From NCBI RefSeq assembly GCF_900095305.1, contig NZ_FMDO01000036.1:1-64000 (forward strand): a stretch of 64,000 nt of DNA, given 5' to 3'. The DNA is from Proteiniborus sp. DW1 (lineage in GTDB: Bacteria; Bacillota; Clostridia; Tissierellales; Proteiniboraceae). Shown piece by piece: positions 1 to 64,000 of the stretch; within the stretch, counting starts at the first letter, position 1; the number at the start of each line of letters is the position of its first letter. Below the pieces are notes generated by a model. That model ran no database searches and had not been told where the DNA came from. It was given only the letters and a program-made list of their open reading frames with translations. A program made the translations under genes and the position numbers.

Positions 1-459
1 ATTAAAGCCTTTTTTGATTATGAAAAACCAATAAAAGATAGAGAGAGAGAAGAATTAGTGTGGATATATCCTAAAAAAAATCTAAAGACCTTTATTGCAA
101 ATAGTTTTTTTAATAGAGAATATAATAATTACTATTATGACGAAATGACATTAATAAGATTAATTATGATAATGGCAGGATTTTCAAGATATGAAATAAA
201 TAATTTAGATAGTTGCACTGATGAAGAATTAAAAAAAGTTAATTATCCAACTCTTATTCTTGCTAATATAGGCTTATATGAAAAGAAATTTATTAAAATT
301 AAAGATGATATTGATGGAATTAGTGTTTTTCTAGATATAAATGCTAAAGGTGAAACAGAGAATATTTTTTTAACAGATAGAGAAGCTTTAAAGAGAACAA
401 TTTTAGATGTTATAAATAAAACAGAAAATTTACAATATACAATGAATGATTTTGTATAG
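1..459 (+). CDS. 3' part of an unrecognised protein (5' end outside window)
   Basis: The frame is open from the first base of the window, so this is the C-terminal 152 residues of a longer protein. The GTG at 58 is only an internal codon. The visible part is hydrophilic, rich in Asn, Lys, Ile and Tyr, with no membrane segment and no motif I recognise. Its stop lies inside a strong terminator, so it ends the transcription unit upstream of miaB. I do not recognise the family and assign no function; the missing N-terminus might carry the diagnostic domain. Confidence 0.75.
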   Translation: MKAFFDYEKPIKDREREELVWIYPKKNLKTFIANSFFNREYNNYYYDEMTLIRLIMIMAGFSRYEINNLDSCTDEELKKVNYPTLILANIGLYEKKFIKIKDDIDGISVFLDINAKGETENIFLTDREALKRTILDVINKTENLQYTMNDFV

Positions 460-487
460 AGAAAGAGTAATCTTTCTCTATATTTTT
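455..487 (+). terminator. Rho-independent terminator
   Basis: A perfect 12-bp stem (455-466 with 471-482), loop GTAA, is followed by five T residues. It overlaps the stop codon of the preceding partial gene and insulates miaB from it. Confidence 0.9.
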
Positions 488-571
488 AATATATTCAAAG
501 AAATTTTATAATAGTTTAGATTGATACTTAGTGATTAAATTACTTTTTTTTTATATATATGTTTGTTATAA

Positions 572-580
572 TGATATAAT
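572..580 (+). promoter_or_regulatory. Extended -10 promoter candidate for miaB
   Basis: TGATATAAT is a TGN plus TATAAT extended -10 element, 46 bases before the miaB ATG and after a terminator. A second TATAAT lies at 567-572. No good -35 is visible, which is tolerable for an extended -10. Confidence 0.45.
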
Positions 581-626
581 GATTAGATAATTGCTTAAAG
601 ACATAAAGGAGAATAGGAGGATCCTA

Positions 627-1961
627 ATGATAAATGGTAGTAAGAAATATATAATTACGACTTGGGGTTGTCAAATGAATGAGCATGACTCAGAAAAAAT
701 GTCTGGAATTTTAGAAACTTTAGGATATATAAGTACCGATATAAAAGAAGAAGCAGATTTAATTATATTCAACACATGTTTAGTTAGAGAAAACGCAGAA
801 TTAAAAGTTTATGGGAACCTTGGAGAACTTAAAGCTCTGAAAAGACATAATCCAGATTTGATAATTGCAATATGCGGATGCATGATGCAGAAAAAAGAAA
901 TAAGAGACATAATAAAAGAAAAATATAAGTTTGTTGATATAATTTTTGGTACACATAATATCCACAAACTTCCTGAACTAATTGCAAATCACAATCAACA
1001 TACTAGAATGATTATTGATGTATGGGAAGATGCAGGGAATATAGTTGAAGGAATGCCTGCAAAAAGAAAATATGGGTTTAAGGCTTTTGTTAACATTATG
1101 TATGGATGTAATAACTTCTGTAGCTATTGTATAGTTCCTTATACTAGAGGAAGAGAAAAAAGTAGGGAGCCAGAAGATATACTTAGTGAAATAAGAGAGC
1201 TTGCTAATGAGGGCTGCAAAGAAATAACTCTTCTCGGTCAGAATGTAAATTCTTATGGAAAGACTCTTACATCTAAAATGTCATTTGCACAATTACTATA
1301 CTTGATTAATGAAATAGAGGGAATTGAGAGAATTAGATTTATGACCTCACACCCAAAAGATTTATCAGACGAGCTTATTTATACAATAAGGGATTGCCAT
1401 AAGGTTTGTGAACATATTCATTTGCCTTTCCAAGCAGGAAGCAATAGAATTCTAAAGCATATGAACAGAAAATACACGAAAGAACAATATTTAGACCTAG
1501 TTAAGAAGATTAAAAGTGAAATACCAAATATTTCACTAACAACTGATATAATAGTTGGGTTTCCAGGAGAGACAGAGGAAGACTTCATGGATACTATTGA
1601 TGTAGTAAAAAAATCAGAGTTTGATTCAGCCTTTACTTTTATTTATTCTATAAGAGAAGGGACACCTGCAGCAAATATGGAAAATCAAATTCCTGAAGAT
1701 ATTAAACATAGAAGACTTAAAACCTTATTAGATACTCTTAATCCTATAAGTCATGATAAGAACTTACAATATTTAAATACTATTCAAGAAGTTTTAGTAG
1801 AAGAAACAAGTAAAACTGATTCTACTGTATTAAGTGGTAGAACTAGAACAAGTAAGCTGGTTCACTTTAAAGGAGATAAGGATTTAATAGGAAAAATAGT
1901 AAAAGTCAAAATAGATAATACAAAAACATGGACTCTAGAAGGAATGCTTATTGATGGGTAA
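627..1961 (+). CDS. miaB: tRNA-2-methylthio-N6-dimethylallyladenosine synthase MiaB
   Basis: Radical-SAM methylthiotransferase that adds the 2-methylthio group to i6A37 of tRNAs reading UNN codons, acting after MiaA, which is encoded about 5 kb downstream. The 444-residue protein has the UPF0004 domain with three cluster cysteines (the first in TTWGCQMN at Cys15, then FNTC and CGCM), the radical-SAM motif Cys161-x3-Cys165-x2-Cys168, and a C-terminal TRAM-like region. A frame extends upstream to a TTG at 591, but AATAGGAGG at 612-620 sits 6 nt before the ATG at 627, so I start there. It overlaps the next gene by 8 nt, suggesting translational coupling. The order miaB-ricA-mutS-mutL matches Bacillus ymcB-ymcA-(cotE)-mutS-mutL. 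Confidence 0.97.
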
Positions 1962-2349
1962 CAATGTTGAAAGCCCTATAAAGTTAGCAAGAGAACTAGG
2001 CTTCTCAATCTTAAACTCAGCTGAATATAACTCTTTAAAAAAATCAGAAGAAGAACTATTAAACAATGAGGCTGCATTGAATCTCCTAAACAGTTTAGGA
2101 TATATTGAAGTTCAAAATGATAACTCTATTAAATTAAAACTAGATATTATAGAAATTAAAGAAATGCAAAATACAGTAGATATGAACATAGTAATTAAAC
2201 AGTATTTAGAAGCTAAAAAGAATTATGATAATTTACTTAAAAATATATACAATATTATTGAATATATAACTGGAGAAACCAAAATAAGTAATTCTAATAA
2301 CAGGTGTTGTGGTAAGTGTAATTCAAACTGTGCAAATTGTAAAAAATAG
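1954..2349 (+). CDS. YlbF/YmcA-family protein with a five-cysteine tail (RicA-like)
   Basis: A 131-residue helical protein of the YlbF/YmcA family. In Bacillus, RicA (YmcA), RicF (YlbF) and RicT form the Y-complex, which carries Fe-S clusters and assists RNase Y in mRNA maturation. Position between miaB and mutS is the ymcA position, so RicA is the best guess. The start is taken as ATG 1954, with TTG 1951 as the alternative; both overlap the end of miaB. The C-terminus is unusual: Cys118, 119, 122, 126 and 129 form a CCxxCxxxCxxC array, a plausible metal or Fe-S site. RNase Y itself is encoded at 21360-22898. Confidence 0.82.
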
Positions 2350-2371
2350 GCTGAACCTGGCCTATTTTTTA
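2341..2371 (+). terminator. Rho-independent terminator after the RicA-like gene
   Basis: Stem AAAAATAGGC (2342-2351) pairs with GCCTATTTTT (2360-2369) and ends in a T run directly after the stop codon. Confidence 0.85.
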
Positions 2372-2406
2372 ATACATATCAATGTTAGGACACATGCTCT
2401 TACATA

Positions 2407-2415
2407 TGATATAAT
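2407..2415 (+). promoter_or_regulatory. Extended -10 promoter candidate for mutS
   Basis: TGATATAAT (TGN plus TATAAT) lies 33 nt before the mutS start and just downstream of a terminator, so mutSL-miaA probably has its own promoter. No clear -35 is seen. Confidence 0.45.
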
Positions 2416-2447
2416 ATTTATAACTAGGGGATTTGGAGGGGAATGAA

Positions 2448-5090
2448 TTGAGCTTGACACCAATGATGAAACAATACTTAGAAATAAAAGAAAAGCATAA
2501 GGATTCTATTCTTTTTTTTAGACTAGGTGATTTTTATGAGATGTTTTTTGATGATGCTATTACTGCATCAAAAGAATTAGAGATTGCGCTTACTGGAAGA
2601 GATTGTGGACAAAAAGAAAGGGCCCCAATGTGCGGAGTTCCATTTCATTCTGCAGATACATATATATCTAAGCTTATTGAAAAAGGTTATAAGGTAGCGA
2701 TTTGTGAACAAGTAGAGGATCCATCTAAGTCAGTTGGACTTGTAAAGCGGGATGTAGTTAGGGTAATAACTCCAGGAACGGTTATAGATCCAAATATGTT
2801 AGATGAAAAAGAAAACAATTATTTATGCTGTATTTATTTAGATCAAATGGGGTATGGATTAGCATATGTAGATGTATCTACAGGTGATTTTTTTACTACT
2901 GAAGTAGAACCTGAGAACAGCAATATTATTGATTCACTTTTTGATGAGCTAGGAAAAATAATGCCAAAGGAAATAATATGTAATGACTTTATATATAGCA
3001 ATGAATCAGTTTCACTAAAATTAAAGCAAAAATTTGAGTGTATGATGAATCCATACCATGAATGGGTATTTGATTTTGATTTTGCAGAAGAGTCAATAAA
3101 AAAACACTTTTCAGTTATTAGTCTTGATGGACTTGGCTTAAGAGATAAAAGATATTCTATAATTGCCTCAGGAACTTTAATAGAGTATCTGAGAGAAACA
3201 CAAAAGATATCATTTTATCATATTAATAAAATTATCCAGTATTCTTCTCATAATTATATGGTTCTAGATGTTAATACTAGAAGAAATCTTGAGCTTACTG
3301 AAACTATTAGGGGTAAAACTAAGAAAGGCTCACTACTTTGGGTGCTTGACAACACTTCTACTGCTATGGGAGGTAGACTTCTTAAAAAATGGATAGAGGA
3401 ACCTCTATTGGATAAAAAGAGTATTGAGTATAGACTCAATATTGTTGAGTATTTAGTTGATAATTTAATGCTAATAAATGACTTGAAAACTTTGCTAAAG
3501 GAAGTTTATGATATAGAAAGACTGATGTCAAAAGTAATATATGGAACATGCAATGCGAGAGACATGATTGCATTAAAAGATTCTATTGAGGTTTTTCCGC
3601 AAATAAAGGCCTTTTTATCGGCTACAAACAGTAAGGAGTTATTAGATATTAGCTATGAACTTGATGGGCTTGAGGATATTCATGATTTAATAGATAAATC
3701 AATTGTGGATGACCCTCCTTTTTCGGTAAGAGAAGGTGGAATTATAAAAAAAGAATACAATAATGAAATAAAATCCCTTAGAGAAGCATCAGTACAGGGT
3801 AAGGAATGGCTTTCACAGCTGGAAGAACAAGAAAGAATAAAAACAGGTATCAAAAACTTAAAGATTGGATTTAATAAGGTTTTTGGATATTTTATAGAAG
3901 TTTCAAAGGGAAATATTAAATATGTTCCTGATTATTTTATAAGAAAACAGACTCTTGCTAATTCTGAAAGATATATAACCCCAGAATTAAAGGAAATGGA
4001 GAGTAAAATCTTAGGCGCTGAAGATAAAATGATAGCCTTAGAATACCAGATTTTTGTTAGTATCAGAGATAAGATTGCTTCTGAGGTGAAGAGAATACAA
4101 GAAGCTAGCAAGATTATTGCTAAAATTGATGCTTTAAATTCATTAGCATTGACTGCATTGAATAATAATTACATTAGACCAAACATAAATACAGAAGGTT
4201 TAATAAATATTAAGGATGGCAAGCACCCAGTTGTTGAAAAAGTACTTGAAGAAGGCTTATTTGTTCCAAATGATACCTATCTAAACAATACCGATAGTAG
4301 AGTTTTAATCATTACTGGACCTAATATGGCAGGAAAATCAACATACATGAGACAAGTGGCACTTATAGTGTTAATGATGCAAATAGGTAGCTTTGTACCT
4401 GCTGAGGAAGCTGATATATGTATTGTAGATAGAATCTTTACGAGAATAGGAGCTTCAGACGACTTATCACAAGGGCAAAGTACATTTATGGTAGAAATGA
4501 GTGAGGTAGCTAATATACTAAATAATGCTACAAAAGATAGTTTGCTAATACTTGATGAAATCGGCAGGGGTACCAGCACATATGATGGTCTAAGTATAGC
4601 GTGGGCAGTTATTGAACATATAAGTAACCCTAAAGAAATAGGTGCAAAAACTCTATTTGCTACTCATTATCATGAATTAACTGAGCTTGAAAATAAAATA
4701 AACGGAATTATTAATTATAAAATACTAGTTCAAGAAAAAGGCGAAGACATAATATTTTTGAGAAAGATAAAAAAAGGTGGAGCAGATAGAAGTTATGGTA
4801 TTGAAGTAGCTAAGCTTGCTGGCGTAAGGACAGATGTTATTAATAGAGCTTATGAAATATTACAAGACCTAGAAAAAAGAGACGAAAGCAAATCAGAAGT
4901 GGCTATTTCAGTAAGTAAAAAAGACACCTCAAAAAATTCTAATATTGATAATAGCCTGCAACTTGACTTATTCAATATTAAAAGAAGTAAGTTGATAGAT
5001 AAAATTAAAAGCTTAGAAGTTGAAAAGTTAACTCCTATTGATGCTATTAACATACTATACAAGATTCGAGAAGAATCTAAAGAAATATAG
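2448..5090 (+). CDS. mutS: DNA mismatch repair protein MutS
   Basis: Mismatch-recognition ATPase of methyl-independent mismatch repair, working with MutL encoded next door. The 880 residues have the usual MutS1 length. Domain I carries the mismatch-wedge motif FYEMF in the first 40 residues. The ATPase domain has Walker A GPNMAGKST (624-632), DEIGRGTS and FATHYHE. The start is TTG 2448, because GGAGGGG at 2436-2442 is spaced about 6 nt from it and the protein then begins LSLTPMMKQYLEIK as in clostridial MutS; the upstream in-frame TTG 2433 lies before the ribosome site. The stop abuts the mutL ribosome site, so the two are one operon. Confidence 0.97.
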   Translation: MSLTPMMKQYLEIKEKHKDSILFFRLGDFYEMFFDDAITASKELEIALTGRDCGQKERAPMCGVPFHSADTYISKLIEKGYKVAICEQVEDPSKSVGLVKRDVVRVITPGTVIDPNMLDEKENNYLCCIYLDQMGYGLAYVDVSTGDFFTTEVEPENSNIIDSLFDELGKIMPKEIICNDFIYSNESVSLKLKQKFECMMNPYHEWVFDFDFAEESIKKHFSVISLDGLGLRDKRYSIIASGTLIEYLRETQKISFYHINKIIQYSSHNYMVLDVNTRRNLELTETIRGKTKKGSLLWVLDNTSTAMGGRLLKKWIEEPLLDKKSIEYRLNIVEYLVDNLMLINDLKTLLKEVYDIERLMSKVIYGTCNARDMIALKDSIEVFPQIKAFLSATNSKELLDISYELDGLEDIHDLIDKSIVDDPPFSVREGGIIKKEYNNEIKSLREASVQGKEWLSQLEEQERIKTGIKNLKIGFNKVFGYFIEVSKGNIKYVPDYFIRKQTLANSERYITPELKEMESKILGAEDKMIALEYQIFVSIRDKIASEVKRIQEASKIIAKIDALNSLALTALNNNYIRPNINTEGLINIKDGKHPVVEKVLEEGLFVPNDTYLNNTDSRVLIITGPNMAGKSTYMRQVALIVLMMQIGSFVPAEEADICIVDRIFTRIGASDDLSQGQSTFMVEMSEVANILNNATKDSLLILDEIGRGTSTYDGLSIAWAVIEHISNPKEIGAKTLFATHYHELTELENKINGIINYKILVQEKGEDIIFLRKIKKGGADRSYGIEVAKLAGVRTDVINRAYEILQDLEKRDESKSEVAISVSKKDTSKNSNIDNSLQLDLFNIKRSKLIDKIKSLEVEKLTPIDAINILYKIREESKEI

Positions 5091-5099
5091 GTGATTTTA

Positions 5100-6962
5100 A
5101 TGAATAACATTAAACTGTTAGACAGCAATACAATAAATAAAATAGCAGCTGGAGAAGTGATTGAACGGCCATCATCTGTAATTAAGGAGCTTATAGAAAA
5201 TTCAATTGATGCAGAAGCATCTTTTATAGTTGTTGAAATAGAAAATGGCGGTAAAAAATATATTAGAGTAACCGATAATGGCACGGGAATAAGCAAGAAT
5301 GATGTTGACTTTGCTTTTCTAAGACATTCAACAAGCAAGATAAGCAGTGTTGAGGATCTGAGTTCTTTATCTACTTTAGGCTTTAGAGGTGAAGCATTGG
5401 CAAGCATTGCATCAGTATCACAGCTAGAGCTTATTACTCGCACGAAAGAAGCTATAAGTGGAACTCATGTATTTATTAATGGTGGAGAGATAATCAAGAA
5501 AAGTGAAGTAGGTTGTCCTATAGGTACTACGATTATTTTAAAAAACTTATTTTATAATGTACCTGTCAGGCAAAAATTCCTTAAAACTGATACAATAGAA
5601 GCTTCTCATATAAGTGATATTATATACAAACTAGCGCTAGGTAATCCAGGGCTAAAAATTAAGTTCATTAAAGATAATAAAGTTATACTAAATACACCAG
5701 GTAAAAATGATATTAGATCAACGGTTTATAGTCTTTTAGGAAAAGAATTTTCAAGTTCTATGTTTGATATTGGTTATTCTGGAGATGATATAAAGATATG
5801 TGGATTGATTAGTAGTCCTTCTTTTACTAGGGGCAACAGAAATCATCAATATACCTATGTCAATGGAAGATATATTAAGAGTGAGGAGATATCAGATATA
5901 GTTACAAGTTTGTACAAAACTATGATTCCAATAAATAGGTTTCCTGTATATGCTATTTACATTGACATAAATCCCGAACTTGTCGATGTCAATGTCCATC
6001 CTACAAAAACTGAAGTAAGGTTTGATAATATTGAGAAACTTAGAAGAGCATTAACATTAGCTATTAGCTCTGCTTTTTCTAGTAACAATCTAATACCAGA
6101 AATGACCATGCCAGTTGTAAATGATAGTAACAAGCTTGAAGATACGAAACAAGAAACCTTCTTAGATATGAATTATAGCAAAATCAATCAGGTAGAAAAA
6201 CCCATAAATCCTGATGCTTTAAATGCCAACTCTGAAAAAAATTTTGACTATAATAAAGATATTAATGAAAAACATACAGATCTAAATGAAATGATAAGAA
6301 TTATAGATTATAGTGTAAATGAAGTAACTGAAATAAGGTATGATGATAATGTAAAGGAAAATGTAAATGTTAAATTAAATCCTATACCTGATCTTCATAT
6401 AGTTGGAACTATTTTTGACACATATATCATTGCTGAAGATAGGGTAGGGAAGGATATGTATATGATTGACCAACATGCAGCTCATGAAAGAATAATGTAC
6501 GAAAAAATTAAGTCTCAGTTAAGTTCTGGCGAAATATATAAACAACAGTTATTATCACCAATTATAGTTAGTTTATCACATGGAGAAATGGAGTTAATTA
6601 AAGAAAATAGAGCTATATTTAATAGAATTGGTTTTGACGTAGAAGATTTTGGTCTTAACTCAATTGTAATCAGAAGTGTGCCTGTGGTATTCGGTGCTCC
6701 AGATACAAAAAATTTGTTTCTAGATATATTAGATAATTTAGATGAAAAAATTATCAGTAGTTATGAAGTTAGGCTAGATAAAATAATGAAGCTAGCTTGT
6801 ACTAGTGCAATAAAGGCGGGGCAAAATATAAAAAAAGTAGAGATTGTTTCTTTATTAAATGATTTAAGAAATACTCAGCAGCCTTATACATGTCCTCATG
6901 GGCGTCCAATTATCATTAAGATGTCAAAATATGAAATTGAAAAAAGATTTAAAAGAGTATAG
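5100..6962 (+). CDS. mutL: DNA mismatch repair endonuclease MutL
   Basis: GHKL-ATPase partner of MutS that nicks the error strand in organisms lacking MutH. The 620-residue protein has the N-terminal ATPase motifs ELIENSIDA, DNGTGI and GFRGEAL. After a low-complexity Asn/Asp/Glu linker (about 340-430) the C-terminal domain carries the metal-binding endonuclease motif DQHAAHERIMYE (457-468), followed by CTSAIKAGQ and the CPHGRP motif, so the nuclease type is predicted. An in-frame GTG at 5091 exists, but it is part of the AGGTG ribosome site, so I start at ATG 5100. Confidence 0.97.
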   Translation: MNNIKLLDSNTINKIAAGEVIERPSSVIKELIENSIDAEASFIVVEIENGGKKYIRVTDNGTGISKNDVDFAFLRHSTSKISSVEDLSSLSTLGFRGEALASIASVSQLELITRTKEAISGTHVFINGGEIIKKSEVGCPIGTTIILKNLFYNVPVRQKFLKTDTIEASHISDIIYKLALGNPGLKIKFIKDNKVILNTPGKNDIRSTVYSLLGKEFSSSMFDIGYSGDDIKICGLISSPSFTRGNRNHQYTYVNGRYIKSEEISDIVTSLYKTMIPINRFPVYAIYIDINPELVDVNVHPTKTEVRFDNIEKLRRALTLAISSAFSSNNLIPEMTMPVVNDSNKLEDTKQETFLDMNYSKINQVEKPINPDALNANSEKNFDYNKDINEKHTDLNEMIRIIDYSVNEVTEIRYDDNVKENVNVKLNPIPDLHIVGTIFDTYIIAEDRVGKDMYMIDQHAAHERIMYEKIKSQLSSGEIYKQQLLSPIIVSLSHGEMELIKENRAIFNRIGFDVEDFGLNSIVIRSVPVVFGAPDTKNLFLDILDNLDEKIISSYEVRLDKIMKLACTSAIKAGQNIKKVEIVSLLNDLRNTQQPYTCPHGRPIIIKMSKYEIEKRFKRV

Positions 6963-6976
6963 TAAAGGATGATTTT

Positions 6977-7918
6977 ATGCAAAAAAAGCCACCACTTATA
7001 ATAATAGTCGGACCAACTGCTGTAGGTAAAACTAGCATTTCCGTAGATGTAGCAAAGCAGATAGATGGTGAGATTATTTCTGCAGATTCTATGCAAATAT
7101 ATAGATATATGAATATAGGAACTGCTAAAATTTCTAAATCAGAGATGAACGGTATAAATCACTATTTAATTGATGAGGTATATCCAGTTGAAGATTTTTC
7201 AGTTTCAGATTTTCAAGCAAAAGCTACTGAATATATTGATATTATACTAGATAAGGGTAAGCTTCCTATGATAGTAGGAGGTACTGGATTATATGTTAAC
7301 TCATTAGTTTATGATCTAGATTTTTCACAAGCTATTTCTAACTGGGAATTAAGGGATGAATATCTTAAAAAAGCCGAAAAATACGGTAATGAGTGTATAT
7401 ACGAAGAATTAAAAAAAATTGATATAGAATCTGCTAATAGAATTCATATTAATGATACTAAAAGAATTATCCGAGCATTAGAGATTTACCATGAAACAGG
7501 CAAACCTATGTCATATTTTTATAAAGATTTTCGAAAGGAAAATAACAAATATAATATTATTTTCATCGGTCTTACCATGGATAGAAATAAGTTATATGAA
7601 AGGATTAACAGACGTGTAGATAATATGATTGAGTCAGGATTAATCGATGAAGTTAAAAGTCTATTAGCTATGGGGTATTCTGAAGATCTTGTATCTATGC
7701 AGGGACTAGGATATAAAGAAATTGTTCAATACATAAAAGGTAATTACAGCCTAGATAAAGCTATAGAGATACTTAAAAGGGATTCCAGGAGATATGCTAA
7801 GAGACAATTAACATGGTTTAGAAGAGAAGAGAGGATTAAGTGGGTAAATATAGATGATTATGAAAATAAAAGTTTATTAATTGACTATATAGTTAAAATA
7901 ATTATGGAAGAATTATAA
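6977..7918 (+). CDS. miaA: tRNA dimethylallyltransferase MiaA
   Basis: Transfers the dimethylallyl group from DMAPP to A37 of tRNA, making the substrate for MiaB encoded upstream. The 313 residues show the P-loop GPTAVGKTS at the N-terminus, the DMAPP/tRNA motif SADSMQIYRYMNIGTAK, GGTGLYVN and the C-terminal region with QLTWFRRE. It follows mutL by 14 bases with an AAAGGA ribosome site, so it is co-transcribed with mutSL, the common Firmicute arrangement. Its DMAPP substrate comes from the MEP pathway, three of whose neighbours (dxr, ispG, uppS) lie at 45105-50014. Confidence 0.97.
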   Translation: MQKKPPLIIIVGPTAVGKTSISVDVAKQIDGEIISADSMQIYRYMNIGTAKISKSEMNGINHYLIDEVYPVEDFSVSDFQAKATEYIDIILDKGKLPMIVGGTGLYVNSLVYDLDFSQAISNWELRDEYLKKAEKYGNECIYEELKKIDIESANRIHINDTKRIIRALEIYHETGKPMSYFYKDFRKENNKYNIIFIGLTMDRNKLYERINRRVDNMIESGLIDEVKSLLAMGYSEDLVSMQGLGYKEIVQYIKGNYSLDKAIEILKRDSRRYAKRQLTWFRREERIKWVNIDDYENKSLLIDYIVKIIMEEL

Positions 7919-7983
7919 TAGTTAGGTATTGAATTCATTTATATATTAAAACACTATTTTAAAATATTTAGGAGGTATAAAAA

Positions 7984-8232
7984 ATGAAGGCTACAATGAA
8001 TCTTCAAGATATTTTCTTGAACAGGGTAAGGAAAGAAAATACTCCTATTACTATTTTCTTACTTAATGGTTTTCAATTAAAAGGTCAAGTTAAAGGATTT
8101 GACAACTATACTATAGTGCTAGATAGCGAGGGCAAGCAAAATCTAATATACAAACACGCAATTTCAACTATTGTACCAATGAAAGCTGTAAGCTTTATGA
8201 ATAAAGGTAATAATATCGATAGCTTTGAGTAG
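7984..8232 (+). CDS. hfq: RNA chaperone Hfq
   Basis: Sm-like hexameric RNA chaperone. The 82-residue protein has the Sm1 motif region ([24 protein letters not shown]) and the conserved Sm2 signature ending in [10 protein letters not shown], where the YKH residues contact RNA. A consensus AGGAGGT stands 8 nt before the ATG. The 65-bp gap after miaA is AT-rich and could hold its own promoter. miaA-hfq adjacency is conserved through most bacteria. The gene is followed by two successive long hairpins. Confidence 0.97.
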
Positions 8233-8233
8233 A

Positions 8234-8269
8234 GCAAAAATTGTAAAGTAAAACTTTACTAGCTTTTGC
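8234..8269 (+). terminator. Stem-loop downstream of hfq, first of two
   Basis: GCAAAA (8234-8239) pairs with TTTTGC (8264-8269), enclosing a perfect inner stem GTAAAGT (8243-8249) with ACTTTAC (8253-8259). It starts immediately after the hfq stop and is followed by a weak T-rich tail, so it may terminate or protect the 3' end. Confidence 0.55.
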
Positions 8270-8278
8270 AAGAGTTTT

Positions 8279-8321
8279 AATAAAACCTTTTGAGTTGAAA
8301 ATCAACTTAAAAGGTTTTATT
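8279..8321. terminator. Long perfect stem-loop downstream of hfq, second of two
   Basis: AATAAAACCTTTT (8279-8291) pairs with AAAAGGTTTTATT (8309-8321), with an inner AGTTGA/TCAACT stem and an AAA loop. The A and T tracts flank both sides, the shape of a terminator on either strand. Confidence 0.75.
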
Positions 8322-8434
8322 TGGGAGTTATTCATCAGTTGAGTTGTACAATAGGAATTTTACTATATAACTAATTGAATCTAAGATTTTCATGTGTTAC
8401 AATACATAAGACAATATTATTAGAAGGTGATTTA

Positions 8435-9745
8435 ATGAACGAGTATACGAGAAATATATTATGTAAACAATATGGCATAGACAATATTATTATTGAGTAT
8501 GTTGAAAGTAAGGATAAGGTATTGAAAGAAAAATATATGGATATGATTGAAAAAGTTAAAGAATATAATCAGTATAAAATCATACATGCAATGCAAGAGG
8601 CTAAGCTCAATGCTACTCATTTCAATTGGACAACAGGCTATGGTTACGATGATATTGGAAGAGAAAAGGTAGAAGAAATTTATTCTTATGTTTTTGGTAC
8701 CGAGGATGCTTTAGTAAGGCCAACTATTGTATCAGGAACACATGCAATTACTCTTACCTTGTCTGGAATTCTACGACCTGGGGATGAGCTTCTTGTAATC
8801 ACTGGAAGTCCATATGATACCTTACAAAAGGTAATAGGTATAAGGGGCAATGAAAAAGGTACATTTATTGAATATGGAATAAAATACAATGAGGTCCCTT
8901 TAGATTCAAATGGAAAAATTGATATAGAAAAATCATTAGCATCTGTAACAGATAAGACTAAAATAGTTATGATTCAAAGATCTACTGGATATAGTGATAG
9001 AAAGGCTTTGACAATAGATGAAATAAAATATGCCATAGATAAGATTAAAGCTTTCAACAAAGATTTAATTATTATGGTAGATAACTGTTATGGAGAGTTT
9101 ATTGAAACAGTCGAACCTACAAATGTAGGGGCAGATATAATGGCTGGCTCTCTTATAAAAAACCCTGGAGGAGGTATATCTTTATCAGGTGGCTATGTTG
9201 TAGGAAGAAAAGATTTAATTGAACTTGTTGCTAATAGAAGCACTGCACCAGGTATAGGAAAGGAATGTGGATTAACCTTTGGAATGACAAGAAATACTCT
9301 TCAAGGTTTATTTTTGGCTCCTATGATAGTTGGAGAAGCATTTAAAGGAGCTTTATTAAATGCCTTAGTATATAAAGGGTTAGGCTTTAGAGTTGTACCT
9401 GATACAGAAGATAAGAGAAGTGATATAATTCAAGGAATTGAATTTAAGTCTAGGGAAAAAGTAATTAAGTATTGTCAAGGTATACAAAGTGCTTCACCAG
9501 TTGATTCTTATGTATCTCCTGAGCCTTGGAAGATGCCTGGATATGAGGATGAGGTAATAATGGCAGCGGGAGCTTTTGTACAAGGTTCATCTATAGAATT
9601 AAGCGCAGATGCTCCAATGAGAGAGCCTTACTTTGCATATTATCAGGGAGGGCTAACTTATAACCACTGTAAGTTAGGTGTTATGATGAGTTTAAACAAC
9701 TTATATAAAAATAATTTGATAGATAAAGAAAAGCTGGTTTATTAG
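8435..9745 (+). CDS. Methionine gamma-lyase family (aluminium-resistance family) PLP enzyme
   Basis: A 436-residue fold-type I PLP enzyme of the family often annotated as aluminium resistance protein or Met_gamma_lyase (YnbB in Bacillus). The Schiff-base lysine is predicted at Lys242 in SLIKNPGGG, preceded by the Asp-containing strand IMVDNCYGEF. Real substrate is unproven for this family; cysteine or methionine C-S lysis is inferred. An open frame begins at 8375, but AGAAGGTGA (8422-8430) marks ATG 8435. hfq-ynbB proximity is also seen in Bacillus. It ends in a terminator. Confidence 0.88.
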   Translation: MNEYTRNILCKQYGIDNIIIEYVESKDKVLKEKYMDMIEKVKEYNQYKIIHAMQEAKLNATHFNWTTGYGYDDIGREKVEEIYSYVFGTEDALVRPTIVSGTHAITLTLSGILRPGDELLVITGSPYDTLQKVIGIRGNEKGTFIEYGIKYNEVPLDSNGKIDIEKSLASVTDKTKIVMIQRSTGYSDRKALTIDEIKYAIDKIKAFNKDLIIMVDNCYGEFIETVEPTNVGADIMAGSLIKNPGGGISLSGGYVVGRKDLIELVANRSTAPGIGKECGLTFGMTRNTLQGLFLAPMIVGEAFKGALLNALVYKGLGFRVVPDTEDKRSDIIQGIEFKSREKVIKYCQGIQSASPVDSYVSPEPWKMPGYEDEVIMAAGAFVQGSSIELSADAPMREPYFAYYQGGLTYNHCKLGVMMSLNNLYKNNLIDKEKLVY

Positions 9746-9760
9746 CCAGCTTTTTATTTT
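9729..9760 (+). terminator. Rho-independent terminator
   Basis: AAAAGCTGG (9729-9737) pairs with CCAGCTTTTT (9746-9755), followed by more T residues. It overlaps the stop codon of the lyase gene. Confidence 0.9.
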
Positions 9761-9805
9761 AGCCTGTATAAAAGTGACTAGCACAAAATCAAAGACTTTG
9801 GCTAT

Positions 9806-10429
9806 TTACTTTATTTTACGGTATACACCAATGATTTTTCCTAAGATTGAGACATCCTTAGTAATAATGGGATCCATAAATTGATTTTCCGGTTGAAGAC
9901 GTATATGATCCTTTTCTTTAAAAAATCTCTTAATGGTAGCTTCTTCTTCGAGAAGAGCAACAACTATGTCGCCATTAATTGCAGTGTTTTGTTGTTTAAC
10001 AAGTACTAAGTCTCCGTCAAGAATACCTGCTTCTATCATACTTTCTCCTCTTACTTTTAACATAAATACAGAATCGTTTTCTACAAATTCAATAGGGAGA
10101 GGAAAGGTATCTTCTATATTTTCTACTGCAAGAATAGGTTCACCTGCAGTGACTTTACCTACAATGGGAACATTAATAATTTCTCTTCTTGGAAATGGGA
10201 TAATACTATCAGTTCTATCTAAAATCTCAATTGCTCTTGGTTTAGTAGGGTCTCTTCTTATATATCCTTTTTTTTCTAATTTTTCAAGATGGGCATGAAC
10301 AGTAGAAGTAGATTTTAATCCTACTGCTTTACATATTTCCCTTACTGCAGGAGGATAGCCTTTAGAAAAAATCTCCTTCTTAATAAATTCAAGTATTTTT
10401 AGCTGTATTGACGATAAATCTTCATACAT
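9806..10429 (-). CDS. lexA: SOS repressor LexA
   Basis: Repressor of the DNA-damage regulon that self-cleaves when stimulated by RecA-ssDNA. The 207 residues have an N-terminal winged helix ([10 protein letters not shown] to about residue 70), the Ala95-Gly96 cleavage site in VTAGEP, catalytic Ser130 in VRGESM and Lys167 in EATIKR. The frame extends to 10489, but GAGGGGTG lies 8 nt upstream of ATG 10429, giving the standard start [10 protein letters not shown]. It is divergent from the yneA-like gene, with three LexA boxes between them, so autoregulation is expected. Confidence 0.97.
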
Positions 10430-10460
10430 TTTGGCACCCCTCAATAAAGTATTTGATGTT

Positions 10461-10499
10461 ATTATATCATAAAAAATTATAAATAGCAAACATTCGTTC
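10461..10499 (-). promoter_or_regulatory. lexA promoter with overlapping LexA box
   Basis: On the minus strand, -35 TTGCTA (10484-10489) and -10 TATAAT (10461-10466) are 17 bp apart. A LexA-box-like dyad at 10488-10499 (minus strand GAACGAATGTTT, one base off GAAC-N4-GTTC) touches the -35, consistent with autorepression. Confidence 0.75.
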
Positions 10500-10518
10500 G
10501 ATTTTTTTCAAAAACCTA

Positions 10519-10547
10519 TTGACAGGAACGTGTGTTCGAATTATAAT
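10519..10547 (+). promoter_or_regulatory. yneA promoter with LexA box in the spacer
   Basis: Consensus sigma-A promoter TTGACA (10519-10524), 17-bp spacer, TATAAT (10542-10547). The spacer contains the perfect LexA box GAACGTGTGTTC (10526-10537), so bound LexA would exclude RNA polymerase. Confidence 0.92.
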
Positions 10548-10556
10548 TAAGTTAAC

Positions 10557-10568
10557 GAACAAATGTTC
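10557..10568 (+). promoter_or_regulatory. Second LexA box upstream of yneA
   Basis: CGAACAAATGTTCT contains the perfect dyad GAAC-N4-GTTC at 10557-10568. It lies just downstream of the -10, at the expected transcription start, giving tight repression together with the spacer box. Confidence 0.88.
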
Positions 10569-10583
10569 TTTGGAGGTATTAAA

Positions 10584-10886
10584 ATGGGAAAAAGAAAAGT
10601 AAGAATTGTTAATAAAAAGAGATTTACTATTTTTTTAACTATTGTGTTTATTATTTTTACCATAATATTTACTGGGTTATGGAAGCTAAATTTAGCTTAT
10701 AGCTCAAATGATGGTAAATACATTGAGATGACCATATTGTCTGGAGATACTTTATGGGAGATTGCCAAGAGAAATAACCCCTATAATAAGGATGTTAGAA
10801 TTATTGTTCAAGAAATTATGGAGATGAATAATATGAAATCTGCTAGTATAAAAGCAGGTAGTGTTATTAAGATTCCTACATACTAA
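10584..10886 (+). CDS. yneA: LysM-domain SOS cell-division inhibitor, YneA-like
   Basis: A 100-residue membrane-anchored protein: a short basic cytoplasmic N-terminus, one transmembrane helix (about residues 13-33), then an extracellular LysM domain (about 48-100, SGDTLWEIAKRNNP to VIKIP). This matches Bacillus YneA, which delays septation during the SOS response. An upstream in-frame ATG at 10563 lies inside a LexA box and before the ribosome site; GGAGGT at 10572 selects ATG 10584. It is divergent from lexA and controlled by two LexA boxes, supporting the assignment even though LysM proteins in general have many roles. Confidence 0.88.
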   Translation: MGKRKVRIVNKKRFTIFLTIVFIIFTIIFTGLWKLNLAYSSNDGKYIEMTILSGDTLWEIAKRNNPYNKDVRIIVQEIMEMNNMKSASIKAGSVIKIPTY

Positions 10887-10906
10887 AAAATGAATTAGTT
10901 TTAGTT

Positions 10907-10945
10907 AAAGAAATAGACCATTAACTATCAAAGGTCTATTTCTTT
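10907..10945. terminator. Bidirectional terminator between yneA and the recombinase gene
   Basis: AAAGAAATAGACC (10907-10919) pairs perfectly with GGTCTATTTCTTT (10933-10945) between two convergent genes. A- and T-rich flanks allow use on both strands. Confidence 0.85.
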
Positions 10946-10987
10946 ATATATTAATAAAAATAGCAGAGAATATGATTTTTAAGACAT

Positions 10988-11944
10988 TCAAGAACGGTTT
11001 TTATTGGATAAAGGATTACTCTTGACAGCTTTTCTTAATCTATCGTCATCTAAATGAGTATATATTTGTGTAGTAGATACATTTTCATGACCTAATATTT
11101 GCTGTAAAGCTCTGATATCAACATTTCCATACTTATACATAAGAGTAGCAGCAGTATGTCTTAATTTGTGAGTCGAATACATTTCAGTATCTAATCCTGC
11201 ATTTTTTAAATACTTTTTTACTAAATATTGAACTGTCTTATTACTGATTCTGGTTTTTCTGTTGCTCAAGAAAAGGGCGTTAGGTGTTTTAATTCCTTCT
11301 GTAGGTCTAACACGTAAATATTCATTAATAGCATGAAGACATGCTTCATTTAAATAAATAGTACGTTCCTTATCACCTTTACCAACAACAGTTAATGTAT
11401 CGCCCTTGATTTTATCTACATCTATACTAACAAGCTCGGATAATCTCAAACCACAATTTAGAAAAAGGGTAATAATAGCATAATCTCTCTCTTTAAATGG
11501 ACCATCAATAGAGTCTAATAAGTTTTCTGCTTCTTCAAGAGAAAGATAAACAGGATGTCTAGTGCGTGTCTTTGGCGACTCTAAATCCAAGGCAGGATTA
11601 TAATCAATGATTCTGAGCTTAGAATGTAAGAATTTAAAGAAGGACCTAATGCTAGCGACTTTACGAGCTTTAGCATAATTTTTATTGTTACGTTCCTTAT
11701 CTACAAAAGATATGAAAGCATATAGGTCCTGTAAATTAACTCTCTTAATCAATTGTTCGTCAACATCGGAAATATCAATTTCATCAAATGGTGTATTTTT
11801 ATCTACAAGCTTATAGCGAATTTTAAGAAATCTAAAGAAAGTACGCAAATCGAAAAAGTATTCTTTTACGGTATTTTCGGATTTTCCCTTAATGGTTTCT
11901 GTGTAATTTAAGAAATCTTCTAATACTATTGGTAAGTTGTCCAT
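10988..11944 (-). CDS. Tyrosine recombinase (XerC/XerD-like)
   Basis: A 318-residue tyrosine site-specific recombinase with a SAM-like N-terminal core-binding domain (about 5-110) and a catalytic domain carrying the full set Arg167, Lys189, His259, Arg262, His286 and the nucleophile Tyr295 (GHENVSTTQIYTH). Size and motifs fit chromosomal XerC/XerD proteins rather than phage integrases, and no att site or phage gene is next to it. Chromosome-dimer resolution is a reasonable inference but not shown. AGGTGA lies 6 nt before the ATG. The promoter region contains a perfect palindrome with 13-bp arms. Confidence 0.9.
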   Translation of the reverse strand: MDNLPIVLEDFLNYTETIKGKSENTVKEYFFDLRTFFRFLKIRYKLVDKNTPFDEIDISDVDEQLIKRVNLQDLYAFISFVDKERNNKNYAKARKVASIRSFFKFLHSKLRIIDYNPALDLESPKTRTRHPVYLSLEEAENLLDSIDGPFKERDYAIITLFLNCGLRLSELVSIDVDKIKGDTLTVVGKGDKERTIYLNEACLHAINEYLRVRPTEGIKTPNALFLSNRKTRISNKTVQYLVKKYLKNAGLDTEMYSTHKLRHTAATLMYKYGNVDIRALQQILGHENVSTTQIYTHLDDDRLRKAVKSNPLSNKNRS

Positions 11945-11956
11945 TTTTTCACCTCA

Positions 11957-11986
11957 AATTATACAAAATATACATTTTGTATAATT
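11957..11986. repeat. Perfect 30-bp inverted repeat upstream of the recombinase
   Basis: AATTATACAAAAT (11957-11969), centre ATAC, ATTTTGTATAATT (11974-11986). It lies between a minus-strand TATAAT (11984-11989) and the ribosome site of the recombinase gene. It can equally be read as 11-bp arms around a 6-bp centre, the geometry of Xer core sites. An autoregulatory operator is the simpler reading. Confidence 0.8.
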
Positions 11987-12341
11987 ATATTCTACATTTT
12001 TTAGAGAAATCCTTCTTAAATTAAGAATAATTTTATTGAATTCTGAGCTTTTATATAATGTTTGCTTTAGAAATATAATTAACAATCATGACTATTATTA
12101 ATAATTTGCTTAAAGTCTATATTTTAAATCTATATTTTTAATGATTTATGGCCAAAATTGCTGCTGAATTATGTTTCTCAATTAAAAATTTCAAGATCCT
12201 ATGATATTAATTTTTTTGAAGCAAATTATCAACAATTAGCGTTTTAAATCGTTTTTAAGCATAATTTTATATGTTATGATATAAAACCATTAGTAAGCAA
12301 AAATAACGTCTTTATTTCTCAAATTTAGAGCCGGTATTTTT

Positions 12342-12377
12342 GTGATTTATAAAAAATGATGATTTTTGATAAATCAC
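12342..12377 (+). terminator. Imperfect 16-bp stem-loop with T-rich tail
   Basis: GTGATTTATAAAAAAT (12342-12357) pairs with ATTTTTGATAAATCAC (12362-12377) with one mismatch and a 4-nt loop. A T-rich stretch follows on the plus strand. No plus-strand gene ends nearby, so its role is unclear. Confidence 0.4.
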
Positions 12378-12487
12378 TTATTATTTTTGTTTTTTCTATA
12401 AAATAATATGAATACTTTTTTATAAAATGACTTTACTTGTTTATATAATACTATGCTATAAAAGCCTTGTATATTTTAAAACACTTA

Positions 12488-12524
12488 CATAAAGTTAACA
12501 TAATATAATTATGTTAACTTTATG
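12488..12524. repeat. Perfect 37-bp palindrome
   Basis: Two 17-bp arms, CATAAAGTTAACATAAT (12488-12504) and its exact complement (12508-12524), flank the centre ATA. There is no T tract, so it does not look like a terminator. It stands alone in the gene-free region. Confidence 0.8.
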
Positions 12525-12598
12525 ATTATAGATAACCTAATAATTAAAGAAAATTCATACATAATAATTTATTTAAATGATAAAAATAATCAAAAAAT

Positions 12599-12630
12599 AA
12601 ATACTACACACAAAACTGTATGTAGTATTT
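12599..12630 (-). terminator. Terminator of the redox operon
   Basis: AAATACTACA (12599-12608) pairs with TGTAGTATTT (12621-12630), with a further ACA/TGT inner stem. On the minus strand the right-hand arm is followed by a T-rich tail. It lies about 125 nt past the last gene of the operon. Confidence 0.7.
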
Positions 12631-12643
12631 TAATATCACTATT

Positions 12644-12754
12644 TTACTCCCCTGCTAATAAATGAATAACTTGAACTTCATCATCATAATTTCAGCGACT
12701 TTTAAAAATGCTTTCCTTGAATTCTTTTCTCAAAATATGTTTGTGAGTTCTGTA
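12644..12754 (-). pseudogene. Possible coding remnant after the dehydrogenase gene
   Basis: Directly after the stop at 12755, the same frame continues for 36 codons with one further internal TGA and closes with a sensible protein-like end (DDEVQVIHLLAGE then TAA). There is no start codon with a ribosome site. It could be a decayed small gene or chance; I do not recognise the family. Confidence 0.25.
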
Positions 12755-13903
12755 TCATACTACTGAAGGTTCAAATACTAACTCGCCTTTTTCAAATCTT
12801 TCAAGAGTAAGTCTACTAATATCAATGGTATTTTTTTCACCTAGTATTTGCTCAGTTATAAGTAATCCTGACATTGGCCCTAGCATAAAACCATGACCAC
12901 TAAATCCAATAGCCAAATAGAATCCTTCTACACCCTTTACAGGACCATAAATAGGATGTTTATCAGGAGTCATATTATATAGACCGGCCCATTGTCTTAT
13001 AACTCTTAATTCTCCAACAGGAGGAAGCAATTCTACAACTGTCTTAGCCATTTCATCTAAGAAATGCCAGCTTGATGTTACTCTTAAGTCTCTAGGTTCA
13101 CTATCATCACCTCTACCCATAATAAAAGAACCATGGGGAGTCTGCTGACAGTATATATTTAATGAAAATGACATAACCATAGGGTCTTGCATTGGTTCTA
13201 CAGGCTCAGTTACTAATATCTGATGCCTTTCTGAATATACAGGAATGTCTACACCTACCATATCTGCTATTAGCTTAGAATATCCGCCAGCAGCATTAAC
13301 TACTATATTAGTAGATATCTCTCCTTTATTAGTAATAACTCCCTTAATTTTTCCATTTTCAACTTTTATTCCTAATACCTCTGTAAATGTATATATTTTA
13401 ACTCCTAATTTCTTAGCTGCTTTTGCATATGCATCCGTAGTTAAAAATGGGTTTAAATGTCCGTCCTTTGGGCAAAAAGTAGCACTTCTAATAATATTTG
13501 TATTTAAATAAGGCACTATTTCTTTTGCTTCCTGTGGTGTAATGTATTCTACAGGTATACCTAAGGATTTTTGTAATTCTACATTCTTTTTAAACTGTGC
13601 ATCTTCTTTTTCGGTAGTAGAAACTAATAAATATCCTCCTTGATGAAATTCAATATCTCCATCATATTCTAGCTCTTCATTTGCTGTTTCAAAGAATTTA
13701 ATACTCTCCATTGCCAATCTGCAATTCATTTCAGTACCCCATTGTTGTCTAACACCTGCTCCACATCTGCCTGTTGCACCACTTGCAAGAAACTTTTTTT
13801 CTAGTACAACAACATCTCTTATACCTTTTTTTGCTAGATTATAAGCTATAGAACAACCTGTTACTCCACCACCAATAATTATAACATCAGCTGTTTTAAT
13901 CAT
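12755..13903 (-). CDS. FAD-dependent amino-acid dehydrogenase subunit (DAO family, PdhB/LhpB-like)
   Basis: Catalytic flavoprotein of the D-amino-acid-oxidase fold, 382 residues, with N-terminal dinucleotide motif IIGGGVTGCSIAYNLAKKG and the family motif RCGAGVRQQWGTE. It resembles the beta subunit of archaeal dye-linked L-proline dehydrogenase (PDH1), D-hydroxyproline dehydrogenase LhpB and sarcosine-oxidase-like proteins. The substrate is therefore probably an imino or N-alkyl amino acid; proline or hydroxyproline is an inference. The frame extends to 13918, but GGAGGTG lies 6 nt before ATG 13903. It overlaps the upstream gene by 8 nt and is the last gene of a five-gene operon. Confidence 0.85.
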   Translation of the reverse strand: MIKTADVIIIGGGVTGCSIAYNLAKKGIRDVVVLEKKFLASGATGRCGAGVRQQWGTEMNCRLAMESIKFFETANEELEYDGDIEFHQGGYLLVSTTEKEDAQFKKNVELQKSLGIPVEYITPQEAKEIVPYLNTNIIRSATFCPKDGHLNPFLTTDAYAKAAKKLGVKIYTFTEVLGIKVENGKIKGVITNKGEISTNIVVNAAGGYSKLIADMVGVDIPVYSERHQILVTEPVEPMQDPMVMSFSLNIYCQQTPHGSFIMGRGDDSEPRDLRVTSSWHFLDEMAKTVVELLPPVGELRVIRQWAGLYNMTPDKHPIYGPVKGVEGFYLAIGFSGHGFMLGPMSGLLITEQILGEKNTIDISRLTLERFEKGELVFEPSVV

Positions 13904-14174
13904 TAAATTCACCTCCATTTAATATTTGCCTTATTTTGATTCCTGCTACTGGAGGTCTACTTACACAAACATCTAGCTCGGCTATATTAAGACCAGTATA
14001 ATTAGCGATTTCTCTTAATATAAGCTGACTACAGGTTCTTCCTTGACATGGTCCCATTCCAGCTCGAGAAATCCTTTTAATTTCATCTAATGTTGTATAA
14101 CCATCTTGAATTAGCGTTCTGATATCTTCTAAGGTAAGATCTGAACATCTACAAACTATAGTATCATTATTCAT
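13896..14174 (-). CDS. BFD-like [2Fe-2S] protein of the dehydrogenase complex
   Basis: A 92-residue protein with the bacterioferritin-associated-ferredoxin type cluster site: Cys8-x-Cys10 near the N-terminus (IVCRCSD) and a CQGRTC pair about 35 residues later, preceded by the helical segment typical of Fer2_BFD. It corresponds in size to the 10-kDa PdhX-type subunit of the archaeal proline dehydrogenase complex. In related enzymes this domain is fused to the C-terminus of the FAD/NAD(P) subunit; here it is separate. It overlaps both neighbours by 8 nt, implying coupled translation. Confidence 0.85.
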   Translation of the reverse strand: MNNDTIVCRCSDLTLEDIRTLIQDGYTTLDEIKRISRAGMGPCQGRTCSQLILREIANYTGLNIAELDVCVSRPPVAGIKIRQILNGGEFND

Positions 14175-14667
14175 GAGTCATGTCCCCCATTCCTATATTT
14201 CTAAAATCATATAAAAATTGTCTATTGACTGCTACGTCTATTATGGCAGTTTTATCAAAGGATTTTGGATTTAGCACTCTTACTACCCTTACATCAGTTA
14301 TATATTCCCCACTTCTATCTAAACCTTTAACAATGTCCCCCTTATTAGGGAGAGGTAAAAATTCATAAGGAATTCTAATCAATATTTCATTATCTGAATA
14401 ACTACCGTCTACAACCATAATAGCTAATCCTGGACATTTGCTTATACATATACCGCAACCATTGCAATTTTCAACATTTAGTGAGGGCAAATCATTTATA
14501 TCATTCATAGAATTCATTGCATTACATGGACAAGATGTTGAACAAGGATTGCAAGGAATACTCTGAAAGCACTCAACAACAGCTACTGGACCACGATTTA
14601 TCCTATCTAAACTAGGAAATGCTTTTTCTATTAAATCTTTTGTAGGAATTCCTGTGTATTCAATCAT
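14167..14667 (-). CDS. 4Fe-4S ferredoxin-like subunit of the dehydrogenase complex
   Basis: A 166-residue iron-sulfur protein with two cysteine clusters: CNPCSTSCPC near residue 39 and CNGCGICISKCP near residue 69, then a cysteine-free C-terminal half of unknown fold. The size (about 18 kDa) and content match the small ferredoxin subunit of the four-subunit PDH1 complex. It presumably relays electrons between the flavin subunits and an external acceptor. It lies between the FAD subunit gene, to which it abuts directly, and the BFD-like gene, with an 8-nt overlap. Confidence 0.85.
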   Translation of the reverse strand: MIEYTGIPTKDLIEKAFPSLDRINRGPVAVVECFQSIPCNPCSTSCPCNAMNSMNDINDLPSLNVENCNGCGICISKCPGLAIMVVDGSYSDNEILIRIPYEFLPLPNKGDIVKGLDRSGEYITDVRVVRVLNPKSFDKTAIIDVAVNRQFLYDFRNIGMGDMTHE

Positions 14668-15756
14668 TTAGATCACCTCTCTGACAATTTTACTAATTCC
14701 ATTTCTAATCTTTTCTCCTACTATTCCTGAACGTAAGGAGTTTAACTGAGAAATATAATCTTTTCTAAGTTCTGTAAAGTCTTTGTGTTCAAATCCTATA
14801 CTTTTTGCAGCACATAAACCAGCTAAATATCCTTCAACCATGGCACTACTAGCTTCCTCTACTCCTGAAACGTCACCAGCTACATAAATATTTTTTTTGG
14901 TAGTTTGATAATTTTCATCTCTTATTGGAACCAATCCACCTAGTTCAGGAACATACTTCATTTCACACCCAGCCTGCATAATTAGTTCAGTTAATGGAGT
15001 TAGCCCTACAGAAACACACATAACATCTACATCAAATTCTATTTCAGTGCCTTTTATGGAATTCCATTCACTGTCTAATTTACATACAACAGCTTTCTCT
15101 AAGTAATTACCTCCAATTGCTTCTTTTACTGTGTACCTAGTTAGAATTGGAATTCCCACTCTTCTGATTTTAGAGGCGTGTACTAAGTAACCACCAATTT
15201 TTGGCGCTGCATCAATAATGGCTTCTACTTTTACACCTGCTTGCATTAACTGGTAGCTTACTATTAAACCTATATTACCTGCACCAACCATTAAGACTTT
15301 ATTTCCGGGCTTAATGCCATGTACATTCATAAGAGTTTGAACAGCACCTGCTCCATAAATTCCTGGCAAATCATTATTAGGAAAAGCTAATACCTTTTCG
15401 CTAGCACCAGTTGCAACTAGAATTGCCTTAGGATTTACCTTTATATATTTACTATCGTAATCTATAGTAATAACCCCATCTTCATATATTCCCAAAACGG
15501 TAGCATCAGTCATTATTTCAACGTTATTTTTAAACTTCATTAAGTTATCTAACAAAATTTTAGCTATACTAATTCCTCTTGTAGAAGCATACTGCTTTTC
15601 AGAACCAAAAAACATATGAGTCTGCTTTATAAGTTGTCCACCTAGTTCTTTATTTCTATCTATTAACAATACTTTAGTGCCACTTGATGCAGCACTAATA
15701 GCCGCACACAATCCTGCTGGTCCCCCACCTATAACAGCTAAATCAACGTACTTCAT
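14668..15756 (-). CDS. FAD/NAD(P)-dependent oxidoreductase subunit (HcnB/LhpF/PdhA-like)
   Basis: A 362-residue pyridine-nucleotide-disulfide-oxidoreductase-fold flavoprotein with FAD motif GGGPAG (10-15), a second dinucleotide motif GAGNIG in the middle, and the C-terminal FAD motif region YVAGDVSG. It matches the electron-transfer flavin subunit of hydrogen-cyanide-synthase, D-hydroxyproline dehydrogenase and archaeal PDH1 complexes. In many relatives the Fer2 domain is fused N-terminally and the BFD domain C-terminally; here both are separate genes. It overlaps the upstream Fer2 gene by 14 nt. Whether NAD(P) is actually used is not known. Confidence 0.85.
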   Translation of the reverse strand: MKYVDLAVIGGGPAGLCAAISAASSGTKVLLIDRNKELGGQLIKQTHMFFGSEKQYASTRGISIAKILLDNLMKFKNNVEIMTDATVLGIYEDGVITIDYDSKYIKVNPKAILVATGASEKVLAFPNNDLPGIYGAGAVQTLMNVHGIKPGNKVLMVGAGNIGLIVSYQLMQAGVKVEAIIDAAPKIGGYLVHASKIRRVGIPILTRYTVKEAIGGNYLEKAVVCKLDSEWNSIKGTEIEFDVDVMCVSVGLTPLTELIMQAGCEMKYVPELGGLVPIRDENYQTTKKNIYVAGDVSGVEEASSAMVEGYLAGLCAAKSIGFEHKDFTELRKDYISQLNSLRSGIVGEKIRNGISKIVREVI

Positions 15757-16060
15757 AAGTTATAACCCCCTTTCCTTGTTGGGTCTCAACAACCATTCCA
15801 TCTTTTAGTTCAGTTATGCAAGTGCGAATATTCGGCTCACCATTTACTATCATGTTGCATGATGAACAATTACCGATTGCACAATAAAAGCCTCTTGGCC
15901 TTTGCTTAAATATGCTTTTCCCCAGTACTTTTACTCCAGCAGCATGTAGTGCTGCTGCAATGGTTTCTCCTTTATACCCTTCTAACTCTTCGCCATTAAA
16001 AGTGAACTTAATTTTTTCTCCTCTATTAAATTCTAATATTGGATGGTTTTTGATTCTCAT
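15743..16060 (-). CDS. [2Fe-2S] ferredoxin-domain subunit (Fer2_4; HcnA/LhpE-like)
   Basis: First gene of the redox operon: 105 residues with a Fer2_4 plant-type ferredoxin domain, as in the N-terminus of sarcosine oxidase alpha. The cluster cysteines are in CAIGNCSSC with the fourth in IRTC. It has a strong AAGGAGG ribosome site 7 nt before the ATG. Transcription is predicted from the sigma-54 promoter 57-72 nt upstream. Together with the next gene it corresponds to a split form of the PdhA alpha subunit. Confidence 0.88.
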   Translation of the reverse strand: MRIKNHPILEFNRGEKIKFTFNGEELEGYKGETIAAALHAAGVKVLGKSIFKQRPRGFYCAIGNCSSCNMIVNGEPNIRTCITELKDGMVVETQQGKGVITYEVR

Positions 16061-16116
16061 TCTTTTCCTCCTTATATACTATTTATACTTTTTATTGCAA
16101 TGTATAATATAGATAT

Positions 16117-16132
16117 AGCAAAAAATATACCA
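16117..16132 (-). promoter_or_regulatory. Sigma-54 (-24/-12) promoter of the redox operon
   Basis: On the minus strand, TGGTATA-TTTT-TTGCT matches the TGGYAYR-N4-TTGCW consensus at every position, with the required 10 bases between GG and GC. The predicted start is about 45 nt before the first ATG. A sigma-54 activator gene and three dyads lie directly upstream, which makes chance unlikely. Confidence 0.9.
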
Positions 16133-16189
16133 ACTATTTAATAAAATAAATGTGTATTTTTCAAAGCTAGATATTTATCAAAAACATAA

Positions 16190-16205
16190 AGTCAGAAAAT
16201 TGACA
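16190..16205. promoter_or_regulatory. Activator-site dyad 1 (GTCA-N6-TGAC)
   Basis: AGTCAGAAAATTGACA is one of three similar 16-bp dyads between the activator gene and the sigma-54 promoter. It is centred about 65 bp upstream of the -24 element, a usual enhancer distance. Confidence 0.7.
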
Positions 16206-16300
16206 ACATTTATAAAATTCAAAATTTAACTATTAGTTTAATTTAAGACTATATAATTGTTTTCAAAAAAATAAAATAAAAAACACAAGCAAAAAAATAA

Positions 16301-16316
16301 TGTCAAATACTTGACA
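16301..16316. promoter_or_regulatory. Activator-site dyad 2 (GTCA-N6-TGAC)
   Basis: TGTCAAATACTTGACA has perfect TGTCAA/TTGACA arms. It is centred 19 bp from dyad 3, close to two helical turns, suggesting cooperative binding of activator dimers. Confidence 0.78.
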
Positions 16317-16319
16317 CAA

Positions 16320-16335
16320 AGTCAGATATTTGACA
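16320..16335. promoter_or_regulatory. Activator-site dyad 3 (GTCA-N6-TGAC)
   Basis: AGTCAGATATTTGACA is the third member of the dyad set and lies just beyond the stop codon of the activator gene. Confidence 0.75.
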
Positions 16336-16340
16336 TCTCT

Positions 16341-18113
16341 TTACAATTCAATGTTGTACTTATTCATTTTAAAGTATAAAGTGCTTCTGGGTATATTTAA
16401 AATTTCTGCTGCCTTTCTTTTGTTATTGTTAGTAATCTTTAATGCCTTGAGTATCAATTCTTTCTCTTTATTGTTTACTACTTCACTTAAGTCAATATTA
16501 TCTTTTGCTTGTATCATAGAACTCACTTGATAATTCTTTATGATATCATTAGGTAAATAGCTAATATCAAACTTATTATGCTTTGATAAAATTACTATTC
16601 TCTCAATTAGATTCCTAAGTTCTCGTATATTTCCTTCCCAATGATGATTTAACAGTATATTCATCACATCTGGAGGAATTTCTATAATATTAGTACCATA
16701 AGATATACAAAAATCTTTAATAAATTTATTTACCAATAGTGGTATATCTTCTCTTCTCTCTCTTAGAGGAGGAAGTTCTATTAGAACAGAATTTAGTCTA
16801 TAATATAGGTCTTTTCTAAACAAACCCTTATCCATTAGTTTAAGTAAATTTTTATTTGTTGCTGCAATAATTCTTACATCTATTTTAGTAAAATTTTCAC
16901 TACCAATACGTGTTATAATACCATCTTCAATTACTCTTAGAATTTTAGGTTGCATATTTAATGGCATGTCCCCAATCTCATCGAGGAAAATTGTACCATT
17001 ATGAGCTAATTCAAATTTGCCTGCTCTTCCTTCTCTAGAAGAACCTGTAAAGGCACCGCCTTTATATCCAAACAACTCACTTTCCATTAATTCATTAGGT
17101 ATAGCACTACAGTTAATAGGAACAAAATATCCTTTTCTACCACTTTCTATATGTATGGCTCGTGCAAATACCTCTTTTCCAGTTCCACTTTCACCTGTTA
17201 TCAATACATTAATAGTAGATTTTGATATATTTTTGCTAAATTCTATAATCTCATTAAATTTATTATTATTACTTACTATTTGTGAAAATGGAAATCTACT
17301 TTCATTTAAACTTGAAACCTCGCTTTCAAGAACTTGGAGGTTTGCTTGTGTTTTACTAAGCAAGCCTGCCATCCTTATTAACTCAGATATATCTTTGTCG
17401 CAGCTTACACCACCTATGATTTGATCATTATCCATCAATGGTTTAGCACTAATAATATTATAGCATCCTTTTCTAGGACTATTAAAAATATTCTCATAAG
17501 AATTACCTTCTGCTACTACTTTTGGTAACAACGCACTAGGAAAAATCTCTTGTATCTTTTTACAATAGATTTCTTCTCTGCTTATTTTGTACAATTTTTC
17601 AGCACTTTTGTTCCATATCAAAACATTTGCTTCTTTATCAACTACACATATAGCATCATGAATATTATCTAAGATTTTGCTAAATAAGTCATTTACTTTA
17701 AATAATAAATTATTGAAAAAAATTGCTACATTATTAGGACTAATTACTCCCTTAATCCTACCTTCGCTGTATACAGGTATAGATTTATCGTAACCTTCTT
17801 TGACCAATTTCATTATCTCATTTACTGAATCCTCAATGTCTATACCCCTATGATAAGTTGCTGTATTTTTATCTATATATTCTTCTAAAGTAATACCTTC
17901 ACTTATTATATTTACCAGGTCTTCTATAGTCAGAAGTAAATCTCTAATATGTTTTCTATTACTGTTGTCGATAACTATAACTGCATTTTGTTTATTTTTT
18001 TTCATTAACTTAAGCACATTGAAAAGATTATGAACTTTACATACTTTTATTATACTATTATTCATAATATGTTTTGCTTTTATATTATTTACAATTGTAC
18101 TAATAAGCTCCAT
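16341..18113 (-). CDS. Sigma-54-dependent transcriptional activator with CBS and PAS domains (PrdR-like)
   Basis: Enhancer-binding protein of 590 residues. The N-terminal 135 residues look like a CBS-domain pair, followed by a PAS domain (about 142-250). The AAA+ domain has Walker A GESGTGKE (307-314), the sigma-54-contacting loop GAFTGS (353-358) and Walker B in GTIFLDEIGD (373-382). A Fis-type helix-turn-helix occupies the C-terminus (KRKAAEILNIPRSTLY). The CBS-PAS-AAA+ layout is that of PrdR, the proline-responsive activator of Clostridioides difficile. With three dyads and a sigma-54 promoter right downstream, it very likely controls the redox operon; the ligand is unknown. Confidence 0.92.
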   Translation of the reverse strand: MELISTIVNNIKAKHIMNNSIIKVCKVHNLFNVLKLMKKNKQNAVIVIDNSNRKHIRDLLLTIEDLVNIISEGITLEEYIDKNTATYHRGIDIEDSVNEIMKLVKEGYDKSIPVYSEGRIKGVISPNNVAIFFNNLLFKVNDLFSKILDNIHDAICVVDKEANVLIWNKSAEKLYKISREEIYCKKIQEIFPSALLPKVVAEGNSYENIFNSPRKGCYNIISAKPLMDNDQIIGGVSCDKDISELIRMAGLLSKTQANLQVLESEVSSLNESRFPFSQIVSNNNKFNEIIEFSKNISKSTINVLITGESGTGKEVFARAIHIESGRKGYFVPINCSAIPNELMESELFGYKGGAFTGSSREGRAGKFELAHNGTIFLDEIGDMPLNMQPKILRVIEDGIITRIGSENFTKIDVRIIAATNKNLLKLMDKGLFRKDLYYRLNSVLIELPPLRERREDIPLLVNKFIKDFCISYGTNIIEIPPDVMNILLNHHWEGNIRELRNLIERIVILSKHNKFDISYLPNDIIKNYQVSSMIQAKDNIDLSEVVNNKEKELILKALKITNNNKRKAAEILNIPRSTLYFKMNKYNIEL

Positions 18114-18253
18114 GTTTTCACCTCTAATATATTAATATCAGAGCACTTTAAAAATTAAAATTATATTGTTAGAAAATGTAAAATGATTGCCAGTTATAAA
18201 GTTTTTATTGGACGTTATAAACTAATAAAGTCTTTTAAGATTTTTCTATTCGG

Positions 18254-18290
18254 TATAAAAAAAGATATGGTAGACCATACCTTTTTTATA
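18254..18290 (-). terminator. Terminator of the aminotransferase gene
   Basis: AAAAAAGATATGGT (18258-18271) pairs with ACCATACCTTTTTT (18274-18287) with one mismatch; A and T tracts flank it. It separates the aminotransferase from the activator gene. Confidence 0.85.
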
Positions 18291-18315
18291 GTAAATGGTT
18301 CAATTAAATAGATTA

Positions 18316-19506
18316 TTAATTAAGTGTTTCTTCTATCCTATTTAAACCTTCTTTTATATTTTCCATTGATGTAGCATAGGATAATCTAATAAAATCATCA
18401 GCACCAAAAGCAGAACCAGGAATAACTGCAACCTTTGCCTCGTCAAGTAGTAAGTTTGCTAGGTCTAAGGATGATTCTATGTTTTTACCTTTTATGATTT
18501 GTCCTTTTAATTTTGAAATATTAGCCATCACATAGAAAGCACCAAGAGGCTTTCTACAAGATAATCCATTGATTGAATTGATCTTTTCAACCATGTAGTT
18601 TCTTCTATGAATAAAATGCTCTTTCATCTCTTCTATTATTAATTGATCACCAACTAATCCTTCAACACTGGCATACTGAGAAATTGAACAAGGATTAGAG
18701 GTAGTATGACTTTGAATATTTGTCATTACCTTCACTATTTCCTCATCTGCTGCAGCATATCCAATTCTCCAGCCTGTCATGGCGTAAGCCTTAGACATAC
18801 CATTAATTACTATTGTTAATCTCTTAATTTCTTCATTGAGAGAAGCAATGCTAATATGTTTATGTCCATCATAAATAAGTTTTTCATATATTTCATCTGA
18901 AATAACGAATATATTGTTTTTTACTGCCCAGTTTGCAATATCTTGAAGTTCTTTTAAATCATAAGCAGCACCTGTTGGATTGCTAGGACTATTTAAAATT
19001 AATGCCTTTGTTTTTGAGGTTAGTGCATTTTCTAGATCTTCAAGTTTAAATTTAAAATTATTTTCTTCCTTTGTTTCTACAGATACAGGTACTCCACCTG
19101 ATAGTTTAATAAATTCAGGATAGCTAACCCAATAAGGTAATGGCATGATAACTTCATCACCAGGATTAAGAATAGCAAATAATGAGTTGAAAATAGATTG
19201 TTTAGCACCATTAGATACGATAATATTACTCAGTTTATAGTCTAAATTATTTTCTTTTTTTAGTTTTTCACAAATAGCTTCCTTTAATTCGAGAATACCC
19301 GATGTTGCAGTGTATCTAGTGTTTCCAGATTTGATTGCGTTAATTCCAGCAAGCTGAATGTTCTCTGGTGTATCAAAGTCAGGCTCCCCAGCACCAAAAC
19401 TTATTACATCTATTCCTCTAGCCTTCATTTCTTTCGCTTTTGCTGTGATATCCAATGTTATAGATGGTGATATCATTAAAGCCTTTGATGAAAGATTAAA
19501 TTTCAA
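18316..19506 (-). CDS. Class I aminotransferase, aspartate aminotransferase type
   Basis: A 396-residue fold-type I PLP aminotransferase of the AspC/AspB (I-gamma) type. Motifs include FGAGEPDFDTPENI, the NPTGA loop and the Schiff-base lysine Lys239 in SKAYAMTGWRIGY. Aspartate to oxaloacetate transamination is the usual assignment, although close relatives use aromatic or other amino acids. The frame reaches ATG 19515, but GGGAGG abuts that ATG with no spacing, while TTG 19506 is 9 nt away and gives the normal start KFNLSSKALMISPS. It lies downstream of the PadR gene on the same strand. Confidence 0.92.
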   Translation of the reverse strand: MKFNLSSKALMISPSITLDITAKAKEMKARGIDVISFGAGEPDFDTPENIQLAGINAIKSGNTRYTATSGILELKEAICEKLKKENNLDYKLSNIIVSNGAKQSIFNSLFAILNPGDEVIMPLPYWVSYPEFIKLSGGVPVSVETKEENNFKFKLEDLENALTSKTKALILNSPSNPTGAAYDLKELQDIANWAVKNNIFVISDEIYEKLIYDGHKHISIASLNEEIKRLTIVINGMSKAYAMTGWRIGYAAADEEIVKVMTNIQSHTTSNPCSISQYASVEGLVGDQLIIEEMKEHFIHRRNYMVEKINSINGLSCRKPLGAFYVMANISKLKGQIIKGKNIESSLDLANLLLDEAKVAVIPGSAFGADDFIRLSYATSMENIKEGLNRIEETLN

Positions 19507-19594
19507 AATAATCATCCTCCCTTTAATAATAATTGATTACAATTTCTACATAAAAATCAAATTTCCTTTTAAAGTTAAGCAGTTTATATAATAT

Positions 19595-19969
19595 TTATTT
19601 ACTTTTATAGATATCTTTTAAGGTATTTTTGATTATTGTTAGAGAATCTTCAAGGCTAGAATGATATAGCAATTTTATTTTCTTATAATGCTCATATCCA
19701 ATATCAGTTATTTTATAGTGTCGAATAGAGCGTTTATCTGGTTCTTGCCACCAACCATGAATATAATTATTATCTTCAAGCTCTCGTAAAAGTGGATAAA
19801 TCATTCCTGGACTCGGCTCCCATTTGTTATTAAGTCTTGATTTGATTTCATCAATTATTTCATTACCATAATAGCTTTTTTCTGTCAATAAATGTAGTAT
19901 ATATAACTTAACAAATGATGTCGTGCTAAGCTTGGAAGGAAACTGCCTATTTCTTTCATTCTTGTACAT
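19595..19969 (-). CDS. PadR-family transcriptional regulator
   Basis: A 124-residue protein with the PadR winged-helix fold: FVKLYILHLLTEKSYYGNEIIDEI, then SPGMIYPLLRELEDNNYI as the recognition helix and wing, and a C-terminal helix for dimerisation. It has the short PadR-s2 size. AAAGGAGAG precedes either TTG 19975 or ATG 19969; I chose the ATG. The start overlaps the end of the PHP gene, so the pair is co-transcribed. No obvious PadR operator was identified; its targets and ligand are unknown. Confidence 0.88.
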   Translation of the reverse strand: MYKNERNRQFPSKLSTTSFVKLYILHLLTEKSYYGNEIIDEIKSRLNNKWEPSPGMIYPLLRELEDNNYIHGWWQEPDKRSIRHYKITDIGYEHYKKIKLLYHSSLEDSLTIIKNTLKDIYKSK

Positions 19970-20825
19970 TATCAATGTCTCTCCTTTCTCTATAAAAGCA
20001 GGCTTTCTTATATAAAAGCTTTACATGCGAATAATCAATAAAATAGTCGCCCAACACCGGTATATCACCAATTAAGTCTCCATGAAAATCTGAACCACCG
20101 GTGGTAATTAGATTATTCTCATTAGCCATATGTTCATATTTTAAAGTATCCTCAGGAGAATGCTTTGAGTGAATAACTTCAATTCCATCAATCCCTATTT
20201 TCATAACTTCAAAAAAAATTCTTTCATTTTTAATTAATCCTGGATGTGCAATTATTGCTACCCCTCCTGCTTTATGTATTAAATCTATACCTTCTTTTAG
20301 AGAAAGTCTATATCTATCAACATAAGCTGGCTTGTGTCTATCTAAGTATTTATCAAATGCTTCTTGTACAGAACTAACATACTTTCTGTTAATCATAGCC
20401 TTAGCTATATGTGGTCTGCCAATAACACCCTTACCAGCAATATCATATACTTCATGCAAAGTCAAATTTAATCCTAACCTATTTAGCTTTTCAATAATTT
20501 TTTCTCCTCTTGTTTCTCTAGAATGTTTTAATAGGTTAAGAGCCTCAAGCAGGTTCTTATCTTGTATATCAAAATAATACCCTAATAGATGTATCTCTTC
20601 ATCTTCAAAAGTACAGCTTATTTCTACTCCTGGAACAATAAGAACATCAAATAAATTAGAACTTTCTATTGCATATTTCAAACCTTCTATAGTATCATGG
20701 TCAGTAATAGAAATTGCATAAATTTTTTTGTCATAGGCCCATTTCAGAACTTCATATGGAGTTAAAGAACCATCAGAAAATGTGGTATGAACGTGTAAAT
20801 CAGATTTTTTAATCTCTTTACACAT
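19956..20825 (-). CDS. PHP-domain phosphoesterase (TrpH/YciV, RNase AM-like)
   Basis: A 289-residue PHP-domain metal phosphoesterase. The metal ligands are visible in DLHVHTTFSDGS, SITDHDTIEG, the GVEIS glutamate, IAHPG and the C-terminal GGSDFHG. Its size and motifs fit the TrpH/YciV family, which removes nucleotides from short 3',5'-bisphosphonucleotides or RNA 5' ends. The exact substrate here is inferred from family only. The gene follows spoVS on the same strand after a terminator, and its end overlaps the padR start by 14 nt. Confidence 0.85.
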   Translation of the reverse strand: MCKEIKKSDLHVHTTFSDGSLTPYEVLKWAYDKKIYAISITDHDTIEGLKYAIESSNLFDVLIVPGVEISCTFEDEEIHLLGYYFDIQDKNLLEALNLLKHSRETRGEKIIEKLNRLGLNLTLHEVYDIAGKGVIGRPHIAKAMINRKYVSSVQEAFDKYLDRHKPAYVDRYRLSLKEGIDLIHKAGGVAIIAHPGLIKNERIFFEVMKIGIDGIEVIHSKHSPEDTLKYEHMANENNLITTGGSDFHGDLIGDIPVLGDYFIDYSHVKLLYKKACFYRERRDIDNVQE

Positions 20826-20916
20826 AAAGTCACCATTCCTTTCAAATTAAACTTATGTCTCATATATATTGATTAATATCAAATAATATATATGAATATA
20901 TTATGTCTAAATGAAT

Positions 20917-20949
20917 AAAAAAACCTGCATATTTGTGCAGGTTTTTTTT
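20917..20949 (-). terminator. Terminator after spoVS
   Basis: AAAAAAACCTGCA (20917-20929) pairs with TGCAGGTTTTTTT (20936-20948), starting three bases beyond the spoVS stop. It is symmetrical and could work on both strands. Confidence 0.92.
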
Positions 20950-20951
20950 AA

Positions 20952-21212
20952 TTACCTAGGTTCAACAATGAGCTTAATAGCAGTTCTTTCTTCCCCATCA
21001 ATTTCAATGTCAGTAAAAGCAGGTATACAAATTAAATCAACACCACTAGGAGCAACAAATCCTCTAGCAATAGCTACGGCTTTAACTGCTTGATTTAGAG
21101 CACCTGCACCTATTGCTTGTATTTCTGCAGCACCTTTTTCTCTTAATACTCCAGCTAATGCTCCGGCAACGGAATTTGGGTTTGATTTTGCTGATACTTT
21201 TAATACATCCAT
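20952..21212 (-). CDS. spoVS: Stage V sporulation protein S
   Basis: An 86-residue Alba-like nucleic-acid-binding protein that acts in sporulation (coat assembly, spore outgrowth and septation in Bacillus). The sequence is the near-invariant SpoVS pattern: MDVLKVSAKSNPNSVAGALAG, then AIGAGALNQAVKAVAIARG and the C-terminal FTDIEIDGEERTAIKLIVEPR. It is monocistronic, between its own promoter and terminator. A strong sigma-H promoter match lies 52-78 nt upstream, in agreement with sigma-H control in Bacillus. The rny-spoVS adjacency is a conserved Firmicute arrangement. Confidence 0.98.
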   Translation of the reverse strand: MDVLKVSAKSNPNSVAGALAGVLREKGAAEIQAIGAGALNQAVKAVAIARGFVAPSGVDLICIPAFTDIEIDGEERTAIKLIVEPR

Positions 21213-21263
21213 TAAAAAAGCCCCCTTAAAAAATAATAATATTTATTGCAACATGAATATATT

Positions 21264-21290
21264 ATTCTACAAATAACAAAAAAATCCTCT
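21264..21290 (-). promoter_or_regulatory. Sigma-H promoter of spoVS
   Basis: On the minus strand, AGAGGATTT (21282-21290) is followed after 11 bp by GTAGAAT (21264-21270). This matches the RnAGGAwwW-N11-12-RnnGAAT consensus at every fixed position. Confidence 0.85.
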
Positions 21291-21334
21291 TTTCCCAGCT
21301 AGATTTTTTCAAAATATTATAATTTTTACAACAT

Positions 21335-21361
21335 TAAAAAAGAGAAGACATAGTCTTCTCT
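21335..21361 (-). terminator. Terminator of rny
   Basis: AGAGAAGAC (21341-21349), loop of 3, GTCTTCTCT (21353-21361), with a T run on the minus strand (21335-21340). It overlaps the rny stop codon. Confidence 0.92.
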
Positions 21362-22898
21362 ACTTTGCGTATTCAATAGCTCTTGTTTCTCTTATCACAT
21401 TTACTTTAATTTGTCCAGGATACTCTAATTCATTTTCTATTCTCTTAACTATTTCTCGAGCAGTATGGATTATTTGGTCATCATTAATAAGTTCTGGTTT
21501 AACCATTATTCTTATTTCTCTACCTGCTTGTATAGCAAAAGATTTTTCTATGCCATCAAAGGAATTAGCAATTTCCTCTAACTTTTCTAGTCTTTTAATG
21601 TAAGCTTCTAATGTTTCTCTTCTAGCACCTGGTCTTGCAGCAGATATAGCGTCTGCTGCTTGAACTAAAACAGCCTCAATTGTTTCTGGCTCGACATCTC
21701 CATGATGTGCTTCCATGGCATGAATTACTTCTTTGGATTCTCTATATTTCTTTAATATGTCTGCTCCTATAGCAACATGTGGACCTTCTACTTCATGGTC
21801 AACAGCTTTACCTAGATCATGTAAGAGACCTGCTCGTTTTGCAATTTTTATGTCAGCTCCTAGTTCTGCAGCCATTAAACCTGCTAAATGAGATACTTCT
21901 ATAGAGTGTTTAAGTACATTTTGTCCATAACTAGTTCTATAGTTTAACCTACCTAGAAGTTTAATAATTTCTATATGAAGACCGTGTACTCCTGTTTCAA
22001 ATGTAGCTTGTTCGCCTTGCTCTCTAATATGATTGTCTACTTCTTTTTTTGCTTTTTCAACCATTTCCTCAATCCTTGCAGGATGTATACGTCCATCAAT
22101 AATAAGCTTTTCTAGAGCTACCCTTGCAACCTCTCTTCTAATTGGATCAAATCCAGATAAAATAACTGCTTCAGGAGTATCATCAATTATCAAATCAATA
22201 CCAGTCAAAGTCTCCAAGGTTCTGATATTTCTACCTTCTCGACCTATAATTCGACCTTTCATTTCATCATTTGGCAATGGAACTACAGTTACAGTAGTTT
22301 CTGCCACATGATCAGCAGCACATTTTTGAATTGCATAAGCAATGATTTCTTTTGCCTTTTTCTCGCCCTCTTCTTTTGCTTTATTTTCAATATCCTTAAT
22401 CATAATTGCTGCATCATGAGTTATTTCTTTTCTGATATCGTTTAATAATAATTCTCTAGCTTCATCAGATGTTAAATTAGAAATTCTTTCTAACTCCTCT
22501 ACTTGCTTAACGTATAACTCTTCAATAGCTAAATCTTTTTGTTCTAAATCCTTAATTTTTTTAGCTAAGAGTTCCTCCTTTTTCTCTAATGCTTCACTTT
22601 TTCTATCAATGGATTCTTCCTTATGAAGCAACCTTCTTTCTTGCTTCTGAATTTCCATTCTTCTCTCTCTTATTTCCTTTTCTAATTCATTCCTAGCTTT
22701 ATGAACTTCTTCTTTTGCCTCAAGAAGTTGTTCCTTTTTTAGTGTTTCTGATTGTTTTTTAGCTTCATCTATTATTCTTGAAGCTTCTTCCTCTGCACTT
22801 ACTATTTTTGCTTCAGCAATTGTTTTCCTAATATATATACCCAATATGGTTCCAACTGCCAAGCCACCAACAGTTCCTGCAATCACTAGTAATGTAAT
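21360..22898 (-). CDS. rny: Ribonuclease Y
   Basis: Membrane-anchored endoribonuclease that initiates mRNA decay. The protein has an N-terminal membrane helix (about 1-22), a long charged coiled coil (about 30-190), a KH domain with [12 protein letters not shown], and an HD domain with [13 protein letters not shown]. Length is 512 residues from the start chosen here. GGAGGTG (22906-22912) is 7 nt before an ATT codon at 22896-22898, which gives the family-like start [11 protein letters not shown]; the first conventional start is GTG 22886, 19 nt from the ribosome site. I therefore propose a rare ATT (or adjacent ATC) initiation. The body of the gene is unambiguous. Confidence 0.93.
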
Positions 22899-23121
22899 GA
22901 TAAAGCACCTCCTTTACTATTCAGTTTTCAAGTTTCGTTTTTTTTACATCTTCATTAGAATACAATAACAGATTAAGCAGATTGCCGAAATGACTAATCT
23001 CGTGCAAATAGCTAATATACTAGTTAATAAAAATATAAACCGAGTAATCTCGGCTTATGAGATCCTACATATTATCTTGTAGAAAGTTTTTTATGTTACA
23101 TTAATAAGTATATTGCTATAC
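22899..23121 (-). promoter_or_regulatory. Structured 5' leader of rny
   Basis: About 220 nt of untranslated leader precede rny. It contains a CTACA/TGTAG hairpin (23065-23082) and a CCGAG/CTCGG hairpin (23040-23053) followed on the minus strand by a T-rich tract. An alternative pairing of ATCTC (23047-23051) with GAGAT (23059-23063) would break the second hairpin. This looks like an attenuator, but no known riboswitch or T-box core is present. Confidence 0.45.
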
Positions 23122-23127
23122 GATTTA

Positions 23128-23156
23128 ATTTTATTACTTTTTAAATTATATGTCAA
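23128..23156 (-). promoter_or_regulatory. Sigma-A promoter of rny
   Basis: On the minus strand, TTGACA (23151-23156), 17-bp spacer, TAAAAT (23128-23133). It is the best promoter between recA and rny. The 23160-23270 stretch on its far side holds only a small GCTTC/GAAGC hairpin. Confidence 0.8.
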
Positions 23157-23274
23157 GTAAATAAGAAAAGCTTCTATTAAGTGAAGCATAAAAAATAAAG
23201 ATTTTTTTATTAAAATATGTAAACAAGATGTTCTCTAAATAGAAAATCTTATAAAAAAGCATCACTTTCTAACG

Positions 23275-23298
23275 AAAAAATGGCGAGGTTCGCCATTT
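23275..23298 (-). terminator. Terminator of recA
   Basis: AATGGCGA, loop of 3, TCGCCATT, followed by a T run on the minus strand (23275-23280), about 20 nt past the recA stop. Confidence 0.88.
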
Positions 23299-23316
23299 AT
23301 ACTAGTTTACCATTAT

Positions 23317-24366
23317 TTACTCATTGTCTTCTTCATTTTTTTCCTTTTGAATATCAATTAATTTATTGGTTTGATGAGGAACCTGAAGGTTAAATTTTTC
23401 TCTTACTTTTGCTTCTATCTCATTAGCTATGTCAATATTCTCACGTAAGAATTCTTTTGCGTTTTCTCTGCCTTGCCCTAATCTATTAGATTCATAACTA
23501 TACCATGAACCTGATTTATTAATTACTTCCGCAGCAACTCCCATATCTAAAATGCTTCCTTCTTTTGATATGCCTGTTCCATACATAATGTCAAATTCAG
23601 CTTGTTTAAACGGAGGTGCGACCTTATTCTTAACAACTTTAACTCTAGTTCTATTACCAATAACATCTTCGCCTTGTTTTAATGACTCAACTCTTCTAAC
23701 TTCTAATCTAACAGAAGCATAAAATTTCAATGCTCTACCACCAGTTGTTGTTTCAGGATTACCAAACATAACCCCAACTTTTTCTCTAAGTTGGTTAATA
23801 AATATTGCTATAGTATTAGATTTCTTTATAGCTCCTGCTAATTTTCTAAGAGCTTGTGACATTAATCGAGCTTGTAAACCGATATGACTATCTCCCATTT
23901 CTCCTTCAATTTCTGCTTTTGGAACTAAAGCGGCAACTGAGTCTACAACCACAATATCTACAGCACCACTTCTAACTAACGCCTCAGCAATTTCTAAGGC
24001 CTGTTCTCCAGTATCTGGCTGAGATACGATTAATTCTTCAATATTCACACCTAGATTTTTGGCATAGCTAGGGTCTAACGCATGCTCTGCATCGATGAAA
24101 GCAGCAGTTCCACCTAATTTTTGTACTTCTGCTATTGAATGTAAAGCTACTGTAGTCTTACCTGAAGATTCTGGTCCATATATTTCTATAATTCTTCCCT
24201 TTGGAAGTCCACCAATTCCTATTGCTATATCTAAGTCAAGACACCCAGTTGATACTGCTTCAACATTAAGCTTTGAATCTTCACCTAATTTCATTATAGA
24301 GCCTTTTCCAAATTGTTTTTCAATCTGGCTTATAGCCATTTCAAGAGCTTTCTTTTTTTCTTGCAT
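23317..24366 (-). CDS. recA: Recombinase RecA
   Basis: Strand-exchange ATPase for homologous recombination and the co-protease that triggers LexA cleavage. The 349 residues have Walker [10 protein letters not shown] (64-72), [21 protein letters not shown], the [20 protein letters not shown] segment (loop L2), and an acidic C-terminus ending in NEEDNE. ATG 24366 is the only conventional start in frame after the upstream stop. Its ribosome site AAGGTGG is 27 nt upstream, with a hairpin between, which is unusual. A consensus promoter and a perfect LexA box lie upstream. No recX follows. Confidence 0.98.
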
Positions 24367-24373
24367 AAGTATT

Positions 24374-24400
24374 CCCAGAAAAACTGGGATTCACCACCTT
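24374..24400 (-). promoter_or_regulatory. recA ribosome site followed by a stem-loop
   Basis: On the minus strand AAGGTGG (24394-24400) is followed by the hairpin CCCAG-TTTTT-CTGGG (24374-24388) and then AATACTT before ATG. Folding the hairpin out would reduce the 27-nt gap to about 12 nt. Confidence 0.7.
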
Positions 24401-24411
24401 TTTAAATATTC

Positions 24412-24423
24412 GAACAAGTGTTC
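24412..24423 (-). promoter_or_regulatory. LexA box of recA
   Basis: GAACAAGTGTTC, a perfect GAAC-N4-GTTC dyad, lies just downstream of the recA -10 where transcription should start. Confidence 0.9.
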
Positions 24424-24430
24424 CATTGTA

Positions 24431-24459
24431 ATTATATAATAAGTTCTTATAATAGTCAA
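24431..24459 (-). promoter_or_regulatory. Sigma-A promoter of recA
   Basis: On the minus strand TTGACT (24454-24459), 17-bp spacer, TATAAT (24431-24436). It gives recA its own SOS-controlled transcript separate from cinA. Confidence 0.87.
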
Positions 24460-24472
24460 ACAAAAAAGTTTA

Positions 24473-25705
24473 TTAAACTAATTTCAGCAGAAATCTCCTA
24501 ATTATGTCAAATGTAGCTTTTGCAGCTCTAAGCCTATTGTCATCCCTATTACCGTTAAATCTCTTTTCAACTACTATATGTCTTTCTTTAGTTGCGATGC
24601 AAATATATACTAATCCTATAGGTTTTTTATCAGTTTCACCGGTAGGACCAGCTATTCCGGTGATGGATACACCTATATCTATTGGACATTTTTTTAAAAT
24701 GCCTTGTGCCATCTCAATAGCGGTTTCTTTACTTACTGCTCCATAGGTTTCTAGTGTTCTAGATTTAACATCTACTTCCTCCATTTTAGATAAATTACTA
24801 TAAGTTATAAAAGATCTATCCAAAACCTTAGATGCTCCCGGAATACTAGCAAGCATAGAGGTAGTAAGACCAGCTGTGCATGACTCACAAAATCCTATTT
24901 TCAACTGTCTTTTACAAAGAAGTTTAAAAACCACTTCTTCAATAGTTTCGCCATTATAGCTATAGATAAATTCTTTAATTCTCTCATCTATCTTAATCTG
25001 AATATCATCTAGCAAAGCATCAGCACCGGTAATGCTATCTGCCTTAGCTGTAATTCTAATATCTACTTGTCCATTATTGGCATAGGTTGCAATAGTTGGA
25101 TTAGTTTGAGCCTCTATTAAGTCTATTATCCTTTCTTCTAAAGATGACTCACCTATTCCAATTGTATTAATTACCCTTGATTTTATGGTATAATTCGAGT
25201 TTTTGCTAAGCTTGGGTATAACATGTTTATTAAACATGTGTATAAGCTCGTGTGGTGGGCCGGGAAGTAAGATTATTATCTTATTATCTGTTTCAATAAA
25301 AAAACCAGGTGCTGTTCCCATATCATTTTCTAATATTTCACTATTTTCTGGTACATAAGCTTGCTTTTTATTAGATTCAGGCATCTGCCTATTAGAAAAA
25401 AACTCAAATATTTTTTTTAATATTTGTTCATCTAAGTATAAGTTTCTTTTTAGAACCTTACATACAGCTTCTTTCGTACAATCATCTTTTGTAGGTCCTA
25501 ATCCACCAGAAAAAATCAAAATATCTGCTCTATTTAAAGCATTAAGAGTAGCATCCATAATTCTTTCCATGTTGTCACCTACAGTAGTTTGATAATATAC
25601 GTCTATTCCTAATTCTGCTAGTGTTTGAGAAAGAAACCTTGCATTGGTATTTATAATATTACCCAACAATAACTCAGTACCTACACAAATTACCTCAGCT
25701 TTCAT
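24473..25705 (-). CDS. cinA: CinA-family protein (competence/damage-inducible)
   Basis: A 410-residue two-domain protein. The N-terminal MoCF-like domain (1-170) has VGTELLLGNIINTN and SGGLGPTKDD; the C-terminal CinA amidohydrolase domain (about 255-410) has the GFCESCTAGL motif and SITGIAGPTG. Family members act as NMN deamidases and ADP-ribose pyrophosphatases in pyridine-nucleotide recycling. The frame reaches 25723, but AGAGGTGATGGT selects ATG 25705 (KAEVICVGTELLLG). pgsA-cinA-recA is the conserved Firmicute order, with 24 nt after pgsA indicating an operon; recA additionally has its own promoter. Confidence 0.94.
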   Translation of the reverse strand: MKAEVICVGTELLLGNIINTNARFLSQTLAELGIDVYYQTTVGDNMERIMDATLNALNRADILIFSGGLGPTKDDCTKEAVCKVLKRNLYLDEQILKKIFEFFSNRQMPESNKKQAYVPENSEILENDMGTAPGFFIETDNKIIILLPGPPHELIHMFNKHVIPKLSKNSNYTIKSRVINTIGIGESSLEERIIDLIEAQTNPTIATYANNGQVDIRITAKADSITGADALLDDIQIKIDERIKEFIYSYNGETIEEVVFKLLCKRQLKIGFCESCTAGLTTSMLASIPGASKVLDRSFITYSNLSKMEEVDVKSRTLETYGAVSKETAIEMAQGILKKCPIDIGVSITGIAGPTGETDKKPIGLVYICIATKERHIVVEKRFNGNRDDNRLRAAKATFDIIRRFLLKLV

Positions 25706-25729
25706 ACCATCACCTCTTAGCATAACTGC

Positions 25730-26275
25730 TTATTTATTACTTGCTAAAAATACTTTTCTGTTAACATAAAAGTAATCAATTCCAGAAATAATTGTGAAAA
25801 TAACTGCTAAAGACACGCACAACTTATCAAAAGGAATTCCTATTTTACTGAATGGGTAATTATTAACAAGCAGTAAAACAATTGCTACAATCTGAGTTAT
25901 AGTCTTAATTTTTCCCCACCAGCTTGCTGCAATAGTAATACCATCTGAGGCTGCCAGAACCCTTAAACCTGTAACTGCAAACTCTCTAGCAATTATTATG
26001 ACAACAACCCACGCAGGAATTCTATTCATCTCAACTAAGGAGATTAATGCAGCTGAAACTAGAAGTTTATCTGCTAAAGGATCCATAAATTTGCCGAACT
26101 TAGTAATCTGATTTCTACTTCTTGCTATATATCCATCTAAAGTATCAGTCAGTGCTGCTATAGTAAATATACATGCTGCTATATAGTCCCCATAAGGAAA
26201 ATCAAAAATAAGAAAAATCATAAAAATAGGAACTAATAGTATTCTAATAATGGTTAACTTATTGGCTAAATTCAA
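25730..26275 (-). CDS. pgsA: CDP-diacylglycerol-glycerol-3-phosphate 3-phosphatidyltransferase
   Basis: Integral membrane enzyme making phosphatidylglycerol phosphate, using CDP-diacylglycerol from CdsA (encoded at 48478). The 181 residues form several membrane helices and contain the CDP-alcohol transferase motif DGYIAR...GKFMDPLADK with all its aspartates. The frame has an ATG at 26284 that directly touches the AGGAG ribosome site; TTG 26275 is correctly spaced (9 nt) and gives the typical start NLANKLTIIRILLVP, so I use it. Confidence 0.95.
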   Translation of the reverse strand: MNLANKLTIIRILLVPIFMIFLIFDFPYGDYIAACIFTIAALTDTLDGYIARSRNQITKFGKFMDPLADKLLVSAALISLVEMNRIPAWVVVIIIAREFAVTGLRVLAASDGITIAASWWGKIKTITQIVAIVLLLVNNYPFSKIGIPFDKLCVSLAVIFTIISGIDYFYVNRKVFLASNK

Positions 26276-26342
26276 AGCAAACATCTCCTATCTAATAATT
26301 TAATATTAAATGAAAAAAACAATATAGTATACTTGTTCTAAT

Positions 26343-27386
26343 CTAATATAATGTGTCCACAAATTTAATTAATTCTGATACAGCAGATTCAATATCATTG
26401 TAATTAATAATCTTATCATACTTTTTATATTTCTCTAAAGAATACTCATAAAGTGGGTCATAATAGTTTGTCATAAGTTCTTTTGCTATTACTGAATAGT
26501 TTTTTTTATGTAATTCTTCAATAAGAGTATCTACTTTATCGCCACCTATTTTTTTTCTTAGCTTTTTAATGGCACCTTCAATTTCTGTGTCTTTTGTGCC
26601 TGAAGCATTATTTACGTAATCATCAACAATATTTTCGATTCTCTTTTCGAAAGTAGTGTTAATTAAAACGTGGAAACCCTTATCCATATCATTAAATAGA
26701 AAATCAGGTAGTACTGCCTTTCCAACTCTTTTACTTTCACTTTCTGTAAATATAAAACTTTCATTGTTTTTTTTAAACTTATCCAGTAACAATGATTCAA
26801 ATTTTTTTTGTGAGTTAGATTTCTCCTCAAAAGCAATATTACCAAATACTGAGCCTGCATTTTTAGCTAAGCTTTCTATGTCAAGTGTGGCTTTACCAAG
26901 ACTTTCTAATAATCTTAATATCTTTGTTTTACCAGTTCCGGTATAACCATGTAAAACAATATACTTATACTTGCCTTCATATTTTGGTAATTCTTCTATT
27001 ACGTATTTTCTATAGCTTTTATAGCCACCTTTTATTAAGAACAAATTAATTCCCATAATATCTAATACTCTAGCTACTGAGTTACTTCTCATTCCACCTC
27101 TGTAGCAAAATAATGCAGTTTTTTTATTATTATTTTCTATTTCTTTTGCTTTTTCATAGAAATCTACAAGCTTAACAGAAGCATATTTTAATCCAATTCT
27201 TTTCGCTTCATCTTTATCTATTTGTGTATAAACATATCCAACGTGCTCTCGTTCAGAAACGTTAAGTATAGGTAGATTGATTGCATCAGGAATTGTGTCC
27301 TGCTCATATTCTTTTTCACTTCTAACATCAATAAAAACTAAATCTTTCATCTGTAAAGCATCTTCAATATTTATTTCTCTTATCAA
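26343..27386 (-). CDS. mnmH: tRNA 2-selenouridine synthase
   Basis: Converts 2-thiouridine at the wobble position of Lys, Glu and Gln tRNAs to 2-selenouridine through a geranylated intermediate, using selenophosphate. The 347 residues have an N-terminal rhodanese domain with the catalytic Cys94 (FCYRGGMRS) and a C-terminal P-loop domain with GYTGTGKT (147-154). It starts at TTG 27386 with AGAAGGTGA upstream. Its presence implies selenophosphate synthesis in this organism, fitting selenium-using amino-acid-fermenting clostridia. It sits between ftsK and pgsA, not its usual core neighbourhood, but no sign of recent transfer is visible. Confidence 0.95.
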   Translation of the reverse strand: MIREINIEDALQMKDLVFIDVRSEKEYEQDTIPDAINLPILNVSEREHVGYVYTQIDKDEAKRIGLKYASVKLVDFYEKAKEIENNNKKTALFCYRGGMRSNSVARVLDIMGINLFLIKGGYKSYRKYVIEELPKYEGKYKYIVLHGYTGTGKTKILRLLESLGKATLDIESLAKNAGSVFGNIAFEEKSNSQKKFESLLLDKFKKNNESFIFTESESKRVGKAVLPDFLFNDMDKGFHVLINTTFEKRIENIVDDYVNNASGTKDTEIEGAIKKLRKKIGGDKVDTLIEELHKKNYSVIAKELMTNYYDPLYEYSLEKYKKYDKIINYNDIESAVSELIKFVDTLY

Positions 27387-27420
27387 AAGTTCACCTTCTT
27401 AAAACATTTAAGCTTAAATA

Positions 27421-29715
27421 TTAGTCATTTTCATATTCATCCCTAGTGATTAAAACCTTTCTAGGTTTACTACCTTCATATCCGCCTACAATCCCTCTTT
27501 CCTCCATTTCATCAATAATACGTGCAGCTCGCGCATAACCTATTTTCAATCTACGTTGAAGCAAAGAAATAGATGCTTGCCCTTCATCTATTACGATATC
27601 TATGGCATTTGGTAGTAATTCATCTGAATCATCTGTAGTTTGTTTAAGGTTGTTGCTTATTTCTTCTACTACTTTTTCTTCATAATTGGCGCTACATTGG
27701 CTTTGTAAGTATTCAACTAACTTATTAATTTCTTCTTCCCCAATAAACGCTCCTTGTATTCTAAGAGGCTTAGATTCGCCAACTGGATAGAATAACATAT
27801 CTCCTTTACCAAGCAACTTTTCTGCTCCTCCCATATCAAGTATAGTCCTTGAATCTGCTTGAGAAGACACCGCAAAAGAAATCCTGGACGGAATATTTGC
27901 TTTTATAGTTCCAGTAATAATATCTACAGAAGGCCTTTGAGTTGCAACGATTAGATGTATTCCCGCTGCCCTTGCCATTTGTGCAAGTCTGCATATGTAG
28001 TCCTCGACTTCAGAGGCAGAGACCATCATTAAATCTGCTAATTCATCTATAATTATAACGAGCTTAGGAAGTTTTTCCATTTCAAGATTGTTTGCAGCCT
28101 TGTTATTATAAGAATCTAAATCTCTCACACTATTCTTCGCAAATAAATTATACCTTCTTGTCATTTCTTGAACAGCCCAATTAAGTGAAAAGGCCGCTTT
28201 TTTAGGATCTGTAACAACAGGAATCAATAAATGTGGTATTCCATTGTATACACTTAACTCCACAACTTTAGGATCAATAAGCATTAACTTTACTTGATCT
28301 GGTCTAGCTTTATACAAAATACTTGCAATCAAAGTATTTATACAAACACTTTTCCCTGAGCCTGTGGCTCCTGCAATAAGCAAGTGAGGCATTTTTTCTA
28401 TATTGGTAACTATTGGCTTACCTGAAATATCTTTGCCTAAAGCAAAAGGTATTAGTGTATCAATTTCTTTATATTCATTTGACTCTAGTATCTCTTTTAA
28501 TCCTACCCCAACCTTATTCTTGTTTGGAACTTCAATACCTATAGCAGATTTACCTGGTATGGGAGCCTCCATTCTAATATCTGATGATGCTAAACTAAGA
28601 GCAATATCATTAGTTAGACTTACTATCTTACTTACTTTTACACCTGGAGCTGGTTGTATCTCATACCTTGTAATGCTAGGGCCAATACTAACTTGAAGTA
28701 TTTTTGCTTCAATTCCAAAATTATGTAATGTTTCTATTAGTTTGTTTGCATTATTCAGAACTTCTTTTTTTTCTACGTTTTTTGAATTTGATTTTACTTC
28801 CCTGAGTATCTCAGTACTTGGTAACTTATAATCGTCATAGCTTTCATTTTTTTGTCCCTCAGGTATATCAATATTATTATCTCTATTTATTAATTTGTCT
28901 TCATGTTTTTTCTCAGCATATTGTTCAGATTTATCTATACTTTTAGTATAATCTAGAACCCTGATCTTCGTTTCAGCCTCATTAGTAGTAATCGAACTAT
29001 CACTAGTGTTGTTTTTATCATCATGACTTAACATATCCTTTAGAATAATATCATCTTCTTTATTGCTAGGAGTATTTCCCTTTTTATCTTCTACATATAC
29101 GAAGTCTTTTGTATTGTTAATTGTTGCTTTAATTAAAGCAACAATTCTTCTAAAAATATTCTTAGTTACATCTATAACACTAATATTTGTAAATAGCAAA
29201 AAGGATATCAAAATAATTGCAGCTATCACAACATAAGAACCAATAGTTCCAAATAATCTTAGAAAAACATAAGATAATGCCGAACCAATAATTCCTCCAC
29301 CTGAAGCAATACTCTCAGAGGCAATAATAGAATTATTAACTTCAATAGATAACTTAACTCTATCAAAAAAAGATAATCCTTCTACAAAAGGAAAGAAATT
29401 AATATCTAAAATAGTTAGGAGGCCAATATAAGTTATGATGACTGATGTTGTTTTTTTGATAAGCTCTATTTTATTCGTAATAAATAGAAAGCCAACTAAT
29501 AATATAATAAAGGGAAAAACATATCCCCCTAGGCCAGCAATAATAATTGAGTATTTTTTAATTATCTGACCAATAAAACCAGTAGACTTATTATACATGC
29601 TTAATAAGGATAAAAGCCCTACAGCTACAATTAATATTCCCATAATTTCCATTTTAATGTCTCGTTTTGCTGTAGTTTTATTTTTTGCTGTTACCCTGCT
29701 TTTCGCTTTTGTCAT
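27421..29715 (-). CDS. ftsK: DNA translocase FtsK/SpoIIIE
   Basis: Septal DNA pump that moves chromosome DNA during division and into the forespore. The 764 residues begin with a basic tail, then four or more membrane helices (about 22-185), a charged linker (190-330), a RecA-type motor with Walker A AGATGSGKS and DELADLMM, and a C-terminal winged-helix gamma domain (LLQRRLKIGYARAARIIDEMEERGIV) that reads orientation sequences. AGAGGTGA precedes the ATG. The 215-bp upstream gap holds an extended -10 promoter and three copies of a 13-bp motif. Confidence 0.96.
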   Translation of the reverse strand: MTKAKSRVTAKNKTTAKRDIKMEIMGILIVAVGLLSLLSMYNKSTGFIGQIIKKYSIIIAGLGGYVFPFIILLVGFLFITNKIELIKKTTSVIITYIGLLTILDINFFPFVEGLSFFDRVKLSIEVNNSIIASESIASGGGIIGSALSYVFLRLFGTIGSYVVIAAIILISFLLFTNISVIDVTKNIFRRIVALIKATINNTKDFVYVEDKKGNTPSNKEDDIILKDMLSHDDKNNTSDSSITTNEAETKIRVLDYTKSIDKSEQYAEKKHEDKLINRDNNIDIPEGQKNESYDDYKLPSTEILREVKSNSKNVEKKEVLNNANKLIETLHNFGIEAKILQVSIGPSITRYEIQPAPGVKVSKIVSLTNDIALSLASSDIRMEAPIPGKSAIGIEVPNKNKVGVGLKEILESNEYKEIDTLIPFALGKDISGKPIVTNIEKMPHLLIAGATGSGKSVCINTLIASILYKARPDQVKLMLIDPKVVELSVYNGIPHLLIPVVTDPKKAAFSLNWAVQEMTRRYNLFAKNSVRDLDSYNNKAANNLEMEKLPKLVIIIDELADLMMVSASEVEDYICRLAQMARAAGIHLIVATQRPSVDIITGTIKANIPSRISFAVSSQADSRTILDMGGAEKLLGKGDMLFYPVGESKPLRIQGAFIGEEEINKLVEYLQSQCSANYEEKVVEEISNNLKQTTDDSDELLPNAIDIVIDEGQASISLLQRRLKIGYARAARIIDEMEERGIVGGYEGSKPRKVLITRDEYEND

Positions 29716-29821
29716 ATGATCACCTCTATAATCTATTTCTACAGAAGTGAATAAAATCCTTTAGTAAAAAGAAATAATTCACCACCCCGATACTATAAAG
29801 ATAAAACGTAACGCCCAATAT

Positions 29822-29834
29822 TCACTAACACTTT
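29822..29834 (-). promoter_or_regulatory. Operator-like motif copy 1 upstream of ftsK
   Basis: Minus strand AAAGTGTTAGTGA, fitting AAAGTGYTARTGA. It is the copy nearest to ftsK, in the untranslated leader. Confidence 0.6.
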
Positions 29835-29848
29835 ATCCTTATAGAATT

Positions 29849-29877
29849 AAAGTGCTAATGACCATCATTAACACTTT
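29849..29877. promoter_or_regulatory. Operator-like motif copies 2 and 3 as an inverted pair
   Basis: AAAGTGCTAATGA (29849-29861, plus strand) faces the complement of AAAGTGTTAATGA (29865-29877) across a 3-bp centre. The pair begins about 10 nt downstream of the ftsK -10, a typical repressor site. It has no T tract, so a terminator is unlikely. Confidence 0.65.
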
Positions 29878-29886
29878 TACGTTGTA

Positions 29887-29895
29887 ATTATAACA
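29887..29895 (-). promoter_or_regulatory. Extended -10 promoter of ftsK
   Basis: On the minus strand TGTTATAAT (TGN plus TATAAT, TATAAT at 29887-29892). No good -35 is visible at 17-18 bp. Confidence 0.55.
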
Positions 29896-29930
29896 TAAAC
29901 CATTTAAATATTCTATTCAAATTAGCTTAC

Positions 29931-30677
29931 TTAATTCTTTTCGATGAGTTCTTTGAGTTTTTGTAATGCAGTTGAAAAACCCCCAACTTCATCTATCAAA
30001 CCATTTTTAACTGCTTCTTCACCAATAAGAATAGTTCCTACATCATTAGCAATCTCATCTGTATCATACATCAATTTCAATAATAGTTCTTTTTCTATTT
30101 TAGAAGTTCTTAAAATAAAGTTTATTATTCTTTGTTGCATTTTCTCAAAATATCTGAAAGTCTGTGGGACTCCTATAACTAACCCTGTCATACGTATAGG
30201 ATGAATTGTCATAGTAGCTGTAGGAGTAATAAAGGAATAATCGCTGGAGGTAGCTAATGGAACTCCGATACTATGGCCACCTCCTAGGACTAGTGATACT
30301 TTAGGTTTACTTAAACTATTTATCATTTCTGCCAGTGCTAGGCCAGCTTCAACATCTCCTCCAACTGTATTTAGAAATATAAGAATCCCCTTTACCTCAG
30401 GATTTTGTTCAGCAGCTACTAGTAAGGGCATAATGTGCTCGTACTTCGTAGCCTTTTTTTGTGGTGGAGATACTATATGTCCTTCAACTTCTCCAATTAT
30501 TGAAATGAACTGTATGTCTTGAGGAGTCGTAGGAAGATTAGGTGTACCAAAGGTTTTTACTTTTTCTAAATCCTCATTATTATCAGTATTTTGTTCTGGA
30601 TTATTCTCTTCCTGCTCTTCATCCTTATAATCACTATTAAAAAGGATAAAATCAGAATTATATTTATTTATATCCAA
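29931..30677 (-). CDS. ClpP-like serine protease (TepA/YmfB family)
   Basis: A 248-residue protein of the ClpP/crotonase fold, of the TepA (YmfB) type linked in Bacillus to protein translocation and spore germination. The N-terminal 50 residues are acidic and unstructured. The catalytic serine is predicted as Ser136 (GGGHSIG) and histidine as His159 (TIHPIRM). The order ClpP-like then ftsK matches Bacillus ymfB-spoIIIE neighbourhoods. Start TTG 30677 is 7 nt from a perfect AAAGGAGG. The substrate is unknown. Confidence 0.88.
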   Translation of the reverse strand: MDINKYNSDFILFNSDYKDEEQEENNPEQNTDNNEDLEKVKTFGTPNLPTTPQDIQFISIIGEVEGHIVSPPQKKATKYEHIMPLLVAAEQNPEVKGILIFLNTVGGDVEAGLALAEMINSLSKPKVSLVLGGGHSIGVPLATSSDYSFITPTATMTIHPIRMTGLVIGVPQTFRYFEKMQQRIINFILRTSKIEKELLLKLMYDTDEIANDVGTILIGEEAVKNGLIDEVGGFSTALQKLKELIEKN

Positions 30678-30844
30678 TATTGTTCCTCCTTTGTATATTT
30701 AATATCTTTAGTAGAAATTAAACTTATTATTTATATAGTTTACACTAAACCTAGATTAATATGCTTAAAATTATTAGTACAATTCATTGAAGCACAAAGC
30801 AAATTCTTTATATACTGCTCACTTTTTATATAAGCTTTAAAGTT

Positions 30845-31120
30845 CTATACTGTATATATTCTTCTGCTTCTATTTTCTTCATCTAGTTCAATTATAATCA
30901 TATCATTGCCTATTTTTCTAATAGATGACCAAGGAATTTCTATTCCGCTTCTTTCATTGAATCCAAATATTTTTATCTGACTTCTTCGATCGGGTACTAA
31001 TAAAGCTAATATTTTACCACTTTTTTCATCTATTACTAAATCCGAATCAGCTATTATGCCTAATCTGCCTCCGTCATTTAGGTTAACAATCTCTTTTCCA
31101 CCTAATTCGCTTAGTCTCAA
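30845..31120 (-). CDS. YlmC/YmxH-family sporulation protein (PRC-barrel)
   Basis: A 91-residue PRC-barrel-like protein of the YlmC/YmxH family, widespread in spore formers. It begins MRLSELGGKEIVNLNDGGRLG and has the family end IPWSSIRKIGNDMIIIEL. The frame reaches ATG 31135, but that ATG overlaps GGAGGCG itself; TTG 31120, 6 nt from the site, restores the usual start. In Bacillus ymxH follows the M16 peptidase gene, as here. The molecular role is unknown. The upstream gap contains five copies of TATGAT at 11-15 bp intervals. Confidence 0.9.
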   Translation of the reverse strand: MRLSELGGKEIVNLNDGGRLGIIADSDLVIDEKSGKILALLVPDRRSQIKIFGFNERSGIEIPWSSIRKIGNDMIIIELDEENRSRRIYTV

Positions 31121-31218
31121 TAAAATCGCCTCCATTTTTATCAGTTTATTATATGATATGAAAATATGATTGTTTTATGATTTATCATTTATGATAAGAT
31201 TTGTTATGATATTTTTTT

Positions 31219-31250
31219 AAAAAAAAGATTACTATTTAAAAAGTAATCTT
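31219..31250 (-). terminator. Terminator after the M16 peptidase gene
   Basis: AAGATTACT (31225-31233) pairs with AGTAATCTT (31242-31250), with a long T run on the minus strand. It overlaps the stop codon. Confidence 0.9.
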
Positions 31251-32503
31251 CTTAATTCTCTATCTATTTCATTTTCATTATCAAAATTTCCCACATAAGC
31301 AATATTATATTTACTTTTATCAAATATTTTATTAACTACACTAATTATATCTTCTAACTCTATCTTATCTATTCTTGATGCTATTTCTTGAGGAGATATG
31401 ACTTTTCCTAATAATAGTTCTGATTTACCTATTGATGTCATGCGGCTAGATGTACTCTCAAGTCCTAAAATGTAATTACCTTTCAATTGCTCCTTTGATC
31501 TGTATATCTCTTCCTCAGTCAAATAATCCTTCTTAATAATACTTATATTATCCATAATTATATCTATTACCTTTATAAAGTTATCAGTATTTAGCGCTGC
31601 ATATATAGTAAAAATACCTGAATCCTTATATGATGAAGGATAAGAATATATGGAATAGACTAGCCCTTTATCTTCTCTTATATCCTGAAAAAGTCTAGAG
31701 CTCATACTTCCACCAAATATATTATTTAGTATTAGCAGTGCATATAACTCATCTTGTCCTTGTGAAATTCCTTCAGTGCCTAAACAAAAATGTAATTGTT
31801 CAATATCTTTTTTCTTTTTTGAGATGCTGTGAGAAATAATAGGCTTCTCATATTTATCAGCAATATTTATTTTTGTTTCCCATTTAGAAAAGTGTTTCTC
31901 AATTAGTTTAATCGTGGCATTTAAATTAAAGTTTCCTGCTATAGATATAACAGTATTTGAAGGTATATAAAAGCTCTCAAAATAATTAATTATACTCTCT
32001 CTAGTTAATTTTTCTAAGGATTCTCTACTACCTAGAATAGGTAGGGAAAGAGAATTTTTGTTGAATATAGTTTGTGATAATAGGTCATGCACTAAATCTT
32101 CTGGAGAATCCTCGTACATTTTAATTTCTTCATATACTACAGATTTCTCTTTAGAAATTTCATCTTCATCAAATAATGAATTAAAAAGCATATCAGATAA
32201 TACATCTATTGCAACATCAATATGACTATCTAATACTTTAGCATAATAGCAGGTACATTCTTTACTAGTAAAAGCATTTATTTGACCTCCAATATTATCA
32301 ATACTTTCGGCTATTTCTTTTGCAGTTCTATTTTTAGTTCCCTTAAACAACATATGCTCAATAAAATGAGATACTCCATTATTTTCTAAGGTTTCTTTTC
32401 TAGAACCAGCCTCCACCCAAACTCCTATAGATACAGACTTAACATATGGGATATATTCGGTAACTATTCGAAGGCCATTGTCCAGTGTTATTTTATTATA
32501 CAT
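31232..32503 (-). CDS. M16-family zinc metallopeptidase (MlpA/YmxG-like)
   Basis: A 423-residue insulinase-type peptidase with the inverted zinc motif HFIEH (HxxEH, in SHFIEHMLFKGT) and the downstream glutamate ligand in EKSVVYEEIKMYED, followed by the inactive-like second M16 domain. It is cytoplasmic by sequence, with no signal peptide. It corresponds to MlpA/YmxG, encoded next to pnp and the YlxY deacetylase in Bacillus, the same order as here. The natural substrate is unknown. TAGGAGG lies 6-7 nt before the ATG. Confidence 0.93.
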   Translation of the reverse strand: MYNKITLDNGLRIVTEYIPYVKSVSIGVWVEAGSRKETLENNGVSHFIEHMLFKGTKNRTAKEIAESIDNIGGQINAFTSKECTCYYAKVLDSHIDVAIDVLSDMLFNSLFDEDEISKEKSVVYEEIKMYEDSPEDLVHDLLSQTIFNKNSLSLPILGSRESLEKLTRESIINYFESFYIPSNTVISIAGNFNLNATIKLIEKHFSKWETKINIADKYEKPIISHSISKKKKDIEQLHFCLGTEGISQGQDELYALLILNNIFGGSMSSRLFQDIREDKGLVYSIYSYPSSYKDSGIFTIYAALNTDNFIKVIDIIMDNISIIKKDYLTEEEIYRSKEQLKGNYILGLESTSSRMTSIGKSELLLGKVISPQEIASRIDKIELEDIISVVNKIFDKSKYNIAYVGNFDNENEIDRELRRLLFK

Positions 32504-32570
32504 GTTTTCCTCCTAAGCAAATTAGTACTATATTTTATTATAACTTATTGAAATTAGGCTTGAAATGATT

Positions 32571-33287
32571 TCACTTTATTATATCACTTACTGCACCTAT
32601 TTGATAACCCTTATCCTTTAAATTTTGTATTATTACAGGCAAAGCTTTAACTGTTTCCTCCTTTGGATGCATTAGAACGATTGCTGAGTTGTGATGCTTG
32701 CTTATCACTCTATTAATTATCTTATCTTTTGTACTATCTTTTCTCCAGTCAATTGTATCTATGCTCCACATTATCACCTTATATCCTAATTCATTAGCTG
32801 CTTTTATAGTTTCTTTGTTGTATGCACCAGAAGGTGGAGCAAAATATACAGATTTTATCCCTAATATATCAGTTATCACTTTATCCGCTTTATTTATTTC
32901 ATCTCTGTTATCTTCATAGTTTAGTTTATCATAATCCCTATGAAAGTACCCATGATTTCCTATTTCATGACCATTTTCATATATCTTTTTTAGTAGTTCA
33001 GGATTTTTTTCTGCCCATCTTCCTGTTACAAAAAAGGTTATTTTGATATTATTTTCTCTAAAAATGTCCAGCATTCCAGGTATGCATTCATTTCCCCAAT
33101 CAACATTGCATGCAAAGGCTATTAATTTTTCATCAATAGTTCCCTTATAGTACACATCATCGATATTGAAGATATCTTTAGCTTTTGAAGAAAAATTAAA
33201 GCTCAGCAAAATAATTAATGCTAAAATTATTATAGCTATTGTAATTGCTATAATTAAAGTTTTGAACCTTATATAGATTATTTTCAT
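32571..33287 (-). CDS. Membrane-anchored polysaccharide deacetylase (YlxY-like)
   Basis: A 238-residue NodB-fold carbohydrate esterase with a single N-terminal membrane helix (about 11-31), so the enzyme faces the envelope. The metal histidines are in NHGYFHRD and the catalytic-loop motif in FAPPSGAYN. The first NodB motif reads NVDWG instead of TFDDG, so only one of the two aspartates is kept, as in the YlxY/PdaB-type sporulation branch. Activity on peptidoglycan or other polymers is inferred. Position between pnp and the M16 gene equals Bacillus ylxY. Confidence 0.9.
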   Translation of the reverse strand: MKIIYIRFKTLIIAITIAIIILALIILLSFNFSSKAKDIFNIDDVYYKGTIDEKLIAFACNVDWGNECIPGMLDIFRENNIKITFFVTGRWAEKNPELLKKIYENGHEIGNHGYFHRDYDKLNYEDNRDEINKADKVITDILGIKSVYFAPPSGAYNKETIKAANELGYKVIMWSIDTIDWRKDSTKDKIINRVISKHHNSAIVLMHPKEETVKALPVIIQNLKDKGYQIGAVSDIIK

Positions 33288-33410
33288 AAACTTCCTCCTA
33301 TTCTATAATATGATATACTATATAAGTATTCTAAGTTTTATAAAATATAATAAGAAAAGCTTCAATGAGATCAGTTTCTTGATAAAAAATAAAAAACTTA
33401 TTATATAAAA

Positions 33411-33446
33411 ATAAAAAAGACATAAACCTTTAGGCTCATGTCCTTA
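33411..33446 (-). terminator. Terminator of pnp
   Basis: On the minus strand AAGGACATGAGCCT pairs with AGGTTTATGTCTTT, allowing two imperfect positions, with a T-rich tail. It overlaps the pnp stop. Confidence 0.75.
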
Positions 33447-35519
33447 TTTTTGTTCACCTTCATTCTTTCCTTCGCTAGGTAAAGCATCTTTCCTGGAAAG
33501 ATTAATTCTACCTTGATTATCTATTTCTGTTACCTTTACTAGTATTTCATCTCCAATTGATAATACATCTTCTACCTTGTTAATTCTTTCCTTTGCAATG
33601 TTTGATATATGAACTAAACCTTCTTTCCCATTTAATACTTCTACAAAAGCTCCAAATGGCATTATTCTAGTTACCTTTCCTAGATATATTTTTCCTATCT
33701 CTATCTCTTCAACTATTTTCTCTATCATTTTCATAGCTTTCTTACCAAACTCTACATTCTCTGCTGCAATAATCACTTTTCCATCATCTTCGATATCAAT
33801 TTTTACTCCTGTTTCATCAATAATCTTATTGATTACTTTCCCACCTGGACCAATAATATCTCGTATTTTATCTGGATTTACTGACATTGTAAGGATTCTA
33901 GGTGCGTAAGGAGATAGTTCTTTTCTTGGCTGTGAAATAACCTCACTCATTTTATCAAGTATAAAAAGTCTTCCTATCCTTGCTTTTTCTAATGCATTTT
34001 TTAAAATTTCCCTATCAATACCAGCTATTTTAATATCCATTTGTATTGCTGTTATACCTTTTTTTGTTCCAGCTACTTTAAAGTCCATATCCCCTAAAAA
34101 GTCTTCCATTCCCTGTATATCAGTTAAAATTACTACTTTATCATCTGATTTTATTAATCCCATTGCAATACCAGCTACAGGTGCAGTGATTGGAACCCCA
34201 GCATCTAATAAAGCTAAAGTGCTTCCACAGACACTTGCTTGTGAAGTAGAGCCATTAGAGCTTAGTACTTCTGAGACTAGCCTAATGGTGTAAGGAAACT
34301 CATCAACACTAGGAATAACAGGTTCTAGAGCTCTTTCAGCTAGAGCACCATGTCCGATCTCCCTTCTTCCAGGTCCTCTTAAGAATCTAGTTTCTCCGAC
34401 ACTAAATGGTGGAAAGTTATAGTGATGCATGTATCTTTTTTCTTCTTCTTCACCAAGTCCATCAATAATTTGAACATCTCCTGCAGCTCCTAAGGTTGCA
34501 ACAGTCAATACTTGAGTTTGCCCTCTAGTAAATAGTCCTGAACCATGAGTTCTTGGTAATATTCCAACCTCACTAGTAATATTTCGTATTTCATCTACAT
34601 GTCTATTGTCAGGTCTAATTCCTTCTTCAACATTATATAATACTTCTTCAATATCAGCAGTATTATCAGGATATTTTTCAATAAAATATTCAAATGTTTC
34701 TTTTTTCACACTATCTATATTATCCTGTCTTTCTTGCTTATCTTCAGTTCTAATAGCTTTTAACATTTTTTCTCTAGCATATTCTGTTATTTCTTTTTCG
34801 ATTTCCTTGTCAGGTAGGAATGCTTTATATTCCTTTTTAGGTTTGCCAACTTCTTTTCTAATCTCATTAATAAATTTACATATTTCCTTTATTTCCTCAT
34901 GTCCTGTCATTATAGCATCTAGCATTACAGCTTCATCAATTTCATTTGCCCCAGCTTCAACCATCATAACAGCATCTTCAGTGCCAGCAACTATCAAGCT
35001 TAATAATGATTTTTCTCTTTGATCGCAAGTAGGATTTATTATAAATTTATTATCAATTAAGCCTACTGATACAGAACCAGTGGGTCCATTAAATGGTATA
35101 TCTGATATAGTTAGTGCAATAGATGCCCCTATCATTGAAACAATATCTGGAGTACAGTCCTGATCAACTGATAAAGCTGTTACTATCACTTGGACATCAT
35201 TTCTAAAATCCTTAGGAAATAATGGTCTAATTGGTCTATCAATAAGCCTTGATGTTAATATGGCTTTTTCACTAGGTTTACCTTCTCTCTTAATGAAGCC
35301 ACCTGGGATTTTCCCAACTGCATACAACCTTTCTTCATAATCAACACTCAATGGAAAAAAGTCAATACCTTCTCTGGGTTCTTTTGATGCAGTAGCTGTA
35401 GCTAATACTACAGTGTCACCATATCTAACTAGACATGAACCTCCAGCCTGCTCGGCGACCTTTCCTATTGTTACAGAAAGCTTTCTTCCACTTATATTAG
35501 TTTCAAAAGTTCTCTCCAT
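33444..35519 (-). CDS. pnp: Polyribonucleotide nucleotidyltransferase
   Basis: PNPase, a phosphorolytic 3'-5' exoribonuclease and degradosome partner of RNase Y. The 691 residues contain two RNase PH domains (1-210 and about 310-540; [15 protein letters not shown] and [12 protein letters not shown]), the linking helical domain, then KH ([15 protein letters not shown]) and S1 ([24 protein letters not shown]) domains. AAAGGAGGTAGAAC precedes the ATG. It follows rpsO, as in nearly all bacteria, with a terminator hairpin between the two. Confidence 0.98.
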
Positions 35520-35610
35520 GTTCTACCTCCTTTAATATGTATACTTTATTATATATTAATTATTATTGCCTCGAAAATATAAAAAAAACAAAGTTACCTA
35601 TAAATTAATA

Positions 35611-35628
35611 GAGCGGGTATCCCCGCTC
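35611..35628 (-). terminator. Hairpin after rpsO
   Basis: GAGCGGG (35611-35617), loop TATC, CCCGCTC (35622-35628), just past the rpsO stop. The minus-strand tail is only moderately T-rich, so some read-through into pnp is likely. Confidence 0.7.
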
Positions 35629-35631
35629 CAA

Positions 35632-35901
35632 TTAACGTCTTAAGCCTAATTTCTCTATAAGATTACGATATCTTTCTATATCAGTTTTCTCTAAGTAGTT
35701 CTGTAAGCCTCTTCTTTGACCTACCATCTTTAACAAACCTCTTCTAGAATGATGATCTTTCTTATGAATCTTTAAGTGCTCATTAAGCTTATTAATTCTG
35801 TGTGTTAAAATCGCAATTTGAACTTCTGGTGACCCTGTATCACCTTCATGTACTCTGTACTCTTCAATAATTCTTGCTTTTTCTTCTTTACTTAAATTCA
35901 T
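35632..35901 (-). CDS. rpsO: 30S ribosomal protein S15
   Basis: An 89-residue primary 16S-binding protein of standard length with the conserved [16 protein letters not shown] segment and the [12 protein letters not shown] loop. AAGGAGG lies 7 nt before the ATG. It is transcribed from a good sigma-A promoter (35990-36018) through a leader that folds into a long hairpin, which suggests S15 autoregulation as known for several bacteria. Confidence 0.98.
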
Positions 35902-35927
35902 TTTTTATCCTCCTTATATTATACTAC

Positions 35928-35976
35928 ACCATAAGCCAAGTATACAGTCGAGGCTACAGTAAACTTAGCATATGGT
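35928..35976 (-). promoter_or_regulatory. Long hairpin in the rpsO leader
   Basis: ACCATAAGCCAAGTATACAG (35928-35947) is complementary, with about four mismatches or GU pairs, to the segment ending TATGGT at 35976. It lies between the promoter and ribosome site of rpsO. S15 leaders of several structural classes exist; this may be one, or a new class. Confidence 0.6.
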
Positions 35977-35989
35977 ATTATCAATCCTA

Positions 35990-36018
35990 ATTGTACCATA
36001 TCAAATATATCTTGTAAA
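35990..36018 (-). promoter_or_regulatory. Sigma-A promoter of rpsO
   Basis: On the minus strand TTTACA (36013-36018), 17-bp spacer, TACAAT (35990-35995). Confidence 0.72.
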
Positions 36019-36052
36019 TATTTATTTTAATATTACATTTTTATCTCCATAT

Positions 36053-36970
36053 TCATCTATCAAGTATAGAGATTTTCTCAATATCTCTCATAACCTGTTT
36101 GACTAGTTCGTTTTTATTAGAAAATTTCTTTTCTTCTCTAATAAACTCTAATAATTGAATATGAACCCTTTTTCCATATATATTTTCATTAAAATTAAGT
36201 ATATGGGTTTCTATGCTAAAATCTACATCATTAAAAGTAGGATTACTTCCTATGTTTGTAATACTCAAAAATTCTCTATTATCTATCGATGTAATTGATT
36301 TGTAAACACCAAACTTTGGTATTTGGTACTTTGTATCTGTTTTTAAATTTGCTGTGGCAAAACCTAACCCTTTTCCTCTGCCTTTTCCTTTGACAATAGT
36401 GCCATTTATAGCAAATGGTCTTCCAAGTAGAATATTAGCTTCCTCAATAAGTCCATCTTTAATTAACTCCCTTATATTTGAACTACTTATTATCTTATTA
36501 TTACTGGTAATGGGGTCTATGATCATTACTTCAAAGCCAAACTCTTTACCTGCTTTTATTAAAAAATCTCCATTACCTTGAGCTTTATGACCAAATTTAT
36601 AATCAAACCCTATTACGACAAACTTTGCATGTAACTGATCCACAAGTATTTTTTTTACAAAATCATAGGGTGACATACGCATTATCTCTTTAGTAAAATC
36701 AGTTAAATATAATATCTCGATCCCGATTTTTTCAAATAACAAGATTTTCTGCTCATTGCTCATAAGCAGATTGTTTGTTTTATTAGTTTTAAAGTTAACT
36801 AGTGATTCATTGTTAAATGTAAAAACAGACTTAGTTAGGCCCTTTTCTTCTGCATTCTTCATCATTTCTTTTATTAAATACTGATGTCCTAGATGGAAAC
36901 CATCAAAATTTCCAAGAGCTACAGCTGTATATTTATTAATAGATGTATTGCAGTCATGCAAGATTTTCAT
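36053..36970 (-). CDS. ribF: Bifunctional riboflavin kinase/FAD synthetase
   Basis: Makes FMN and then FAD from riboflavin. The 305 residues have an N-terminal nucleotidyltransferase domain (VALGNFDGFHLGHQYLI, and SSSNIRELIKDG) and a C-terminal riboflavin kinase domain (GRPFAINGTIVKGKGRGKGLGFATANL). The truB-ribF-rpsO order is the conserved one. AAAGGTGA stands 8 nt before the ATG and 13 nt after truB. It supplies the cofactor required by the flavoprotein operon at 12755-16060. Confidence 0.97.
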   Translation of the reverse strand: MKILHDCNTSINKYTAVALGNFDGFHLGHQYLIKEMMKNAEEKGLTKSVFTFNNESLVNFKTNKTNNLLMSNEQKILLFEKIGIEILYLTDFTKEIMRMSPYDFVKKILVDQLHAKFVVIGFDYKFGHKAQGNGDFLIKAGKEFGFEVMIIDPITSNNKIISSSNIRELIKDGLIEEANILLGRPFAINGTIVKGKGRGKGLGFATANLKTDTKYQIPKFGVYKSITSIDNREFLSITNIGSNPTFNDVDFSIETHILNFNENIYGKRVHIQLLEFIREEKKFSNKNELVKQVMRDIEKISILDR

Positions 36971-36982
36971 TGTCTATCACCT

Positions 36983-37888
36983 TTATATAAAAACTTTATC
37001 CATTTTTAAAATAGTACCTTCAGCAGTTTCTTCAACTAGCCCCATTCCAATAAATATATCATCGCAGTATACCCGTATTTCGCCTCTGTGACTTTCACTA
37101 TTAAATTTATAGTTATGGTCACTTAACTTTATTTTTCCACCGTTTTTCAAGATATCATAGAACTTTTGATCAAGCTTAACAAGCTTATGATGTTTAAGTA
37201 CACTATCTAGAGGCATCATAATACTACTTAATCTACCATTAGAAATATATTCTTCTATTTCCTCGATGGTATAGGCATTTTCAATTTTGAAGTCTCCTAC
37301 TTGAGTTCTTACTAAAAATGTCATACAGCCTAAACTCCCTAGTCTTTTACCTATATCGTTACATAATGTTCGTATATAAGTCCCCTTTGAACATTCGACA
37401 TCAAAAAGTACTCTCTTATTATCATAATTTTTTATAATTGAAATATTATGGATAATTATTTCCCTAGGTTTTCTTTCTACAGTTTTCCCTTCTCTAGCAA
37501 GCTCATATAATTTTTTCCCATTATGTTTTAATGCAGAATACATAGGAGGTATCTGTTGAATTTTGCCTTTAAATTCATTAAATACTTGTTCAAGTTCATC
37601 AGAGGTAATATCTGGTATAGCCTTCCTATTTATAATTTCTCCATATTTATCTTGAGTATCTGTTTCATAACCAAGGGTTAGTTCGGCTCTATACGATTTA
37701 CTAAAGTCATCAAAATATTGAACAACCCTTGTAGCTTTTCCTATACAAATAGGCAGCACACCAGCTGCATTTGGATCCAAGGTGCCAGTGTGCCCTACCC
37801 TTTTAATTTTTAATTTTTTCCTAATAAAATTTACAATGTCATGAGATGTCATACCCGGCGGTTTTAAAACATTAATAATCCCATTCAT
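36983..37888 (-). CDS. truB: tRNA pseudouridine(55) synthase
   Basis: Isomerises U55 of the T-loop in tRNAs. The 301 residues contain the catalytic aspartate in GTLDPNAAGVLP and the KGTYIRTL motif. The frame reaches 37906, but the AGGTGA site selects ATG 37888, giving the usual MNGIINVLKPPGMTSHD. It begins 4 nt after the nrnA stop, inside the nusA-infB operon. Confidence 0.97.
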   Translation of the reverse strand: MNGIINVLKPPGMTSHDIVNFIRKKLKIKRVGHTGTLDPNAAGVLPICIGKATRVVQYFDDFSKSYRAELTLGYETDTQDKYGEIINRKAIPDITSDELEQVFNEFKGKIQQIPPMYSALKHNGKKLYELAREGKTVERKPREIIIHNISIIKNYDNKRVLFDVECSKGTYIRTLCNDIGKRLGSLGCMTFLVRTQVGDFKIENAYTIEEIEEYISNGRLSSIMMPLDSVLKHHKLVKLDQKFYDILKNGGKIKLSDHNYKFNSESHRGEIRVYCDDIFIGMGLVEETAEGTILKMDKVFI

Positions 37889-37892
37889 ATAA

Positions 37893-38870
37893 TCACCTGA
37901 GTGCATTTTTTATTTCTTTTAATACTAATATTTTTCCTTCTTCTATACTAGTGTATATTGTACATCCTGAAGCTTTCTTATGTCCTCCACCATTGAAGTT
38001 CTTTGCAATAGCTGATACATCAACATAGTTTTTTGACCTAAAACCAACTTTCACAACATTATCTTCAATCTCTTTAAATATACAAGCAATTTCTATACCG
38101 TCAATATCTCTAATAAAGTCAATTATATTATCTCCATCACTCATTGTTGCATTGCAGCTTTGTAGCATTTGTCTAGTTACATTGACTAAAGCTATTTTCC
38201 CTTCTTCTAATATTTCCATAGTACTAAGGCTTGCCATGAGTAGCTTTGTCTTTTCAATACTTCTACTCTGATATAAATTTACATTAATAAAATTAATATC
38301 TATACCTATATTAAGTAGTTTAGAAGCTATTATATGAGTAGTAGGTGAGGTATTGTCATATTTGAAGCTTCCTGTATCAGAAGATATAGCTACATAAAGT
38401 GATGTGGCAATATCTTTATCTATATTGACACTCATAAATTCTAAAATCTCGTAAATTATTTCTCCAGTAGAACTAGCATCTGGATCAATTATGTTTATGT
38501 TGCCAAACTTAGTGTTAGTTATATGGTGATCTATATTGATAATAGAATCTATAGATTTTAAAACTGTTTTTTCTATCCCAATTCGTTCTAAATCTCCACA
38601 ATCTAATGCAATTAACGTTTTAATTTTATTATCAGGAATTTCTTTTTGAATCAAATCTACTCCTGGAAGAAATGAAAGATTTCTAGGTATTTCATCGGGT
38701 ATGAACATAGTTATATTGTCATAGCCATTTCTCTTAAGAGCTAGACCTAAAGCTAATACAGAGCCTATACTATCTCCATCAGGATTAACATGAGAAGTAA
38801 TGCATATACTATTATTCTTTTCAATTTTAGAGAGTGCTTCTCTTAAAAGCATTTCTCTATTATTAGTCAT
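37893..38870 (-). CDS. nrnA: DHH/DHHA1 phosphoesterase, NrnA oligoribonuclease/pAp phosphatase
   Basis: Degrades short RNA oligomers and dephosphorylates pAp. The 325 residues show the DHH motifs SHVNPDGDSIGS, IALDCGD, INIDHHITNT and the DHHA1 glycine motif NGGGHKKASG. ATG 38870 is chosen over GTG 38876 for spacing from AAAGGA. It overlaps the end of rbfA by 8 nt, consistent with the rbfA-nrnA-truB part of the operon in clostridia. Confidence 0.95.
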   Translation of the reverse strand: MTNNREMLLREALSKIEKNNSICITSHVNPDGDSIGSVLALGLALKRNGYDNITMFIPDEIPRNLSFLPGVDLIQKEIPDNKIKTLIALDCGDLERIGIEKTVLKSIDSIINIDHHITNTKFGNINIIDPDASSTGEIIYEILEFMSVNIDKDIATSLYVAISSDTGSFKYDNTSPTTHIIASKLLNIGIDINFINVNLYQSRSIEKTKLLMASLSTMEILEEGKIALVNVTRQMLQSCNATMSDGDNIIDFIRDIDGIEIACIFKEIEDNVVKVGFRSKNYVDVSAIAKNFNGGGHKKASGCTIYTSIEEGKILVLKEIKNALR

Positions 38871-39240
38871 CTTCACTACTTCCTTTATTACTATTGCTAT
38901 CTTTCACTTCATTTAACAATTTTGAAATTTTAAAACCATGTTCAATTGATTTATCTAGATAAAATAATGGTTCTGGTGTATATCTTAAGTTTAAATTTTC
39001 ACCTATTTCTTTCCTGATAAAGCCTTTCCCGCTTTCCAGCCCTTTTAATGTCTCCTCTCTACTACTTTCATCTCCTAGGACGCTTATATAAATCTTTGCA
39101 TATCTTAAATCCCTAGTTACTTCCACTTCTGTGACACTTGTCATAGGAGAGATTCTAGGATCTTTTAACTCTGTCATTATAGCATTACTAACTATCCTTT
39201 TTATTTCTTCAGAAATCCTTCCTAAACGTTTTATACTCAT
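38863..39240 (-). CDS. rbfA: 30S ribosome-binding factor A
   Basis: Assembly factor for the 30S subunit and 16S 5' end processing. The 125 residues form the KH-like fold with RLGRISEEIKRIVSNAI, LKDPRI and VTRDLRYAKIYISVLG. GTG 39249 forms part of the AGGTGA site; ATG 39240 gives the usual start. It follows infB by 41 nt. Confidence 0.96.
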   Translation of the reverse strand: MSIKRLGRISEEIKRIVSNAIMTELKDPRISPMTSVTEVEVTRDLRYAKIYISVLGDESSREETLKGLESGKGFIRKEIGENLNLRYTPEPLFYLDKSIEHGFKISKLLNEVKDSNSNKGSSEDD

Positions 39241-39281
39241 AGAAGTCACCTATCCTTTTTCCTTTATGCATTACTAACAAT

Positions 39282-41366
39282 TTATCTTTTTATTTCCTCT
39301 AAGGTAAAAGCTTCTATTACATCTCCTTCTTTTAGGTCATTATAGCCTTCTATACCCAAGCCACCTTCGTATCCAGTAGCTATTTCCCTAACATCATCTT
39401 TAAATCTCTTCAATGAAGAAATATTTCCTTCATGAATAACTACATTATCCCTTAAAAGTCTTACTTTAGCATTTCTTAGTATTTTACCTTGTTGTATATA
39501 TATTCCTGCTACCATGCCAACATTTGGCACTTTAAATGTAGCTCTGACCTCAGCCCTACCAAGTATTACTTCTTTATATTCTGGTGCAAGCATACCTTTA
39601 ATTGCAGCTTCAATATCCTCAATAGCATTGTATATTACTCTATATGTTCTTACATCTACATTTTCTCTATTTGCAATGTCCATTGCAGTATTAGTTGGTC
39701 TAACATTAAAGCCAATAACTATGGCATTTGAGGCAGATGCCAGCATAATATCACTCTCAGTTATAGCTCCAACTCCTCCATGGATTGGGTTTACTTTTAC
39801 CTCATCTATACTCAACTTTTCCAATGATTGTTTCACTGCTTCTATAGACCCCTTCACATCTGCCTTTATAATAATATTTAAATCCTTTACTTCGCCTTGT
39901 TTAATTCTCTCAAATAGATCGTCTAAAGAAACCTTTTGAGTAACTTTTAGTTGTTCACTTCTAATAGCCTCTTTATTACGTTCAGCTATTTCCCGTGCTT
40001 TTTTATCATCTTCTACTGCATAAAGGGATTCTCCTGCCTCTGGAACTTCAGATAGTCCAAGTATTTCCACTGGCATAGAAGGACCAGCCTTTTTTACTCT
40101 TTTTCCTTTATCATCGAGCATCGCTCTAACTTTTCCATAGGCTACTCCAGAAACTACTGAATCTCCAACACTAAGTGTACCCTTTTGTACTAACACTGTT
40201 GCAACTGGACCTCTTCCTTTATCTAATTTAGCTTCTATTATCGTTCCAACTGCATTCCTATTAGGATTAGCCTTTAACTCTTGCATTTCAGCTACTAATA
40301 ATACCATCTCTAATAATTCATCTATTCCAATTCTTTTAAGAGCAGACACAGGAACAAATATTGTGTCTCCACCCCATTCTTCAGGTACTAAGCCATGCTC
40401 TGTTAATTCTTGTTTAACTCTATCAGGATTAGCCTCTTCTTTATCAGTTTTATTTACTGCGACTATTATTGGCACATTTGCTGCCTTAGCATGATTTAAA
40501 GCCTCTATAGTTTGAGGCATTACACCATCATCTGCAGCTACTACAAGTATTGCTATATCTGTTATTTGTGCACCCCTTGCTCTCATGGAAGTAAAAGCTT
40601 CGTGACCAGGTGTGTCTAAGAAAACAACTTTTTTATTATTTACTGTTACAGTCGATGCTCCTATATGTTGTGTTATCCCTCCTGCTTCTTTTTGAGTAAC
40701 ACGAGTTTCTCTTATAGCATCTAATAAAGAAGTCTTCCCATGGTCTACGTGTCCCATAACTGTAACAACTGGAGGCCTAAGCTTTAAGCTCTCCTCAGGA
40801 TCCTCGCTATCTAAAAAATCGTCGTAAATTGAATTTTCCTGTTCTGTAACTTGCTTGTTTAGTTTTAATTCACAGTTAAATTCTGAGGCAACAATACTTG
40901 CTGCATCAAAATCAATTTCTTGGTTTATACCAGCCATAACTCCTAAAGCAATCAATTTAGAGATTACTTGGTTAGAACTTACACCCACCTTCTCAGCTAA
41001 ATCTTTAACTATAATTTTATTATCTACTTCAATAATCTTAATCTCTTTATTAGTCAATCGTTCCTTATCCTTTTCTTTATTTACCTTAGTATTTTCTTCA
41101 CGTTTTTTAGTTTTCTTAGGCTTTGAAGAAGAAGCCTTCTTTTCATAAAAATCTTCATTAGTATCATCATAACTTTCTATATCTTCATCTTCGTCTTTTT
41201 TACTAGACTCTTCTTTGATATATTCCTTAAGTAGCTCAGCTTCTTCCTTATCCACAGAGCTCATATGGCTTCCAACCTTCACATTTAATTCATCTAACTT
41301 ATCCATTAATTCTTTAGTTGATATTCCTATTTCTTTTGCTAATTCATATATTCTTATTTTAGTCAA
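39282..41366 (-). CDS. infB: Translation initiation factor IF-2
   Basis: GTPase that delivers fMet-tRNA to the ribosome. The 694 residues have an N-terminal IF2_N winged module ([22 protein letters not shown]), a short Lys/Glu-rich linker (about 55-115), a second IF2_N module, the G domain ([24 protein letters not shown]), and domains II to IV ending in [16 protein letters not shown]. The frame extends to 41381, but GGGGGTG sits 6 nt before TTG 41366, which is the usual start. The linker is short, as in other clostridia. Confidence 0.97.
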
Positions 41367-41382
41367 ACTATGCACCCCCAAT

Positions 41383-41697
41383 TTATTTACAGGTGGTAAT
41401 TTTATCTATAATTTTTAATAAAGCTTTTGAAAATGCTTCATCATTTACTGATATCACAGAGGTGAGCCCTTTTCCAATAGACTCCCCAAGTTCTACTTTT
41501 TGACCTATTTCAAGGTATCTAATATTTTTTTGATTACATATACTCTGAAATTTAGATTTTGTATTATCTGAAGCATCTGAAGCAATAATTAACAATTTAG
41601 ACTTTCTTTCTTTTAATGATTGAATACAACCCATCTCACCTGATATTATAAGCCCAGCTTTCCTACCGATACCGAGCATTGATAATAGTTTTTTCAT
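41383..41697 (-). CDS. L7Ae-family ribosomal protein (YlxQ-like)
   Basis: A 104-residue L7Ae/L30e-fold K-turn RNA-binding protein, YlxQ in Bacillus. It shows the family start [20 protein letters not shown] and [18 protein letters not shown]. It directly abuts rnpM (no spacer) and precedes infB, the conserved slot. RNA target in vivo is not known from sequence. Confidence 0.93.
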
Positions 41698-41958
41698 CTA
41701 CTCTATCTCCTTAAACAAGTCATCATAAATCTTGTCAGGAATTTCAACCTCTAATGCTTTATTCAGTCTTTTGGTTTTTATTGCTTTTTCTAAACAGTCA
41801 CTAGTTTTGCAGATATAAGCTCCGCGTCCATTTGCTTTTCCTGTTAAATCAACAAATATCTCTCCATCTTTATTTTTAACAATTCTTATTAATTCACGTT
41901 TGGGCTTCCCCTCAGAGCAGCCTAAACATTTTCTAAGAGGTATCTTTTTCACCTTCAA
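41698..41958 (-). CDS. rnpM: YlxR-family RNA-binding protein RnpM
   Basis: An 86-residue protein of the YlxR family, reported to bind and modulate RNase P. It has the N-terminal RKCLGCSEGKPKRELIRI zinc-like Cys pair and the GRGAYIC motif. It starts at TTG 41958, 7 nt from GGGGTG. It is located in its standard place after nusA. The Cys residues may bind metal, but this is not certain. Confidence 0.93.
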   Translation of the reverse strand: MKVKKIPLRKCLGCSEGKPKRELIRIVKNKDGEIFVDLTGKANGRGAYICKTSDCLEKAIKTKRLNKALEVEIPDKIYDDLFKEIE

Positions 41959-41981
41959 CTTCTATCACCCCTTAACAAGTA

Positions 41982-43019
41982 TTAATTATCTAATTGTCCT
42001 TCGCTTTTTATATCTATTTTCCAGCCAGTTAGTTTTGCTGCAAGTCTAGCATTCTGGCCTTCTTTACCTATAGCTAACGATAATTGATAGTCAGGTACTA
42101 CAATTAAGGCAGACTTTTCACTTTCATTTACATCAACCTTTATAACTTTAGCAGGGCTTAAACTGTTGGATAAAAACTCCTCAATATCCTTACTCCAATT
42201 AATTATATCGATTTTTTCGCCCTTTAACTCAGAAACAATTGCTTTAACCCTAGCACCTTTAAATCCAACACATGCTCCAACAGGATCTACATTTGGGTCT
42301 TTAGAATACACTGCAATCTTAGTTCTTGATCCTGCCTCTCTTGAAATACTATAGATATCAACAATTCCTTCTTGTATTTCTGGAACTTCAAGCTCAAAAA
42401 GTCTTTTAACAAGACCTGGGTGTGTTCTAGAAAGTAGGATTTGAGGGCCTTTAGTAGTCTTTTTAACTTCTAGAATATATGCCTTTATCCTATCTCCTTG
42501 ATTGTAAACCTCACCTTGAATTTGCTCGCTTGGAGCCAATATTCCTTCTGTTTTATCTAAGTCTACGTAAACATTGTTTTTGCTAACTCTCTGAACTAAT
42601 CCGGTTACAATCTCATTTTCTCTGTTGATGAATTCATCAAAGACTATTTCTCTTTCAGCCTCTTTTATTTTTTGCATTACAACCTGCTTTGCAGTTTGAG
42701 CAGCTATCCTTCCAAAGTTTCTAGGTGTAATCTCTATATTAACTATATCATTTATATCATACCTTGTGTCTATTTCCTTAGCAGCTTCTAAGCTAATTTC
42801 AAGCAAATCGTCTTCTACTGATTCAACCACTGTTTTCTTTGCATATACTTTTACTTCACCATTTTCTTTGTTTATTGCTACCTCAACATTTTGTGAAGAG
42901 CCAAAATTCTTTTTATAACCTGAAATAAGAGCTGCTTCTAATGCTTCGAATATTGTGTCTTTGCGAATACCTTTCTCTTTTTCAATTTCTTCAAGGGCCT
43001 CTATAAACTCGGCTTTCAT
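41982..43019 (-). CDS. nusA: Transcription termination/antitermination factor NusA
   Basis: RNA-polymerase-associated factor. The 345 residues comprise the N-terminal RNAP-binding domain (FIEALEEIEKEKGI), an S1 domain (about 135-200), and two KH domains (VGACVGFKGARVKAIVSEL and AIGKEGQNARLAAKLTGWKI). It lacks the C-terminal acidic repeats of proteobacteria, as usual for Firmicutes. GGGAGG precedes the ATG at a rather long distance, with an AAAGGGG closer in. It follows rimP by 19 nt. Confidence 0.97.
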   Translation of the reverse strand: MKAEFIEALEEIEKEKGIRKDTIFEALEAALISGYKKNFGSSQNVEVAINKENGEVKVYAKKTVVESVEDDLLEISLEAAKEIDTRYDINDIVNIEITPRNFGRIAAQTAKQVVMQKIKEAEREIVFDEFINRENEIVTGLVQRVSKNNVYVDLDKTEGILAPSEQIQGEVYNQGDRIKAYILEVKKTTKGPQILLSRTHPGLVKRLFELEVPEIQEGIVDIYSISREAGSRTKIAVYSKDPNVDPVGACVGFKGARVKAIVSELKGEKIDIINWSKDIEEFLSNSLSPAKVIKVDVNESEKSALIVVPDYQLSLAIGKEGQNARLAAKLTGWKIDIKSEGQLDN

Positions 43020-43038
43020 ATCCCCTTTAACCTCCCTA

Positions 43039-43503
43039 CTAAAATTTAATAGCTAGATTAATCTTTGATATAATCTCTCTATCTATCTGAATCTTTTCTT
43101 CTTTTTCATTGATAATTATTATATTTTTATCATCAAAGCTAACTAGTTTGCCAATATACTTTTTCTTGCCATTTAGTTGCTTATACAGACTAATTTCTAT
43201 ATCTTTTCCAAAGCTTCTTTCTAAATCCTTGTTATTTTTAAGCGGTCTATCTAGTCCAGGTGAAGATACTTCTAAAAAATAATTTTCTTTTATAGGGTCT
43301 TTTTCATCAAGGAGAACACTTAATTCTTCACTTACTCTTTGACAGTCATCTATTGTTACTCCGCCGGGTTTATCAATAAACACTCTTAAATAAAAGTGTG
43401 GACCTTCTTTTATGTACTCCACATCAACTAATTCATAGGTAAATTTTAACAATATCGGTTCTAGCATTTCTGCAACCATATTTTCTATTGCTGCTTTTTT
43501 CAT
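43039..43503 (-). CDS. rimP: Ribosome maturation factor RimP
   Basis: Factor for 30S subunit assembly. The 154 residues have the N-terminal alpha/beta domain with ELVDVEYIKEGPHFYLRVFIDKPGG and DDCQRVSEELS, the VSSPGLDRPL motif, and a C-terminal SH3-like domain. GGAGGTGAAC selects ATG 43503 rather than ATG 43521. It is the first gene of the rimP-nusA-rnpM-infB-rbfA-nrnA-truB-ribF operon; the promoter is probably in the 80 nt upstream (TATAAT on the minus strand near 43570), but no good -35 was found. Confidence 0.95.
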   Translation of the reverse strand: MKKAAIENMVAEMLEPILLKFTYELVDVEYIKEGPHFYLRVFIDKPGGVTIDDCQRVSEELSVLLDEKDPIKENYFLEVSSPGLDRPLKNNKDLERSFGKDIEISLYKQLNGKKKYIGKLVSFDDKNIIIINEKEEKIQIDREIISKINLAIKF

Positions 43504-43581
43504 ATGTTCACCTCCAAACAATTACGTTTATATTTTGCCATAAAATAGCTTAATTATTCTAAATGCATATTATAATAAAGT

Positions 43582-43603
43582 AAGAGTGGGAAATCCCACT
43601 CTT
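43582..43603 (-). terminator. Strong hairpin between the mgtC-like gene and rimP
   Basis: AAGAGTGGGA (43582-43591) pairs with TCCCACTCTT (43594-43603). On the minus strand a moderately T-rich tail follows. It probably ends the uppS-to-mgtC operon. The 160 bp between it and the mgtC-like stop hold nothing I can identify. Confidence 0.7.
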
Positions 43604-43762
43604 GCTGCATAGGTCTATTTAATTAAAGCATATCATATTTTTTTCCAAAAATCAAATATTAAATAAAGTAAGCTTACTGCTACTATATAATTCATATAAA
43701 AATATATTCTAAAGCTTCTAACATAAACATCTATACTTTTCTAATATTATTTTCCTAATCCT

Positions 43763-44428
43763 TTATGATCTATTTTGTACATCTATCACACCATCTTCAT
43801 CACTTAATTTGCTTATTAATTCATTCTTTAAAGATATATTAGGGATTTTTATAATTAAATTCACTATTTCTATTTGTTCATCCTCTGGAACTAACTCTAT
43901 ATTTAAAATATGTCCGCCTAGATCTCCAATAATTTTACATATCTTTCCTAGTTGTCCTGGCTTACTAATAGCAGTTATCTTAAGATTCATGTAGTTTCTT
44001 CTTAATTTTATGTGCTTTTCAAACTTCGAGAAAGACAATAAAGTAATAAGTACTAATGATACTGTAATTATGGCGCCTAGATAAAAACCTGCACCAACAG
44101 CAATGCCTATGCAAGCTACTGCCCATAAGCTTGCAGCTGTAGTCAATCCTCTAACGGTATCGCCTTGTCTAATAATAGTTCCAGCACCTAAAAAACCTAT
44201 TCCGCTTATTACCTGGGCACCAAGTCTGTCAGGTTGTAAAGATGTCTGTTCCTTAAACATATCAAAAATAAAAATAGAAGTAAGCATAACAAGTGTTGAA
44301 CCTACACATACTAAAATATGAGTCCTAAGCCCAGCAGGTCTTTTTATACTTTCCCTCTCAATCCCTATAATACCTGATAATATAACTGAAAGGATGAGTC
44401 GAGTAACCACTTCTTTAATCGAAATCAT
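43763..44428 (-). CDS. MgtC/SapB-family membrane protein
   Basis: A 221-residue inner-membrane protein: about four or five membrane helices in the first 135 residues with the family motifs GIIGIERESIKRPAGLRTHILVC spread over positions 20-42 and SGIGFLGAGTI, then a cytoplasmic ACT-like domain (about 148-221). MgtC proteins act in magnesium homeostasis and membrane-potential control; the substrate is uncertain. It starts 8 nt after the glycosyltransferase gene, so the two are co-transcribed. In Bacillus, proS and polC occupy this interval. Confidence 0.92.
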   Translation of the reverse strand: MISIKEVVTRLILSVILSGIIGIERESIKRPAGLRTHILVCVGSTLVMLTSIFIFDMFKEQTSLQPDRLGAQVISGIGFLGAGTIIRQGDTVRGLTTAASLWAVACIGIAVGAGFYLGAIITVSLVLITLLSFSKFEKHIKLRRNYMNLKITAISKPGQLGKICKIIGDLGGHILNIELVPEDEQIEIVNLIIKIPNISLKNELISKLSDEDGVIDVQNRS

Positions 44429-44436
44429 TTCATCAC

Positions 44437-45072
44437 CTATCTATAACTAGTAATAACTTTTACTATATCCCAGTACATCTTCATCCTAGAAATGAAACCT
44501 TTTATTATACCTAATTTCTCTTCTTTCATTACATGAGTAAGATTTTCTAAAATTATTTCTTTTGTTTTGATATTGTTTATCGTCACATACTTCGTTAAAG
44601 CAACTTCTACCCCATACCTTGTTATATCAATATTGGGAATACTTTCAAATAAATACCTTCTTATTGCCCTTTGACCTGATAAATATGGAGCCACCTTTTG
44701 GGCTAAATCCGTAGTAAGCCTACCATTACTAAATACTCCAATTGTCATATCAACATCTCCATTAACTACTGGAATCAATAAGTCAATTATATGTTGCTCA
44801 CTAAGACCAATCAGATCTGCATCTAAAAACAATAGTATTTCTGACTGTGTGGCATTTACACCTTTATTCAAAGCTCCACCTTTACCAATATTATCTCTTA
44901 AGTCTAATATTCCTACATTATGCTTTTTTGCAATATCTACAGTTTTGTCTATAGAGCCATCGCTTACCACTATTATTTCGTCTACTAATTTAACCTTTTT
45001 TACTGCTTTAATAACGTCACCAATTGTTTTTTCCTCATTATATGCTGGTATTATAACAGTTATTGAACACAT
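44437..45072 (-). CDS. Family 2 glycosyltransferase
   Basis: A 211-residue soluble GT-A-fold enzyme with the start ITVIIPAYNEEKTIGDVI, the VVSDGS nucleotide-binding motif, the metal-binding FLDADL motif at about 80-85, and GKGGALNKG. It resembles dolichol-phosphate-mannose-synthase-like and glucosyl-3-phosphoglycerate-synthase-like proteins. No membrane helix is present. Donor and acceptor are not predictable. It follows ispG by 32 nt and pairs with the MgtC gene. Confidence 0.88.
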   Translation of the reverse strand: MCSITVIIPAYNEEKTIGDVIKAVKKVKLVDEIIVVSDGSIDKTVDIAKKHNVGILDLRDNIGKGGALNKGVNATQSEILLFLDADLIGLSEQHIIDLLIPVVNGDVDMTIGVFSNGRLTTDLAQKVAPYLSGQRAIRRYLFESIPNIDITRYGVEVALTKYVTINNIKTKEIILENLTHVMKEEKLGIIKGFISRMKMYWDIVKVITSYR

Positions 45073-45104
45073 TTAACCACCTTAACTTTATCTACAAGTT
45101 TTGT

Positions 45105-46151
45105 CTATAATTTCTCTATTTCATAAATAAGCTCATCAAGCAACTTATCTTCGTCGACTTTTTTAATTATTTGACCTTTTTTAAATATTAGAGCTGAGCC
45201 TTTACCTCCTGCTATGCCTAAATCAGCTTCTCTAGCTTCTCCAGGTCCATTAACTGCACATCCCATAATTGCAATTTTAATAGGTTTTGAAATATTATGT
45301 ATTCTCTTTTCAACTTTATTAACTAAGTCAATTAAATCTATTTGAGTTCTTCCACATGTAGGACATGAAATTATTTCTATCTTATCCTTAAGTAAACCTA
45401 AAGTTCTTAAAATCTGTTTGCCAACCTTTACTTCTTCAACTGGATTACCTGTAAGTGAAACCCTAATAGTATCTCCTATTCCCATTAGAAGCAACGAACC
45501 AATACCTATAGAAGATTTAATTGTTCCAGTCCAAGGAGTTCCTGATTCAGTTATTCCAATGTGAAATGGATATTCAATTGATTCTGCAGCCTTTTTATAT
45601 GACTTTACAGTTAATGCTATATCTGTTGCTTTTAAAGAAACCTTTATGTTATTATAATTCAAGTCTTCTAATATTCTAATATGTTCTAATGCACTATATA
45701 ACATAGAATCCTCATTTATCCCATTAAATTTCTCTATTATTTCCCGCTTTATAGAACCAGAATTAACTCCTATTCTTATAGGTATTTGCCTATCTTTACA
45801 AGCAAGAACTACTTCCTTCACCTTATCCTTTGAGCCAATGTTTCCTGGATTTATTCTAAGACCATCTGCTCCATTTTTTATTGCACTAAGAGCAAGTCTA
45901 TAATCAAAATGTATATCTGCAACAAGTGGAATGTTAATTTCTTGCTTAATTTTTTTTATAGCTTCAGCAGCATCATTATCTGGAACAGCAACTCGTACTA
46001 TATCACAACCTGTCTCTTCTAATTCCAATATTTGCTTAACTGTCCTTTCTACATCTCTTGTATCTGTATTAGTCATGGACTGAACTGTTATAGGGTTCTC
46101 TCCACCAATACCAACATTGCCTACAAAAATTTCTTTGCTTTTTCTTCTCAT
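45105..46151 (-). CDS. ispG: 4-hydroxy-3-methylbut-2-enyl diphosphate synthase
   Basis: Penultimate enzyme of the MEP isoprenoid pathway, a [4Fe-4S] protein converting MEcPP to HMBPP. The 348 residues have the TIM-barrel half (GGENPITVQSMTNTDT) and the cluster half with CPTCGRTQID and MGCAVNGPGEA, giving the three cluster cysteines. It follows rseP by 11 nt. It operates in the same pathway as dxr two genes upstream. Confidence 0.97.
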   Translation of the reverse strand: MRRKSKEIFVGNVGIGGENPITVQSMTNTDTRDVERTVKQILELEETGCDIVRVAVPDNDAAEAIKKIKQEINIPLVADIHFDYRLALSAIKNGADGLRINPGNIGSKDKVKEVVLACKDRQIPIRIGVNSGSIKREIIEKFNGINEDSMLYSALEHIRILEDLNYNNIKVSLKATDIALTVKSYKKAAESIEYPFHIGITESGTPWTGTIKSSIGIGSLLLMGIGDTIRVSLTGNPVEEVKVGKQILRTLGLLKDKIEIISCPTCGRTQIDLIDLVNKVEKRIHNISKPIKIAIMGCAVNGPGEAREADLGIAGGKGSALIFKKGQIIKKVDEDKLLDELIYEIEKL

Positions 46152-46162
46152 GGTTTCACCGC

Positions 46163-47170
46163 CTAGAAAATATTAAATTTTATTAAGTCTTTATAGGCTA
46201 CTACTAACATTAACAATATTAAAAATACAAAGCCTATAAAGTGAATAAATCCTTCTCTCTCTGGATTTACTGGTTTACCACGAATCAATTCAAGCAAAAG
46301 GAAAACAAGTCTACTTCCATCAAGTGCAGGTATAGGTAAAAGATTAAAAAATCCTAGATTTATACTAATAAATCCTGCAACATAAAGAACGTATTGAAAG
46401 CCTGACTTAGCAGCTTCTCCAACAAGATATACTATTCCTACTGGACCTGATATGTCTCCACTACTTACTTTTCCTCTAAAAAGCATAGCTATAAATTGGA
46501 ACATTAAGCCCAATATCATTATCATGTTCTGAAATCCACTTTTTATTGATAGTGGCAATGATTTAACTAATTTAGGAGTAATCCCGATAATTAATCTGTT
46601 TTCTTCTTTATTAGTTATTGGTTTCATAATAAAGTTATACTCTTTTCCATTTCTAATAACTGAAACTGTTATTTCTTCTCCATTAGAGGTGCCAATATAG
46701 TTTTTAATATCATCCCAACTATTAACTTCAGAACCATTTATGCTTTTTATAGTATCTCCACTTCTAAGCCCTGATTCATATGCAGGCAATCTCTCTGTAG
46801 CCTCATCTATAGTCGTAGTAGGTACTCCTACATTATAAGCATAAATACTAAACACTATAATAGCTAGAACAAAGTTCATTATAGCTCCTGCAGCTATAAC
46901 AGCCATTCTTACTCCAATCGGCTTTTTACTAAAACTCTTTTCATCATCAGAGTGTTCGTCTTCACCTTCCATTTTTACGTAGCCACCAATAGGTAATAAC
47001 CTTAAGCTATAATCTGTGTCCCCTTTATTTATTTTAAATAATCTTGGCCCCATACCAATAGCAAACTCATGTACCTTAATTCCAGAAATTTTAGCTATAA
47101 TAAAGTGCCCAAATTCATGAAAAACTACAACTATAAAAAAAACAAAAATCGTCGCCAAAGCAGTTTGCAA
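46163..47170 (-). CDS. rseP: Site-2 intramembrane metalloprotease RseP/RasP
   Basis: Zinc protease that cleaves membrane-embedded anti-sigma factors and signal-peptide remnants. The 335 residues have the active site HEFGH in the first membrane helix, a PDZ domain (about 110-190, GLRSGDTIKSINGSEV), and the second catalytic motif PIPALDGSRL in a later helix. It starts at TTG 47170 with AAGGTGGTG upstream. Position between dxr and ispG is normal for clostridia. Confidence 0.95.
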   Translation of the reverse strand: MQTALATIFVFFIVVVFHEFGHFIIAKISGIKVHEFAIGMGPRLFKINKGDTDYSLRLLPIGGYVKMEGEDEHSDDEKSFSKKPIGVRMAVIAAGAIMNFVLAIIVFSIYAYNVGVPTTTIDEATERLPAYESGLRSGDTIKSINGSEVNSWDDIKNYIGTSNGEEITVSVIRNGKEYNFIMKPITNKEENRLIIGITPKLVKSLPLSIKSGFQNMIMILGLMFQFIAMLFRGKVSSGDISGPVGIVYLVGEAAKSGFQYVLYVAGFISINLGFFNLLPIPALDGSRLVFLLLELIRGKPVNPEREGFIHFIGFVFLILLMLVVAYKDLIKFNIF

Positions 47171-47185
47171 TTATAAAACACCACC

Positions 47186-48334
47186 TTAATTACATGTTCT
47201 ACTTAGAATTTCACTTCTCGCCCATTTATCACTATCTAAAATATCATCTAGAGTAGGATTATTAATTGTAATATGGCGAGTCATTGTATTATGAATAATC
47301 TCGGGAATTTCTAAAAATTTTATTTGGTTATTTAAAAACATTTCTACAGCAACTTCATTTGCAGCATTTAGTACTGCTGGCATAGTTCCTCCAATATTAA
47401 TGGCTTCATAAGCTAACTCTAAGCATGGAAAAACTTCTGTATTAGGAACTTCAAAGGACAGCTCCTTTAGACTGATAAAGTCAAGCTTTTTTAATTGGTT
47501 TCCTACTCTCTTAGGATGAGTTAACGCATATTGTATAGGTATTCTCATGTCAGGAATACCTAAATGAGCAATTATACTACCATCAATATATTCTACCATA
47601 GAGTGTATTATACTTTGAGGATGTACTATTACTTCGATTTTATCAATATTAATATCAAATAGCCACCTTGCTTCTATAACCTCGAGCCCCTTATTCATTA
47701 AGGTGGCAGAATCAATAGTTAGTTTTTTACCCATTTTCCAATTAGGATGCTTAAGAGCATCTTCTACCTTAACGTTTTCTAAATCACCTTTTTTTCGTCC
47801 CCTAAAAGGTCCTCCTGAGGCAGTCAATATTAGTTTTGAAATCTCATCTCTATTTCCACATCTTAAAGCCTGAAAAATCGCAGAATGTTCACTGTCAACT
47901 GGAATTATATCCACATTATTTCTTGAAGCTTCCCTCATTACAATTTCTCCAGCTGTTACTAATGTTTCCTTATTGGCTAGTGCAATTTTTTTACCGCATT
48001 TAATTGCTTCCAAAGTTGGAAGTAGTCCTATCATACCAACCACTGAAGTAATTACTATATCAATATCCTCTAGAACAACCGCCTCAATTAGTCCTTCAAT
48101 CCCAGAGCTTACTTTTATATTATACCCTTTGAGCCTATCCTTTAAAATCTTAGATTTTTGTAAATCCATAACTACGACAAGCTTGGGATTGAATTCTAAA
48201 GCCTGTTGTTCAATCAAATCAATATTTTTATTAGTAGTTAAAGATACCACCTTATATTCTTTAGAGCTTTTTATAACATCTAGAGCTTGAGTCCCTATGG
48301 AACCTGTAGAACCTAATATACTTATTCCTATCAA
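47186..48334 (-). CDS. dxr: 1-deoxy-D-xylulose 5-phosphate reductoisomerase
   Basis: First committed enzyme of the MEP pathway, NADPH-dependent. The 382 residues show the NADPH motif ILGSTGSIGTQALDVI, the metal and substrate motifs PVDSEHSAIFQ and TASGGPFRG, and WKMGKKLTIDSATLMNKGLEVIEA in two halves. Start TTG 48334 is 7 nt from AAGGAG. A 143-bp gap after cdsA is unusually large for this operon and may hold an additional promoter (TATACT preceded by a weak TTAATA). Confidence 0.96.
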   Translation of the reverse strand: MIGISILGSTGSIGTQALDVIKSSKEYKVVSLTTNKNIDLIEQQALEFNPKLVVVMDLQKSKILKDRLKGYNIKVSSGIEGLIEAVVLEDIDIVITSVVGMIGLLPTLEAIKCGKKIALANKETLVTAGEIVMREASRNNVDIIPVDSEHSAIFQALRCGNRDEISKLILTASGGPFRGRKKGDLENVKVEDALKHPNWKMGKKLTIDSATLMNKGLEVIEARWLFDINIDKIEVIVHPQSIIHSMVEYIDGSIIAHLGIPDMRIPIQYALTHPKRVGNQLKKLDFISLKELSFEVPNTEVFPCLELAYEAINIGGTMPAVLNAANEVAVEMFLNNQIKFLEIPEIIHNTMTRHITINNPTLDDILDSDKWARSEILSRTCN

Positions 48335-48477
48335 AATACCACTCCTTATTTTAGACGGATGCTATTTGTCATTGTTACAGTATATTTACAAGATTATGAG
48401 AGTATTAATTTATTACTAAAATACTGGTAACAACAAAAATAGATCAATTTAAATAATATACGCATCTTTAAATAAGA

Positions 48478-49254
48478 CTATCTCAGCACAAACAAAGTTA
48501 TATAATAATATACTAAAGGTCCTGTAAAAAGTATGCTATCAAATCTATCTAAAATGCCTCCATGTCCAGGCATTATATTGCCATAATCCTTAATATTTGC
48601 TAATCTCTTAATTCTAGATGCAGCTAGATCTCCTATTTGAGCCATTATAGAACAAATTATACTTAAAATAGCGATTTTTAAAAAATTATCAAGCTTGAAG
48701 TAATAGGAAAAAGCTAAATTTAAAACTAGACTTCCAAAAATTCCTCCCAAAAAACCCTCTACACTTTTCTTAGGACTTAAATTGGGGCAGAGTTTTCTCT
48801 TCCCAAAATTGACTCCTATAAAATAAGCAAAGGTATCTGTACCCCAAGCAGTTATAAACACAATCCAAATATAAATGCTACCACCTAGTAAGGCAATATG
48901 AGAAATAAAATAAGGTATATACAAAGCTCCCATAACTGTTATAGCAATGTCACTAATCTTAACTTTTTCATTAAATACTAGAATACAAAGTAAAGATATA
49001 ACATACAAGAATAGTAGTACACTAAAATAATCATTTTTATTTAAAACAATCAATAGAAATAAGCCAACAGCAAACACATAATTCATAAATAAGATAGTCT
49101 TAAGTCCGTTAATCTTCCTAACAGCCCTATCAAACTCATATAATCCAATTAAGGAAATCAGCAAAACAGAAAGATTCAATAATTGACCTCCAACTAGAAC
49201 TACAGTAAAAAGAATAATCAATCCTATTAAACCTGAAATAATTCTAATTTTCAT
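48478..49254 (-). CDS. cdsA: Phosphatidate cytidylyltransferase
   Basis: Membrane enzyme making CDP-diacylglycerol, the substrate for PgsA (encoded at 25730). The 258 residues form about seven membrane helices with the C-terminal signature running from SVEGFLGG through AQIGDLAASRIKR to MPGHGGILDRFDS. It follows uppS by 10 nt. Confidence 0.96.
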   Translation of the reverse strand: MKIRIISGLIGLIILFTVVLVGGQLLNLSVLLISLIGLYEFDRAVRKINGLKTILFMNYVFAVGLFLLIVLNKNDYFSVLLFLYVISLLCILVFNEKVKISDIAITVMGALYIPYFISHIALLGGSIYIWIVFITAWGTDTFAYFIGVNFGKRKLCPNLSPKKSVEGFLGGIFGSLVLNLAFSYYFKLDNFLKIAILSIICSIMAQIGDLAASRIKRLANIKDYGNIMPGHGGILDRFDSILFTGPLVYYYITLFVLR

Positions 49255-49264
49255 AGCTATTCAC

Positions 49265-50014
49265 CTAAATTCCTCCAAATCTCCTTTTTCTACTTTGGTA
49301 TTCAATTAAAGATTTATAAAGCTGCTCGGTATTAAATTCTGGCCAATAAACGTCTGAAAAAACAAATTCCGTGTAAGCAACTTGATAAAGCAAAAAGTTA
49401 CTTAGACGCTTTTCTCCACTTGGCCTTATTAGTAAGTCTGGATCAGGTTGATTTCTTGTAAAAAGGTAGTTCTTAAATACTTCTTCATTTATTTCATCTA
49501 AAATTACATCCCCACTTCTTACATCTTTAATTAATGACTTAATTCCGTTAACGATTTCGTTTCTGCCACCATAATTCAAAGCAATATTAAGATTCATTTT
49601 ATCATTGTTTTTAGTTTTTTCTACTGCCTTTTTCACTTCTTCCCTAGGTAAAGCAGGTAGGTCATCTATATTGCCTAAGATGTTTATTTTTACATTATTT
49701 TTATGTAAAGTAGTAAGCTCTTTTTTAAGATACTCAACTAGCAGTTTCATTAGTGTATCGATTTCTTCCTTGGGACGTCCCCAGTTTTCTGTTGAAAAAG
49801 CATAAAGAGTTAAGTAGGGTATTCCAAGATTTCCAGCAGCTTCAACAATTTCCTTTACTCTTTCAACACCCTCTCTATGGCCTGCTGTTCTAGGAAGTAA
49901 CCTTTTTCTAGCCCATCTACCATTACCATCCATTATTATAGCTACATGCTTAGGTAACTTATCCATATCAATTTTGCTCAACAAAGTATTCGTATTTATT
50001 TCATCTCTGCTCAT
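49265..50014 (-). CDS. uppS: Undecaprenyl diphosphate synthase
   Basis: cis-Prenyltransferase producing the C55 lipid carrier for peptidoglycan. The 249 residues have the catalytic Asp in IMDGNGRWARKR, the TAGHREG and AFSTENWGRP motifs, and LLIRPSGEKRLSNFLLYQ. GGAGGTAATAGT precedes the ATG. Only about 30 nt separate it from a strong hairpin, so either read-through or a promoter overlapping the hairpin drives it. Confidence 0.97.
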   Translation of the reverse strand: MSRDEINTNTLLSKIDMDKLPKHVAIIMDGNGRWARKRLLPRTAGHREGVERVKEIVEAAGNLGIPYLTLYAFSTENWGRPKEEIDTLMKLLVEYLKKELTTLHKNNVKINILGNIDDLPALPREEVKKAVEKTKNNDKMNLNIALNYGGRNEIVNGIKSLIKDVRSGDVILDEINEEVFKNYLFTRNQPDPDLLIRPSGEKRLSNFLLYQVAYTEFVFSDVYWPEFNTEQLYKSLIEYQSRKRRFGGI

Positions 50015-50047
50015 ACTATTACCTCCATATACAGTTTAACTACTAAA

Positions 50048-50074
50048 AACCCCTTCTTTACATAAGAAGGGGTT
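50048..50074 (-). terminator. Hairpin between the 64-residue gene and uppS
   Basis: AACCCCTTCTT (50048-50058) pairs perfectly with AAGAAGGGGTT (50064-50074); the minus-strand arm is followed by TTTAG. It overlaps the preceding stop codon and may be a partial terminator. Confidence 0.75.
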
Positions 50075-50267
50075 AAAAGTAGCTAACTACAACAGTAATG
50101 ATACTTCCAGTATCAGTACATCTAACTATTCTTGGCTCAAATAGTAAAGGTTCTTTGAGCTTTCTATCCGCTGTTGTCCCTTTAATCTCTATTTTATTGC
50201 TACTTTGCTTTTTCAGAAGATTTAAACCTTCTTCCAGTGGAAACCCTATTATATCATACTTACTCAA
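50073..50267 (-). CDS. Small conserved protein of 64 residues between frr and uppS
   Basis: A 64-residue protein, start TTG 50267 with GGAGG 10 nt upstream (the site lies inside the frr stop region). The pattern, an N-terminal IIGFPLEEGLNLLKK helix, a strand, then RIVRCTDTGSIITVVVSYF, resembles small clostridial proteins encoded at this same site and recalls a single PASTA-like fold. No function is known. It is translated as part of the frr operon and ends in a strong hairpin. Confidence 0.75.
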   Translation of the reverse strand: MSKYDIIGFPLEEGLNLLKKQSSNKIEIKGTTADRKLKEPLLFEPRIVRCTDTGSIITVVVSYF

Positions 50268-50272
50268 TAAGA

Positions 50273-50830
50273 TTATACCTCCATAAGTTCTTTCTCTTTC
50301 TGAACTAGTAGGTTATCGATTTCTTCTATATACTTATCTGTAATTTTTTGCATTTGCTCTTCTGCTTGTTTTTGCTCATCTTCAGTTATCTCAGATGCTT
50401 TTTGTAGCTTTTTAATTTGATCATTAGCATCTCTTCTACCATTTCTAATAGCTATTTTAGCAGTTTCTGCAACTTTTTTTACTACCTTAATTAATTCCTT
50501 TCTTCTCTCTTCTGTTAACTGAGGAATAACTAGTCGAATCACTTTTCCATCTACGGAAGGGTTTAATCCTAAATCTGATTTCAAAATTGATTTTTCTATT
50601 TGTGAAATAACACTAACATCCCAAGGCTGAATCACTAGTAGCCTAGGCTCTGGTGCTGAAATGTTCGATATTTGATTTAGTGGTGTTTGAGTTCCATAAT
50701 AATCAATAGTGATTCTGTCTAATAGAGTTGGATTTGCTCTTCCTGCTCTTATACTATTAAGTTCCTCTTTATAAGCCTTAATAGTTTTTTTCATCTTTTC
50801 TTCTGTTTGCTTATGAATGTCTAGATACAT
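50273..50830 (-). CDS. frr: Ribosome recycling factor
   Basis: Releases ribosomes from mRNA after termination together with EF-G. The 185 residues have the standard length and show the three-helix bundle with [18 protein letters not shown] and [23 protein letters not shown] precedes the ATG by 7-8 nt. It follows pyrH by 2 nt. Confidence 0.98.
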
Positions 50831-50832
50831 AA

Positions 50833-51549
50833 TTATTCCTCCTTTACATGTGTTCCAATTTGGTCTCCCTTAATAATTCTTACAATATTATTAGCATCAT
50901 CAATGCCAAAAACAATTAAAGGTATTTTATTATCCATACACAAAGATGTAGCAGTAGAATCCATAATTCCTAATCCTAAATTCAAAATATCTATATATTT
51001 CAATTTATCAAATTTTTTTGCTTCAGAATTTAGATAAGGATCAGAATCATAAACTCCATCTACTCCTTTTTTTGCAAGTAAAATAACTTCAGCTTCTATT
51101 TCAGCAGCTCTCAACGCAGCAGTAGTATCAGTAGAAAAATAAGGATTGCCAGAGCCACCAGCAAAGATTACAACTCTACCTTTTTCTAAGTGTCTAATAG
51201 CTCTTCTTCTTATATAAGGTTCTGCAATTTGTCTCATTTCTATAGCTGTCTGAACTCTTGTTAAAACACCTATCTTTTCTAAAGCATCCTGTAAGGCAAG
51301 TGCATTAATGGTAGTTCCTAGCATTCCCATATAGTCAGAGGTTGTTCTATCCATTCCCTCAGAACTTCTTCCTCTCCAGAAGTTGCCTCCTCCCACTACT
51401 ATAGCCACTTGAACCTTCATCTCTTGTATTTTTTTTATTTCTTCAGCGATTCTTATAATAGTGTTTTCATCGATACCAAAACCTTTTTCTCCTGCTAATG
51501 CTTCACCGCTAAGTTTTAGAACAATTCTCTTATATTTGGGTTCTATCAT
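50833..51549 (-). CDS. pyrH: UMP kinase
   Basis: Hexameric bacterial UMP kinase, phosphorylating UMP in pyrimidine synthesis. The 238 residues show [20 protein letters not shown] and the [20 protein letters not shown] motif. TAGGAG precedes the ATG. A hairpin at 51642-51670 separates it from tsf. Confidence 0.98.
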
Positions 51550-51641
51550 GTAAACACTCCTAGCATAAATATTCTACATCATATCAAAAACACCTTCAAA
51601 ACTAGTAAAAAAAGTTAATCAAAAGCTTGAATTATTTACTT

Positions 51642-51670
51642 AAATGGAGAACACTTTGTGTTCTCCATTT
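51642..51670 (-). terminator. Hairpin after tsf
   Basis: AAATGGAGAACAC (51642-51654), loop TTT, GTGTTCTCCATTT (51658-51670), two bases past the tsf stop. The minus-strand tail is A/T-rich rather than a pure T run, so partial termination is likely. Confidence 0.75.
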
Positions 51671-51672
51671 AA

Positions 51673-52320
51673 TTAGCCATTGATTTGCTTAGCTACTTCT
51701 TCTGCAAAGTTTTCTTCTCTTTTTTCTAGACCTTCGCCAACTTGGTATCTAACAAATCTTCTTATTTTAATGTTTTCACCTATCTTAGCTATTTTTTCAG
51801 CTAAAAGATCTTTTACTATAACGTCAGAGTCTTTAATGAATGGTTGTTCTAATAAACATACCTCTTTATAGTATTTTTCAATTCTTCCTTCAACCATTTT
51901 TTCAGCAATATGCTCAGGTTTCCCTTCGTTTAATGCTTGTTGTTTTAATATTTCTCTTTCTTTCTCTATTTCACTTTGTGGAACTTCATCTACAGATACA
52001 TATTTAGGATTTGCAGCTGCCACTTGCATAGCCATATCCCTAACAAAAACCCTAAATTCCTCATTTTTTGCAACAAAATCTGTTTCAGTATTAACTTCAA
52101 TTAGTACACCAATTCTGCCTCCATGTATGTATGCCTCTACAATACCTTCGGATGCAATTCTTCCAGCTTTTTTAGCAGCCTTAGATAGTCCTTTTTCTCT
52201 AAGCAAATCAATTGCTTTTTCAATATCTCCGTTAGTTTCTTCTAAAGCTTTTTTACAATCAAGCATTCCTACACCTGTTCTTTCTCTTAATTCCTTAACC
52301 ATTCCTGCTGATATAGCCAT
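51673..52320 (-). CDS. tsf: Elongation factor Ts
   Basis: Nucleotide-exchange factor for EF-Tu. The 215 residues are of the shorter clostridial type, with [18 protein letters not shown] at the N-terminus, [15 protein letters not shown], and the core ending in [29 protein letters not shown] precedes the ATG. It follows rpsB after a gap containing a hairpin. Confidence 0.98.
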
Positions 52321-52341
52321 TTTATATGCCTCCTTTTAATT

Positions 52342-52387
52342 AAAAAAAGTAAGAGCAGTAAGGGAAAAATTCCCCTATAACCCTTAC
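52342..52387 (-). terminator. rpsB-tsf intergenic hairpin (possible attenuator)
   Basis: On the minus strand GTAAGGG (52381-52387) can pair with CCCTTAC (52358-52364), and the GGGGAA within the loop competes for the same TTCCC bases. A T7 tract follows at 52342-52348, about 9 nt beyond the stem. Partial termination between rpsB and tsf is known in other bacteria. Confidence 0.5.
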
Positions 52388-52395
52388 CTTTATGA

Positions 52396-53094
52396 TTACT
52401 CTTCTATTTGCTCGCCTTGTTTACCTTCTAAGACAGCATTAGCAATTGTTTCAGTAAGTAGCTTAACAGCTCTTATTGCATCATCGTTTCCTGGAATTAC
52501 AAAATCAACTTCGTCAGGATCGCAGTTTGTATCAACGATGCCTACTACAGGTATTCCAAGTATCCTAGCTTCTTTAACTGCAATTTTTTCTTTTCTAGGA
52601 TCTACAACAAATAATGCATCTGGAATTCTTTGCATATTCTTAATGCCGCCAAGGAATTTCTCTAATCTCTCGGCTTCATGTCTTAATTTGATGACTTCTT
52701 TCTTAGGAAGAACATCAAATGTCCCATCTTCCTCCATTTTTTCTAATTGTTGAAGTCTTTCTATTCTTTTTCTTATTGTTTTGTAATTTGTTAGCATTCC
52801 CCCAAGCCATCTTTGGCTTACAAAATGCATGCCACATCTTTTTGCTTCGCTCTCAATAGACTCCTGTGCTTGTTTCTTTGTACCAACAAAAAGAATTTCT
52901 CCACCATTAACTGCTACATCTTTAATAAAATCATATGCTTCTTCTACTTTAACAACAGTTTTTTGTAAATCAATAATGTAAATTCCATTTCTCTCAGTAA
53001 AGATATATTCAGCCATTTTGGGGTTCCATCTTCTTGTTTGATGACCAAAATGTACTCCTGCTTCTAAAAGACTTTTCATAGAAATAACTGACAT
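52396..53094 (-). CDS. rpsB: 30S ribosomal protein S2
   Basis: Standard S2 of 232 residues: [59 protein letters not shown] and [20 protein letters not shown]. The frame reaches 53172, but AAAGGGAGGTGAAAAGC defines ATG 53094. The leader carries a second GGAGGTG 40 nt upstream that leads to no long product. A good promoter lies at 53199-53227. Confidence 0.98.
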
Positions 53095-53198
53095 GCTTTT
53101 CACCTCCCTTTGTTTTTCCTCCACCCTTTTCACCTCCATAGAGCACCATAGTGGCACAACCCTAAAGATCAAAGAGTGTGTGTAGTTTCACCTTATGT

Positions 53199-53227
53199 AG
53201 TATAACATACCAAGTGTGATTTGGCAA
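53199..53227 (-). promoter_or_regulatory. Sigma-A promoter of rpsB
   Basis: On the minus strand TTGCCA (53222-53227), 17-bp spacer, TATACT (53199-53204). It separates the translation genes from the upstream fla/che operon. Confidence 0.82.
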
Positions 53228-53296
53228 TAAGTTTTTTTAGTATTAAGGATACTGTACTATATTCTGCATTAACTACATCTTTTATACAATATTTTC

Positions 53297-53752
53297 TTAA
53301 TTACTTTTCTTATTATGAAATTTTAAAATTATTTCTACTTCTCTAATACCCTTCTCAGTAATTCTGGCTATTTCTTCAACTCTTAGACCTGACTTGTACA
53401 ATTCAACAATCTTATCATAATTATCCTTCGAATTATTCTCTATTAACTCTTTTGGATTGTCGTGATTATCGCTGATATTACTATTTTCCTTTATGAAAGT
53501 CAAATCTTTTCTATTAAAAACTAAACTAGAATTTGTACTTTCTGTTAAATCTTCACTCATTATATTGTTAATATCATTTAACATCTCTTCAAAGTTCATT
53601 GTATGTTCAACTGGTTGAGAGTTTGTTTCATTAATATCATTTATTAATTCAATTTCTTCTAAATTAATTGCTTTTTTTCTATCATTAGAAAATATAGCTA
53701 TGGATGCTATAACTATTAAAAGTAAACCTAATATTAAAATAAAGGCATTCAT
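53297..53752 (-). CDS. SwrB (YlxL)-like protein
   Basis: A 151-residue protein with one N-terminal membrane helix (about 3-22), a low-complexity acidic middle, and a C-terminal helix-turn-helix-like segment (YDKIVELYKSGLRVEEIARI, about 112-131, then EVEIILKFHNKK). The layout and location at the end of the fla/che operon, directly before rpsB, match SwrB (YlxL) of Bacillus, which promotes flagellar basal-body assembly. Sequence similarity is hard to judge by eye, so the name is an inference. GAGGTG selects ATG 53752. Confidence 0.7.
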   Translation of the reverse strand: MNAFILILGLLLIVIASIAIFSNDRKKAINLEEIELINDINETNSQPVEHTMNFEEMLNDINNIMSEDLTESTNSSLVFNRKDLTFIKENSNISDNHDNPKELIENNSKDNYDKIVELYKSGLRVEEIARITEKGIREVEIILKFHNKKSN

Positions 53753-53763
53753 TTTACACCTCA

Positions 53764-54108
53764 TTAGATTTTAATATCAATTTTAGTTCCTATTGTCTCG
53801 CTTAATATAGCTTTTTCTTTTTTATCTATGTTCTTGTCATTTTTATCTTGAGAAGTCATACTCTCATTTTCTTCAAACTTATTATACTTGTTTCTTTTTT
53901 GTTCTTTATTACTTTTTTGTTCTTTATTGATTTTTATTTTATAAACTTTATCTGTTGTGTTAACCTTTTTTAATTCCCTTTTAAATTTCTTATTTTGCAT
54001 TACGGTTTGATCTTGAACAAAAAATCTTTGCTTGTTATTTTCTACCTGCTGTACTTTTGAAATTAACTGTGCATTAGGAACTTGGTTATTTAAATCAATT
54101 GGTCTCAT
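53764..54108 (-). CDS. Small hydrophilic protein of the fla/che operon
   Basis: A 114-residue, lysine- and asparagine-rich protein, start ATG 54108 with TAGGAGG upstream. The N-terminus MRPIDLNNQVPNAQLISKVQQ resembles small proteins found at this site in clostridial motility operons, where MRPI/MQPV-type starts recur; the rest is low complexity without cysteine, membrane or catalytic motifs. It lies 18 nt after fapA and 11 nt before the swrB-like gene. The function is unknown; a scaffold or secreted role is possible but not supported. Confidence 0.7.
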   Translation of the reverse strand: MRPIDLNNQVPNAQLISKVQQVENNKQRFFVQDQTVMQNKKFKRELKKVNTTDKVYKIKINKEQKSNKEQKRNKYNKFEENESMTSQDKNDKNIDKKEKAILSETIGTKIDIKI

Positions 54109-54126
54109 AAAATAACCTCCTAAATA

Positions 54127-55965
54127 TTAAAAATCATATGGACCAATTTTTATTTCATTATTTTCTATATATAGAGTACAATGCTTTATTTCATCTCTTA
54201 TAAACATAGTGCTATTACCTATAACAACTTTTACACCTGGATAAATAACGTTTTCAACTTTAATTTTACCTCTGGATAATGAATCTATCTGCTTTAATAT
54301 ATATGCCATTTCTTTTTTATGACTTTCAAGATTCTTTACAAGTATAGCTCTTGCTTGAACTACTTTGTTTAATGTTTTTTCTTTTTCTTCTGTCAACTCA
54401 CCGTTTTTCGACATTCTATTAAATAAGGCAATAGATTGGTCAAATTTTTTTATATTACTTTCAATTTCTTCAATCTCACCCTTTATTGCATCGTGCTTGC
54501 TTCGTAGATTTGGGTATACTCCTACCTCCAAAACTGTTGCTGTTGCCATAGTTGATCCAATAGTTTTGGCTACGATTTCAGTTGCAGCCTTACAGGTTCC
54601 TCCAACAATTAAACCTTTTTTCCCAGTTACTTTTATGCTACCATTACTAATTACTTCACTATGCATTATTGCATCTGAAATTATGTCACTATCAGCTTCT
54701 AGGAAGCTATTTTCGATGTATCTAGCAACAATAGTTCCTTTAGAAAAAAGTTTACCTTTGTTATACCCCTGGATTCCTCTTTTTAAAATGATATTTCCAA
54801 GACTACTTACTTTAGCTCCTTCAACAACTCCTTCAATCTCTACGTCACCATCTGCATTTACTTCAAATCCTGTTAATACATTCCCTTTGATTTTGATTGT
54901 ACCATTGAAATTTATGTTACCTGTAGAATTGTCGATATTTCCTTTTACTTCAAAAACTTCCTTTACCATTACTTTGTTATCTTGTATACATACTTGTCCA
55001 TCTTTTTCAGCTATTAAGTTCTTACCGTCTTCAGAAACTTTTACATTTTTACCATATCTAAATTCTTTCTTTTTACCTTTTTTCCCTTCTATAGTCTTCC
55101 CATATACTGTGTTCCCTTGTTTCCCATCTGTTGGTAGAATTAGCTCAGCAAGAATATCTCCTGCTCTTACATTATGGATTATATCGAGATTTCTAAAATC
55201 TACACTACCATCTTCTAAAACACGTGGAGTAGTATCTATTGTCACAGGAAAAAAGTATTTTATATAACCGTCTTCCCCATCAATAGCCTTTTCTCCCTCT
55301 GCAATTAAAGTTTTGCTATTATAGCATTTTTCATTTATAACCTTCTTTAATAGATTGACATTTAATCCGTACTTGACGCAATCCTGTACTTTTTCAAAAG
55401 CTTCGTCAACACTAATATCTTTTCCACCAGAAGGAGGTATTAAAGTAATAAAAGCACATAAACCATCATTTGAAATATCAATCTTTAATTCTGCATCTAA
55501 TAATACTTCTTCCTGTTTTGGTGCAATTTTAAATCTACTCTTTTCTTTAGAATTTATCGCTTCCTCTATTGCGCTAATATCTATGTTATCTATTTTCTTC
55601 TTTCTAATAAACTCCAGTGCCTGCCTAGAATTAGACTGAAAAGTATCTCTATCTAAAATATTAAGGTATACACCATCATCTAAGTACTCAATTCTATAAA
55701 ATGAGCTTTCAATTGATTTGTTTTTATCCATTTTAATTAATTGCTTAGCTAATTCTACATCTCTGTCTAAAAGTCTTTCTTCTCTACTAGAATGATTTAG
55801 TGTTAATTTAACTTTATAATTTCTAATTGATACTCCCATTAGAGTTTTTCCTTTTTCTAATACCTCGACTTTTACTTGTTCTCTATCCGCATTTAATTTT
55901 TTCAGTCCCTCATCTATTAATATATTTAGGTCCTTACCTTCTAAAATAATAAATTTCTGAGACAT
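54127..55965 (-). CDS. fapA: FapA-family polymerising protein (DUF342)
   Basis: A 612-residue DUF342 protein. The N-terminal part includes a JAG-like helix region (about 1-60); the middle holds the beta-helix repeats (about 330-490, e.g. NINFNGTIKIKGNVLTGFEVNADG divided over two turns), followed by a coiled coil (about 490-560). Relatives include FapA proteins encoded with flagellar genes and polar or surface scaffolds. It lies between fliA and the small hydrophilic gene, so a role in flagellar assembly or placement is inferred. No signal peptide is present. Confidence 0.85.
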   Translation of the reverse strand: MSQKFIILEGKDLNILIDEGLKKLNADREQVKVEVLEKGKTLMGVSIRNYKVKLTLNHSSREERLLDRDVELAKQLIKMDKNKSIESSFYRIEYLDDGVYLNILDRDTFQSNSRQALEFIRKKKIDNIDISAIEEAINSKEKSRFKIAPKQEEVLLDAELKIDISNDGLCAFITLIPPSGGKDISVDEAFEKVQDCVKYGLNVNLLKKVINEKCYNSKTLIAEGEKAIDGEDGYIKYFFPVTIDTTPRVLEDGSVDFRNLDIIHNVRAGDILAELILPTDGKQGNTVYGKTIEGKKGKKKEFRYGKNVKVSEDGKNLIAEKDGQVCIQDNKVMVKEVFEVKGNIDNSTGNINFNGTIKIKGNVLTGFEVNADGDVEIEGVVEGAKVSSLGNIILKRGIQGYNKGKLFSKGTIVARYIENSFLEADSDIISDAIMHSEVISNGSIKVTGKKGLIVGGTCKAATEIVAKTIGSTMATATVLEVGVYPNLRSKHDAIKGEIEEIESNIKKFDQSIALFNRMSKNGELTEEKEKTLNKVVQARAILVKNLESHKKEMAYILKQIDSLSRGKIKVENVIYPGVKVVIGNSTMFIRDEIKHCTLYIENNEIKIGPYDF

Positions 55966-55989
55966 ATTACCACATCCTAATAGTTATTA

Positions 55990-56727
55990 TTATATAATCC
56001 CTTTTGACGCTAATAGGTTTTTAAGTGATAGAATAGCTTTGCTATGTAGCTGAGATATCCTCGATTCAGAGACTTCTAATACACTTGCAATTTCTTTATA
56101 TGTTAATCCTTCATAATAATATAAAGAAATCACAATTTTCTCCTTCTCAGTTAAATTCTCTATAGCCTCTTTAAGTAAAAATTTTAGCTCTTTATTTTCG
56201 AATATTCTCTCTGGGCTATCTAGATCACTTAAGTTGTCATACGTTTCTCCTTTATTAATCAAAGCTTCCTCTAAAGAAACTATATTTAATGTTGAAATCT
56301 CAGAGAGTATGCTTTCAACTTCAGTTTCAGTTGTTTTTAACTCAAATGCTATTTCTTTAGTAGTAGCACTTCTTCCAAGTCTATTCTCTAATATATTTAT
56401 TGCTCTTTCCATTTCCTTAGCTTTTTTTCTTAAACCCCTTGGAATCCAATCCAATTTTCTTAAATTATCAATAATTGCACCTCTAATTCTGATTTGCGCA
56501 TAGGTCTCGAACTTTAAATCTCTGTTAATGTCGAATTTATCAATAGCATCTATAAGTCCAAATATTCCAAATCCAACTAAATCCTCGTACTCAACATTTC
56601 CACCATAAAAATTATACATTCTGCCGGCAACTATCTTAACTAATTGAATATATTTTTCAATCAAGACCTGCTTATAACTTAAATCTTTAGTTTCTTTATA
56701 ATTCCTCCATAACATGTCAATTGCCAT
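55990..56727 (-). CDS. fliA: Flagellar sigma factor FliA/SigD
   Basis: Sigma-28 family RNA polymerase subunit for late flagellar and chemotaxis genes. The 245 residues have region 2 (LVKIVAGRMYNFYGG to FETYAQIRIRGAIIDNLR), region 3 (ATTKEIAFELKTTETEVESIL) and region 4 (LTEKEKIVISLYYYEGLTYKEIASVLEVSESRISQ in pieces, about 190-225). GGAGGTGACAAT precedes the ATG. Located after cheD as in Bacillus. Confidence 0.96.
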   Translation of the reverse strand: MAIDMLWRNYKETKDLSYKQVLIEKYIQLVKIVAGRMYNFYGGNVEYEDLVGFGIFGLIDAIDKFDINRDLKFETYAQIRIRGAIIDNLRKLDWIPRGLRKKAKEMERAINILENRLGRSATTKEIAFELKTTETEVESILSEISTLNIVSLEEALINKGETYDNLSDLDSPERIFENKELKFLLKEAIENLTEKEKIVISLYYYEGLTYKEIASVLEVSESRISQLHSKAILSLKNLLASKGII

Positions 56728-56760
56728 ATTGTCACCTCCAAAAAGGTGGTATAAAACTAT

Positions 56761-57243
56761 CTATATACTTTTAGTACCGTGTCCTATGGTTTTAATTAAT
56801 AAACTTCCGTCTTGACTATCTAATTCAATTGTTCTTCCATAATTTCCTCCAGTATCTTCAGCAATTATTTTTACATCAAGCTCTTGTAATTTTTTTCTTG
56901 AGGCAATTACATTTCTTTCTCCTATTCTCAAAATATCAACATTAGAACCAAATGAAAACATTTGAGAACCTCCCGCAAGTTTTGCAACTAAATATCTTCT
57001 ATTTGCTCCTAATAGGAGCATTTCTTTTAACAGTTCCTCAATTGCAGTATCAGCAAACTTTGCTTTGTTACTATTATTTTTTATCTCTAAGCTAGATGGT
57101 AGCATAATATGTGCTAATCCTGCTATCTTATTAACTTTATCATATAAGGCAATTCCCACACAGGAGCCAAGGCCTAAAGTAGTTAAAATACCTGTAGATT
57201 TTATTGCTTTATAGTCTGCCATCCCTACCTTAACTATTTCCAT
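56761..57243 (-). CDS. cheD: Chemoreceptor glutamine deamidase CheD
   Basis: Deamidates receptor glutamines and binds CheC. The 160 residues have the catalytic motif TTLGLGSCVGIALYD (Cys) and the histidine in GLAHIMLP, then GGSQMF. Its ATG shares one base with the stop of the upstream cheC frame (TAATG), indicating translational coupling. Because cheC is disrupted, coupling and the CheC-CheD complex may both be affected. Confidence 0.96.
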   Translation of the reverse strand: MEIVKVGMADYKAIKSTGILTTLGLGSCVGIALYDKVNKIAGLAHIMLPSSLEIKNNSNKAKFADTAIEELLKEMLLLGANRRYLVAKLAGGSQMFSFGSNVDILRIGERNVIASRKKLQELDVKIIAEDTGGNYGRTIELDSQDGSLLIKTIGHGTKSI

Positions 57244-57828
57244 TACCCAATTACCCCTAGACTTTTTAGTATTTTTTCAAAAGAGCCAACCTCTGGAATT
57301 AAAAATAAATCTCCCGTTATTTGCTTATTATTTTCTACGAATTGTGTTTCTATAAAAATAACATGTTCTCCAATATGACCGAACTGAACTGCAGGTACAC
57401 TTAAAATTGCAGCAGCCATATCTACACAAATAGATGGAATAGACAATTTTAAATTTAATCCTGTTAATGCACTTAATGAGTTAATATATGAAGCTGAAAG
57501 TATGTTTCCAACCTCAGATAAAGCAGACATATCCATTTCATCTAATTCACTTTTTGTACTATGCTGAATTAATATCTAAAACAAACATAATATTTCCTTC
57601 TATTTCATCAGTCATATTAAAATATATGCCAACTACTGGAGTTTCACTATCACCTAGTATTTCTCCTACATCCTTGAATTCTAATATTTTTACTTGTGGT
57701 ACCTTCATATCAACTTTTTTATCGATCATAGAAGCTAGTGCTGTAGCTGCATTACCTGACCCAATATTTCCTAATTCTTTTAGAACGTCTAATAAAATGG
57801 AATTTAAGTTGTTTAAATCCATATTCAT
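57243..57828 (-). pseudogene. cheC: cheC, disrupted by a small deletion and frameshift
   Basis: CheY-P phosphatase gene split into two frames. The N-terminal half (57559-57828) contains the first phosphatase helix ELGNIGSGNAATAL and stops at TAG after FVLDINSA. The C-terminal half continues in another frame with SELDEMDMSALSEVGNILSA, the second active-site helix, to 57243. The hydrophobic segment of roughly 10-15 residues that normally follows the ILDxxSA position is not encoded in either frame, so this is a deletion of about 30-45 nt rather than a single-base error. Both halves are otherwise conserved, implying a recent event or an assembly fault. Confidence 0.8.
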
Positions 57829-57834
57829 TCACTC

Positions 57835-58290
57835 CTAACTAACCTGTCCCATGTCTTTTATCCCAATAACCTGCTCAATGTCTATTAGAATTATTAGCTT
57901 ACCATCCTTTTTTCCAATTCCTTTGATGAAGCCTTCCATCACACTATCTTTCACAGCAGGTGGATTATCTATCTCTTTAGAATTTATTTCCATTACTTCT
58001 GAAGATGAGTCTACCAGTAAACCAATCTCTAGATCATTAACAAAAACAATTATTATCCTAGAGTTAGAATCTACCTCTTTCTGAGATAATTCAAACCTCA
58101 ATCTTAAATCAATTACAGGTACTACTTCTCCTCTAAGATTGATCACTCCTTTTACATATTCAGGTGAATTTGGTACTCTAGCAAAGTACTGCATTCTTTC
58201 TATTGATTTTACATTAGCAATATCTATTCCATAGTGCTCTTCGTCCATTTTAAAAACCACATACTTCAAATTATCATTTGAATTAGTCAT
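57835..58290 (-). CDS. cheW: Chemotaxis adaptor CheW
   Basis: Couples receptors to the kinase CheA. The 151 residues form the paired SH3-like fold, with YVVFKMDEEHYGIDIANVKSI, VINLRGEVVPVIDLRLRF and the GLLVDSSSEVMEI region. GGAGGGC precedes the ATG. It is placed between cheA (18 nt) and cheC (6 nt) in the operon. Confidence 0.96.
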   Translation of the reverse strand: MTNSNDNLKYVVFKMDEEHYGIDIANVKSIERMQYFARVPNSPEYVKGVINLRGEVVPVIDLRLRFELSQKEVDSNSRIIIVFVNDLEIGLLVDSSSEVMEINSKEIDNPPAVKDSVMEGFIKGIGKKDGKLIILIDIEQVIGIKDMGQVS

Positions 58291-58308
58291 ATTTTGCCCT
58301 CCTCTTCT

Positions 58309-60336
58309 CTAGAATAGAGAATTAACATCTAAAATAAGGGAAATCTGTCCGTTACCCAATATTGTAGCTCCGGCTAAATATGGTATTCCCAATAGAAACT
58401 TCCCTAGCGATTTAATTACGATTTCCTGCTGACCTATTAGCTTGTCTACTATTAATCCAGCTTCTTTATCACCTTTTTTAACTACCACCATTGTTGTTTC
58501 ATCGAATTCAGTGGAATCTTGTATTCCTAAAACCCTATTAAGCCTAATTATTGGGAGTGTGGAATTTCGGAATAATACTACCTCTTGATTTTGAATTTTT
58601 CTAATTTCACTCATCTTAACAGGTGTAATTTCTCTTATAGAACTTAGCGGTAAAGCATATATTTCTTCTTTCAAATTTATTAGGAGTGCTGGTATAATGG
58701 CAAGTGTTAAAGGTAATCTTATGCTAAACTTACTACCCTTGTATTGACTTGTCTCAACTTCTACAATTCCATTTATAGATTCAATTTTATTTTTTACTAC
58801 ATCTAAGCCTACGCCTCTGCCTGAAACATCTGAAACTGATTCAGCTGTACTAAAGCCTGGCATGAACAATAAATTGACTGCCTCGTTGATAGTTAAGTCG
58901 CTGGCTTCTGACTGTGTTAGTAACCCCTTATCCACAGCCTTTTTCTTAACCTTCTCTACATTAATACCGGCGCCATCGTCTTCTAGTTCTATTACTACGT
59001 TATTACCGTCAGGATATGCTTTAAGTATTATTTTACCTACTGTTGGTTTTCCTCTTTCTCTTCTCGTTTCTGGATCTTCTATTCCATGGTCAAGTGAGTT
59101 TCTAATAAGATGAATAAGTGGATCTCCTATTTCATCGATTATTGTCCTGTCTACTTCAGTTTCTTCTCCAGACATTTCTAGTTCTATTTCTTTACCTAGC
59201 TCTTTCGCAAGATCTCTTACCATTCTTGGAAATCTATTAAATACTCTTTCTATTGGAACCATTCTTACTTTCATTACTGCATCATGTAGGCTTGTTGTTA
59301 TCCTCTCTAAGTATTCAATTGTTTCGTTTAAATTACTTCTTTCAACATTACCTGTGTCTTCAAGTCTAGTCTTTATTATTATAAGCTCACTTACTAAATT
59401 CATTAAATTATCTAATCTATCAATATCAACCCTAACAGTTTTACCAATTATATTAGTAGTAGTTTTTTTCTTCTCATTAGTAAGCTTTTTGCTTTCTAAG
59501 TTTATATCACTATTATATTCATTACTTGTTGCTAATGTCTCATGAGAACCAACATCTATTGAAGTGTCTTCAGCAACACCTGATGGCTCAAATATTATTT
59601 CTTCAACCTCTACTTTTTCTACTTCGGAAATCATTAGTACGTCATTCTTTATCTCTTCTTTTGACTTTTTAGTAACCAAAACCACTGTAAATTTTTTATC
59701 AAACTTCTCGTCTTCTATATCTTCAGTTGATGGAGATGAATAAACTATTTCTGAATAAGATTCTAATGTATTGAAAACTATGAATGCTCTAGCTGACTTA
59801 AGTAAACAGTTATCACTTAACTTAACTACGATATTATAAGCATCCATACCTTCACTATTTGCCTTCTTGATTGCATTAATAACATACTCATCTAAATCCA
59901 ACTTAACATGTTTGTCTTTATTAGCAGCAGAATTCCTATCTGGTTCCAAATTTCTACAATTTAACTTGTCATTAAGTTGCTGAATTAAAGCAGTGTCATC
60001 TTGCTCCCCTTCTTTTCCGTTACTTACGATATTACTAATATGATCATCTAGAACATCAAAACAAGAAAATAATAAGTCTACTATCTCTGAGCAGATAGAT
60101 AATTTATCGCTTCTAACAGCATCAAGCAAATTTTCCATTTCATGGGTTAGATTAGCAATTTTATTGAATCCCATGGTTCCTGACATTCCTTTTATAGTAT
60201 GTGCAATTCTAAATATTTCGTTAATTAGATCCTTGTCATCAGGATTTTTTTCTAAATTTAATAGATGGTCATTCAAAAACTGTAAATGCTCTTTAGATTC
60301 TTCTATAAACATATCAAGATACTGATTCATATCCAT
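58309..60336 (-). CDS. cheA: Chemotaxis histidine kinase CheA
   Basis: Phosphorylates CheY and CheB. The 675 residues contain the Hpt domain with phosphorylation site His46 (RIAHTIKGMSG), a CheY-binding P2 region (about 150-245), the dimerisation domain, the GHKL kinase domain (LIRNSLDHGIE, ELEDDGAGI, GRGVGLDVV) and a C-terminal CheW-like domain. GGGGGTG precedes ATG 60336. It lies 3 nt from cheB. Confidence 0.97.
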   Translation of the reverse strand: MDMNQYLDMFIEESKEHLQFLNDHLLNLEKNPDDKDLINEIFRIAHTIKGMSGTMGFNKIANLTHEMENLLDAVRSDKLSICSEIVDLLFSCFDVLDDHISNIVSNGKEGEQDDTALIQQLNDKLNCRNLEPDRNSAANKDKHVKLDLDEYVINAIKKANSEGMDAYNIVVKLSDNCLLKSARAFIVFNTLESYSEIVYSSPSTEDIEDEKFDKKFTVVLVTKKSKEEIKNDVLMISEVEKVEVEEIIFEPSGVAEDTSIDVGSHETLATSNEYNSDINLESKKLTNEKKKTTTNIIGKTVRVDIDRLDNLMNLVSELIIIKTRLEDTGNVERSNLNETIEYLERITTSLHDAVMKVRMVPIERVFNRFPRMVRDLAKELGKEIELEMSGEETEVDRTIIDEIGDPLIHLIRNSLDHGIEDPETRRERGKPTVGKIILKAYPDGNNVVIELEDDGAGINVEKVKKKAVDKGLLTQSEASDLTINEAVNLLFMPGFSTAESVSDVSGRGVGLDVVKNKIESINGIVEVETSQYKGSKFSIRLPLTLAIIPALLINLKEEIYALPLSSIREITPVKMSEIRKIQNQEVVLFRNSTLPIIRLNRVLGIQDSTEFDETTMVVVKKGDKEAGLIVDKLIGQQEIVIKSLGKFLLGIPYLAGATILGNGQISLILDVNSLF

Positions 60337-60339
60337 ATT

Positions 60340-61386
60340 CTACACCCCCAGTATACTTATAATTTCATTACTTATTTCATTTAATGGTAGTATTTTATTT
60401 ACACAACCATTATTTATGGCTGATTTGGGCATACCATATACTATACTACTTTCTTCATCTTGTGCTATTGTATAGCCTCCACTGTCAAAAATGCTCTTCA
60501 TTCCATTAGCTCCATCAGAACCCATTCCTGTCATAATAATTCCTATTTTATTATAATTTTTTATTTCTGCAACTGATTTCATCATTACATCAACAGAAGG
60601 TCTATGTCCTGATACTACAGCATCTTGGTTAAGTCTTAATATTACCCCATCTTTTTCCTGATGTGCAGTCATATGGTAGTTACCGGGAGCAATATAGCAA
60701 TGTCCTCTAAGTAATCTTTCACCATCTTCAGCTTCCTTTACTCTTATATTAGACATGGAATCCAGTCTAGAAGCTAAAGATTTAGTAAAACCTTTAGGCA
60801 TATGCTGCACCACCAGAATACTCCCATTGATATTGGCAGGAATTTGTGGAATTACTAACTGTAATGCCTTAGGTCCTCCTGTTGAAGTTCCAATAGAAAT
60901 AATATATTCTGATTCTTTTTCTTTGGACGAGAAATGTCTATGTATTTTCTTTGGTCTTGTTAAAGTAGTATTAGATTTTGAGTTTCTTTTAACCTGTGCG
61001 GCAATTTTAACCTTTTCTATTAGTTTATGCTTTTCTTCCTCGTTATTCAACTTAAATATATTAGTAGGCTTAGTTACAAAATCAAATGCACCGATCTCTA
61101 ATGCTTTTATTGTAGAGTCAGCACCACTTACAGTAAGACTACTCAACATAATTACTGGAATATTATACAACCTCACTATTTCACGTAGTGTGGATATTCC
61201 ATCCATTATTGGCATTTCAATATCTAGAGTAATTACATCTGGAGTAACATCGTTTAATTGCTTAAGTGCATCTTGCCCATTTTTTGCAGTCCAAGGAACA
61301 TCAATATCCTTGTCTTCTTTGAGTGAGTCTGATATTATTTTTCTCATAAAGGCAGAGTCATCGATTACCATTACCTTAATAGTCAT
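60340..61386 (-). CDS. cheB: Chemotaxis methylesterase CheB
   Basis: Phosphorylation-activated receptor methylesterase and deamidase. The 348 residues start with a receiver domain (VIDDSAFMRK, phospho-acceptor Asp55, the LSS and KPT motifs) and end with the esterase domain having SIGTSTGGPKAL, VQHMPKGFT and GMGSDGANGM for the Ser-His-Asp triad. ATG 61386 is preferred over TTG 61395, which abuts AAAGGA. It overlaps the ycgR-like gene by 11 nt. Confidence 0.97.
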   Translation of the reverse strand: MTIKVMVIDDSAFMRKIISDSLKEDKDIDVPWTAKNGQDALKQLNDVTPDVITLDIEMPIMDGISTLREIVRLYNIPVIMLSSLTVSGADSTIKALEIGAFDFVTKPTNIFKLNNEEEKHKLIEKVKIAAQVKRNSKSNTTLTRPKKIHRHFSSKEKESEYIISIGTSTGGPKALQLVIPQIPANINGSILVVQHMPKGFTKSLASRLDSMSNIRVKEAEDGERLLRGHCYIAPGNYHMTAHQEKDGVILRLNQDAVVSGHRPSVDVMMKSVAEIKNYNKIGIIMTGMGSDGANGMKSIFDSGGYTIAQDEESSIVYGMPKSAINNGCVNKILPLNEISNEIISILGV

Positions 61387-62074
61387 TGAAATCAATCCTT
61401 TTTTTCCTCAGTTCTCTTTCTTGTTCAAATATATATTTCACAATTGCATCCCTTTCATAATTATCAATATCCAAAAACTTAACTCCTATTTCATATTTGT
61501 ACTTATAAGCATTGTTTTTAGCTTTGGATACTCTTATAACTTCACCTATGGTACTAACTTCCACATCTTTAATAATAAAGTTAATTCGTATTTTATCTCT
61601 TTCTCTATGTTTAATGTTTGAAAAGAGCTTCAGTCCACCTCCACTAATATCTCCAGTTATACATATCTCTTTCTCAGTTTCTATATCATTACCATTCTCT
61701 ATATCATATACTTGTTCCGCATTGTACTCTTTTTCAACCTCTAATGATATAGGCAATCTAAAATAGTTACGATCTTGTATTTTAACAATTTCATTGAGCC
61801 TTTCAACCTTTAATTTATAGATTCCTTTCTCCCACACTTCTTTTACTAGTGCTCTAAAAACAAACTTGCCAATTCTTTCCTTATAATAGTTTACAACTAT
61901 AACAGAATTGAGTTCAACATGTATGATAGTACTCCTTCTAATTGGTCCAGCTATTACATATTCTTTTTCATTTAGAATGTCTAGTATTTGACTACTATAT
62001 TGTCTTGGTGGGTGTTCTGCTTTCATAATGTAAATTTTATCTCCAACCTTTAGTTCAGACGAATCCATATTCAC
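61376..62074 (-). CDS. PilZ-domain flagellar brake protein (YcgR/YpfA family)
   Basis: A 232-residue protein with an N-terminal YcgR domain (about 5-95) and a C-terminal PilZ domain carrying both cyclic di-GMP motifs, RNYFR (RxxxR) near residue 106 and DISGGG (DxSxxG). Binding of c-di-GMP would slow or stop the flagellar motor. The start is GTG 62074, 10 nt from GGGGGG; ATG two codons later is possible. It sits between flhG and cheB in the motility operon. Confidence 0.93.
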   Translation of the reverse strand: MNMDSSELKVGDKIYIMKAEHPPRQYSSQILDILNEKEYVIAGPIRRSTIIHVELNSVIVVNYYKERIGKFVFRALVKEVWEKGIYKLKVERLNEIVKIQDRNYFRLPISLEVEKEYNAEQVYDIENGNDIETEKEICITGDISGGGLKLFSNIKHRERDKIRINFIIKDVEVSTIGEVIRVSKAKNNAYKYKYEIGVKFLDIDNYERDAIVKYIFEQERELRKKRIDFNDY

Positions 62075-62123
62075 TTACGCATATCCCCCCTTAAACTTTA
62101 CTTAATTATTATAGTGCAAGATG

Positions 62124-63026
62124 TTATTGAGTTCTATTGTTAATGAAAAAAGCCTTAAATCTACTTAAAAAACTCTGAAAATTGCTTTTTTCATTTTCAA
62201 TAGAGGTTCCTATGATTTTAGTAGCTATACTATTAATGTTTCTTGACATAGTCGAATTAGGAAAAAGGGTTATAAATGGTTGCTGATTCTTTACAGCTTC
62301 TTCTACTTGCTTACTTTTTAGTATATACCCTAAATTTTCTATTTTTGTACTCAAAAATTTACTTGATGCTGCACTTATCTTTTCAAAAACGCTAAGAGCT
62401 TCTTTAGAGTTTTCCGCCTTATTCACTACTAATTTAAGTTTATTATTATACCCTTTAATTCTCAACGCCTTTATAAGAGCATATACATCAGTTAATGAAG
62501 TAGGTTCAGGTGTTGTTATTAATATAACCTCATGGGCTGCTGCAACAAAGCCCATAACAATTTCTGAAATACCTGCACCAGTGTCAATTAATATATAATC
62601 AAAACGACTTTCCATTTCTATTATTTGCTTTTTTAAGTGCTCTAGACTTTCATCATTTAACTGCACCATATTATATAGTCCAGAGCCTCCTGCAATTATT
62701 TTAATTCCATTTGGTCCATCAGTAATTACATCAGTAATTTTCTTATTCTTTGTCAATACGCTGCTTATAGTTTCTTTAGGAAATATACCTAACAAAACAT
62801 CAATATTGGCAAGGCCTATATCTGCATCAATAACTAAAACGCTATAACCAAAATTGCTTAGTGAAATAGCAAGGTTGATTGTAAAGTTGGTTTTGCCTAC
62901 TCCTCCCTTACCACTGGTTACAGCCATGACTCTTGTATTGCTAGTTCTTTTTTGATTATCATTATTTTGATCATAATTATTTGATTTTCTTAGTAACTGT
63001 CTTAGTTTTTCTGCTTGATCATGCAT
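62124..63026 (-). CDS. flhG: MinD/ParA-family ATPase FlhG (YlxH)
   Basis: Regulates flagellar number and placement and stimulates the FlhF GTPase. The 300 residues start with the FlhF-activating segment DQAEKLRQLLRK, then the deviant Walker A SGKGGVGKTN, DADIGLANIDVLLG, and IDTGAGIS. GGAG 9 nt upstream selects ATG 63026 over TTG 63041. It overlaps the flhF stop by 8 nt. Confidence 0.96.
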   Translation of the reverse strand: MHDQAEKLRQLLRKSNNYDQNNDNQKRTSNTRVMAVTSGKGGVGKTNFTINLAISLSNFGYSVLVIDADIGLANIDVLLGIFPKETISSVLTKNKKITDVITDGPNGIKIIAGGSGLYNMVQLNDESLEHLKKQIIEMESRFDYILIDTGAGISEIVMGFVAAAHEVILITTPEPTSLTDVYALIKALRIKGYNNKLKLVVNKAENSKEALSVFEKISAASSKFLSTKIENLGYILKSKQVEEAVKNQQPFITLFPNSTMSRNINSIATKIIGTSIENEKSNFQSFLSRFKAFFINNRTQ

Positions 63027-64000
63027 AGCTAGATACTCCAATCAAACATTTGCTCAGTTTATCCATATTAGGTATCTCAATATCATCTGGAACGTTTTGA
63101 CCAGTAGTTAAATATGATACTGGATAATTAAAATAGAATTTTGTATTTAAAATATTCCCCAAATTAAGCGCCTCATCTATTTTACTAAATATTATCTTAA
63201 AGTCTGCAATAAAACTATATCTATTTAATACATCCCTAATAGTTTCAAAATCAGTAGTTGCATTTATGACAAGATGTATCTCTTTATTGTTTACTGAGTT
63301 AATTAACTCCATTATTTCGTTCATTTGCTCTTCATTTTTATGACTTCTTCCAGCAGTATCTACAAGGATAATGTCCTTATCTTTAAAGTTCGACAACGAC
63401 TTATAAATATCCTTTATTTCATACACTACTTTTATAGGGATATTCATAATTTCAGAGTATACTTTTAACTGCTCGACAGCAGCAATACGATAAGTATCAG
63501 CAGTAATCAACCCTACATCATGGTTTTGAGTTATAGAAAAATTTGCAGCTAATTTAGCTAGTGTAGTAGTTTTTCCAACTCCCGTTGGACCTATAAAAAA
63601 TATAATCTTTTGTTTTCCATCATAAGTAATAGGTGAAGACTCTCCTAAATAATCTCTAATGCTGTATAGAATAATTTCTTGAACCTGTATACTGTCCTTA
63701 TTAGTTATGTTTATTTGTTGATTTATTTTATCTAAGATCTGAAATGCAACCTCCTTATTAACTCCATTATCTATAAGAGAGTCGTAATAATTAGAGAACA
63801 CCTCAGGCAGTTCATTCTTTTTAGTATCTAATGTATTAGCTACTTTTTCAACTATAGTTCTTATTCTCTTAATCTCATCCTCTAAATGATCTTTATTCTT
63901 TAAAGAATGACTTTTATTTACATTAATATAGTTGTCTTTTGTCATATTAGGAAAATTAGAGAGATATTCTTTTTCCATATTTTTTTCTTCAATAGCTGCT
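63019..64000 (-). CDS. flhF: Flagellar biosynthesis GTPase FlhF (5' end outside window)
   Basis: SRP-family GTPase that fixes the site of flagellar assembly. The frame stays open past the internal ATG at 63978 to the window edge (upstream residues AAIEEKN), so the gene is truncated; 326 C-terminal residues are visible and the N-terminal basic domain is missing. The GTPase motifs are FFIGPTGVGKTTTLAKLAAN, ADTYRIAAVEQLK, DTAGRS, and FSKIDEA. It heads the visible part of the fla/che operon. Confidence 0.96.
   Translation of the reverse strand, partial: AAIEEKNMEKEYLSNFPNMTKDNYINVNKSHSLKNKDHLEDEIKRIRTIVEKVANTLDTKKNELPEVFSNYYDSLIDNGVNKEVAFQILDKINQQINITNKDSIQVQEIILYSIRDYLGESSPITYDGKQKIIFFIGPTGVGKTTTLAKLAANFSITQNHDVGLITADTYRIAAVEQLKVYSEIMNIPIKVVYEIKDIYKSLSNFKDKDIILVDTAGRSHKNEEQMNEIMELINSVNNKEIHLVINATTDFETIRDVLNRYSFIADFKIIFSKIDEALNLGNILNTKFYFNYPVSYLTTGQNVPDDIEIPNMDKLSKCLIGVSSYA

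Follow-up and report, generated by a model that had tools for sequence, protein, structure and literature searches.

The window, that is the whole 64-kb stretch of DNA analysed here, contains a PrdR-like sigma-54 activator gene (EBP) that is separated by a 281-bp gap from a five-gene flavoprotein operon read in the same direction. All three of the dyads with which we are concerned lie in this one gap, between the stop codon of the activator and the first operon gene. The features are as follows.

16341..18113, minus strand: sigma-54 activator (EBP), PrdR-like, with CBS, PAS, AAA+ (GAFTGS loop) and Fis-type HTH domains
16356..16466, minus strand: Fis-family HTH of the activator, residues 550-586, recognition helix IPRSTLYFK
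16320..16335, no strand: distal dyad 2 of the tandem pair, AGTCAGATATTTGACA, 19 bp centre-to-centre from its partner
16301..16316, no strand: distal dyad 1 of the tandem pair, TGTCAAATACTTGACA
16299..16337, minus strand (sense of the EBP gene): predicted hairpin of the two tandem dyads (-17.5 kcal/mol) with a T-rich run behind it at 16298-16291, a candidate terminator for the EBP gene
16190..16205, no strand: promoter-proximal dyad, AGTCAGAAAATTGACA on the plus strand and TGTCAATTTTCTGACT in the operon sense
16117..16132, minus strand: sigma-54-type -24/-12 element, TGGTATATTTTTTGCT, similarly positioned in relatives
15743..16060, minus strand: operon gene 1, 2Fe-2S protein (Fer2_4)
14668..15756, minus strand: operon gene 2, FAD/NAD-linked oxidoreductase (Pyr_redox_2) resembling sarcosine oxidase alpha and 1y56 chain A
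14167..14667, minus strand: operon gene 3, Fer4 protein
13896..14174, minus strand: operon gene 4, BFD-like 2Fe-2S protein
12755..13918, minus strand: operon gene 5, DAO-family flavoprotein with 1y56_B as its nearest solved chain (E 5.5e-88)

The preliminary description of this DNA reported three dyads of the form GTCA-N6-TGAC, and all three are exact and correctly placed; the tandem pair is centred at 16308.5 and 16327.5, i.e. 19 bp apart, and the remaining dyad at 16197.5, 111 bp nearer the promoter. The distance of 60-205 bp that it gave is right if counted from the GG of the -24 element (16130-16131), but not from the predicted transcription start (∼16106, as inferred from the -24/-12 element at 16132-16117), relative to which the dyad centres lie at about -92, -203 and -222. 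Multiple dyads of the TGT-N10-12-ACA type precede a sigma-54 element, as is characteristic of PrdR-type upstream activator sequences, with TGT-N10-ACA matched literally by the middle dyad only and the other two ending in ACT in one orientation. No other exact GTCA-N6-TGAC occurs in the 64-kb window, and 0 of 20 000 dinucleotide shuffles of the gap (extended by 20 bases into the EBP gene) yielded three. If one mismatch is allowed, dyads are no commoner than expected by chance, whether in the window (14, with 11.2 expected) or in the whole genome (151 forward and 138 reverse; reversed pattern, 145 and 173), so that a single degenerate match carries no meaning.

The EBP has the domain architecture of PrdR, with CBS, PAS, AAA+ and Fis-HTH all found, and its GAFTGS loop, a variant of the GAFTGA type, marks it as a sigma-54 activator. 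Its assignment to a PrdR-like class, proposed earlier, holds as far as likeness is concerned, but it is not PrdR itself: the best NCBIfam model is PrdR (NF041552), but the score of 649.6 bits falls short of the cut-off of 795, and in the tree it sits in a 29-row clade (SH-aLRT 100) that is separate from, and devoid of, any prd-linked EBP. The EBPs of the other operon loci fall within the same clade. PrdA exceeds the cut-off in none of the three genomes of the genus, and the neighbour of the regulator is a flavoprotein dehydrogenase operon in place of prd genes.

The function of this operon is most likely that of an L-proline dehydrogenase complex, the substrate being suggested by a sequence match and by gene neighbours. 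The match is to 1y56_B, which we take to be the beta chain of Pyrococcus L-proline dehydrogenase; its label in the PDB is sarcosine oxidase. Genes adjoining the activator or the operon in relatives encode PutP sodium/proline symporters (over the cut-off at L143 and just under it at L142), Xaa-Pro aminopeptidases, and a pair consisting of Fer4 and aldehyde:ferredoxin oxidoreductase (AOR) proteins. Together with the 1y56_B match, these neighbours make proline oxidation likely. Proline is unmentioned in the tungsten-oxidoreductase classification paper (PMC13328260). In most relatives the Fer4 and AOR genes follow the DAO gene; they are absent here, where positions 11945-12754 form ∼800 bp without a long open reading frame ahead of a XerD-like gene, and identity to the genome's best AOR is just 32%.

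The rpoN gene, encoding sigma-54, scores over the cut-off in the genome. Exact TGTCAN6TGACW occurs at 10 distinct places in the 3.12 Mb, 3 of them in the gap described above, and none of the other seven has a suitably placed sigma-54-like site. As one-mismatch dyads are in addition at chance, no further regulon target is claimed. The expectation that a defined recognition sequence would open up the whole regulon is therefore disappointed in this genome, which holds no large regulon of this kind; nor did the recognition sequence await definition, TGT-N10-12-ACA having already been given for PrdR (PMC6615313).

We fetched 60 regions around related activator genes, mostly chosen by match score and architecture rather than at random. 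Among the first 20 EBP regions, 10 have the operon next to the activator gene, and most of these 10 share a common plan in which a dyad pair lies near the EBP stop codon, often with a third dyad nearer the promoter, upstream of a sigma-54 element. The earlier reading of the dyads had been made to depend on their conservation upstream of orthologous operons, and such conservation is what we observe: dyads with at most one mismatch are present in 13 of the 15 EBP-operon loci (mean in dinucleotide shuffles 0.65), in 19 of 30 prd loci (1.32) and in two of three PutP-first loci (0.09), as against 1 of 14 EBP loci lacking both operons (1.66). The prd set includes L201, which like L202 was chosen because a tandem pair was already known there; without it the count is 18 of 29, and L202 enters none of these counts. 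It also retains L197, a duplicate of L194 that was dropped from the pair, hairpin and helix counts. Such dyads are absent from the operon loci G090a and G065, from 11 of the 30 prd loci and from operon copy L219. The intergenic DNA around the conserved dyads differs between loci. The promoter-proximal dyad has an identical core in G001 and G002, and in five cases (the window, G001, G002, G018 and G031) the distance from its start to the -24 element downstream is 73-75 bp. In prd and operon loci alike, the dyads lie upstream of sigma-54 elements.

Two exact tandem dyads were found in 9 of 249 genomes of the order, compared with 2 for the reversed-pattern control. Seven of the nine matches lie at the 3′ end of a PrdR-like EBP gene or within ∼160 bp after it, whereas that in G069 is upstream of an operon copy without an adjoining EBP. 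As a test of the prediction that follows for such copies, we searched for the operon in 20 genomes, most of them with EBPs of the window clade elsewhere, and found it in 17. In 16 of these 17 best copies without an adjoining EBP, dyads precede the first gene, and in 15 of the copies two dyads stand in tandem at exactly the window's spacing of 19 bp (letter shuffles, 1.62 of 17). No EBP gene is present in the scanned upstream DNA of any of the 17, this being only ∼0.35 kb for L218, L228 and L231. The pair therefore tracks the operon and not merely the end of an EBP gene. The second, more distant operon copies in G094 (L234) and G134 (L235), which were left out of the 17, have no dyads. In the ninth genome, G090, three identical 31-bp copies of the tandem dyads stand on different contigs (L170, L176 and L177) and are perhaps part of a repeat element.

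The half-site itself varies with the recognition helix of the EBP. When every one of the 256 possible four-base half-sites was counted at each of the 13 spacings from 0 to 12, without a preset motif, GTCA-N6 came out on top among the 35 loci (prd, operon or PutP) with a helix other than PRTTLHSK, having 39 exact sites in 22 of them; this set leaves out the 12 remaining EBP loci, which have neither prd nor the operon. Exact GTCA-N6 occurs in 0 of the 14 loci with a PRTTLHSK EBP, where GACT-N6 leads (9 of 14; counted also as the shift ACTA-N4), and exact GACT-N6 in turn occurs in 0 of the 35. Fisher tests of helix versus half-site give 5e-5 and 1e-6, although these counts are not independent events because the helix changed once on the tree. 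Within true PrdR, one helix change, to PRTTLHSK, is thus accompanied by a switch from GTCA-N6-TGAC to GACT-N6-AGTC; this is new, and the switch explains most of the 11 prd loci that lack the dyad. Individual loci in which a PRTTLHSK PrdR is found with GACT-N6-AGTC in place of GTCA-N6-TGAC are L193, L178, L179, L182, L186, L195, L196, L198, L215, L189 and L191, the last two having prdC further downstream and exact GACT dyads there. A class-level search gave no new PRTTLHSK locus among those with a readable helix, the helix not being found in 5 of 20. The two combinations, PR[SA]TL[YH][YF]K with GTCA and PRTTLHSK with GACT, provide a natural helix-to-half-site pair for the study of DNA reading by Fis-type activators.

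Next to activator genes, the tandem pair has a further property in that its two dyads are often mutual reverse complements, spacers and flanks included. Across 20 EBP-adjacent pairs, 4.25 of the 6 spacer bases are complementary, compared with 2.89 for permuted partners (0/20 000), as are 4.1 of the six flanking bases (2.94 permuted), whereas for pairs without an adjoining EBP the spacer value is 2.13 of 6 and not above permuted. The six GACT pairs taken alone show no significant complementarity (2246/20 000). Alignment of 17 of the 20 pairs shows pairing in 87.1% of the cells, compared with 72.5% after shuffling, and changes on both sides in 54 cells, for which shuffling gives 20.6; covariation scores 0.441, versus 0.180 when shuffled (0/500) and at most 0.165 when slid. 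The omission of G023, G142 and G104, whose second dyad has two mismatches and whose pair forms no long hairpin, favours this result. Downstream of the 12 pairs in which 4 or more of the 6 positions match, there are 7.2 T per 10 bases, compared with 4.7 after pairs without an adjoining EBP. A dyad overlaps a terminator-like hairpin in 19 of the 26 loci that have both (7.1 expected), the best hairpin lying away from one-mismatch dyads in G054, G045, G034, G021, G019, G057b and G031c. As the antisense strand gives a similar overlap, 13 of 20 with 5.4 expected, it is not strand-specific. In the prd loci G023 and G142, a long terminator-like stem has a dyad at its tip. These trends indicate that the tandem pair beside an activator gene often doubles as a predicted terminator-like hairpin, unlike pairs without an adjoining activator, which is a new observation; the simplest reading is that the EBP-adjacent enhancer may also serve as terminator of the activator gene. 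For the window pair itself, a terminator role is only moderately supported: its predicted hairpin, at -18.5 kcal/mol in the comparison with dyad-preserving shuffles (-13.4 ± 2.4), is just 2.2 sd lower than these, and a consensus terminator scan listed nothing at the pair.

Taken together, the dyads very probably serve the adjoining PrdR-like sigma-54 activator as upstream activator sequences, and the distal pair probably also terminates the gene of that activator. The proposal that they are activator sites, already made in the preliminary description, gains support from their conservation in operon loci, in prd loci and in operon copies without an EBP. Two activator dimers would bind the tandem pair, whose spacing of 19 bp corresponds to about two helical turns, and one dimer the proximal dyad; the activator, presumably under the control of a ligand, would then oligomerise with looping of the AT-rich DNA in between, and its AAA+ ATPase would open RNA polymerase-sigma-54 at 16132-16117, by which the five-gene flavoprotein operon would be switched on. 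In the transcript of the activator gene, the distal dyads and their spacers may pair into an RNA hairpin ahead of the T-run, probably terminating that gene, a role assigned to the hairpin because it stands directly after the gene. One DNA stretch would thus be both enhancer and terminator.

Were the tandem pair solely an intrinsic terminator of the activator gene, its dyad symmetry would be a by-product of the RNA hairpin and no protein would be bound. The hairpin and T-run in most EBP-adjacent pairs and their strong covariation agree with this, yet 15 operon copies whose scanned upstream DNA has no EBP are preceded by 19-bp pairs with non-complementary spacers, the proximal dyad of the window is no terminator and has a conserved core nonetheless, and the half-site letters track the recognition helix; we consider this explanation extremely unlikely. 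An origin by chance in AT-rich DNA, for which the chance-level number of single one-mismatch dyads in window and genome might be cited, is of negligible probability: no shuffle yields three exact dyads, and their retention in loci with differing intergenic surroundings already refutes it.

Slightly more might be said for another regulator acting on the operon through these sites, such as a GlnR/TnrA- or MarR-like protein, as TGTCA-N6-TGACA resembles other palindromes, including the TnrA palindrome TGTNA-N7-TNACA. The spacing here is, however, N6 and not N7, the motif changes with the EBP recognition helix inside one family, and the dyads lie upstream of sigma-54 elements in prd and operon loci alike, so that this alternative is very unlikely. 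The enhancers of the PrdR class could be two-layered, the tandem enhancer being the terminator of its own activator under joint selection as DNA (half-site) and RNA (hairpin); a bound activator could then roadblock or alter termination and couple occupancy to dosage or to operon read-through, a suggestion that we regard as speculative. The element is in any case short, and its apparently superposed enhancer and terminator functions should be separable by mutation.

A reconstruction covering 39 EBP groups of Clostridiales (Nie et al. 2019; PMC6615313) predicted a TGT-N10-12-ACA motif for PrdR and 14 other groups, so that the dyad class as such is already known; in 32 of the groups several sites were reported, which mostly lie 100-250 bp ahead of the promoter. 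In Clostridioides difficile and its relatives, PrdR is the sigma-54 activator of the proline reductase genes, and its control of prd genes or its effects in C. difficile are the subject of PMC7438776 and PMC12285225. The window EBP shares with it the CBS-PAS-AAA+-Fis architecture, the GTCA-N6-TGAC sites found in prd loci of this order, the multiple sites upstream of a sigma-54 promoter and the position of the regulator next to its target. It differs in that the target is a proline-dehydrogenase-like operon rather than prd, and in the hairpin use of the pair, which is unmentioned in the accessible portion of PMC6615313. New is the placement of the regulator in a clade that is sister to PrdR, beside a proline-dehydrogenase-like operon missing from the published regulon table (Table 1 of PMC6615313 contains no proline-dehydrogenase operon). 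In the open-licence literature, titles and abstracts revealed no proline-dehydrogenase regulon of a PrdR-like activator, no overlap of enhancer site and terminator, and no helix-linked motif switch. A target operon and sites are now assigned to this uncharacterised sister clade, and probable proline oxidation would, like proline reduction, come under one activator class.

Sigma-54 control of sarcosine oxidase by SoxR in Bacillus thuringiensis (PMC4941409) also involves an activator that adjoins sarcosine-oxidase-like flavoprotein genes, as here, but the SoxR site is described there as an AT-rich 11-bp inverted repeat with a 7-bp spacer and not GTCA-N6-TGAC; because of this difference, SoxR was set aside as a model. 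Among enzymes, the closest counterpart is the heterotetrameric dye-linked L-proline dehydrogenase of Pyrococcus/Thermococcus (1y56), whose DAO-type catalytic chain is the best match and whose Pyr_redox chain matches as well, the difference being that the window has five separate genes and an activity that is predicted only. At L143 and L144, two PrdR-like activators stand in tandem, of which one precedes PutP and the other the operon, and each is then followed by dyads of its own.
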